From contig JACPBO010000006.1 of assembly GCA_016180285.1 (NCBI GenBank), positions 1-33,938 of the forward strand: a stretch of 33,938 nucleotides of DNA, written 5' to 3'. This stretch comes from Candidatus Woesearchaeota archaeon. GTDB taxonomy: Archaea > Nanobdellota > Nanobdellia > Woesearchaeales > JACPBO01. Every line of letters starts with the position of its first letter. Position 1 is the stretch's first letter. Shown here one piece after another: positions 1 through 33,938 of the stretch. The position numbers and the translations under genes were made by a program. A model generated the notes under the pieces. The model was not told the DNA's origin. It searched no databases and worked only from the letters and a program-made list of their open reading frames with translations.

Positions 1-173
1 TCAAAAAAACCCCGGGAGAAACTACGGACTCTTTAATTAGAAAATTTACCAAAAAGGTTTTTAATGAGGGAATTTTAGCAGAACTTAAAAAAAGAGAATT
101 TTATCAAAAGCCCTCCCTCAAGCGAAAGCTCGAACGAGAAGAAGCCCGACGGTCAAAAGGAAAATTTAGATAA
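1..173 (+). CDS. rpsU: 30S ribosomal protein bS21-like, 3' end only
   Basis: The window opens inside a gene whose last 56 codons end at TAA 171-173; its start lies outside. The readable tail has the bacterial S21 core in order: DSLIRKF, then GILAELKKREFYQKP, then a basic Arg/Lys-rich tail. Compared from memory with E. coli S21 (FDVALRRF, GVLAEVRRREFYEKP), this is a close match across the diagnostic stretch. In bacteria S21 sits on the 30S platform near the anti-Shine-Dalgarno end of 16S rRNA and helps mRNA selection. S21 is regarded as bacteria-specific, so its presence among archaeal genes is unusual and suggests horizontal transfer. The stop is one base from the ATG of the next gene, so the two are probably co-transcribed. 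Confidence 0.8.
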   Translation, partial: KKTPGETTDSLIRKFTKKVFNEGILAELKKREFYQKPSLKRKLEREEARRSKGKFR

Positions 174-174
174 A

Positions 175-1005
175 ATGCCAAACAAAGTAAATGTTCTCCT
201 TTATACGGAGAGTCGTTATATTGTTAATAGAAAAAAAATCAAAAGCGCCATCGCCGAAGTTTTAAAAGAGCAGGAATTTATCAGGTTCGTGCAGGAAAAT
301 CCAAATGTCATTTATTCTGCCAGTTATGACGGCAAATTCGATATTGCAGTCAGCATTTGGGCAAAAAATGTCGAGGAATTGGCAGAATCTTTAAAAGAAA
401 TGGAGGCGAAGTTTGAAGGGTATATCGCTGAGAGGCAGATGGCTACAATAATCCGGGGGGAGTATTGCGTCCGGGACTATTTGGTCAATAAAAAAAGCCA
501 TACAAAAAGGAAATTTTTCTTTGGCTCAACTCCCTTTCCCTTTAAAATTGACGTAACAGACAAGAAAATCCTCCTTGAACTCGGGAATGATGCAAGGGTT
601 TCATCAGTTGACATTGCCAATGAGCTGAATTTATCCGCTGATGCCATCTATAAGAGGATAAAAAAATTGGAAAGCACAGGCATTATACAGAACTATAATA
701 TTGTTCCAAATGAAGAGTCTTATCCATATATTCATTACAAATTGCTGATTTCCCTTCAAAACTTAAATGCAGAAAAAGAAAGAAGATTGCATGAATATTG
801 CAGGATGCAAAGTAACATTTGGTACTTTTGTACAACATTAGGGCCATGGAATTTTGAGATAGACCTTGATGTTGAAAATCAGGGTGAATTCAGGCATCTT
901 TTAAGGGAGGTGAAAATTAATTTCTCAGACATAATCAAGGATTATACTGTAATGACAGCATTTCGCACAAACAAATATAATTTTTGCCCGAGTCTCCCTA
1001 AATAG
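175..1005 (+). CDS. Lrp/AsnC-like transcription regulator, RAM-HTH-RAM form
   Basis: This 276-residue protein has a central Lrp-type helix-turn-helix at about residues 127-180 (begins DVTDKKILLEL, recognition part LSADAIYKRIKKLESTGII). A RAM-like ligand/oligomerisation half follows at about 185-275, and another RAM-like segment (about 35-100) precedes it. Many archaeal relatives of this length class are HTH-RAM-HTH-RAM; here the first HTH is missing, and the frame upstream of ATG 175 contains no start before a stop at 76-78, so the short N-terminus is real in this sequence. It follows the S21-like gene by one base. Predicted role: DNA-binding sensor of an amino acid or other small ligand; target unknown. 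Confidence 0.75.
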   Translation: MPNKVNVLLYTESRYIVNRKKIKSAIAEVLKEQEFIRFVQENPNVIYSASYDGKFDIAVSIWAKNVEELAESLKEMEAKFEGYIAERQMATIIRGEYCVRDYLVNKKSHTKRKFFFGSTPFPFKIDVTDKKILLELGNDARVSSVDIANELNLSADAIYKRIKKLESTGIIQNYNIVPNEESYPYIHYKLLISLQNLNAEKERRLHEYCRMQSNIWYFCTTLGPWNFEIDLDVENQGEFRHLLREVKINFSDIIKDYTVMTAFRTNKYNFCPSLPK

Positions 1006-1030
1006 GCTGCGAGTTGACAGAAGTAATTCA

Positions 1031-1043
1031 TTAAATTTAAATA
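1031..1043 (+). promoter_or_regulatory. TATA-like promoter element before the SDR gene
   Basis: TTAAATTTAAATA lies about 30 nt upstream of ATG 1074, the spacing expected for an archaeal TATA box feeding a short-leader mRNA. This supports the ATG at 1074 over the GTG at 1047. Confidence 0.5.
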
Positions 1044-1073
1044 TCAGTGGATGACTTTCAGGCTGGTGGTATT

Positions 1074-2024
1074 ATGAGATGCTTGATCACTGGAATAACA
1101 GGATTTGCAGGCAGCCATCTGGCTGAGCTTTTGCTTAAGAAAGGCCATGAAGTTTTCGGAACTTCAAGATGGAGAAGCAAGACTGAGAATATTGATCACA
1201 TCAAAAGCAAGATAAAGCTGATTGAAGCTGACATGCGCGATTCCCACAGCATGGATAAGGTGATCAAGGAAGCGAAGCCTGATTATATCTTTCATCTTGC
1301 TGCCCAGTCATTTGTCCAGGCATCCTGGGTTTCTCCGGCAGATACAATGGAGACAAATGTAATCGGCACTATAAATCTTCTGGAAGCTGTAAGGAGAGCA
1401 AATATAAGCCCCGTAATACAGATTGCCTGCTCATCCGAGGAATATGGCGAGGTTAAACAGGATGAAATTCCGATAAAAGAAACACACCAATTAAGGCCAT
1501 TAAGCCCTTACGGAGTTTCCAAGGTTGCTGAAGACATGCTCGGCTACCAGTATTTCAAATCATATGGATTGAAAATCATCAGAACGCGAGGCTTCAACCA
1601 TACCGGTCCGAGGAGAGGCGAAGTATTTGTAACATCTAATTTTTCAAAGCAGATTGTAGAAATTGAAAAAGGCAAAAAAGATCCAGTTATTTTTGTCGGA
1701 AATCTGACTGCAGTAAGGGACTTTACAGATGTCCGCGACATGGTCAATGCCTATCTGCTTGCTGCTGAAAAGGGCATTCCAGGAGAGATTTACAATATAT
1801 GCTCTGGAAAAGGCCACAAGATACAGGAAGTGCTCGATCTTTTGCTTAGCTTTTCAAAGATAAAAATAAAAGTGCAACAGGATCCTTCAAGAATGAGGCC
1901 GAGCGATGTGATGATCTTAATTGGCGACAATTCCAAGTTTGTAAAGCAGACTGGATGGGAGCAGACAATAGAATTCGAGCAGACATTGAAGGATCTTCTT
2001 GATTATTGGAGAGAAAGGGTTTAA
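1074..2024 (+). CDS. GDP-mannose 4,6-dehydratase-like extended SDR
   Basis: Extended short-chain dehydrogenase with an N-terminal Rossmann NAD(P) motif (GITGFAGSH, residues 7-15) and catalytic YxxxK (Y146, K150, in SPYGVSK). A CSSEEYG segment (119-125) supplies the Ser/Glu expected for a GMD-type active site, and FNHTGPRRGE is typical of GDP-mannose 4,6-dehydratases and the related RMD reductases. Likely substrate GDP-mannose or a GDP-6-deoxy sugar; dehydratase versus reductase cannot be settled by reading. ATG 1074 is preferred to GTG 1047 because the Rossmann strand starts there, a GGTGGT stretch precedes it, and the TATA box spacing fits. It converges with, and overlaps by 4 bp, the nucleotidyltransferase on the other strand. 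Confidence 0.82.
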   Translation: MRCLITGITGFAGSHLAELLLKKGHEVFGTSRWRSKTENIDHIKSKIKLIEADMRDSHSMDKVIKEAKPDYIFHLAAQSFVQASWVSPADTMETNVIGTINLLEAVRRANISPVIQIACSSEEYGEVKQDEIPIKETHQLRPLSPYGVSKVAEDMLGYQYFKSYGLKIIRTRGFNHTGPRRGEVFVTSNFSKQIVEIEKGKKDPVIFVGNLTAVRDFTDVRDMVNAYLLAAEKGIPGEIYNICSGKGHKIQEVLDLLLSFSKIKIKVQQDPSRMRPSDVMILIGDNSKFVKQTGWEQTIEFEQTLKDLLDYWRERV

Positions 2025-2752
2025 GCATATCTTTTTCTCACCATCTCCAGCTCTTCAAATGTGCCTATATCAAACCATTCGCCTGTGAATGAATAGCCAT
2101 AAACATCTTCTTTTTTGTGAAGCCATTCGACTAATGATCCTGGCTTGTCAGGCAAACTCTTCTCTTCCAGAAATTCTTTTATTCTGTATAAGCATCTTCT
2201 TGGATAAATATAAATGCATGTTGAGATCAATGTTGATTCCGGATCCTGCGGCTTTTCCTTGAAGCTCATTATTTTATTCTTTTTGTCTATTGAAACAACG
2301 CCGTAAAGCTTTGCCCTTTCCTTTGTTTTCACATCATATAATGCTGTAACAGGCGCATTTTTTGTCTTGTAAAAAGCAATAATGTTTCTCAGATCAAATT
2401 CAAACATATTATCGCTGCCTATGACAATAATGTCATCATCTATCTTTTCCCTGTTTATTAAAAAATCCACATCGCCTATTGCGCCCAAGCGGTTTTCATT
2501 TGAGTTTGTATTGTCATTCAGTATTTTTACCTGTTTTTTTGATTTATATGTTTTTGACCATTCAGAGAATTGGTTAAAAAACTTATTATTGGTTATGATG
2601 TAAATTATGTCTACTTCATTTATCTGCTCTATTTTTTCAATAATGTAATTGAGCATTGGCTTGTTTCCTATGAGAAGAAGTGTTTTTGGCTTGTTTAATG
2701 TCAGCGGATACAGTCTCGTTGCGTAACCGGCTGCAAGAATAATTGCTTTCAT
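2021..2752 (-). CDS. sugar-1-phosphate nucleotidyltransferase (RmlA/GlmU-N type)
   Basis: GT-A-fold NDP-sugar pyrophosphorylase of about 243 residues. The N-terminus MKAIILAAGYATRLYPLT carries the nucleotide-binding signature GxxTRLxPLT (with Ala for Gly), followed by KPKTLLLIGNKPML. VIGSDNMF (about residues 108-115) supplies a metal-binding Asp and FKEKP is the usual sugar-site motif; EWFDIGT near the end is typical of glucose-1-P thymidylyl/uridylyltransferases. There is no left-handed beta-helix domain. The conserved N-terminus favours ATG 2752 over ATG 2764; with it the gene starts 2 nt after the ugd stop, implying coupling. It probably makes an NDP-glucose or NDP-mannose for the neighbouring Ugd or SDR; the exact base and sugar are unknown. 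Confidence 0.82.
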   Translation of the reverse strand: MKAIILAAGYATRLYPLTLNKPKTLLLIGNKPMLNYIIEKIEQINEVDIIYIITNNKFFNQFSEWSKTYKSKKQVKILNDNTNSNENRLGAIGDVDFLINREKIDDDIIVIGSDNMFEFDLRNIIAFYKTKNAPVTALYDVKTKERAKLYGVVSIDKKNKIMSFKEKPQDPESTLISTCIYIYPRRCLYRIKEFLEEKSLPDKPGSLVEWLHKKEDVYGYSFTGEWFDIGTFEELEMVRKRYA

Positions 2753-2754
2753 TT

Positions 2755-4020
2755 TTACCAGCATATTCCTTCGTAATTCTTTGGCTTTTTTTCATTAAAA
2801 ACATTCTTGCCGTCTATCACCGGCTTGTCCCCATAGCTGAGATCTCTGAATTCAGGCCATTCTGTCAGTATCAGCACAATATCTGCCCTGTCAACAGCTT
2901 CCTGCGCTGTCTTTGCATAATTCAGATGGGGAAAAATTCTTCTTACATTTTCCATGGCCATCGGATCATAAAGATAAAGCTTTGGCTCCTCAATCAAAAG
3001 CTCCTTTATTATGCTTAATGCAGGGCTTTCCCTTATATCATCTGTTCCGGACTTAAATGTCAATCCTAAAATTGCTATTTTCTTGTTTTTTATGCTGTGC
3101 TTTTCTATTATTTCCAGTAATTTCAATGGCTGCTCTTTATTTACATCCAAAACCGCCCTCAATAATCTCGGATGATAGCCGCGCTCTGTTGCCTTATAGA
3201 TCAAAGCAACAACATCTTTCGGGAAACATGAGCCGCCAAACCCGATTCCTGATCTTAAGAAATACGGATTGATTCTCTTGTCAAAGCCAATGCCTTTTGC
3301 AACAATATTTGTGTCTATTCCTATTCTTTTGCAGACATTGCCTATTTCATTTATGAAGGATATCTTTGTTGCAAGGAAAGCGTTGCTTGCGTATTTTATC
3401 ATTTCAGCTTCCCTGAAAGATGTTTCAAGTACGGGGCATTTGAAATTTTTGTAAAGCTGCTTTAATGTTTCAATTGACTTTTTGTCTGCGCTTCCAATTA
3501 CAATCCTGTCAGGGCTGAAGAAATCATCCAATGCAGAGCCTTCTTTCAGGAATTCAGGGTTCATTGCAATGCCAAAATCCCTTCCGAATTTTTTTCCGGA
3601 ATACTTTTCTAAAATCGGAATTACAGTTTTTTCGCATGTTTCAGGAACAACTGTGCTTTTTATGACAATAAGATGCTTGTCTTTCTTGTTTTTAAGGATT
3701 TTTCCGATTTCCATTGAAACAGTTTCTAATTGATTCAGAATAATGCTGCCTTCTTTTTTTGAAGGCGTTCCGACGCAGATGAATGTTATTTTTGTGTTAT
3801 TTATTGCTTTTTTCAGTTCTGTTGATGCTGTTAAGCTTTTTGGAACAACCTCTTGCAGTAATTCTTTCAGGCCTTTTTCGTATATAGGCGGATCTTTCAT
3901 GTTTATTTTATCCACTTTGTTCTGATCAACATCTACAAGGATTACATTATTTCCCAGTTTGGCCAGCCCTGCTCCCTGTATTAAGCCAACATAGCCTGCT
4001 CCAATTATTGAAATGCCCAT
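2755..4020 (-). CDS. ugd: UDP-glucose/GDP-mannose 6-dehydrogenase family
   Basis: 421 residues, full length for the family. Features in order: Rossmann motif GAGYVG (7-12); conserved VGTP (83-86); the central helix with K209 and N213; the catalytic cysteine C265 in GFGGSCFPKD; and the C-terminal NAD-binding lobe with LGLTFKSGTDDIRESP. The enzyme oxidises an NDP-hexose twice to an NDP-uronic acid (UDP-glucose to UDP-glucuronate, or the HexNAc/mannose equivalents), supplying acidic sugars for surface glycans. It heads a two-gene minus-strand operon with the nucleotidyltransferase. A TATA box about 26 nt upstream suggests leaderless transcription. Substrate among UDP-Glc, UDP-GlcNAc(A) and GDP-Man is not resolved here. 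Confidence 0.9.
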   Translation of the reverse strand: MGISIIGAGYVGLIQGAGLAKLGNNVILVDVDQNKVDKINMKDPPIYEKGLKELLQEVVPKSLTASTELKKAINNTKITFICVGTPSKKEGSIILNQLETVSMEIGKILKNKKDKHLIVIKSTVVPETCEKTVIPILEKYSGKKFGRDFGIAMNPEFLKEGSALDDFFSPDRIVIGSADKKSIETLKQLYKNFKCPVLETSFREAEMIKYASNAFLATKISFINEIGNVCKRIGIDTNIVAKGIGFDKRINPYFLRSGIGFGGSCFPKDVVALIYKATERGYHPRLLRAVLDVNKEQPLKLLEIIEKHSIKNKKIAILGLTFKSGTDDIRESPALSIIKELLIEEPKLYLYDPMAMENVRRIFPHLNYAKTAQEAVDRADIVLILTEWPEFRDLSYGDKPVIDGKNVFNEKKPKNYEGICW

Positions 4021-4041
4021 GCTTGCTTTGAAAATCGAGAG

Positions 4042-4053
4042 TCTTTAAATATC
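4042..4053 (-). promoter_or_regulatory. TATA box of ugd
   Basis: On the minus strand AAGATATTTAAAGA is centred about 26 nt before ATG 4020, the archaeal spacing for a leaderless start. Confidence 0.55.
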
Positions 4054-4078
4054 TTACCATTATCCTACTTTATGCGAT

Positions 4079-4090
4079 AAATTTAAATAT
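4079..4090 (+). promoter_or_regulatory. TATA box upstream of the RHH-nucleotidyltransferase gene
   Basis: TAAATTTAAATA on the plus strand predicts a transcription start near 4110-4115. That is just before the 4117-4226 foldable element, so the element would form most of a leader of about 145 nt for the gene starting at 4258. Confidence 0.5.
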
Positions 4091-4116
4091 TGGAAGGTTA
4101 TTTCATTGGCAAATCG

Positions 4117-4226
4117 AAAAAATCCAGCCAACCATGGTGCCTACGGACAAAACTTCGTGTTTTGTCCTACTCGGGTTTCCCGCAGGGAGCATCCCCTCCC
4201 TAGTCGGCACCATGGCTGGATTTTTT
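4117..4226 (+). repeat. GC-rich foldable element, copy 1
   Basis: The ends are long inverted repeats: AAAATCCAG and CCATGGTGCC on the left pair with GGCACCATGG and CTGGATTTT on the right, with a 4-nt bulge on the left arm. Inside are a hairpin GGACAAAAC/GTTTTGTCC with a TTCGT loop, the segment CCTACTCGG, and a conserved small hairpin AGGG-AGCATC-CCCT. The same element, about 114 nt, recurs at 15018-15131 with identical 19-nt left and 15-nt right ends and a similar core. The inner stem differs but is still paired in both. It is far more GC-rich than its surroundings. It could be a small mobile element, a structured RNA, or a DNA-binding platform. Confidence 0.75.
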
Positions 4227-4257
4227 TGTGCAATATGTATGTGGGCTTGTAACAACA

Positions 4258-5058
4258 ATGAAAAAGAAAATAAGCATTACAATAAACGAGAAAACATTGA
4301 AAGAGATAGACTCCATAATTGACAATATTTATATCAGGAACAGGAGCCAGGCAATGGAGTTTCTTGTGAATAGCTCTCTTGGGGAGAATAGGGTGGCTGT
4401 CATACTTGCAGGCGGCAGCGAAGAGGATCTGAAACTTGGCAGGGAATACAGAATGACTGCAAAGATCAATAACAGCGCTGTCATTGAAATGGCGATCAAG
4501 AAATTAAAGGAAAACGGCTTTAAAACAATATTCTTCATTGCAAGGCACAATATAATGAGCAGGGTTTTTGACCTTATAGGAGACGGAAGCTTATACGGCA
4601 TGAAAATAAGCTATGTTGAGGAAAAAGAAGCCAGCGGAACAGCAGATTCATTAAGGCTGCTAAGGGGAAAGATAAAAAACAATTTTTTAGTTGTCTATTC
4701 TGACATAATATTTGACAAAATAAACATTGAAGAGCTCTGGAATGACCATCTGAGGCGCAGAAGCATTGCAACACTTATGCTCACAACCTCTCCCACACCG
4801 TCAAAAAAAGGAGTTGTAAGAATGGAGGGAGAAAAGATACTTGAATTTGTGCAGAAGCCGAAGCAGAGCGACATTTACATCGGATTCAGCTCGATCTTTG
4901 CTGCAGAGCCTGAGATCATGGAATACAGCGGAGCAAGCCTTGAGAAAGACGTTTTTCCTGTTTTGGCTTTGAAAGGGCTTTTGCAGGGGCATTTAAGCAG
5001 CCAGAAGGAAACGCATATACATACGAAGAAAGATATTGTTGGCTTTTTAAAATCATAA
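4258..5058 (+). CDS. ribbon-helix-helix domain fused to sugar nucleotidyltransferase
   Basis: Two modules in one 266-residue protein. Residues 1-45 (begins MKKKISITINEKTLKEID, then NRSQAMEFLV) look like a MetJ/Arc/CopG-type ribbon-helix-helix DNA-binding domain: a short beta strand then two helices with the N-R-S-Q-A turn. From residue 46 a nucleotidyltransferase fold begins (VAVILAGGSEEDL), with TAKINNSAVIEM for substrate contacts, VVYSDIIF as the metal Asp strand, and EFVQKPK as the sugar-site loop. The usual GxGTRLxPLT loop is replaced by GGSEEDLKLGREYR, so catalysis may be altered or lost. ATG 4258 is chosen over upstream in-frame starts because the RHH strand begins there. A self-regulating enzyme or a sugar-nucleotide-sensing repressor are both possible. 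Confidence 0.78.
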   Translation: MKKKISITINEKTLKEIDSIIDNIYIRNRSQAMEFLVNSSLGENRVAVILAGGSEEDLKLGREYRMTAKINNSAVIEMAIKKLKENGFKTIFFIARHNIMSRVFDLIGDGSLYGMKISYVEEKEASGTADSLRLLRGKIKNNFLVVYSDIIFDKINIEELWNDHLRRRSIATLMLTTSPTPSKKGVVRMEGEKILEFVQKPKQSDIYIGFSSIFAAEPEIMEYSGASLEKDVFPVLALKGLLQGHLSSQKETHIHTKKDIVGFLKS

Positions 5059-5070
5059 TAAAAAACGAAA

Positions 5071-5114
5071 GATTTATATATACTTTGATATTATACATAT
5101 ATCGATTGATATTA
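5071..5114 (+). promoter_or_regulatory. TA-operon promoter with paired TTGATATTA operator half-sites
   Basis: GATTTATATATAC (5071-5083), preceded by CGAAA, is a strong TATA box. TTGATATTA occurs at 5085-5093 and again at 5106-5114, exactly 21 bp apart, two helical turns on one face of DNA. The sites bracket the predicted start of transcription, the usual position for autoregulation by an antitoxin. Confidence 0.55.
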
Positions 5115-5127
5115 AAAAGTGATAAAA

Positions 5128-5433
5128 ATGCAAACCTTAAAACTTACTAAAGATGAACTAATTGAAAAGAAAGACAGTAAAATATTAAGATATCCTAATT
5201 TGAATACTGTGTTGATGGTAGAGGACTTTCTTGAAAAGCACAGAGATGCGCCTTTGCAGATTTCTGAACTGCGAAAGATGCTTCCAAGGCAGGTCATGCA
5301 CCAAACTTTGAAGTTAATTCTTGAATACCTTTGGAGAAGCGGAAAAATAATTTATGGGCCCAGAGGAGTTCAGTGGATTTATTCTACGCCAGAGCATCTG
5401 AGAAGCATGATGGAAGGATCATTAGAGGTATAA
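5128..5433 (+). CDS. winged-helix antitoxin-like protein
   Basis: About 101 residues. Residues 28-95 look like a winged helix: helices VLMVEDFLEKH, ISELRKML and a recognition helix around VMHQTLKLILEYLWRSGKI, then a wing ending in GVQWIYSTP. This style of HTH protein is commonly paired with RelE-type toxins in archaea. ATG 5128 is preferred to GTG 5119. The stop TAA (5431-5433) is one base from the toxin's TTG start, so the genes are coupled. It likely binds the TTGATATTA pair upstream and neutralises the downstream toxin; this is inferred from arrangement. Confidence 0.7.
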   Translation: MQTLKLTKDELIEKKDSKILRYPNLNTVLMVEDFLEKHRDAPLQISELRKMLPRQVMHQTLKLILEYLWRSGKIIYGPRGVQWIYSTPEHLRSMMEGSLEV

Positions 5434-5434
5434 A

Positions 5435-5782
5435 TTGTTTGCAGGAAAAGAGGTCAGGATATTATTGAAATGGCAGGGAAAAGAAGCCTATCTTGCATTA
5501 AAGAAAAGAACTGATAAAGAAGCGCTGTCTATTTTGAATTCCTTTGAAAGGGTCAAGAATATCCTTAAAGACAATCCGCAATATGGCAATCCCATAAGCA
5601 AGGAATTAATCCCCGAAGAGCTTAAAAGAATGGGAATCCAGAACTTGTACAGGGTTGAGCTATCAAATTACTGGAGAATGCTGTATACTATCGAAGGGAG
5701 CACTGTCGAGATATTTCTTTTTGTTTTGAATATAGTTGATCATAAGCAGTACAATAAGCTGTTCGGGTATAAGGATCGTTAG
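5435..5782 (+). CDS. RelE/ParE-superfamily toxin
   Basis: 115 residues with the RelE/ParE layout: an N-terminal helical hairpin (KWQGKEAYLALKKR, then LNSFERVKNILKDNPQYG), followed by a beta sheet with the characteristic NLYRVELSNYWRMLYTIEGS and the closing strand VEIFLFVLNIVDHKQYNKLFG. RelE members cut ribosome-bound mRNA and ParE members poison gyrase; the fold here is clear but the target is not. It starts with TTG, since no ATG fits ahead of the first helix, and follows the antitoxin by one base. Weak initiation is a plausible way to keep toxin below antitoxin. Confidence 0.8.
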   Translation: MFAGKEVRILLKWQGKEAYLALKKRTDKEALSILNSFERVKNILKDNPQYGNPISKELIPEELKRMGIQNLYRVELSNYWRMLYTIEGSTVEIFLFVLNIVDHKQYNKLFGYKDR

Positions 5783-5806
5783 GGTGCATTTAAAGAACAC
5801 AAGAGA

Positions 5807-5820
5807 AAAACTTATAAATA
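5807..5820 (+). promoter_or_regulatory. TATA box of the 5S rRNA gene
   Basis: AAAACTTATAAATA ends 21 nt upstream of the first 5S base (5841), the correct archaeal distance, so this 5S gene has its own promoter and is not part of a 16S-23S operon. Confidence 0.65.
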
Positions 5821-5840
5821 AACAGCTATTTCTCCCTATT

Positions 5841-5951
5841 GGACGGTCATAGGGGCTTGGTTCACCGGATCCCATCTCGAACTCCGCAGTTAAGCAAGCC
5901 ACCGTTTCTGGGTGTACTGTGCTCATACATGGGAAACCGGGAAAGCTGTCC
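5841..5951 (+). rRNA. rrf: 5S ribosomal RNA
   Basis: Terminal helix I pairs GGACGGT at the 5' end with AGCTGTCC at the 3' end, including G-U wobbles. The central region has the near-universal 5S signature CCCATCTCGAAC followed by GCAGTTAAGC, then the GGTGTACTG and GGGAAACC segments seen in archaeal 5S RNAs. Length about 111 nt. It stands alone, as in many archaea with dispersed rRNA genes. Ends are set from helix I and could be off by one or two bases. Confidence 0.92.
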
Positions 5952-5963
5952 AAACTTTTTTTA
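5952..5963 (+). terminator. T-run terminator after 5S rRNA
   Basis: The 5S helix is followed at once by AAACTTTTTTTA, a T-rich tract that fits archaeal intrinsic termination. Confidence 0.6.
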
Positions 5964-5965
5964 TT

Positions 5966-6012
5966 GAAAATTGTTGTGGTTTAATACCTCGGACTTTAGT
6001 CCGACAATTTTC
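5966..6012. repeat. palindromic element A (stem plus inner hairpin)
   Basis: The outer arms GAAAATTGT (5966-5974) and ACAATTTTC (6004-6012) are perfect inverted repeats, and an inner hairpin CGGAC-TTTA-GTCCG sits between them at 5990-6003. The interior TTTAATACCTCGGACTTTAGTC is similar to element B next door, so A and B are two diverged copies of one element. The design resembles the subterminal hairpins of IS200/IS605-type elements and REP-like derivatives; no transposase gene is present here. Confidence 0.65.
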
Positions 6013-6017
6013 AATCC

Positions 6018-6074
6018 CGAAAATCGCATGATTAAATACTCTAGACTTTAGTCTGGGGATTAGTGCGATTTTCG
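6018..6074. repeat. palindromic element B (stem plus inner hairpin)
   Basis: The outer arms CGAAAATCGCA (6018-6028) and TGCGATTTTCG (6064-6074) are perfect inverted repeats of 11 bp. The inner hairpin AGAC-TTTA-GTCT is at 6043-6054. It shares TTAAATACTC and GACTTTAGTC with element A but has different, still fully paired outer arms. It abuts the stop codon of the Fic gene (6075) and may act as that gene's transcript end. Confidence 0.65.
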
Positions 6075-6935
6075 TTATTCTTTCAGGTATTTGCTGTGCA
6101 CTTTCAAATACCTTCTGACAAAATAATTGAAAAAGCCATCTTCGCCTTTTTGCAGCGCCTTATAGTAGGATCTTCTCTTTTTATACTCGATTATGAGCAT
6201 AGGGCAGCCGTTATGCCATAAAATATAGTTCATTATAAGCCTGCCAATCCTTCCATTCCCATCTCCGAATGGGTGTATTTTCTCAAACTTATAATGCATT
6301 CTTGCCGCCAGCTCAACTGCATTCATTCCTTTATTCCTATTATAAAATTTAACAAAATCTCCCATTAAACGCCTTACATCCTGCCAGTCTGGAGCAAGGT
6401 AGGCAGCCACCCTGACAAGATAATCGCGAAATCTTCCTGCGATGTCCTGTTTTGTATCTTGAAATACGCCCTTGTGCCATTTCAGAATAAGCCGAATGGA
6501 AAATTTATCTCTTTTTTTAAGTATGCCCAAAAAAAGCTTTACATGCGATTCAGTTTCTTTTACCTCTCTCATCGGCTTATTCGGGGCTATTTTATGCTCT
6601 ACCAATTCACTTGTTTCCTCAAGCGTTATTGTTGAGCCTTCAATGGCATTTGTGTTGTATGTGAAAGCTATCGCAATCTGCTCCTCTGCCTTCTCTTTTA
6701 TTGACTCAGGGTATCTTTGCCATTCTTTCTGAAACCCCTTTTTTATTTTTTCAAAAAGCCCGAACAGGCCGCTCTCATAGCACTCTTCGAGAAAAGCCTT
6801 CTTTAGATTTTCTATGTTTTCAGGTATTGCTTTGCCAAGATATTTTTCTTTTGTCACTACCCTGCCTTTTCTCCTGAAGGAATGCTGCAGATAATAGTAT
6901 TCTTTATTGCCGGTTCTCCGCTTTAACACTCTCAT
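6075..6935 (-). CDS. Fic-family AMP-transferase
   Basis: The protein carries the complete Fic motif HPFGDGNGRIGR, matching HxFx(D/E)GNGRxxR, so it should be catalytically competent; Fic enzymes transfer AMP or related groups to hydroxyl side chains of target proteins. Upstream lies the autoinhibitory helix motif (S/T)xxxE(G/N) as TNAIEG, marking the class with the inhibitory helix N-terminal to the Fic core. A Fic-associated N-terminal region with YNTNAIEGSTITLEET is present. ATG 6935 is preferred over ATG 6950 because the TATA box (about 6960) is then 25 nt away and gives a leaderless start; the longer form would begin inside the promoter. No antitoxin gene is adjacent, consistent with built-in inhibition. 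Confidence 0.87.
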   Translation of the reverse strand: MRVLKRRTGNKEYYYLQHSFRRKGRVVTKEKYLGKAIPENIENLKKAFLEECYESGLFGLFEKIKKGFQKEWQRYPESIKEKAEEQIAIAFTYNTNAIEGSTITLEETSELVEHKIAPNKPMREVKETESHVKLFLGILKKRDKFSIRLILKWHKGVFQDTKQDIAGRFRDYLVRVAAYLAPDWQDVRRLMGDFVKFYNRNKGMNAVELAARMHYKFEKIHPFGDGNGRIGRLIMNYILWHNGCPMLIIEYKKRRSYYKALQKGEDGFFNYFVRRYLKVHSKYLKE

Positions 6936-6956
6936 ACAGATCATTACCATTACAAA

Positions 6957-6969
6957 CTATTTAAATTTT
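6957..6969. promoter_or_regulatory. shared bidirectional TATA region
   Basis: CTATTTAAATTTT is nearly symmetric and lies about 25 nt from ATG 6935 on the minus strand and from ATG 6995 on the plus strand, so it may serve both divergent genes. Confidence 0.5.
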
Positions 6970-6994
6970 TGCTTTTTGCGTGATTTGTAATGGT

Positions 6995-7162
6995 ATGTTT
7001 AAGAAGCCAGAAAGCAGCTATATATTGTATAAGACATCGATGGGAGAAGAAGATTACGAATTTATGGAAATTATTGAAGAATTAATGGATTCTTTGAACT
7101 CTATGTCTAGAGAAGAGTTATCATTCATCTCAAAAGATAAATTAAAAAACCTAAGAAAATAG
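6995..7162 (+). CDS. small acidic hypothetical protein, possibly frameshifted
   Basis: A 55-residue frame beginning MFKKPESSYILYKTS, rich in Glu/Asp with predicted helices (IIEELMDSLNSM). It has no family I recognise. Support for it being real is the TATA box about 25 nt before ATG 6995. Just before its stop at 7160, the -1 frame continues without break to TAA 7207-7209 with a similar helical character (KKIELLVEELNHLLKQIK). An A6 run at 7144-7149 lies at the junction. A one-base indel, or less likely -1 slippage, could therefore give a 70-residue protein. Confidence 0.45.
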   Translation: MFKKPESSYILYKTSMGEEDYEFMEIIEELMDSLNSMSREELSFISKDKLKNLRK

Positions 7163-7209
7163 AACTATTAGTCGAAGAATTAAATCATTTGTTAAAACAG
7201 ATCAAATAA

Positions 7210-7779
7210 TTATTTTCCAATACCGAGGATCAACACCGGTATATCAATATCAGCTATGCCTCTTTTCTCTAAGTCCCATACAAACTGTTCAAAATATGAA
7301 ACACCTGTTGACATCATATTTGCCAATTCTTTAATTGGTACAATTTCAACTCCAACATCAATAATATTCAATTTATTGAATATTGTCATTTTTGCACAAA
7401 CATTATAGACCATGAACGAATACTTGCCAAATTGCACTTCCACCCCTAATCTATTTTTTACAAAGTCCATATCCCTATATGGTGGATTTTTTGGACTTTT
7501 GGTAGTATAACCTTCAACATAAAATTTTTTAGGGTAATCACATGTTATCTTATGATTTTTCCATCCAAGTTTTGAGAACTCGTCTTTAAATGCCTTATTA
7601 AGTTCTACAGGACTATACAGCATCTCGCCGGGCATTGTTTTCTCTTTACTTTCTTTGGTCAAATAGTTTTCAGCATTAATTTTGGAAATTACCTCCTTAA
7701 TCTCTTTTAGTTCCTTTGAATATTTCTTATTAATTATTTCTTCTCCATTTTTAAAAGAATAAATTCCTAATATTTTCAT
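7210..7779 (-). CDS. BglII/BstYI-family type II restriction endonuclease
   Basis: About 189 residues. The active-site pattern D-x8-E-x-Q of BglII (D84, E93, Q95) is reproduced exactly as D105, E114 and Q116 in DFVKNRLGVEVQFGKYSFM. The downstream ISTGVSYFEQF-like segment (MMSTGVSYFEQFVWDLEKRG) and DIDIPVLILGIG end also fit this family. BglII cuts A^GATCT and BstYI cuts R^GATCY; this enzyme should recognise a related GATC-centred palindrome. ATG 7779 is chosen over ATG 7800 because GGAGGG (7785-7790) lies 6 nt upstream as a ribosome-binding site and ATG overlaps the methyltransferase stop. The methyltransferase is translated first, which protects the host. Confidence 0.85.
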   Translation of the reverse strand: MKILGIYSFKNGEEIINKKYSKELKEIKEVISKINAENYLTKESKEKTMPGEMLYSPVELNKAFKDEFSKLGWKNHKITCDYPKKFYVEGYTTKSPKNPPYRDMDFVKNRLGVEVQFGKYSFMVYNVCAKMTIFNKLNIIDVGVEIVPIKELANMMSTGVSYFEQFVWDLEKRGIADIDIPVLILGIGK

Positions 7780-8744
7780 ACTAATCCCTCCACTATCCAT
7801 TCTTTTGGAATTTGAGATACTTTTTCCTTTCCGTTAGGTTGATAAACGGGTTTACCAAGGGGCCTCTTTCTTAAGTTCCCTTCATAAAGTTCATTAATTC
7901 TACTAATGCCTATGTCTATATATTCTTTTTCCTTTTCAACTCCTGCAGCTTTTCTATCATGTATCAATGCGGCCAGAAGTGCACTACTCACACCCGCATA
8001 AGGATCGAAAACCCAATCCTCTTTATTAGTTAAAGCTAGTATGCATCTCTCGACAAGTTCTATTGGGAATTGACAAGGATGAATCGTTTTTTCAGGATGT
8101 TGTGCTTTGACATTCGGGATATCCCAAAGTAGTTCTTCCCAGTCATTTTTTAACGCTTCCCAAAAATCTGAAGGATTCTTTCCAAGAGGATTACCAGAAG
8201 GTTTTCCCTTGTTTATTCCTTTCCAGTTTCGTTTTCCAGGATATTTTGATGGAACCCTTATATCATCTAAGTTAAAAGTATATTTATTTGATTTTGTAAA
8301 CCAGAGGATTGATTCATATCTACCGGACAATCTCCTATGTGCGTGTAACCCATGACCAAAGTGCCATATTATTCGATTTCGTAATTTTAGACCATTATCT
8401 TTGAATAAGCCATAATAATATATGTCCAGTGGAAACACTTCTCCATTTTCAACATAATTTCCAACTTCCCAACATATACTTCCATCATTTTTCAAAACTC
8501 TCACTAGCTCCTTAATAATATTCTCTTGGACTTGGAGATATTTCATTAATTCCGTTCTTTGTTCGTACACTTTTCCAATATTATAGGGAGGAGAACTTAT
8601 TATTAACTTGAACGTATTATCAGGAATAGTTTTTAAGAATTCAAGCGTATCTCCATGATGTAATACTATCTTTTCTGAATCTAAAAATAGTTTAGATATT
8701 TTAGGATGGCTATTTTGTTCTTCTATTAATCTTGACTGCACCAT
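7776..8744 (-). CDS. type II DNA methyltransferase (beta class, probably m4C)
   Basis: About 322 residues. Catalytic motif IV SPPYN (residues 51-55) comes before the AdoMet-binding motif I FDPYAGVSS (about 246-254), the order of beta-class methyltransferases. SPPY is typical of N4-cytosine methylases, and the known BglII-type partners are m4C enzymes, but m6A cannot be excluded. Between the motifs lies a target-recognition stretch including WHFGHGLHAHRRLSGRYESILWF. The ATG at 8744 is preferred over GTG 8753 because AGGTG lies about 7 nt upstream. The stop overlaps the endonuclease start, making a compact two-gene modification-restriction operon without a controller gene. It protects against the neighbouring endonuclease. 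Confidence 0.87.
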   Translation of the reverse strand: MVQSRLIEEQNSHPKISKLFLDSEKIVLHHGDTLEFLKTIPDNTFKLIISSPPYNIGKVYEQRTELMKYLQVQENIIKELVRVLKNDGSICWEVGNYVENGEVFPLDIYYYGLFKDNGLKLRNRIIWHFGHGLHAHRRLSGRYESILWFTKSNKYTFNLDDIRVPSKYPGKRNWKGINKGKPSGNPLGKNPSDFWEALKNDWEELLWDIPNVKAQHPEKTIHPCQFPIELVERCILALTNKEDWVFDPYAGVSSALLAALIHDRKAAGVEKEKEYIDIGISRINELYEGNLRKRPLGKPVYQPNGKEKVSQIPKEWIVEGLV

Positions 8745-8861
8745 TTTATACACCTACTATTCTAGTTTATTACATTTAATATAAAAAAGTTCCTATTATT
8801 TTCTTTTTGCTCCACTATGTAATGTAAAAGAGCTTAACATTGATCGCATACATTAACATAC

Positions 8862-9974
8862 TCATATCTCCACCACAACCTCCCCTTTTGCTTCATTGAT
8901 CTCTTTTATGATCTTGTTCCCTTTGGCCTTTTCCATGATCTCTTTCCAGGAATACTTTTCCCTTGCCTTGATCATTGCTTCAAGGATATCTTTCACCTTT
9001 TGGTAATTCTCATAAATGAACTCGCCTTTTTTCTGGTTTTCCTCAGCCTCTTTTTCAAGCTCTTTGACCTGCTCTTCCTGCTTCTGTATTAAAGTATTCA
9101 ATTTTTCCATTTCCCTGCTCTTTTTTGACGGCTTTATGGACTCTGTAATGAGGCCTTTTGTTATAACAGAGTCAATTGCTTCATTAAAGGCATTAACTTG
9201 CTTATGCTCGAAATCCCTGTATTTTTCAAGGTCAAAAGGAACAATGTCAACAGGCATATCATCTTTATAGATTATTCTTGGCTCTGATTTTCTGGAAAAT
9301 AGCTTCTTAAAATTTGAAAATAGCGCTTTCATCTCATTTTCACTTAATTCTTTCTTGTTTTTATCAATTTTAGACAATATGAGGATCTCTTCAGAAAACA
9401 AGCCGCCCAAGCCAATGTCTGCTGCAAGCGTTTTGACAATGTCTTTCTCAGATTTTTTAACAATCTCTTTAAAACTTTCAAAGCTCAAATCAAAAAAATC
9501 CTTTATATTCTTTGGAAATTCGTATTTCACGCCGTGCTTCAAGACCCTGTCTTTAAACTCCCGGTTTTCAAGGACAGAGAGAATATTGTAATTTTCATCG
9601 CAGATTATTATATTTCCTTTGCTGAACAGTTCAACAATCAAGATTATTTTTCCTTCCTTTGCTTCAAACATAAATTCCAGAATCCTTTCTGAATTCTTCT
9701 GTTTTATCACCTTTAACTTGGCGTTTTCAAGCCTTTTTCTTAAGAACTGGCAGAATCCGCTTATCTTCTCAGGATTTTCTTTTTTCTCATCAGTCAGGTA
9801 AATGAAATGCGGCAGCAAAATCCTTAATATCTTCCTTCCAAGCGATGGAACATGGAACTGCAGTATTACTTCATTGCTGTCAGGATGGTAGATCTGGTCT
9901 ATTCTGCCATTTATTAAAACATCAAACTCTTCAGCCAGATAATGCAGCTCCAAGGCAGATAATTCTGTTTTCAT
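8862..9974 (-). CDS. rqcH: RqcH/NEMF-like (NFACT) protein lacking the C-terminal half
   Basis: 370 residues where archaeal RqcH proteins usually have roughly 600-700. Present: the NFACT-N domain (1-180; LHYLAEEFDVLINGRIDQIY, then GFCQFLRKRLENAKL), an HhH-like region (ADIGLGGLFSEEI, about 185-200), and the first arm of the coiled coil (about 290-335). The protein stops at KGEVVVEI, before the second coiled-coil arm and the NFACT-R domain. The DR pair implicated in tRNA-Ala binding in bacterial RqcH appears as E96-R97. The 117 nt to the methyltransferase start contain no NFACT-R remnant that I can see. The family binds obstructed 60S/50S subunits and adds C-terminal alanine tails; this form may bind but lack full function. 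Confidence 0.8.
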   Translation of the reverse strand: MKTELSALELHYLAEEFDVLINGRIDQIYHPDSNEVILQFHVPSLGRKILRILLPHFIYLTDEKKENPEKISGFCQFLRKRLENAKLKVIKQKNSERILEFMFEAKEGKIILIVELFSKGNIIICDENYNILSVLENREFKDRVLKHGVKYEFPKNIKDFFDLSFESFKEIVKKSEKDIVKTLAADIGLGGLFSEEILILSKIDKNKKELSENEMKALFSNFKKLFSRKSEPRIIYKDDMPVDIVPFDLEKYRDFEHKQVNAFNEAIDSVITKGLITESIKPSKKSREMEKLNTLIQKQEEQVKELEKEAEENQKKGEFIYENYQKVKDILEAMIKAREKYSWKEIMEKAKGNKIIKEINEAKGEVVVEI

Positions 9975-10028
9975 GGTTTTTTATACACCTATGTGCGCTT
10001 AAGCTCTTTTATTAGTTCTATTTTTCTC

Positions 10029-10080
10029 ACTTTCAAATCACCATAGTTATCATTTATGATAACCATATACTATTGAAAGT
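10029..10080. repeat. nested palindrome in the 9975-10214 intergenic region
   Basis: The outer arms ACTTTCAA (10029-10036) and TTGAAAGT (10073-10080) enclose a perfect 18-nt palindrome GTTATCATTTATGATAAC (10046-10063). The arms are symmetrically spaced (9 nt on each side). It lies upstream of both divergent genes. It could be an operator, an attachment site or a terminator-like hairpin. The rest of the region holds TATA-like AT-rich sequence, including CTTTTTATAGTAA about 25-30 nt before ATG 10215. Confidence 0.6.
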
Positions 10081-10214
10081 ATATAAATCTCTTTCGGTTT
10101 GTTCTAAAAGTGACCAGAGTAAATTATCAAATCAGGTATTATGCAGGTTAAAATTTTTACTATTAAAATATATGTTTTATCTTTTTATAGTAATAAAATC
10201 GTAAGATTTAAATA

Positions 10215-10814
10215 ATGCATGAGGATTTTATATTTTGTGATGATAGGGTGTTAGATGAACTCAATAAGCTTGCAGAATATACTAAATATGTTAGTGACGC
10301 ATATAGTCGAATTTGTGAACTTCTAGATACTGAATCTCGCTGGTTAAGAGAAGATACGCGCAAAAAATATCGAAGTGAATTTTTAACAAATGATCTTAGC
10401 TTCTTAAACAATGTTTTAGACATAATCCCGCGAAATAAAAAAAGTGATGTTTCTGACATTGTATTGTCTTTGTTTGAAAAATCACTTGATATTGCAGAAA
10501 AATCTGAAATGTTAGCAATCAACAATGAAAAAAAGGGAAGTGGTTCTGCATTAATAGCTGCTTGGAAAATACTCCCTGGAGAAGAGGATCTATACCTCGT
10601 TATTCGATCTGAGGGCAGTTACATTAATAATTGCTTTTATGGTGGACGAAATCCAACTACATACTTGGTTAAAGGAGCTATTGAAGCATATTTTGATGAA
10701 ATGGAAGATACCGAGGTAGTTAATCAACAAATTTCATTAAAGGAGTTTGGAAAAAAGCATAAGGAATTGCATAGGGCTGAAACTGAAAAAATTGAAAACA
10801 ACAAGAAAAAATAA
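10215..10814 (+). CDS. hypothetical protein, mostly helical
   Basis: 199 residues, not recognised. The N-terminal 115 residues are mostly helical with many charged residues (HEDFIFCDD, LDELNKLAEYTKYVSDAY). A central part (about 115-150) reads as beta strands: ALIAAWKILPGEEDLYLVIRS, GSYINNCFYGG. The C-terminus is a highly charged tail. A TATA-like CTTTTTATAG lies about 28 nt before ATG 10215, which favours this frame over the shorter opposite-strand frame beneath it. No signal peptide or membrane segment. It is flanked by intergenic palindromes and separates the RqcH/RM block from the UDP-GlcNAc operon, so it may be an accessory gene. Confidence 0.55.
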   Translation: MHEDFIFCDDRVLDELNKLAEYTKYVSDAYSRICELLDTESRWLREDTRKKYRSEFLTNDLSFLNNVLDIIPRNKKSDVSDIVLSLFEKSLDIAEKSEMLAINNEKKGSGSALIAAWKILPGEEDLYLVIRSEGSYINNCFYGGRNPTTYLVKGAIEAYFDEMEDTEVVNQQISLKEFGKKHKELHRAETEKIENNKKK

Positions 10815-10852
10815 GATGAAGTAGCTTATGCAAGACCATTATTAATCAACTA

Positions 10853-11839
10853 TTAACTCAATTCCATTATTATCTTCGCCAGCCTTTTGCTGTCGTGCCT
10901 CAGCAGATCACTTTTCTCCCAGAGTATTCTTTTCTTATCTGTTTTCTCGATTAGGTTTGCAAGAATGGGCGTTGCCTTTAATTTTTTGATTTCCTCAAGG
11001 TCATTCTCAACCATGAATGCATTTTCTTCGGCGTACAGGTCAAGAAGATCTTTAGAAGGAACGCCGTTATTCAGTACAGCATAATTCAGAACACTCTCGC
11101 CAAGGTATTTTATGATTGTTTTTATATGGTCGGATGCCTTAAAGCTGTCAGACTGGAATGGCTGGGTCATTATGTTGCAGATGTATATTTTTTTGGCTTT
11201 TGCTTTTTTAATCGCTTCTCGTATCCCATTTATTAGAAGATTTGTTACAATGCTTACATAAACGCTTCCTGGGCCTATAACAATCAAATCCGCCTCTTCA
11301 ATCGCCCTGACAGCCCCAGTATTTGCATTTATTCTGTCAGGCTTTAAAAAAACCCTTTTTATTTTTGCATCATTGTCTGTCTTTTGCTGCCTTCTTGTTA
11401 TATCGTCTTCCTGCTCTAAAATAGTTCCGTCTCCCAATTCAGCGCATATATGCACATCTTCAAGAGTCGATGGCAGAACTTTGCCCTTAATTTTCAATAT
11501 TTTGCTGGCTTCTTTTACTGCCTCTTCAAAACTGCCGGTTAATTTGCTCAATGCGGCTATGAACAAATTGCCAAAGCTGTGGCCTTCCAAGCACCCATTT
11601 TCAAAACGATACTGAAACAAGTCCTGCAGCAGTTTCTCTGACTCTGACAATGCAATCAAACAATTCCTTATGTCGCCTGGAGGCAGCACATTATAGTCTT
11701 TCCTTAAAGCGCCTGAGCTCCTGCCTGAGTCTGTCACAGTCACGATCGCTGTCAGTTCGCAATTATAGCTCTTCAAACCCTCAAGCACCATTGGCAGGCC
11801 TGTGCCGCCGCCTATCGCAACTATCTTTTTAGTTTTCAT
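10853..11839 (-). CDS. glmR: GlmR/YvcK-type UDP-GlcNAc-binding regulator (CofD-like fold)
   Basis: 328 residues, full length for the YvcK (gluconeogenesis factor) family. Diagnostic stretches: GGGTGLPMVLEGLK at the N-terminus, TVTDSGRSSGALR then PPGDIRNCL, HSFGNLFIAAL, and GPGSVYVSIVTNLLI. In Bacillus subtilis this protein (GlmR) binds UDP-GlcNAc and stimulates GlmS when UDP-GlcNAc is low, directing carbon to the cell envelope. Here its ATG overlaps the glmS stop by one base (TAATG), so it is the third gene of glmU-glmS-glmR. The operon position makes the GlmS-regulating role a good inference for this archaeon; binding itself is not shown by sequence alone. Confidence 0.88.
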   Translation of the reverse strand: MKTKKIVAIGGGTGLPMVLEGLKSYNCELTAIVTVTDSGRSSGALRKDYNVLPPGDIRNCLIALSESEKLLQDLFQYRFENGCLEGHSFGNLFIAALSKLTGSFEEAVKEASKILKIKGKVLPSTLEDVHICAELGDGTILEQEDDITRRQQKTDNDAKIKRVFLKPDRINANTGAVRAIEEADLIVIGPGSVYVSIVTNLLINGIREAIKKAKAKKIYICNIMTQPFQSDSFKASDHIKTIIKYLGESVLNYAVLNNGVPSKDLLDLYAEENAFMVENDLEEIKKLKATPILANLIEKTDKKRILWEKSDLLRHDSKRLAKIIMELS

Positions 11840-13638
11840 TATTCCACTGTCACGCTTTTTGCCAGATTCCTCGGCTTGTCAATATCGCACCCCCTTATGT
11901 CTGCAATATAATATGCAAATAATTGCAGAGGAACAACATTCAATATCGGCTGCAATAATGCATTTGTTGAAGGGACTTCAATAAAATAGTCTGCAAGCTG
12001 CTTTGCCTCTTTTCCATCATTGCCGGTTATGGCTATAACAATGCCGCCTCTTGCCTTAACCTCCTCGATGTTTGATATTATCTTGGCATACGTATTGTCT
12101 TTTACAGCTATAAAAACAGCAGGCATGTTATTGTCAATCAGCGCTATCGGGCCGTGCTTCATCTCAGCTGCGCTCTGGCCTTCAGCATGGATATATGATA
12201 TTTCCTTCAGCTTCAATGCGCCTTCCATGGCGATAGGGTAATTTGCGCCTCTGCCAAGGTAAAGGAAATTATTCTTACAGCAATATTTCAATGCGCATTT
12301 TTTAATATCCTCATCGTCTAATATTTCTTTCATCATCAACGGGATTTTTTTCAGCTCTTCTGTTTTTTCCTTTAAATTTTCATTATTAATCAGGGCCAAT
12401 TTTTCAGAAAAATACAATGCCAATAAATAAAGAACAGTTAGCTGCGATGTGAACGCTTTTGTCGATGCAACGCCTATCTCCGGCCCTGCTCGCGTGTATA
12501 CCGCAATGTCAGATTCCCTTGCTATGGTTGATCCGACAACATTAACTATTGACAGGACAAAAGCCTTTTTTGATTTAGCTTCTCTTACTGCTCCAAGAGT
12601 GTCTGCTGTTTCCCCGCTCTGCGTTATCGCAATGACCAGTGTTTTTTCATCTATTATTGGATCTCTATACCTGAACTCAGAGGCATACTCAGTTTCAACA
12701 GGAATTTTCACCAATTCTTCAAATAAATATTCGCCAACCATTCCCGCATAAAGCGCTGTTCCGCATGCTGTAATGACAATCCTGCTGAAATTCCCGATAT
12801 CAAAATCCCTTAATTCATCAAAAACTACAGAATCCTGCCTGATCCTGCCCCTGAAGTTGTCCTCGATTATGCCTGGCTGCTCGCATATTTCCTTCAGCAT
12901 GAAATGCTCGTAATTTCCCTTCTGAGCCTGCTCAACATCCCACTCAATAATATCTATTTTTTTATTTATTTCCTTATTCGTTACAAAGTTCGTTATTTTT
13001 ACAGCTTTTCCCAATACAGCCATTTCATCGTCTTCCATGAATATGGCTTTTTTTGTATGCTCTAAAAAAGCAGTAACATCTGATGCAGCAAATAACTCGC
13101 CATCTCCAAGCCCGATGACCAAAGGGGAGCCTTTTCTTGCGCATATTATCTCATTGCAGCCTTTATTCAGAACAGCAACTGCAAATGTTCCTTCAAGCCT
13201 TGCAAGCGATCTTCTGACTGCTTCCTCGAAACCATTGTTTTTTAATTCATCCTCAATTAAGTGAGGTATAACTTCTGTGTCTGTTTGCGAAACGAATTTG
13301 TGCTTTTCTTCTAAAATGGCTTTTAGCTCATTATAATTCTCTATAATGCCGTTGTGGACAACAGCAATTGTCTTATCGCAGGATAAATGCGGATGCGCAT
13401 TCCTTTCATTAACACCGCCATGCGTCGCCCATCTTGTTTGTGCTATTGCTGTGCTGCATTTATTTAATTCGCCTGAAAAATCCCCTATTTTTCCAACTTT
13501 CTTCACAACTTCTATTCCTGCGTCGGATAATAAGGCTATGCCCCATGAATCATAGCCCCTGTACTCTAATTTTTTTAGCCCATTAACCACAACAGAAGCA
13601 GCATTCCCATTTCCTATGTAAGCCATTATTCCGCACAT
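11839..13638 (-). CDS. glmS: glutamine-fructose-6-phosphate aminotransferase
   Basis: 599 residues, complete. The N-terminal class II amidotransferase domain starts with the nucleophile C2 (MCGIMAYIG) and has EYRGYDSWGIAL, RWATHGGVN and the CDKTIAVVHNGIIENY loop. Two SIS isomerase domains follow, with ITACGTALYAG, ITQSGETADTLGA, STKAFTSQ and a C-terminal PRNLAKSVTVE that closes the active site. It converts fructose-6-P and glutamine to glucosamine-6-P, the committed step to UDP-GlcNAc. Its ATG directly follows the glmU stop (TAAATG) with no gap. I see no glmS-ribozyme-like sequence upstream; control is more likely through the downstream GlmR. Confidence 0.96.
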   Translation of the reverse strand: MCGIMAYIGNGNAASVVVNGLKKLEYRGYDSWGIALLSDAGIEVVKKVGKIGDFSGELNKCSTAIAQTRWATHGGVNERNAHPHLSCDKTIAVVHNGIIENYNELKAILEEKHKFVSQTDTEVIPHLIEDELKNNGFEEAVRRSLARLEGTFAVAVLNKGCNEIICARKGSPLVIGLGDGELFAASDVTAFLEHTKKAIFMEDDEMAVLGKAVKITNFVTNKEINKKIDIIEWDVEQAQKGNYEHFMLKEICEQPGIIEDNFRGRIRQDSVVFDELRDFDIGNFSRIVITACGTALYAGMVGEYLFEELVKIPVETEYASEFRYRDPIIDEKTLVIAITQSGETADTLGAVREAKSKKAFVLSIVNVVGSTIARESDIAVYTRAGPEIGVASTKAFTSQLTVLYLLALYFSEKLALINNENLKEKTEELKKIPLMMKEILDDEDIKKCALKYCCKNNFLYLGRGANYPIAMEGALKLKEISYIHAEGQSAAEMKHGPIALIDNNMPAVFIAVKDNTYAKIISNIEEVKARGGIVIAITGNDGKEAKQLADYFIEVPSTNALLQPILNVVPLQLFAYYIADIRGCDIDKPRNLAKSVTVE

Positions 13639-14973
13639 TTAAATGATATCCTCTTTTACAATTTCTCCAGGCAATGTTGTTTTGCCACTCCATATCTTTC
13701 TTCCAGGGTAGATTGATGTGTTTATTCCTATGTGGACATCATTTCCGATTATTGCGCCAAGCTTTCTTCTTCCTGTATCGATCAGCTGGCCTTTTACCAT
13801 TGATTTTATATTTGAATTGTCGTGCCTCAGATTTGCAATTTTCGTTCCTGCCCCGAAATTAACATTCTCCCCGATTACAGAATCACCCACATAACTAAGA
13901 TGGGCAATATGCGTGTTATTGTATATTATAGAATTCTTGATCTCAACTGCGTTGCCTATTTTGCAGTTATCGCCTATGCTTGTTGATGCCCTAATATAAC
14001 AATTAGGGCCAATGACGCAGTTTTCTCCTATGACAACGGGGCCTTCAATATAAGCCCCATTCTTTATTATTGCGCCTTTTCCAACAATGACATTGCCTTT
14101 TATTGTTGCATTTTTTTCAATATCTCCTTCAATTTCGGATTTTTTAATTTTTGACAATAAAAACTCATTTGCCTTCAGCAAATCCCAGGGATAACCTATG
14201 GGAATCCAATACTGGGAGTTTATCGCTTTGAGATTTTCTTTTCTTGCCAGCTCATTGATTGCATCAGTCAGCTCATATTCGTTTCTTTCTGACTTTTTGA
14301 CCTGTTTTAATAATGAGAAAATTGCCTTGCTCAACAGATAACAGCCAACATTTGCCAATTTGGAAGGCGGACTGGCAGATTTTTCAACAATTCTTTTCAA
14401 ACAGCCTTTTTCCTCTTCTATCGATCCGAAATTCTCAGGCTTTTCAACCTCCTGCGCCAATAATGCATATTTTTCATTTGTCAAGAACCGCCCATCAGAG
14501 ATGGGTGAAATTTTGCTGCTGTTTACCGCACCAGGTGGTTCTTGATCATGCTCGGAAATTTTCTGCAATCTGGAATGTGATTGGCTTTCTGCCACCAGTT
14601 TTAAACCGGTGGAAAATTTCCGACATTTCAATTTCAACAAATCTTCCCTGAAAAACATGTCATCCCCTACGAGGACAATGAACCTTTCTTCTGCATATTT
14701 TTCTGCCTGCAGCAATGCATGGCCTGTTCCAAGCTGATCTTTCTGCTCAACATACCTTATTGTTATATTTTTGAATTTATTGCCGAATGCGGCTTTTATC
14801 ATTTCTGCCTTGAACCCGACAACTAGGATAGCTTCATCTATCATACCTTCCAGTTGCTCAAGATTATGCTCCAGAATGCTTTTATTTGCTATTTTAAGCA
14901 GGCTTTTCGGCATTGTAACTGTCAAAGGCCATGTTCTTGTTGAGCTTCCTGCTGCCAATATTATTGCTTGCAT
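13639..14973 (-). CDS. glmU: bifunctional GlcN-1-P acetyltransferase/UDP-GlcNAc pyrophosphorylase, with in-frame insert
   Basis: 444 residues. The N-terminal pyrophosphorylase has AAGSSTRTWPLT (7-18), GTGHALL (82-88) and the metal site LVGDDMF (101-107). The C-terminal left-handed beta-helix (about 281-440) has hexapeptide repeats and the acetyltransferase His H358 in IAHLSYVGDS, followed by NFGAGTKIANLRHDN. It converts GlcN-1-P to UDP-GlcNAc in two steps, after GlmS. Residues about 116-167, Ser/Lys-rich and unlike the family, interrupt the link between the EDLL helix and the YALLAQEVEKPENFG strand. At DNA level this stretch is two palindromic elements (14481-14545 and 14553-14622) kept in frame. 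The enzyme is probably still active because the insert lies in a surface loop. Confidence 0.9.
   Translation of the reverse strand: MQAIILAAGSSTRTWPLTVTMPKSLLKIANKSILEHNLEQLEGMIDEAILVVGFKAEMIKAAFGNKFKNITIRYVEQKDQLGTGHALLQAEKYAEERFIVLVGDDMFFREDLLKLKCRKFSTGLKLVAESQSHSRLQKISEHDQEPPGAVNSSKISPISDGRFLTNEKYALLAQEVEKPENFGSIEEEKGCLKRIVEKSASPPSKLANVGCYLLSKAIFSLLKQVKKSERNEYELTDAINELARKENLKAINSQYWIPIGYPWDLLKANEFLLSKIKKSEIEGDIEKNATIKGNVIVGKGAIIKNGAYIEGPVVIGENCVIGPNCYIRASTSIGDNCKIGNAVEIKNSIIYNNTHIAHLSYVGDSVIGENVNFGAGTKIANLRHDNSNIKSMVKGQLIDTGRRKLGAIIGNDVHIGINTSIYPGRKIWSGKTTLPGEIVKEDII
14481..14545. repeat. palindromic element C inside glmU
   Basis: The outer arms TCAAGAACCGCC (14481-14492) and GGTGGTTCTTGA (14534-14545) are inverted repeats with one mismatch. 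Just inside the left arm is a hairpin CCCATC-AGA-GATGGG. It is translated on the minus strand as part of the GlmU insert. Confidence 0.65.
14553..14622. repeat. palindromic element D inside glmU
   Basis: The outer arms CGGAAATTTTC (14553-14563) and GAAAATTTCCG (14612-14622) are perfect 11-bp inverted repeats, with an inner CCACC...GGTGG hairpin. It has the same stem-plus-inner-hairpin design as elements A-C, and its outer arms resemble those of A and B (GAAAAT/ATTTTC). It adds about 23 codons to glmU without breaking frame. Confidence 0.65.
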
Positions 14974-15017
14974 TTTAAGTTGAAAATTTTGTTAATTGAA
15001 TGTGTTTTATTTTTGAC

Positions 15018-15131
15018 AAAATCCAGCCAACCATGGCAGGAGACGGTCAAAACCTCGCTTTGCTCGGTTTTGCCCTACTCGGCATCCCGTAGGGAGCAAC
15101 CCCTGCCTCGTCTCCGCCATGGCTGGATTTT
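15018..15131 (+). repeat. GC-rich foldable element, copy 2
   Basis: The ends AAAATCCAGCCAACCATGG and CCATGGCTGGATTTT are identical to copy 1 at 4117-4226. The inner extension is GGAGACG/CGTCTCC here against TGCC/GGCA in copy 1: different bases, still paired. The core again has a GTCAAAACC/GGTTTTGCC hairpin, CCTACTCGG, a CCCTAC/GTAGGG stem and AGGG-AGCAAC-CCCT. It lies between divergent genes glmU (minus) and the S-layer-domain regulator (plus). The rest of the 14974-15221 region holds AT-rich promoter sequence. Confidence 0.75.
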
Positions 15132-15157
15132 CGTTGTAAAGCATAGCGAAACAAAAA

Positions 15158-15171
15158 GCTTATATATAAGC
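15158..15171. promoter_or_regulatory. palindromic TATA box between copy 2 and the S-layer-domain regulator
   Basis: GCTTATATATAAGC is a perfect 14-nt palindrome. Read on the minus strand it predicts transcription starting near 15139, at the edge of repeat copy 2 and toward glmU. On the plus strand it predicts a start near 15191. A second TATA-like TAAAATATTTATAG at 15177-15190 better fits the plus-strand gene at 15222. Confidence 0.5.
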
Positions 15172-15221
15172 ATTGCTAAAATATTTATAGTAGTATTAAA
15201 AAATAATTTTTAGTGGATAAT

Positions 15222-16142
15222 ATGTTTGTTGTTGAAAAATCAAAAGGAGAAGTGGCATCTTTGCCTGCAAGGGAGCTGAGCTTTAGCCAGGTAAAGTCAT
15301 TAAGCTCGCAGCTGGCTCAAAAGATCGCCTTGGAAATATCAAAAAAGCCATCTTATGCAATGGAAATAGCCAAAAAATTAAAGGTTAATGAGCAGAAAGT
15401 CTATTATCACATCAGGAAGCTGGAAAAGGCAAGGATCATTGAAGTTTCAAGGACAGAGACAATACAGGGAGCATCTGCGAACATTTACAGTGTTGTAGAG
15501 CCTGCTTTTGTTATTAAGCTCAGGGAATTTCAGACAACGCAGAAGATTGCTTTTGAAAAGCAGCCAACTGAGTTCCTGGAGCCTTTTATCGAGGAAGGCC
15601 AGCTGAATGCCGTTATAATTGTCGGATCGCCTGATCCGCACGGCCCTGAAAAAGCAAGGTCAAGAGACGGCTATTACGGCATTGATTTGGCATTGTTTCT
15701 AGGGTCTTTTCTTAATTATCTGCCGGAGCTTAATGTGAAGCTTGATACTGAAGCAAGGGCAGAAGACCTTCAAAAAAACCTAATCATTATAGGCGGGCCT
15801 GTGGTGAATACTGTAACCGGCCAGCTGAATGAAAAGCTGCCAATAAGATTTGATAAGTCCAATAACTGGCGCATTGTTTCCTCGATTTCAGGCAAAAGCT
15901 ATCATTCAGATGAAACAGGAATCATTGAAAAGATCAAGAATCCGTTTAACAATAAAAAAAGCATTTTACTGGTAGCTGGAAAAAGGTACATGGGAACAAA
16001 GGCAGTGATGCTCGCTTTCATAAAGCACTTCAAGGAGATATGCGAAGGAAACAAGTTCAACAAGGAGATCAATGCAAAGGTTGTTGAAGGGATTGATCTG
16101 GATTCTGACGGGATTGTGGACGAAGTGGATGTTTTAGAGTGA
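15222..16142 (+). CDS. ArsR-like HTH protein with S-layer-type C-terminal domain
   Basis: About 306 residues. Residues about 20-90 form a winged helix (LAQKIALEISKKPSYAMEIA, KLKVNEQKVYYHIRKLEKARII), an ArsR-like DNA-binding fold. The remainder resembles the conserved region of archaeal (methanococcal-type) S-layer proteins: IIVGSPDPHGPEKARSRDG, NLIIIGGPVVNTVTG, ILLVAGKRYMGTKAVMLAF, ending in a DLDSDGIVDEVDVLE tail. It has no signal peptide or membrane segment, so it should stay in the cytoplasm and may sense something linked to the cell envelope. ATG 15222 with GTGG upstream is preferred to GTG 15213. It is divergent from glmU across repeat copy 2. Confidence 0.72.
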   Translation: MFVVEKSKGEVASLPARELSFSQVKSLSSQLAQKIALEISKKPSYAMEIAKKLKVNEQKVYYHIRKLEKARIIEVSRTETIQGASANIYSVVEPAFVIKLREFQTTQKIAFEKQPTEFLEPFIEEGQLNAVIIVGSPDPHGPEKARSRDGYYGIDLALFLGSFLNYLPELNVKLDTEARAEDLQKNLIIIGGPVVNTVTGQLNEKLPIRFDKSNNWRIVSSISGKSYHSDETGIIEKIKNPFNNKKSILLVAGKRYMGTKAVMLAFIKHFKEICEGNKFNKEINAKVVEGIDLDSDGIVDEVDVLE

Positions 16143-16169
16143 TATAAATACGAACTAACTAATACATGA

Positions 16170-16185
16170 TATAAATATTTAAATA
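16170..16185 (+). promoter_or_regulatory. TATA box for the 16205 gene
   Basis: TATAAATATTTAAATA is centred about 27 nt upstream of ATG 16205, giving a leaderless start. Confidence 0.5.
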
Positions 16186-16204
16186 TGTAAAATTTATTTA
16201 AAAT

Positions 16205-17170
16205 ATGGGTGTAAAATTGGCAAGCGATAATAATATTGCGCAGTTGGTGAGAGAACCATATTTTATGCGTTCATTAGATTCTATTCCCATCCTATATAAT
16301 CCTCCTTCGAGAAAACTTGATACTGGAAAAGGGCAGTGGGAAATTCATGAAAGGGAAAAATTTGAAATACCCTTCTTTTCAGATAATGAAAGTCAAATTG
16401 CGTCAGATGGTTTCTGCGCCGTGTACATTAATAAAAAAGGAAAACCTCAAACAATTTTCCTTGGAAATTTAGATGATATTGCATCAGATGAGTCAAGAGG
16501 AATTGTTGATAGCACTGCAATCGAACTTTCTAAAAAGGTTTTAGAGCAAAGATTGTTTTCATGGCCGCCAAGAGGATTGGATGTGGCTAATGGAGATGAT
16601 TGGTGTATATTAAATGTTTTATTAGGGATGGTTGTTGTAGGCAGCGGCATTCTTATTGATGGAGCAGTAGCAGGTTACGGAAATTCATCAGGAAAGTTTG
16701 AATATATGTCAATAATTTCTAAGGTTGTCAAACTTGAAAATGAAAACCCAAACGCCGCATCTACATTTTTATGGTCTCTTTCAGGAGCATTACTCGCTTT
16801 GGGGGGTTTAGGTTTAGCTAGCTTGGGTAAAAAGGTTGGCGAATTTATGGATCATATCAGAACAAAAAACTTGCCTAAAGAAGCCAGTTCATTTAAGTAC
16901 GGGTATGATGCAATGGGCTCTGTTTCAAAAGAACAAGAAACTGTGAAAAGAGAGAATGAAATGAGAACATTATACAATGAATTACAGAATTCCGGCTATA
17001 GTGTTCCAAAACCACTTATAACAGAGATTTATGATGCAATGAAAAAAATAGATGAGCGAGATAGTGATAAGATCATTTCTTTAAGAGACTACCTAATACA
17101 AGAAAAAGAGGTATGCGTGCTTCCGGTTGATGTGCTTACAAAAGCATATGTAACTGCAACAGGTAGATAA
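16205..17170 (+). CDS. hypothetical protein with two membrane segments
   Basis: 321 residues, no family recognised. The N-terminal 125 residues are soluble and mixed in charge. Two hydrophobic glycine-rich segments follow: about 133-158 (CILNVLLGMVVVGSGILIDG) and about 185-207 (FLWSLSGALLALGGLGLASLG). A charged, helical C-terminal part is about 208-321 (EQETVKRENEMRTLYNELQ). There is no N-terminal signal peptide, so the protein is probably a hairpin in the membrane with both ends on the same side. It has its own TATA box and converges with the kinase gene 3 bp downstream. Function unknown. Confidence 0.65.
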   Translation: MGVKLASDNNIAQLVREPYFMRSLDSIPILYNPPSRKLDTGKGQWEIHEREKFEIPFFSDNESQIASDGFCAVYINKKGKPQTIFLGNLDDIASDESRGIVDSTAIELSKKVLEQRLFSWPPRGLDVANGDDWCILNVLLGMVVVGSGILIDGAVAGYGNSSGKFEYMSIISKVVKLENENPNAASTFLWSLSGALLALGGLGLASLGKKVGEFMDHIRTKNLPKEASSFKYGYDAMGSVSKEQETVKRENEMRTLYNELQNSGYSVPKPLITEIYDAMKKIDERDSDKIISLRDYLIQEKEVCVLPVDVLTKAYVTATGR

Positions 17171-17173
17171 AGG

Positions 17174-17641
17174 CTATAATTTTTTAATCACATTCTCAAA
17201 ACCTGTCTTTTCATCTACGACCATAACCTTGTGCCTTCTCTCTTTTGCTTCATTCAAGCATACATCAAATATTTCGCAGTCAAGGTTTTCCCTTATTTTA
17301 TTTTTATCGTAGCCTTTCTTTTTTAATCTTTTTTCCAGTGTTTTAAGATTGCATTTTGTGACAATGCAGAGATCAACATATTTCTCAGGCAGATAATGGC
17401 TTAAATGAGAGTCTATGATCAGTGATTTTTTAGAATTTTTTATTATTTCAATTAAAACCTTGTTTAATTTTTCAACATCAACAATCCTGCATTTTCTTTT
17501 TTTATCATAGCCTTCTTCAAGCTTATTGTCTTTTATGAGCTTGCTTACATCAATGTACTTATAGCCTGATCTTTTAGACAGCCTTTTAGCAAGCGTTGTC
17601 TTTCCTGTTCCGGGTGTTCCTGTGACTATTATGGCTTTCAT
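17174..17641 (-). CDS. Fap7/AK6-type adenylate kinase-like NTPase
   Basis: 155 residues, the short size of the Fap7 (AK6) family. Walker A is GTPGTGKTT (about 7-15), followed by the YKYIDVSKLIKDNKL helix, DSHLSHYLP for the AMP side, and KRLKKKGYDKNKIRENLDCEIFDVCLNEA, a lid and ENL..E pattern typical of this family. In yeast Fap7 acts with uS11 in late 18S rRNA maturation, and archaeal homologues act similarly on 30S assembly; all have adenylate kinase activity. A TATA box (about 17664-17673) lies 26 nt before the ATG, implying its own leaderless transcript. Confidence 0.82.
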   Translation of the reverse strand: MKAIIVTGTPGTGKTTLAKRLSKRSGYKYIDVSKLIKDNKLEEGYDKKRKCRIVDVEKLNKVLIEIIKNSKKSLIIDSHLSHYLPEKYVDLCIVTKCNLKTLEKRLKKKGYDKNKIRENLDCEIFDVCLNEAKERRHKVMVVDEKTGFENVIKKL

Positions 17642-17685
17642 TAAAAAAAGAAAAAATAAAATAGGTATTTAAATTTATTCAAAAT

Positions 17686-19704
17686 CTACTTTGTTTTTCC
17701 TTCCAAGTGCTTCTTTATGATGCTCAAGAACTGAGTTCTTTTCTTAATGCCTTTCAGCTTGTTGTACAATTCAGCATCTTTCTGGCTTTCCAATACCCAT
17801 TCAGCATAGATGTTTTTCTCTTTTATCGCTTCTTCAAAGTCATGATCCGGCATGGAAAAAATATTCCCTACCAGCTCACCTATTGATTTGAAATTCAGCT
17901 TTGTTTCGTTCTGCTCCTCACTCTTAGGCTCTTCTATTTCTTTCTTTTTCTTCTTGAAAATGCTTATTCCCTCTGCCAAAAAGCGATGCTTCATCAATTG
18001 CTGAGCTCCAAGCGTTAAACCAATGAAAAGCACGACAAAAGCGATTAACATTCCAATCTCATTTTTAATAACTATAAACGGTGAATTGAATACCATCAAT
18101 TTTCGAAGCACAACCTCGCTTATTACAAATGGGTTATAAGCAGCTACCTGCCTGACATAATCCGGCATGCTTTCCAATGGCAGTATGAGGTTGGACAGAA
18201 AAATCATTATTGCGCCAACAGATATTGATGCCAGTGTTGATGTTTCCTCTGAATTGAACAAGTAGCCTATGCAGATTCCGATGAACGTGAATATTGTTGT
18301 TATCAGAAGCAATAAGGGGAGGGATTTTAACAGGCCCAGCAGCACAATCTCCCTTAAGAATATTGTCGAGATTGCAAGGATGATTATCAGCTGCAATATG
18401 AGAATCAAAATATTGGTGAGATAGGCTGAAAATATGAATGTTGCATCCCTTGTTGGGGTTACAAAGTTTCTGAAATAAGCCCTTGACATCTTTTCCATCA
18501 TAACTAATGTCGAGGAAAGCAGTATGCTTATGAACATTATGACAAGAACTATCAGGCTGGGGAATACATAATTGAGATTGCTTGTTTCAGGCGTTACAGG
18601 AGATATCTTTGTTTTTACAGGAGACACAATGCTCTGCGCATCCTTTACCTTGGTGCTCTCGATATTTGCAATTATATTGCGGACAGAATTCTTGACTGCG
18701 CTAAGCTCTGAAGATGCCTTATCTAATTTTGATTTTATGGCATCAAGCTTTCCGGATGCAGAGCTTTTAAGCGAGTTTGCTTTGTCAAGCCTTGCTTGAA
18801 GATCCTGCGAGCTTGCCTGCATAACAGACAGCAAAGAGGCAACGTCTGAATTATATGATGAAATAAGGCTGCTGATATTGCTTATGCTTGAAGATAGGTC
18901 TGTAACCTGTGTTTGCGCGTCACTGGCAGAACTTACCAATATACCTTTGCCGCTTGCATTTGAGCCCATCATACCAACCACATTATTGACATTGTCAATT
19001 AATTGCTGCGTTGTGGCAATTGATGCAGAACTGTAATTCATCAGCAAGGTTGTCTTGCTGTTCAGCTCTGCAGTTTTAGCTGCAATCTCATCTGCCTTCA
19101 GATCATTTTTGTTAAATGAAAGCTGCATTGAGCTTAAAGAAGCTTTAACTTCTGAAACCTTGTCATTCATATCTTTATTTTTAGCTACAAGAGCATCAAT
19201 AACAATAAGGTCATTCTGCAATTCCTGCTTTGTCCTGTCTAATTTGTCTAAAATCACAGTTGTAAGGTTAATGCTGAGCTCCCTTGACCTTGATGATATT
19301 TTTGAAGAAACAATATCAAGGATTATCCAAACAAGGTTGATTTTGGAATAATCAACATGAAAATCTATTTCGTTTTCAAGAGAGGGGTTTTCAAAGTCAA
19401 GGTCTTTCGGGAAAACAATGCATGTATGTATTGTGCCTTTTTTAATGGCATCTATGCATGACTTTTCTGTTTCAAAACGGCGTACTGCAAACTGCTTGTC
19501 AGTCAGCTTTTCTATGAAAGAATCGATCAATGCATTATAGCCCGGAGAATAAGTCCCGATATTCAGGCTGTATGATTTCGATGTGTTGAATGCTATTCCT
19601 GCGAGAAGTATTATCAACAAAGGGCCAAGTATGACTATCAAAGCAGAAGTCCTGGACCTAAGCAAGAGCTTGAAGTTCTTTTTTATTATGCTGAATAGTT
19701 TCAT
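17686..19704 (-). CDS. ABC-2-type permease with large coiled-coil extracellular domain
   Basis: 672 residues. One N-terminal membrane segment (about 20-40, LIVILGPLLIILLAGIAF) is followed by a roughly 340-residue extracytoplasmic region rich in Ser/Asn/Lys heptads (coiled coil, about 160-345). Five or six hydrophobic segments then run between about 378 and 575. An acidic/basic cytoplasmic tail (about 590-672, from KKKKKEIEEPKSEEQ) ends the protein. This one-plus-many arrangement is the ABC-2 exporter fold, similar in layout to YhgE/Pip-like permeases. Its ATG overlaps the ATPase gene stop by 4 nt, so the two form one transporter, probably an efflux or envelope-export system. The substrate cannot be read from sequence. 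Confidence 0.82.
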   Translation of the reverse strand: MKLFSIIKKNFKLLLRSRTSALIVILGPLLIILLAGIAFNTSKSYSLNIGTYSPGYNALIDSFIEKLTDKQFAVRRFETEKSCIDAIKKGTIHTCIVFPKDLDFENPSLENEIDFHVDYSKINLVWIILDIVSSKISSRSRELSINLTTVILDKLDRTKQELQNDLIVIDALVAKNKDMNDKVSEVKASLSSMQLSFNKNDLKADEIAAKTAELNSKTTLLMNYSSASIATTQQLIDNVNNVVGMMGSNASGKGILVSSASDAQTQVTDLSSSISNISSLISSYNSDVASLLSVMQASSQDLQARLDKANSLKSSASGKLDAIKSKLDKASSELSAVKNSVRNIIANIESTKVKDAQSIVSPVKTKISPVTPETSNLNYVFPSLIVLVIMFISILLSSTLVMMEKMSRAYFRNFVTPTRDATFIFSAYLTNILILILQLIIILAISTIFLREIVLLGLLKSLPLLLLITTIFTFIGICIGYLFNSEETSTLASISVGAIMIFLSNLILPLESMPDYVRQVAAYNPFVISEVVLRKLMVFNSPFIVIKNEIGMLIAFVVLFIGLTLGAQQLMKHRFLAEGISIFKKKKKEIEEPKSEEQNETKLNFKSIGELVGNIFSMPDHDFEEAIKEKNIYAEWVLESQKDAELYNKLKGIKKRTQFLSIIKKHLEGKTK

Positions 19705-20654
19705 TTTTTAGCCAGCGATATGAATACCTCATCTAAAGACGGCCTGCCTAATTCAACTCCGAGCAGGGAGTCTTTTTTGCCGAGCATTCTCAGCAATCTT
19801 GCAAGGGTTTTCTCTCCTTCAGGAGTGTATATGATGAGCCTGTTTTCCTCAACTTTTAAGTTTTTTACGCCAATTTTTCTTAAGCTCTTAATCAGGGCAT
19901 CATAATTCCTTGAGCTTGTTTCAAGAATCAATTCCTTTTCCTTTGTATATAACATTTTTAATTCATCGGGAGTTCCGGACCTGACTATCTTTGCATCATC
20001 CAGTATAGCAACTCTTGTGCACAGAGTTTCCATTTCTGTAAGGAAATGGCTTGCAAGTATTATTGTAACTCCCCTTTCGTTTATCTTTCTCATAAGATCC
20101 CATATCTGCTTTCTCGAAATAGGGTCAAGGTCAGCTGTCGGCTCATCCAGTATCAATAATGAAGGGTTATGGATCAAAGAGCACGCAATATCAAGCCTTT
20201 TCTGCATCCCTCCTGAAAGATTCTGGGAAATCAGATTCTTAAATCTGGTTAAGTTTGTCATTTCCAGCAATTCGTCTGCCTTGCTGCTTATGTTTGATTT
20301 TGGTATGCTATAAAGGGCTGCAAAATATCTCAGATTTTCCATTACAGTCAATTTAGGATAAAAAGAAGGAGTCTGGGCTGCAAATCCAAATTTCTTCTTT
20401 ACATCAAATGGGTTTCTGAATACTGACTTGAAGCTTTCAACTCCGCTTTCAGTTATGTTGTACAGAATATCGCCTTCCTGAGGCCGCATGAAGCCGATCA
20501 AAAGATTGAGCATTGTTGTCTTGCCGGATCCGCTCCTTCCTATGATGCCGAATATCTCGCCTTCATTAATATTAAGGCTTATTTTATTCAGAACAAGATT
20601 ATCGCCAAATCTTTTTGTCACATTATCGAATTTTACGGCAATAGCGCTGCTCAT
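19701..20654 (-). CDS. ABC transporter ATP-binding protein
   Basis: 317 residues. Walker A is GRSGSGKTT (about 38-46), the Q-loop is FAAQTPSFYPKLTVMENL, the ABC signature is LSGGMQKR, Walker B is LLILDEPTADLD and the H-loop is LASHF. All catalytic elements are intact. The C-terminal extension (about 230-317, ending LGRPSLDEVFISLAKK) is typical of ABC-2 exporter ATPases. It is translationally coupled to the permease by a 4-nt overlap and would energise it from the cytoplasmic face. Confidence 0.92.
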   Translation of the reverse strand: MSSAIAVKFDNVTKRFGDNLVLNKISLNINEGEIFGIIGRSGSGKTTMLNLLIGFMRPQEGDILYNITESGVESFKSVFRNPFDVKKKFGFAAQTPSFYPKLTVMENLRYFAALYSIPKSNISSKADELLEMTNLTRFKNLISQNLSGGMQKRLDIACSLIHNPSLLILDEPTADLDPISRKQIWDLMRKINERGVTIILASHFLTEMETLCTRVAILDDAKIVRSGTPDELKMLYTKEKELILETSSRNYDALIKSLRKIGVKNLKVEENRLIIYTPEGEKTLARLLRMLGKKDSLLGVELGRPSLDEVFISLAKK

Positions 20655-20708
20655 ATATGTAGGATAAAAAAGCTGATTAATAAATTTAATGAGACTACTC
20701 TCGAGAAG

Positions 20709-20921
20709 TTATAGAATTTTTATATCCTCGCTTTCTTTCTTTGTAAGTATCGATAATAAATGTATTAATATAGAAGCATCTCTTCTGCTCAATAGCCTAC
20801 TTACATCATAAATTAACTCTCGTTGTTTCTCTGTTATTTCAGTAGGTTTATAATAACCACTTTGATCATTTTCTAACATCTTCCAGATTTCCAATAGTTT
20901 TTGTTTGTCTTCAGACTTCAT
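20709..20921 (-). CDS. small hypothetical helical protein
   Basis: 70 residues, not recognised: helices LLEIWKMLEN, ITEKQRELIYDVSRLLSRRD and ASILIHLLSILTKKE. No cysteines and no membrane segment. A strong promoter (CGAAAGGTTTATTTTA, minus strand, about 20944-20957) lies 23-30 nt upstream of the ATG, which supports it as a real leaderless gene. The size and charge would suit a small regulatory or antitoxin-like protein, but nothing shows that. Confidence 0.5.
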   Translation of the reverse strand: MKSEDKQKLLEIWKMLENDQSGYYKPTEITEKQRELIYDVSRLLSRRDASILIHLLSILTKKESEDIKIL

Positions 20922-20943
20922 AAGAATTATGTATATCAGTTTA

Positions 20944-20957
20944 AAATAAACCTTTCG
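20944..20957 (-). promoter_or_regulatory. BRE/TATA promoter of the 20921 gene
   Basis: On the minus strand GAAAGGTTTATTTT, same form as the promoters at 21006 and 21920 (GAAAGGTTTAWATA). Confidence 0.5.
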
Positions 20958-21005
20958 GTTTTAATGGCGTGATGGCCGTTGTGAAAAGAATAGCAAACAA
21001 AAATA

Positions 21006-21019
21006 GAAAGGTTTATATA
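21006..21019 (+). promoter_or_regulatory. BRE/TATA promoter of the 21039 gene
   Basis: GAAAGGTTTATATA, a near-consensus archaeal BRE plus TATA, about 25 nt upstream of ATG 21039. Confidence 0.55.
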
Positions 21020-21038
21020 GGTGTATGATATATCTGGT

Positions 21039-21386
21039 ATGTACTGGTATTTAAAAATGGTTTTTGAAAATATATTGAGGATAAGAAGAATGCGAGAACA
21101 GGTCAAAGAAGAATTAGAAGGTTTACCTAGAGGGGATCTGGATCAAAATATGTTAAGACAAGCATACTGGGCATTAAGAACACATAATTTAGGTAGAACG
21201 GTGAAACTTCCATTATCAAAAGAAGAAACATTAATCCAAGCTACAAAACTCATTCAAAAAGATAACCGGGCTTTTTGCCCAAAATTTGATGAAAAGATCT
21301 TCAATAGAGTTGATCTATGTAGTGTTGCTAAAAAGGATCCTGAATTTAACTCTGTTTGTTTTTGCTCGATAAAAAAAACACGGTGA
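21039..21386 (+). CDS. hypothetical protein
   Basis: About 115 residues, not recognised. A Tyr/Trp-rich start (MYWYLKMVFENILRIRR) leads into a basic/helical middle (QAYWALRTHNLGRTVKLP) and a C-terminal part with five cysteines within the last 37 residues (FCPKF, VDLCSVAKK, SVCFCS), which might bind a metal. ATG 21039 is favoured because the TATA box is then at the usual distance. Its TGA lies within the GGTGA ribosome-binding sequence of the next frame (21393), so both were probably one operon. Confidence 0.5.
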   Translation: MYWYLKMVFENILRIRRMREQVKEELEGLPRGDLDQNMLRQAYWALRTHNLGRTVKLPLSKEETLIQATKLIQKDNRAFCPKFDEKIFNRVDLCSVAKKDPEFNSVCFCSIKKTR

Positions 21387-21392
21387 ACAAAA

Positions 21393-21746
21393 ATGGAAGG
21401 CAATAAGAAAAGAATTTTAGAAGAATTAAGTGATAAAGGCTGTATAGAAATTAAAGATAAACAGGAAAAACTGATAACTGTATGTGTAGGTACAAAAGAA
21501 GACATGGGAAGAAGGATAGCTAATTTAATCTAAAATGATAAAGTAAAGAGTTATGATGATGTTTCAAAATTAAATAAGGATTTAAAAAAAATGGGCGTTC
21601 CGAGAGAAGGAATTGCAAGAGCATCAAGATTTGTTTCAAATGGCTTCAGAGACCGCAACTATGAAAAAACCGAAAAAAAGTGGAGCCTTGATCTTTTAAA
21701 CAAGTTTGGTTTAAATAGAAAAAAGAACGAAGAAATAAAAATATGA
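21393..21746 (+). pseudogene. 118-codon frame split by an in-frame TAA
   Basis: From ATG 21393, with GGTGA 5 nt upstream, a 46-residue frame (MEGNKKRILEELSDKG... RRIANLI) ends at TAA 21531-21533. The same frame continues for another 70 codons (NDKVKSYDDVSKLNKDL, RFVSNGFRDRNYEKTEKKW, LLNKFGLNRKKN) to TGA 21744-21746 with similar composition. The simplest reading is one gene with a nonsense mutation. Alternatives are two small proteins (the second restarting at ATG 21591) or a sequencing error. The family is not recognised. Confidence 0.5.
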
Positions 21747-21753
21747 TTTTTTG

Positions 21754-21912
21754 TTATTTTTTCCTGATCCAATCCCAGACTGCATAGACTAAAATTGCGA
21801 ACAATGCTCAGAATAAGAACAGCATTGCAATGTTTGTCTGCGTTAAATATGCCGTTGCTGTTGATTGCGCCTAAAGTGCATCAATCAGCCTGATATCATT
21901 CCTGTTACTATA
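21754..21912 (-). pseudogene. remnant of a small membrane protein
   Basis: On the minus strand one frame reads, 5' to 3', SNRNDIRLIDAL, TAG, AQSTATAYLTQTNIAMLFLF, TGA, ALFAILVYAVWDWIRKK, TAA. Without the two stops this is a plausible small protein with one transmembrane helix and a basic end. No start codon is seen and its 5' part runs into the promoter of the next gene. It is probably a decayed fragment. Confidence 0.4.
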
Positions 21913-21958
21913 AAGAACAGAAAGGTTTAAATATTACTTATCTGTTACTTATAGTAAC
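21904..21958 (+). promoter_or_regulatory. HEPN/MNT promoter with inverted-repeat operator
   Basis: GTTACTATAA (21904-21913) and TTATAGTAAC (21949-21958) are perfect 10-bp inverted repeats flanking the BRE/TATA box GAAAGGTTTAAATA (21920-21933). The right-hand site is itself a palindrome, GTTACTTATAGTAAC (21944-21958), ending one base before the ATG. This is the layout expected for a self-repressing toxin-antitoxin operon with a leaderless mRNA. Confidence 0.65.
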
Positions 21959-22312
21959 ATGGACAAGAAAGAGCTTTTGGCGAAGAACATAAGGGAGTTC
22001 TATAGAGAAGGCAATAGCGCATTGCAAAGAAATTCTTACAATTCCGCAGCAAGCCTTTTCTTCAAGGCTCTTGCAGTAATTGCTGACTGGCATATCCTGC
22101 AAAAGAAAGGGTTTATTCCAAAAAGCCATACTGAGCGTTTCCGCATTCTTGAACAGAATTATCAAGAGATATATAAGATTCTAGATAAGGATTTTCCAGT
22201 ATACCAGGATAGCTATAGCATTGGCTTACAAAAGGAAACAGCAGAGGTAATAAGAGATGATCTTAGAAAAATTGCAAAAAAAGTTGGATTTGAATTGGAT
22301 AAAGAAGAATGA
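21959..22312 (+). CDS. HEPN-domain protein (toxin-like partner)
   Basis: 117 residues, all helical. The pattern AASLFFKALAVIADWHILQKKGFIPKSHTERF resembles the central helices of HEPN proteins encoded beside minimal nucleotidyltransferases. The usual RNase signature R-x4-6-H is not evident: the region before the last helix reads FPVYQDSYSIGLQKETAEVI, with tyrosines but no R...H. It may therefore be a non-nuclease HEPN or a divergent toxin. It precedes and overlaps the MNT gene by 56 nt, and the promoter carries an inverted-repeat operator. In characterised pairs the MNT enzyme AMPylates a tyrosine of the HEPN partner. Confidence 0.72.
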   Translation: MDKKELLAKNIREFYREGNSALQRNSYNSAASLFFKALAVIADWHILQKKGFIPKSHTERFRILEQNYQEIYKILDKDFPVYQDSYSIGLQKETAEVIRDDLRKIAKKVGFELDKEE

Positions 22313-22826
22313 TGCATGGGACATAGTTGTTTATGGCTCATATGCGCGCGGCGAAGTTAATTCTAGGGATATAGATTTAGCGATAATCCTTAGCAGAGCC
22401 GCTTCTGTGAAAAAGAAAATGGCGCTATGCCAAGAGCTAAGAAGGGCACTTTCTGGAAAAGAATACTCGCTGGATGTAAAAGCTGTTGACATTAATGACT
22501 TAATGAATGTAAGTTTTCTTGCGCGGGAAGCTATTCTTGCAGAAGGCCGTTCGCTTCTCAAGAAAGATTATCTCGCAGAAAGATTTGGATTTAAGAATTT
22601 TGCAATAATCGAGTATAGCTTGAGAAATCTCACGCCTGCGAAGCAAAAGATGTTTTATTATGCTCTGCAAGGAAGAAAAATAGGAACAGGAATTCTTGCA
22701 AGAATAGGCGGCAGAATAATCTCGAAAGGTGTATTCCAAGCGCCAACAAGACATTATGAAGAAGTGCTGAATCTGCTCGAGCAGCATCGCATCATCTATA
22801 AAACAACATTTGTCTTGCAATATTGA
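22257..22826 (+). CDS. MNT-type nucleotidyltransferase (antitoxin-like)
   Basis: 189 residues. The nucleotidyltransferase signature GSYARG (27-32) with D38 and D40 (SRDIDLAII) and a third Asp at D73 (SLDVKAV) gives the full pol-beta-type metal triad, so it should be active. A roughly 90-residue C-terminal extension (from LAERFGFKNFAIIEYSLRNLTP) is helical and could be a DNA- or partner-binding domain; minimal MNT antitoxins are usually shorter. It overlaps the HEPN gene by 56 nt in another frame, which ties their expression. The ATG at 22257 is the only ATG placing enough sequence before the GSYARG strand. Confidence 0.75.
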   Translation: MILEKLQKKLDLNWIKKNDAWDIVVYGSYARGEVNSRDIDLAIILSRAASVKKKMALCQELRRALSGKEYSLDVKAVDINDLMNVSFLAREAILAEGRSLLKKDYLAERFGFKNFAIIEYSLRNLTPAKQKMFYYALQGRKIGTGILARIGGRIISKGVFQAPTRHYEEVLNLLEQHRIIYKTTFVLQY

Positions 22827-22938
22827 ATGCTATATTGATATTTTATTAAATGCTTTAGTGTCTAAGTATAAAACAACAACATTTTTATATCTTTTCTGTT
22901 TTTCTGCCTTATATTAAGGATAACAATGGAAGGCTAAC

Positions 22939-23394
22939 ATGGAATGCGATATGTGCGGGAAACAGGCAAAATTCAAGGCATTAATTGAGGGAAGCGAATT
23001 ATTTGTATGCGAGCAATGCTCCAAATTCGGCAAAGTTCTTGGTGAAATCAGAATACGCCAGGCTGATCCAAAAAAGCAAAAAATCCAGAGCGCAATTGCT
23101 GAAGAAAAGGAGCTGATGGAAGTAATAGTTCCAGAATACCCTGAACTGATAAAATCAAAAAGGGAAGAGCTTGGCTTAAAACAGGAGGATTTTGCCAAAA
23201 AAATAAATGAAAAGGCCTCATTGATTCACAAGATCGAATCAGGGCATTTCGAGCCAAATGTCGAGCTTGCAAGAAAGCTTGAAAGATTTTTAAAAATAAA
23301 GCTGGTTGAAGCGCATGAAGAGATCCATAAAAAAGAAGCTAAAAAGGCAGTGGAGAGCTTCACACTGGGGGATTTTGTGAAGATAAAGAAATGA
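22939..23394 (+). CDS. mbf1: archaeal multiprotein bridging factor 1 (MBF1)
   Basis: 151 residues. The N-terminal zinc ribbon uses C3, C6, C24 and C27. A linker is followed by an XRE/Cro-type HTH at about 70-125 (LIKSKREELGLKQEDFAKKINEKASLIHKIESG) and a C-terminal basic tail. This is the standard archaeal MBF1 arrangement; the protein associates with transcription/translation machinery in archaea. It has a TATA-like TTTTTATATC about 40 nt upstream. A three-codon ATG-GAA-GGC-TAA lies just before the real start and is not counted as a gene. Confidence 0.88.
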   Translation: MECDMCGKQAKFKALIEGSELFVCEQCSKFGKVLGEIRIRQADPKKQKIQSAIAEEKELMEVIVPEYPELIKSKREELGLKQEDFAKKINEKASLIHKIESGHFEPNVELARKLERFLKIKLVEAHEEIHKKEAKKAVESFTLGDFVKIKK

Positions 23395-23424
23395 AAGATA
23401 TTAAAGACATTATTTAAATTCAGA

Positions 23425-24327
23425 ATGACAACACATCTAAAACAAACTGGAACTGAAGACTCTACTTTAGTGCTTTCTATAGATGATTCAGCTAGAGGCC
23501 TTTATGATGAATGCAAAAAAATTTCAAAATTGATCGCAGACCATTACAATTGCAACAATGCAAATAAAGAATTAATTTTTGGCTCAGAGCCTTGGTGTAA
23601 CGAAGTAAAGCGGTATGCTGATGAATTCTCAAAGCTGTTTGGAAGCCTTATCGAGCCATTTATTTTAGAACAAAGACTATCAATTTTAGATATAGCACAT
23701 CCTTTAAAGGAAGAAAATCCAGTCAGTATAGTTTGCCGGACATTGGGCATTGAAGGATTAAAAGTAAGAGACACAATGGATGTGCTTCATGAAGTGGGAG
23801 ATCGTGAGTATGCAATTGAGAGCATACCATCACAAGAAACAGAGTTAAAAGTAAAAGATGTTGTGACGATGATTTACGGGGGTGATCCGTTGCTATACCC
23901 TTTTGTAGTGGAGAATGTGCCACTGCAAACCTTAGAAGAGCTTTTTTATGGATACACGCCTAATTTAGTTTGCAATTTACATGAGAATGTTATAAAAATA
24001 TGGGGGTATTTGAAGATTACCCCGCATGCTATGGCAGATAGAATTGGCTTTATTGTTGTTGAGGACATAGCAAAGCTGATAGAAAAAGGATCCGAACAAT
24101 TTAGTTGCCCATTGGAGTATGGCGGTTTTATAATGGCACCAGTTAATAAAATGAAAGATACTATTGATTATTTCACCAGGATATACAAAAATAAAAACCT
24201 AATTGAATGGGCAAGATTGGAAACACTTAGAAGTAAGATAAAAGATGAGAAAGACGAAACAGTCAGATCCTTTTTATTCAAAAATTATAAAAACGAGATT
24301 TTGAGAATAGCGCAAGAAATCAAATGA
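23425..24327 (+). CDS. hypothetical protein coupled to the Dol-P-sugar synthase gene
   Basis: 300 residues, no family recognised. It reads as soluble and mostly helical, with few Gly-rich motifs. Notable stretches are DIAHPLKEENPVSIVCRTLG, KVKDVVTMIYGGDPLLYPF, LVCNLHENVIKIWGYLKITPH and MAPVNKMKDTIDYFTRIY. There is no signal peptide or membrane helix. Its TGA overlaps the ATG of the GT2 gene by 4 nt (ATGA), so it is translated with the glycosylation genes downstream, though that does not prove a glycan role. Confidence 0.6.
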   Translation: MTTHLKQTGTEDSTLVLSIDDSARGLYDECKKISKLIADHYNCNNANKELIFGSEPWCNEVKRYADEFSKLFGSLIEPFILEQRLSILDIAHPLKEENPVSIVCRTLGIEGLKVRDTMDVLHEVGDREYAIESIPSQETELKVKDVVTMIYGGDPLLYPFVVENVPLQTLEELFYGYTPNLVCNLHENVIKIWGYLKITPHAMADRIGFIVVEDIAKLIEKGSEQFSCPLEYGGFIMAPVNKMKDTIDYFTRIYKNKNLIEWARLETLRSKIKDEKDETVRSFLFKNYKNEILRIAQEIK

Positions 24328-25016
24328 TCTCAACAATAATCCCGACATACAACGAAAAAGAGAACATAAAGAACCTTATTGCCGCAATCTCAAATACTCT
24401 CAAAAAAAACAAGATCAAAGGCGAGATCATAATTGTTGATGATAACTCGCCAGACGGGACAGGCAGGATCGCTGAAAATTTAAGCAGGAAATACCCGGTC
24501 AAGGTTCTGCACAGAAAGGGCAAGCTTGGATTGAGCAGCGCTGTTGTTTCAGGATTTAAAGCTGCAAAAGGCAATATTATTGGCGTTATGGATGCTGACT
24601 TTTCGCATCCGCCAGAAATAATCCCTGAACTGATAAAGCCGATTTTAAATGAAAACATTGATTTTGTAATTGGAAGCAGGCACATCAAAGGTGGCGGAAT
24701 GGAGAACTGGCCTTTAGCGAGAAAGCTCATCAGCAAAGGAGCAACATTGCTGGCAAAAACTGTAACGAATGTCAAGGACCCAATGAGCGGCTTGTTTTTT
24801 CTTAAAAAAAGCGTTATAAAAGATATAAGATTTGACTCAAAAGGATTCAAGATATGCCTTGAAATCCTGGTCAAAGGCAGCTATAAAACTGTAAAAGAAG
24901 TGCCTTATATCTTCAAGGACAGGAGAGCGGGGAAAAGCAAGCTAGGCGCAGGGGAATATCTGAATTATTTAGTGACATTGGCGAGATTGATAAGATATAA
25001 AATTGCAAGAAAATGA
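24324..25016 (+). CDS. dolichyl-phosphate mannose/glucose synthase-like GT2
   Basis: 230 residues, GT-A fold family 2. TIIPTYNEKENI begins the nucleotide-binding fold, IIIVDDNSPDGTG supplies the UDP/GDP site, and the metal motif is DAD (90-92) in MDADFSHPPE. GSRHIKGGG and the C-terminal VPYIFKDRRAGKSKLG are typical of dolichol-phosphate mannose synthases. There is no C-terminal membrane domain, so it belongs to the short DPM1-like type working at the membrane surface. It should load a hexose from GDP- or UDP-sugar onto a polyprenyl phosphate for the GT-C enzyme encoded next, with which it overlaps by 4 nt. Confidence 0.88.
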   Translation: MISTIIPTYNEKENIKNLIAAISNTLKKNKIKGEIIIVDDNSPDGTGRIAENLSRKYPVKVLHRKGKLGLSSAVVSGFKAAKGNIIGVMDADFSHPPEIIPELIKPILNENIDFVIGSRHIKGGGMENWPLARKLISKGATLLAKTVTNVKDPMSGLFFLKKSVIKDIRFDSKGFKICLEILVKGSYKTVKEVPYIFKDRRAGKSKLGAGEYLNYLVTLARLIRYKIARK

Positions 25017-26350
25017 ATAAGAAACACCATATATTTATTTTACTGGCAGTTTTCTTTGCTTTATTTTTGATCCTTAATTTCATTGACCCTGTTCTTCTCT
25101 GGGATGAGAATGTTTATCTTGGAAATGCAAGAAGCCATATTGCGCAGTCAAACTTTACAGAGGATTTCAGGTTTCCATTATTGGAATATATTATTGCCTT
25201 TTTCTGGTTTTTTACAGGAGAAAGCATTTTTGCTGCAAAGCTGATTATACTATTTTTCACATTGGCAACGATATATGTTTTCTATCTGATTGCCCAAGAG
25301 AATTTTGAGCATAAGCATGCGCTTTTTATAACAGCACTCTTCTCCATATCGCCTTTAATGATCGAATGGGGATCTAAGGTCTATACTGAAATACCTGCAT
25401 TGTTCTTTTTAGTCCTCTCCTTTTATTTCATATTGAAGCAAAAAAACCACTTTATTCTGATTGCGGGCATCTTAAGCGGCCTTTCATTTCTGGCAAAATT
25501 CCCAAATGCTCTTTTTGGCCTTGCAGTCGCAGCCTTTTTTATTTTTTTCAAGGAATATAAGAAGCTAATTTATTTTTCAATAGGCAGCATCATAGCATTA
25601 CTGCCCTGGCTGATTTACAATTTTATCACTTACAAAAACCCCTTATGGGATTTAATGATGCAGATGTCTGTCATAGCTCAGTATACTGTAAATGAGCCAA
25701 TAATGCTGCAGATAGCAAATTTCTTTGTTGTGATGGCAGCGCTTTCTGTATTCTTGCCTTTTGGCATTTACCCTCTGATTAGAAAGAGAAAAGAAAATTG
25801 GATAGTGATATTTTACACAATTGTTTTCTTTGCATATTATTTATTCTTTGTAAGGCTGAAGTTTTCAAGGTATTACCTTGCTGATCTGGCTTTTTTATAC
25901 ATTATATGCTATGCGGGATTTTTATTTTTAATGAAACAAATCAAAGATATCCAGTATAGAAGATTTTTTTATGCTGCAATAATAACTTTTGCCATTTTAA
26001 CAGCCATTCTTTTCGGTTTTAATAGAATCCAGGCTCATGGGAATTGCGAAAAGGACGGCGCAATAATCCAGAGCACAGATTACATCAAAAGATATGCTCC
26101 AGAAGACCAATACATAATAAGCAATTTCTGGCCATGGTTCGGGTATTACGGCAATTTCAGGATACAGTCGATATGGAGCGAAGACATTAATATTCTTATT
26201 GATACTTTTAAACCCAGCTATTTTGTTTACAATAATTTAGTTGGCGTGCCGTTTAACAGGATGATGCTGGATGAAAACGGCAGGTTAAAATTAGAAAAGC
26301 ATATAGAGGGGAAGTGCGGCCAGGAAGTATATATTTACAGGGTTCTATAG
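25013..26350 (+). CDS. GT-C membrane glycosyltransferase (PMT/ArnT-like)
   Basis: 445 residues with a first membrane helix at about 6-24 and roughly ten more hydrophobic helices. The first extracytoplasmic loop carries the catalytic-type acidic pair D31-E32 (WDENVY) seen in PMT/ArnT enzymes, which use polyprenyl-phosphate-linked sugars outside the membrane. Later stretches FRFPLLEYIIAFFWFFTGES and WGSKVYTEIPALFFL match the family's loop pattern. A soluble C-terminal part (about 345-445) follows. It is coupled to the Dol-P-sugar synthase, so the pair makes and uses the same lipid-linked sugar. It ends in a 6-bp convergent overlap with the thioredoxin-like gene. Confidence 0.85.
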   Translation: MNKKHHIFILLAVFFALFLILNFIDPVLLWDENVYLGNARSHIAQSNFTEDFRFPLLEYIIAFFWFFTGESIFAAKLIILFFTLATIYVFYLIAQENFEHKHALFITALFSISPLMIEWGSKVYTEIPALFFLVLSFYFILKQKNHFILIAGILSGLSFLAKFPNALFGLAVAAFFIFFKEYKKLIYFSIGSIIALLPWLIYNFITYKNPLWDLMMQMSVIAQYTVNEPIMLQIANFFVVMAALSVFLPFGIYPLIRKRKENWIVIFYTIVFFAYYLFFVRLKFSRYYLADLAFLYIICYAGFLFLMKQIKDIQYRRFFYAAIITFAILTAILFGFNRIQAHGNCEKDGAIIQSTDYIKRYAPEDQYIISNFWPWFGYYGNFRIQSIWSEDINILIDTFKPSYFVYNNLVGVPFNRMMLDENGRLKLEKHIEGKCGQEVYIYRVL

Positions 26351-26965
26351 TAAGTTGTCTATCTCATCGCTTGCCTTGAAACCATTATAAGCAACATCAT
26401 TGATTATCAAGCTTGGGGCTGTTTTTATCCCATATTTTCTTTTAATTGCATTGATCGCAGAATTGTCTATGTTTATGTCGAACGAGTAAATGCTCATGTC
26501 TGGATATTTTTTATGCAGATAATTCAAGACAAATCCCTGCTCTTCGCATTTATCGCAGTCCTTGTAATTTGAATAAAAGTAAAGAATCAGCGTATTGTTT
26601 TGCCTGCACTTCTCGCTTGTCTTTTTCATATAGAGCCAATGCCTTATTTCCAGCAGAGAGTAATATTCCTTAAGGCGCATTACATCCCTGTTGTTTTTTC
26701 CGAGCTGGTTTTCCATATAGTCTAATTTTGAGCCTATTTGGTAGAGGTCATCAGTAAGCGGAGTTGAGTTTATCCATTTGCACGGATCCTCGCTGACAAG
26801 CAAGTACTCGATTTCAACTGCCATTGTGTCTACTCTCATGTCCTGCTCAAGGTCGCCTAGCTTTGAAAGCTTTGTATCTGCAGTCTTTGCGCCTATTATC
26901 AGGCCAATTAAAAATATCAGAGTAGTTGCCGCAAAAACAAAAAAATACCTGGATTTTGATTTCAT
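26345..26965 (-). CDS. membrane-anchored thioredoxin-fold protein
   Basis: 206 residues. An N-terminal anchor (about 6-26, YFFVFAATTLIFLIGLIIGA) precedes a charged helical linker (30-115) and a thioredoxin fold. The fold has a CxxC site C137-DK-C140 in YSNYKDCDKCEEQ and the cis-proline P184 (TAPSLII). Extra cysteines C62 and C120 could form a structural disulphide. The orientation puts the redox domain outside the membrane, so it may form or shuffle disulphides in secreted or surface proteins. It is the last gene of a four-gene operon with three glycosyltransferases and overlaps the GT2 gene by 4 nt. Confidence 0.8.
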   Translation of the reverse strand: MKSKSRYFFVFAATTLIFLIGLIIGAKTADTKLSKLGDLEQDMRVDTMAVEIEYLLVSEDPCKWINSTPLTDDLYQIGSKLDYMENQLGKNNRDVMRLKEYYSLLEIRHWLYMKKTSEKCRQNNTLILYFYSNYKDCDKCEEQGFVLNYLHKKYPDMSIYSFDINIDNSAINAIKRKYGIKTAPSLIINDVAYNGFKASDEIDNLL

Positions 26966-28203
26966 CTTGTGTCTTTATGCCTCCAGATTACTTTTTTCCC
27001 GGATAGCTTGTAAAAAATAGCAGTAAGCCACCATACTCCGAATAAAACCCAATAAAACAGCAAATAAGACACATAGGAAAATTTTATCTTAGACGTCTCT
27101 TTAGAGATCTTCTTTGCCATAACAATCATGCATATGCCTATTGCCAGGCACAATATGGAGAGCACGGCAACTGAGTTAAAATTCACAAAAAATGGGTCAA
27201 AATGAAAATCAAAAAGCCTTGAAAAGTCAAAATTTATTGAGCTAAGATTTTTATAGTTTTGTATGAGTGTTCTGGTGATGAATCGGAATATTGTGTAGAA
27301 AAGAACAACAATGACGAGAGCAACTGAGATGAATGCTGCAGGCAGGATGAAAATGCCAAGATTGCTGTATTTTCTGCTGAATAGGTGCTTGTATTGCAGC
27401 ACATTTTCCATAAATCCATAATACCACCTTAATCTTTGCTTTAAAAGGCCTGTAAATGATGGCGGTGTAAGCGTATAAACTATGGCATCAGCTGCATTCT
27501 CTATTTTGAATTTCCTGCTTTTTATCCTTAAAGCGATTTCTATGTCTTCTGTCAGATTATTTTCGTCATAGCCGCCATACTTGTCAAAAAATTCCTTTCT
27601 GAATATGCTGAAAGGTCCGGGAGCAACATGGATGGAATCCAGAATGGCAAATATCTTTCTTAGGAAGATGCCTACGAGATACTCTATTAACTGGATTCTC
27701 TGCAGAAAATTTTTCGGCTTATAGACTTTTAACGAAGGCGTCACTGACATCACATCCTGGTCTTCAAAATAGCCAAGCATTTTTTTGAGCGCATTACTGG
27801 CCACAAAAGAATCTGCGTCCAAGGCAGCTACAAATTCACCCGCGCACCTTTCCAACCCGAAATTAAGGGCAGAGCCCTTGCCGCCATTCTTTTTTGTAAA
27901 TACTATCACATTTGGCTCTTTAATGGATTTTGCAGCTTTAAGCGTGCCATCTGTGCTGCCGTCATCAACAACTATGATTTCGAGCTTGTCTTTAGGATAA
28001 TCCAGATTAAGCAGGGATTTTATTGTTTTCAATATGGTGGCTTCTTCATTGTAAGCAGGCACTATAACTGAAACCTTGGAGTATTCTTTTATTTTAGGGG
28101 TTTTAAGACTGTCTTTATTGTCAAGCAATGTTGAGAAGAAAAATATGGCAGTAAATAGGCCGAAGTAAGAGACCACATATATGAGCAGCGCATCAAAATT
28201 CAT
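26962..28203 (-). CDS. processive GT2 glycosyltransferase (hyaluronan/cellulose synthase-like)
   Basis: 413 residues. One N-terminal membrane helix (8-27) precedes the GT-A catalytic domain with all processive beta-GT2 motifs: D80-D81 in IIVVDDGST, DAD 129-131 in AALDADSF, TED 218-220 and Q256-RLRW (QxxRW). Four hydrophobic C-terminal segments (about 283-310, 350-371, 384-402) would form the translocation channel. It probably polymerises a beta-linked sugar such as GlcNAc or a uronic acid from NDP-sugars made elsewhere in the window, exporting as it elongates. ATGA overlaps on both sides lock it in the operon. Confidence 0.87.
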   Translation of the reverse strand: MNFDALLIYVVSYFGLFTAIFFFSTLLDNKDSLKTPKIKEYSKVSVIVPAYNEEATILKTIKSLLNLDYPKDKLEIIVVDDGSTDGTLKAAKSIKEPNVIVFTKKNGGKGSALNFGLERCAGEFVAALDADSFVASNALKKMLGYFEDQDVMSVTPSLKVYKPKNFLQRIQLIEYLVGIFLRKIFAILDSIHVAPGPFSIFRKEFFDKYGGYDENNLTEDIEIALRIKSRKFKIENAADAIVYTLTPPSFTGLLKQRLRWYYGFMENVLQYKHLFSRKYSNLGIFILPAAFISVALVIVVLFYTIFRFITRTLIQNYKNLSSINFDFSRLFDFHFDPFFVNFNSVAVLSILCLAIGICMIVMAKKISKETSKIKFSYVSYLLFYWVLFGVWWLTAIFYKLSGKKVIWRHKDTR

Positions 28204-29636
28204 TTTAACCCTTTTTTATATTGCCATATCTCTATCGAACCCTCATCATAAATCTTTTCAAAAAACTCATTGTTTCTGAACAGGAAAAGCAGGCCTTCAT
28301 TTTCTTCATTCCAAACCTCGCCATTTTTCATATCAGGAGTTATCCATATGTAACTTACATCATATTTGTTTAAAAGCTTTGTTGTTCTCTCAAGATTTCT
28401 TGAATAAAATATTGTTTCTGTTTCATTATAGGCGAGCATCAGATTTGGCGTGAAATAAAAGTTTTTGTCCAGCACTGCTTTTTTGCCGTAATATTCTATC
28501 CAAAACCCGTTTTTATAATGTGAAAGGACAATATTGGCCGAATCATCATGGCCATTAAGCCATTCCAGGCTTTTAATCATCTCTTTAGTGGGAGGATATG
28601 CGCTTAACCTCGAAATAAAGGAAGTTGATGAAAACAGCAGGCCGCAGATTAAAATAAGGATTGTGAGATTTCTTATCAGCTTAAACTGCCATTTTGTTTT
28701 TGAAATGTACACCAAGCATAAGCCAGATGAAACTGCAACAAGGAAATTAATGTAGAACCTGAAAATATCTATGTAGAAAGAAAGGGCGAATGACATAATT
28801 GCAACAAGGTAAAAGAAGGAATAATGATAATCCTTTTTCCATGTTACAGCCAGGCCAGCCAAAGCAAGCAAAATGCCGAATATGCTCAGGCCTGTAAGAG
28901 AGCCGAAATCTGATACGAAGTTCTGCAGAAGATTCTGCCTTAAGCTTATGCTGCGCGGAACTCCAAAATTTATCAGAAGAGGCAGATAGATTACCAGGCT
29001 GATCACGATTATTATGGTTGCAACTATTGAAAAATCCCTTGCCTTTTTCTTATTCAACGAGATGTAAGGCAAAGTTATGAGCAGGGCAATAATTGCATGA
29101 AATATCCCGAAAAAAGGTATTGTGGCAAAAATCAGCCCGGATATGATAAAAGCCATTTTTCTGTCGTGGATGAAAAAGTAGAATGCAAGAAGATTTAAGA
29201 GCAGGGCAATAGCATCAGAGTTTGAAACAACAAACAAGTAGACAAATATCGGGGATATTATGAAAATGAGCAAAATATAAAATCTTTCCTTGAAATCAAT
29301 ATTTAGTTTTTTGAGAATCAGATAAAGCAGAATGACGCACAGAATGCCTGCTATAAATGGAATTATCTTTGAAGCATATTCCACATTGATGAAGGATAAC
29401 TTTGATAAAATCAGGTGATAGGGATTGAAAACATACGGCTTTGGCGAAAAAACCATATTGTCCTGCAAGGGTATGCCGTGTTCTGCAATTGTCAACGCCA
29501 TCCTTGATTCATAATAAGGCCTCATGCCAATCATTATATCATTGTAAAAAAAATGCCTGACAACATGAGGGAGCGCCAATATGAGAGCTACGGCTATTAA
29601 AAGCAGAAGCAAGGAATTTCTTTCTGTAAGCTTCAT
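28200..29636 (-). CDS. GT-C-type multi-spanning membrane protein 2
   Basis: About 478 residues with a first helix at about 9-25 and roughly ten further hydrophobic helices, then a soluble extracytoplasmic C-terminus (about 375-478; LEWLNGHDDSANIVLSHYKNGFWIEYYG, LLNKYDVSYIWITPD). This WL...LL..Y.V.Y ending is typical of archaeal GT-C proteins related to STT3/PMT. The first loop has RPYYESRMALTIAEHG, an acidic-loop analogue, but no clear AglB WWDYG. ATG 29636 is chosen over ATG 29654: GGAGG lies 5 nt upstream and ATGA overlaps the previous stop. It is probably a lipid-linked-sugar transferase, and a paralogue of the next gene. Confidence 0.75.
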   Translation of the reverse strand: MKLTERNSLLLLLIAVALILALPHVVRHFFYNDIMIGMRPYYESRMALTIAEHGIPLQDNMVFSPKPYVFNPYHLILSKLSFINVEYASKIIPFIAGILCVILLYLILKKLNIDFKERFYILLIFIISPIFVYLFVVSNSDAIALLLNLLAFYFFIHDRKMAFIISGLIFATIPFFGIFHAIIALLITLPYISLNKKKARDFSIVATIIIVISLVIYLPLLINFGVPRSISLRQNLLQNFVSDFGSLTGLSIFGILLALAGLAVTWKKDYHYSFFYLVAIMSFALSFYIDIFRFYINFLVAVSSGLCLVYISKTKWQFKLIRNLTILILICGLLFSSTSFISRLSAYPPTKEMIKSLEWLNGHDDSANIVLSHYKNGFWIEYYGKKAVLDKNFYFTPNLMLAYNETETIFYSRNLERTTKLLNKYDVSYIWITPDMKNGEVWNEENEGLLFLFRNNEFFEKIYDEGSIEIWQYKKGLK

Positions 29637-31132
29637 TTTTCCTCCACTGCGCATAACGGCATATAGATCTGCACAGACTGATTATAAACCAGCTCGAAGC
29701 ACCGTTCTTCTATGAAATTTAAATCTTTTATTTTGAACTCGTTTTTTGCTTCTTCTGAAAAAAGCATGTAATTGACCTTGTACTTGTTTAAAAGCTCCAA
29801 TGCAGTTATTTCTGAGTTCGTAGTAAACATGCTCTTTACATCATCAAATATTTCAGCGCTGTTTTTGACCATCAGAAAATTTGTATCAATAACGTTTTTT
29901 CTTTTTGAAATCGCATTAATCATTGTTCCTTCGTTTACTGATGCCAGAATTACGCTGCCTTCAGGAGTATTGGACTTCAGCCATAAAAAGGCATTTATTT
30001 CATCTGCGCTTGGAGCATTTTTAATTTCTGAATAAGCGTATGACAGGGAAGGTATTACTGAAGATACCACGAGCAGGAATACAACTGAAAGAAACATGTA
30101 ATTCTCATATTTTGCAAATTTTGTTTTTTCAATGTATCCGATAAAATCTTTGTAAAACTGGCTGAATAAAACAAGCAATGTAACGCTTAAAAAAATCAGC
30201 CCTATGTCGAGCTGTATAGACCTCAGCCATAACAGGAGAGAAACTGAAATTGCAAATGCTGTAAGCAGGTATATCTGCCTGTTTTTCTCCTTTAAAAGAT
30301 ACCTGTATATAATATAGACGCCGCAAATGAAGGGAATTACGCCTATTTTGTAAATTGCTTCAAGCATATTAACGCTTACAAAGTAATTCCTTAAAAGCTG
30401 CGCAGGTATGTTCTGCCATATTATGTTTATGCCGTGCATTAAAAGAGCTTTTTTGAAGAAGATGAAATAAAACCAAAATGCAAAGAACGATGAAAAAAGA
30501 GAGATTTCCAGCTCAGACCTGCTCAATTTCGTCCTTTCAATCAGCATGAAAATCAGGTAAATAACGAGAGCAAATATAAATAAAAGCATTGTTGGATAGA
30601 GAAAAGTCAGCAGCACCATGAGAAAAAGATAATGGGGCAGGTATTTCTTATTATCAGTAACCTGCATAAAGAAATAAAATGCAAGGAACAGCAGCGGAAT
30701 AATAAAAGAATATACTGAAATGCTGTTTATTGTCTGCCTGAAAAATATCGGGATGAAGCCAGATATAAATGCAGTCAGCAATGACACTTTATTGTTTTTT
30801 GTGAATTTCTTTGCTAAAAGGAAAACTACAAAAACAAGGCATGCTGCAGCTATGTTCGGAATCAGCTTTGCAGCAAGGGTTAATGGCATAAAAATAGCAA
30901 AAAAGGCAATTATGTAATGGAATGTAGGCAGGTAAATATTTGTTTTTCCGGAAAAGCTGAGATCATCATGGAATGACGGCAAGCCGGTTTGCCCTATTTT
31001 TCCAATCTCCTTTAAGTTGAAATATGCTTCGCTTGATGAGAAATAAGGCGTGGAGAATGCAAAAAACAGCCTGGTGCCTAATACAATGAGAAAGATGGCA
31101 ACCAATACCCAAACATGCTTCTTTATCTCCAT
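29633..31132 (-). CDS. GT-C-type multi-spanning membrane protein 1
   Basis: 499 residues with a first helix at about 8-27 and about eleven more, then a soluble C-terminal part (about 375-499; FLWLKSNTPEGSVILASVNEG, LLNKYKVNYMLFSEEAK) of the same design as the downstream paralogue. The first loop reads FSSSEAYFNLKEIGKIGQTG then SFSGKTNIYLPTFHYIIAF; E36 may be the acidic catalytic residue. I see no WWDYG or DK motif of AglB, so an oligosaccharyltransferase label is not justified. A TATA box AAATTATTTAAAG (about 31153-31165) lies 27 nt before the ATG, making this the leaderless first gene of the four-gene operon. Confidence 0.75.
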   Translation of the reverse strand: MEIKKHVWVLVAIFLIVLGTRLFFAFSTPYFSSSEAYFNLKEIGKIGQTGLPSFHDDLSFSGKTNIYLPTFHYIIAFFAIFMPLTLAAKLIPNIAAACLVFVVFLLAKKFTKNNKVSLLTAFISGFIPIFFRQTINSISVYSFIIPLLFLAFYFFMQVTDNKKYLPHYLFLMVLLTFLYPTMLLFIFALVIYLIFMLIERTKLSRSELEISLFSSFFAFWFYFIFFKKALLMHGINIIWQNIPAQLLRNYFVSVNMLEAIYKIGVIPFICGVYIIYRYLLKEKNRQIYLLTAFAISVSLLLWLRSIQLDIGLIFLSVTLLVLFSQFYKDFIGYIEKTKFAKYENYMFLSVVFLLVVSSVIPSLSYAYSEIKNAPSADEINAFLWLKSNTPEGSVILASVNEGTMINAISKRKNVIDTNFLMVKNSAEIFDDVKSMFTTNSEITALELLNKYKVNYMLFSEEAKNEFKIKDLNFIEERCFELVYNQSVQIYMPLCAVEEK

Positions 31133-31259
31133 ATATCGTATAGGTGAGCCTTACTTTAAATAATTTTAGAAAATGTACTGATTATTGACCACTATTGCCT
31201 CTGATTTTACAGTTACAAATCCGATAAGATGGTCGGATACATTTCTGTAAACAAAGCGG

Positions 31260-31907
31260 TCAGGCACCCTTATATAGTCTCTGGACCAATGGATCAAACT
31301 GATCACAAGTAAATGGTTTTCCTATATAATCAGATGCACCTGCCTTTAGTGCCTTTTCCTTAACATTGCTAGCACTCATCATAATAATTGGCACTTTTTG
31401 GTTGAACTTTCTTATTTCTTCAATGGCTTCTAACCCATTCATACCGGGCATACTATTATCGGTTATTATCAGGCCATAGTCGCTTTGTTTTACTCGTTGC
31501 AAAAGGTCAATGCCATTTTCCACATATTCTACTTTTGCAGGGTATACGGCGGTAATTTCCCTAAGGCCAATTTCACAGCTGCGTCTTACTCCTAAATCGT
31601 CATCTGCTACTATAATTGGTTTCATGGATGACCTATACGCAGCATTGTATAATTGTACAACCTTCTTTTCAAAAGCAGACCTTATTCTTCTAAAATCTTC
31701 CTCGCTGTTTACAGCATCAAATATCATGTTATGCATCAGACGTGAAAATATATGGGAATAAGGAGCAGGCACAAAAAGCTCTTCACTGCCATATTCGCTA
31801 AAAAAACTAAGTGAATATGTTCTTCTGCCTGGAAAATCAGCGTCACTAATATACGTTCTTAACTCCAAATAACCCTCTCCTATTGTTTTTCTTCTTAATA
31901 TTCCCAT
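31260..31907 (-). CDS. orphan response regulator with unknown N-terminal domain
   Basis: 215 residues. Residues 96-215 are a complete receiver domain: acidic pocket D102-D103-D104, phospho-acceptor D150 in IITDNSMPGMNG, S179 in MMSASN and K197 in IGKPF. Residues 1-90 form a separate domain (LRTYISDADFPGRRTYSLSFFSEYGSEELFV, then a helical stretch to YRSS) that I do not recognise. It precedes the receiver, the reverse of the usual receiver-first order, and shows no DNA-binding motif. No histidine kinase gene is in the window. A TATA-like GGTTTTTAAAC lies about 30 nt upstream. The 31133-31259 gap holds only AT-rich sequence. Confidence 0.8.
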   Translation of the reverse strand: MGILRRKTIGEGYLELRTYISDADFPGRRTYSLSFFSEYGSEELFVPAPYSHIFSRLMHNMIFDAVNSEEDFRRIRSAFEKKVVQLYNAAYRSSMKPIIVADDDLGVRRSCEIGLREITAVYPAKVEYVENGIDLLQRVKQSDYGLIITDNSMPGMNGLEAIEEIRKFNQKVPIIMMSASNVKEKALKAGASDYIGKPFTCDQFDPLVQRLYKGA

Positions 31908-31976
31908 TTTAATTACCTTGCAAGAAATACAATCTAGTTTAAAAACCTTTGTTGTCTATAAATAAACTACAATAGA

Positions 31977-31990
31977 AAAATTTATAAATA
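31977..31990 (+). promoter_or_regulatory. TATA box of the TrmB-family gene
   Basis: AAAATTTATAAATA is centred about 27 nt before ATG 32011, giving a leaderless start. Confidence 0.55.
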
Positions 31991-32010
31991 ACAGCAAATC
32001 AGTTTAAGCT

Positions 32011-32751
32011 ATGGAAAAAGAAGCCCTGATCAAAATAGGATTAAGCAACAGGGAAGCAGAAGCATACATTACCTTGCTCCAACTAGAAGAAGCATTGGCA
32101 TCGGAAATATCGGAAAGAACAAGGGAATCCAGGTCGAATGTTTATGATACCTTGAAGTCTTTGATGAACAAAGGACTTGTTTCTTATGCGATTAGAAATA
32201 ATAAAAAGTATTTCAGAGCTACTTCCCCGAATAAGCTAATAGATTTTTTAAAAGAAAAAGAGCAGGATTTACAATCAATACTGCCAAATTTATTGGCTTT
32301 GCACAGGCCAAGAAAAAAGAAAGCCGTTGTTGAAGTTTATGAAGGCGTTGAAGGAATGAAAACAATATTATTAGACATAATAAGGACGGGCAAAGACTGG
32401 CTTGGAACATCTACAGGCGGCTCAGTTAAGATTATGCCGAAACATTTCATGGAGAAAATCCACAATATGCGCGAAAAAAAGAAAATTACCTTAAGATGCT
32501 TATGCAACAAGACAAAACAAGCAATCAATAGGTGGAAACCTTATGTTGGAAGGCCCTATTTTGAAATAAGATACATTCCAGAGAAATTTCAAAGCCCAGC
32601 TACAATGTATGTATATGGCAACAAATTGGTGATTCTCATGTGGTTGGAAAAAGAGCTTCCTTTAGCGATTTCTATCCAAAGTGATGGCATCTCAAAAAGC
32701 TTTATGAAATATTTTAAATGGCTCTGGAGTATTGCAGATAAGAAAGCTTAA
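32011..32751 (+). CDS. TrmB-family transcription regulator
   Basis: 246 residues. An N-terminal winged helix (about 4-75: LIKIGLSNREAEAYITLLQLEEALASEISERT, SRSNVYDTLKSLMNKGLVSY) is followed by a short helical linker and a C-terminal effector-binding-type domain (about 105-246: AVVEVYEGVEGMKTILLDIIRTGKDWLGTS). This is the common archaeal TrmB-like layout; members often respond to sugars or their metabolites. It lies beside a UDP-sugar epimerase, so sugar-linked control is plausible but unproven. Confidence 0.83.
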   Translation: MEKEALIKIGLSNREAEAYITLLQLEEALASEISERTRESRSNVYDTLKSLMNKGLVSYAIRNNKKYFRATSPNKLIDFLKEKEQDLQSILPNLLALHRPRKKKAVVEVYEGVEGMKTILLDIIRTGKDWLGTSTGGSVKIMPKHFMEKIHNMREKKKITLRCLCNKTKQAINRWKPYVGRPYFEIRYIPEKFQSPATMYVYGNKLVILMWLEKELPLAISIQSDGISKSFMKYFKWLWSIADKKA

Positions 32752-32798
32752 GCAGTAATTTTAGAAAAATATATATAAAGCGCTGAAAATCAAGGCTT

Positions 32799-33740
32799 AT
32801 GAAGACCGTGCTTGTAACCGGCGGAGCAGGATTTGTAGGAAGCCATATAGCTGATTTATTGATTGAAAAAGGCTATAAGGTTGCAGTGGCTGATAATCTG
32901 TCGAATGGCTTTAAGGAAAATCTGAATAAAAAAGCAGTTTTCTATAATGTTGATATTCTTGATGATAAGAAATTAGATGAAGTTTTCAGCAGGGAAAAGC
33001 CGGATTTCGTAATTCATCAGGCTGCCCAGGTAAGCGTAAGGAAATCAATGGAAGACCCGATTTTTGATGCCCGCGTTAATATGATCGGAAGCGCCAATGT
33101 GTTCCTGCTTTGCAGGAAATATAAAATAAAAAAAGTTGTTTATGCCGGCTCCGGGGGGGCAAGATATGGAGAGCCGAAATACCTGCCATGCGATGAGAAG
33201 CACCCGTGTCTGCCGATTTCACCTTACGGAGTTTCAAAATATACTGCTGAGCATTTGCTGAGGGTTTTTTGCAGTGATGCGGGAATTGATTATGCTGCGT
33301 TATGCTACTCCAATGTTTACGGCCCAAGGCAGGATCCGAATGGAGAAGCAGGTGTTGTTGCTATTTTTTTGAATAATCTGCTCAAAGGAAAAGAATGCGT
33401 TATAAATGGCGATGGGGAGCAGACAAGAGATTTTGTTTATGTGAAAGATATTGCAAAAGCCAATTTAATGGCGCTTGAACAAAATACAAAAGAGAAAATT
33501 TTCAATATCGGAACAGGAAAAGAAACATCTGTTAATGAGCTTTTTAATGCGATAAAGAAGCTTCTTGGCAAAGATGCAAAAGCAGGGCATGGGGCAGCAA
33601 TTTCAGGAGAAGTGCACAGGATATACCTCGATGCCAGGCTTGCTGAAAAAGAGCTTGGATGGAAAGCAGAGCATGATCTGGAGAAAGGCTTGAAGGAGAC
33701 TGTTGAGTGGTTTAAGGGCAAATTTTCTACTCTTAAATAA
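32799..33740 (+). CDS. UDP-hexose 4-epimerase-like NAD-dependent SDR
   Basis: 313 residues, extended SDR. GGAGFVGSH (8-16) binds NAD, the catalytic pair is Y143 and K147 (SPYGVSKY), and the conserved Ser/Thr position falls in AGSGGARYGE (116-125), where two Gly replace the common SSAAVYG wording. YGPRQDPNGEAGVV and the C-terminal RDFVYVKDIAKANLMAL are typical of UDP-GlcNAc/UDP-glucose 4-epimerases of the WbpP/GalE type. Likely reaction: UDP-Glc/Gal or UDP-GlcNAc/GalNAc interconversion. A TATA-like ATATATATAAAG precedes the ATG at about 25 nt. Confidence 0.83.
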   Translation: MKTVLVTGGAGFVGSHIADLLIEKGYKVAVADNLSNGFKENLNKKAVFYNVDILDDKKLDEVFSREKPDFVIHQAAQVSVRKSMEDPIFDARVNMIGSANVFLLCRKYKIKKVVYAGSGGARYGEPKYLPCDEKHPCLPISPYGVSKYTAEHLLRVFCSDAGIDYAALCYSNVYGPRQDPNGEAGVVAIFLNNLLKGKECVINGDGEQTRDFVYVKDIAKANLMALEQNTKEKIFNIGTGKETSVNELFNAIKKLLGKDAKAGHGAAISGEVHRIYLDARLAEKELGWKAEHDLEKGLKETVEWFKGKFSTLK

Positions 33741-33754
33741 TTAAATATTTATAG
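33741..33754 (+). promoter_or_regulatory. TATA box of the last, partial gene
   Basis: TTAAATATTTATAG is centred about 28 nt before ATG 33777. Confidence 0.5.
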
Positions 33755-33776
33755 AAGCACGTATTTCTAATTGTCT

Positions 33777-33938
33777 ATGGGGTCAACGCATAATTTTGTA
33801 GATAAAAATGGAATTTTTATTCCACAGATGGGCTCGATTGGGGGGAAAAGCGGAGGCTTAGTCAGATCCTTAGACATGCTTGGTGATGTTGGTTACAAAG
33901 CCCCCCCATCAATATTAATCCCGGCAGAAAGTCTTGAT
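33777..33938 (+). CDS. start of a PEP-synthase/PPDK-like gene, truncated by the window
   Basis: The first 54 codons read MGSTHNFVDKNGIFIPQMGS, then IGGKSGGLVRSLDMLG and YKAPPSILIPAESLD before the window ends. A GGKxxGL stretch followed by a proline-rich P-P-S-x-L-I-P segment resembles the N-terminal ATP-grasp domain of pyruvate phosphate dikinase/PEP synthase (GGKGANLGEL...VPPGFVI). The match is short and the rest is missing, so the name is tentative. It has its own TATA box. Confidence 0.4.
   Translation, partial: MGSTHNFVDKNGIFIPQMGSIGGKSGGLVRSLDMLGDVGYKAPPSILIPAESLD

Follow-up and report, generated by a model that had tools for sequence, protein, structure and literature searches.

The two foldable elements of the window, by which we mean the whole 33,938-nt stretch of woesearchaeal DNA analysed here, very probably belong to a MITE-like family of palindromic, non-autonomous DNA transposons found in Woesearchaeota. 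The element is multicopy, dispersed and noncoding, with no open frame longer than 87 codons within the units, and its intact members elsewhere carry the features that define MITEs, i.e., terminal inverted repeats and target duplications (six core-bearing units with perfect duplications of 5 or 9 bp). As far as our searches show, this is apparently a large and undescribed repeat family. What makes it unusual is an internal fold conserved across the order, with interchangeable stems, which is set in two terminal-repeat frames.

Two copies of the element in the window

Copy 1 (4117..4226) and copy 2 (15018..15131), both on the + strand, were examined by folding, by the genome search and by alignment. 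The sequence-only reading had described here two foldable copies of about 110 nt lying in divergent intergenic regions, and this description held for both. The copies share their ends (AAAATCCAGCCAACCATGG, 19 nt, and CCATGGCTGGATTTT, 15 nt) and a conserved core seen in the alignment, and the inner stem differs between them (TGCC/GGCA vs. GGAGACG/CGTCTCC) with the pairing kept in both. A DNA search within the own genome related the two with E = 1e-17, and folding against shuffled sequences gave z-scores of -10.9 for copy 1 and -6.4 for copy 2 on the + strand. In copy 1, the outer stem AAAAAATCCAGCC/GGCTGGATTTTTT is followed by an AACC bulge, the inner stem ATGGTGCC/GGCACCAT, the hairpin P2 (GGACAAAAC/GTTTTGTCC), an invariant T and the domain P3 with TCCC..GGGA; the respective parts of copy 2 are the inner stem GGAGAC/GTCTCC, P2 TCAAAACC/GGTTTTG and P3 GGCA/TGCC. 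One pairing proposed earlier changes: the hairpin AGGG-AGCAwC-CCCT is not supported, and covariation among 122 copies favours instead TCCC-GTA-GGGA, which sits within the stem GGCA..TGCC and leaves CAaCCCC as an unpaired 3′ strand.

Copy 1 has a UDP-glucose/GDP-mannose dehydrogenase on one side and an NTP_transferase protein on the other, and copy 2 is flanked by a GlmU-like protein and by one carrying HTH and S_layer_C domains. The gene at 4228-5058 had been taken for an RHH-nucleotidyltransferase; the nucleotidyltransferase part agrees with the NTP_transferase match, whereas the RHH N-terminus is discerned by eye only, with no RHH model above threshold.

Comparison with the sister species

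In the sister species, the sites that correspond by orthology to those of the two copies are empty. At copy 1, homology stops at 4091 and restarts at 4259, with 21 bp left in the sister; at copy 2, it breaks at ~14984 and 15149, with 9-10 bp left. The flanks of the copies are missing there as well (4092..4116, 25 nt, and 4227..4258 for copy 1; 14985..15017 and 15132..15148 for copy 2), and therefore the inserted piece exceeds the fold in length. The left flank of copy 1 may be part of an inserted unit with decayed ends. In this comparison of the own genome with its sister, the difference at the window copies is either a gain here or a loss in the sister, and no clean target duplication was recognisable for these copies in the sister alignment. 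A sister counterpart is also missing for the copies at five other loci (L002, L007, L009, L090 and L092); at L010 and L016, the orthologous site of the sister holds a different element, and the pairs L004/L034, L005/L036 and L086/L081 are sites common by descent.

An AT-rich TATA-like box at 4082..4090, a putative promoter element, is common to the sister species, where it lies ~25-30 nt ahead of the start codon of the NTP_transferase gene; here, copy 1 intervenes. Judging by the sequence, copy 1 probably parts this gene from its ancestral promoter, and it may plausibly alter the expression of the gene. The comparison with the sister species shows ongoing remodelling of promoter-near intergenic regions by such elements.

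Copy number and distribution

In the own genome, which comprises 1.33 Mb in 51 contigs, the DNA search yielded about ten clear relatives. A covariance model trained on eleven copies gave 27 matches in the own genome and 23 in G001, the sister species, which belongs to the same genus; some second-strand duplicates are counted in both numbers. With this model, the element was detected in 19 genomes among the 60 relatives from the order, with 1-35 copies apiece. Thus, what had been read as a two-copy element is present in many copies. A consensus pattern run over 84,980 prokaryote species matched at least 119 stretches, and the matches examined are mostly complete elements. Among the matches listed, nearly all records are Candidatus Woesearchaeota or Nanoarchaeota MAGs; the exceptions are a single Pacearchaeota record and a short contig binned as Thioploca, perhaps in error. 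There were zero matches among 2.9 million viral contigs, and the literature search found no paper on such repeats in Woesearchaeota. In this way, a large repeat family is added for the uncultured DPANN archaea.

Terminal repeats and target duplications of intact units

Comparison of copies within genomes revealed repeats that extend beyond the fold. The intact transposition unit has ~180-250 bp and surrounds the 110-nt palindromic core. In G055, G001 and G053, the core is framed by TGTTAAGTAAA..TTTACTTAACA, and four core-bearing units have perfect 5-bp duplications (CACCA at L351, AAAAG at L414, TATTT at L354 and CTGCC at L147). The unit of G031 measures 184 bp, its terminal repeat is GGCTTCATCCAAAAAAT (17 bp), and two core-bearing units show perfect 9-bp duplications (CGTTGGCAA at L376 and CTCTTAAAC at L384) at different targets, which read on one strand GTTTAAGAG and TTGCCAACG, the opposite strand being printed as well. 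Outer inverted repeats (at least 19 of 24) were found at 10 of the 102 sites vs. 0.12 expected from shuffled flanks. Two genomes contained 8 and 9 occurrences of the TIR pattern and none of the reversed pattern, and the second TIR gave 41 matches vs. 0 for its reversed pattern. These 41 matches, to GGCTTCATCCAAAAAA in G031, outline a terminal-repeat family with units of varied length, only some of which bear the core.

A small non-autonomous mobile element was among the hypotheses of the sequence-only reading, which had named target-site duplications as its mark, and this is where the evidence leads: the element is multicopy, the sister sites are empty, and intact units elsewhere possess terminal inverted repeats and target duplications. 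At neither window copy could such repeats or duplications be recognised, nor at most of the 102 sites; the window copies would be older members with decayed terminal repeats. We suppose that the element would be moved by a cut-and-paste transposase supplied in trans, which would recognise the terminal inverted repeats (mostly TGTTAAGTAAA.., with 5-bp duplications, and in one genome GGCTTCATCCAAAAAAT, with 9-bp ones). Using the TIR patterns in the search for a parental autonomous element, we found no transposase with these ends, and the rve family was not found in either the own or the sister genome. The sister genome has an interrupted copy of 1.1 kb (L358) that was considered as the autonomous partner and rejected, as its gene is not a transposase but one that we take, by eye, to be alpha/beta-hydrolase-like. 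At this locus (1167-2259; G001:C6 ~352660-353760), the gene splits a family copy and comes with its own inverted repeat, GGGACAATTTCTCT.

Units with the same ends but other contents exist too, for example in contig C40 of the own genome with the duplication GGTTT, and therefore frame and core are separable. This 178-bp unit (L362/L343, G000:C40 ~3958-4135) has TGTTAAGTAAAG ends and is devoid of the core. L078 and L006 are flanked by the same 5-mer, immediately 5′ of BRE/TATA-like promoters, and its recurrence suggests a target preference.

The conserved fold of the core

Judged on 122 aligned copies, the fold is a three-way junction with an asymmetric bulge and a conserved core. The outer stem P1 is variable in sequence (AAAATCCAGCC, AAAACACCACC, GCCGCACGCCACC and others), and the bulge comprises about four bases on the 5′ side only. 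Inward from the bulge lie the inner stem, the junction AC, the hairpin P2, in which a pyrimidine mismatch (a conserved T.C) is common, a near-invariant T and the domain P3, which terminates in CCC-GNA-GGG and leaves the CAaCCCC strand unpaired. The initial model paired GAC with GTC below P2; this was dropped because the pair counts favour pairing of the 3′ GT with the AC that follows P2. In the refined structure, 93.5% of the pair cells are paired, 1093 two-sided changes are distributed over 35 of the 37 pairs, and the covariation score is 0.604 vs. at most 0.102 with partners slid, figures that are biased upward by an alignment fitted to a related structure, though the margin is large. Unpaired core bases, namely T116, G133/A135, C197 and CCC200-202 (positions of the alignment A3), are conserved across families. 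The covarying stems that the sequence-only reading had thought worth seeking are thus present, but alone they are no proof of an RNA.

For a transposon with terminal repeats, a conserved internal fold is not required, and hence mobility alone does not explain the conservation of the core. It is conceivable, if rather doubtful, that the core of 110 nt represents a portable module for DNA folding, conserved in shape across the archaeal order, carried in unrelated transposon frames and capable of accepting further modules. Such a module would work as a hairpin or cruciform DNA read by a shape-recognising protein. To our knowledge, folding cargo of this kind has not been described for MITEs.

Relation to known palindromic elements

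Like the prokaryotic MITEs, including Correia/NEMIS and ERIC (PMC10969869), the element is short, noncoding, palindromic, multicopy and intergenic, and its intact units resemble them in having terminal inverted repeats and target duplications and in a presumed mobilisation in trans. Unlike these MITEs, it possesses a deeply conserved three-way-junction core with variable stems and two different terminal-repeat frames, and it is almost wholly limited to Woesearchaeota among the matches listed. The palindromic elements of Rickettsia are likewise palindromes of ~100-150 bp in a small genome, but they differ in sequence, fold and host, and the family described here is mainly intergenic.

REP sequences, which are GTAG-/CGTC-tagged and accompanied by RAYT (PMC3733652), are extragenic palindromes often arranged as head-to-head dimers, and in these respects the element is similar to them; GTAGG..CCGTC-like bases are even present beside its P2 hairpin, on the reverse strand. 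Unlike REP, it is four times longer, it has terminal repeats with target duplications, and several of its high-copy genomes have no linked RAYT (compare PMC3733652). Assignment to the REP class was rejected, since a 20-40 bp hairpin with an unpaired GTAG/CGTC tag was not found and the RAYT (Y1_Tnp) gene expected for this class is not a regular companion; the would-be tag positions pair and co-vary (A-T 63, G-C 25, C-G 6; C-G 90, T-A 20). In integron attC sites, structure rather than sequence is conserved, and a one-sided bulge sets the strand polarity. The element is like attC in its conserved structure and one-sided bulge; no attC core sites were seen in it by eye, and, unlike attC, the family has terminal repeats and target duplications.

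That the element is a folded single-stranded DNA substrate of recombination (like REP/RAYT, the ends of IS200/IS605 or attC), moved by a tyrosine enzyme that reads shape (Y1/HUH or integron-like), we regard as unlikely. Covariation restricted to Watson-Crick pairs around a conserved one-sided bulge and the T.C mismatch in P2 fits such a substrate, as do the unconserved sequence of the outer stem and the head-to-head composites, which recall REP dimers. Y1_Tnp is also enriched, being present in 12 of 19 element-positive genomes vs. 10 of 41 element-negative ones, yet it was not found in the own genome nor in G004, G034 and G047 (19-35 copies), and a RAYT/Y1 link was abandoned in view of its absence from several high-copy genomes. 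Moreover, the GTAG-like bases are paired and co-vary, so no fixed unpaired tag is left, and the target duplications indicate a terminal-repeat transposase.

Selection at the level of DNA or RNA

If the fold were that of an RNA made from one strand, G.U pairs should be common and exceed A.C mismatches. In the 122 copies, G.T wobbles make up 1.2% of the standard pairs, and the G.T cells (47) show no excess over the A.C cells (69), whereas in the control set of 30 tRNAs from the same loci G.U reached 9.9% (with standard pairs only counted). The strand-specific pairing with tolerated G.U wobble that marks any structured RNA gene was not seen here. Because G.T is scarce and does not exceed A.C, the palindrome appears to be kept as double-sided Watson-Crick DNA rather than as an ordinary one-strand RNA, and we infer that the core fold serves mobility or tolerance in the form of DNA, as a hairpin or cruciform. 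The counts of G.T vs. A.C represent a clean test that separates structural selection at the DNA level from that at the RNA level.

We consider it improbable, given these counts, that the element is a structured ncRNA (leader, sRNA or riboswitch-like) with a fold selected on one strand, which would regulate the neighbouring genes. Very strong covariation along with an unpaired core conserved across families would suit an RNA, and copy 1 would fall in a leader, 3′ of the TATA-like box. However, no Rfam family matched the element in covariance-model searches, neither gene context nor orientation recurs, and presence or absence differs between the sister species at most sites compared. Just as improbable is the upkeep of the palindrome by mutation, i.e., by template switching between the arms, with a fold devoid of function: arm-copying would leave hardly any one-sided changes, as observed, but it would erase or ignore the one-sided bulge, the T.C mismatch and the unpaired core bases, all of which are conserved across families.

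Genomic context

At 98 sites, the genes around the element are arranged in tandem (45), divergently (25) or convergently (12), the other sites being inside an ORF call (8) or at a contig edge (8); a tRNA lies within 300 bp at 13 of 99 sites. No recurrent family of neighbour proteins was found once ORFs created by the element and loci that are orthologous or scattered are set aside, and thus the sugar-nucleotide genes around the two window copies are a local fact. A location beside these genes would be incidental for the transposon family that we propose. Since each site has its own, unrelated flanking genes, the remaining hypotheses of the sequence-only reading lack support: a leader RNA or ncRNA for sugar-nucleotide control is at odds with sites of all orientations, non-recurrent flanking families and the near absence of G.U pairs, and a specific role as a platform for the RHH protein disagrees with the occurrence of the element at many sites and in many genomes irrespective of the gene for this protein. 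Apparent regulatory RNAs beside interesting genes can turn out to be mobile elements. A bidirectional terminator or insulator between divergent genes is very unlikely, for the T-runs that follow the outer stem in this genus are absent from other subfamilies, which finish in G+C-rich stems, and the sites are of every orientation.

Modular inserts and other repeat families

A structured insert of 133 bp occurs in four copies, two per sister species, which are 92-99% identical (L005 1567-1700, L092 1350-1482, L200 1818-1950 and L213 1398-1530). In the three copies read through, it occupies the same P3a loop position despite differing outer stems. Other copies of the element form head-to-head composites with a common arm. 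A further palindromic type, with AAAATAACACCACC or AATCCCACCACTA ends, adjoins family copies at L002 (~1360-1490) and L009 (~1300-1440); its internal AACC-hairpin-GAAC motif is also found in L143 and L056, in place of the P3 domain.

The window itself contains two more repeat families. A different repeat at 14484-14625 is inserted in frame inside the GlmU-like ORF (13639-14973), where it accounts for 49 extra residues in comparison with the sister protein and is bordered by a 5-bp duplication TTTCA with one mismatch in the left copy; this family has more than 10 copies in the sister genome, and the in-frame insert is an archaeal case resembling the Rickettsia palindromic elements. A third palindromic repeat, at 5966-6074, lies directly 3′ of the 5S rRNA gene; it has a perfect 5-bp duplication TTATT, the site is empty in the sister species, and more copies are present in the sister genome.
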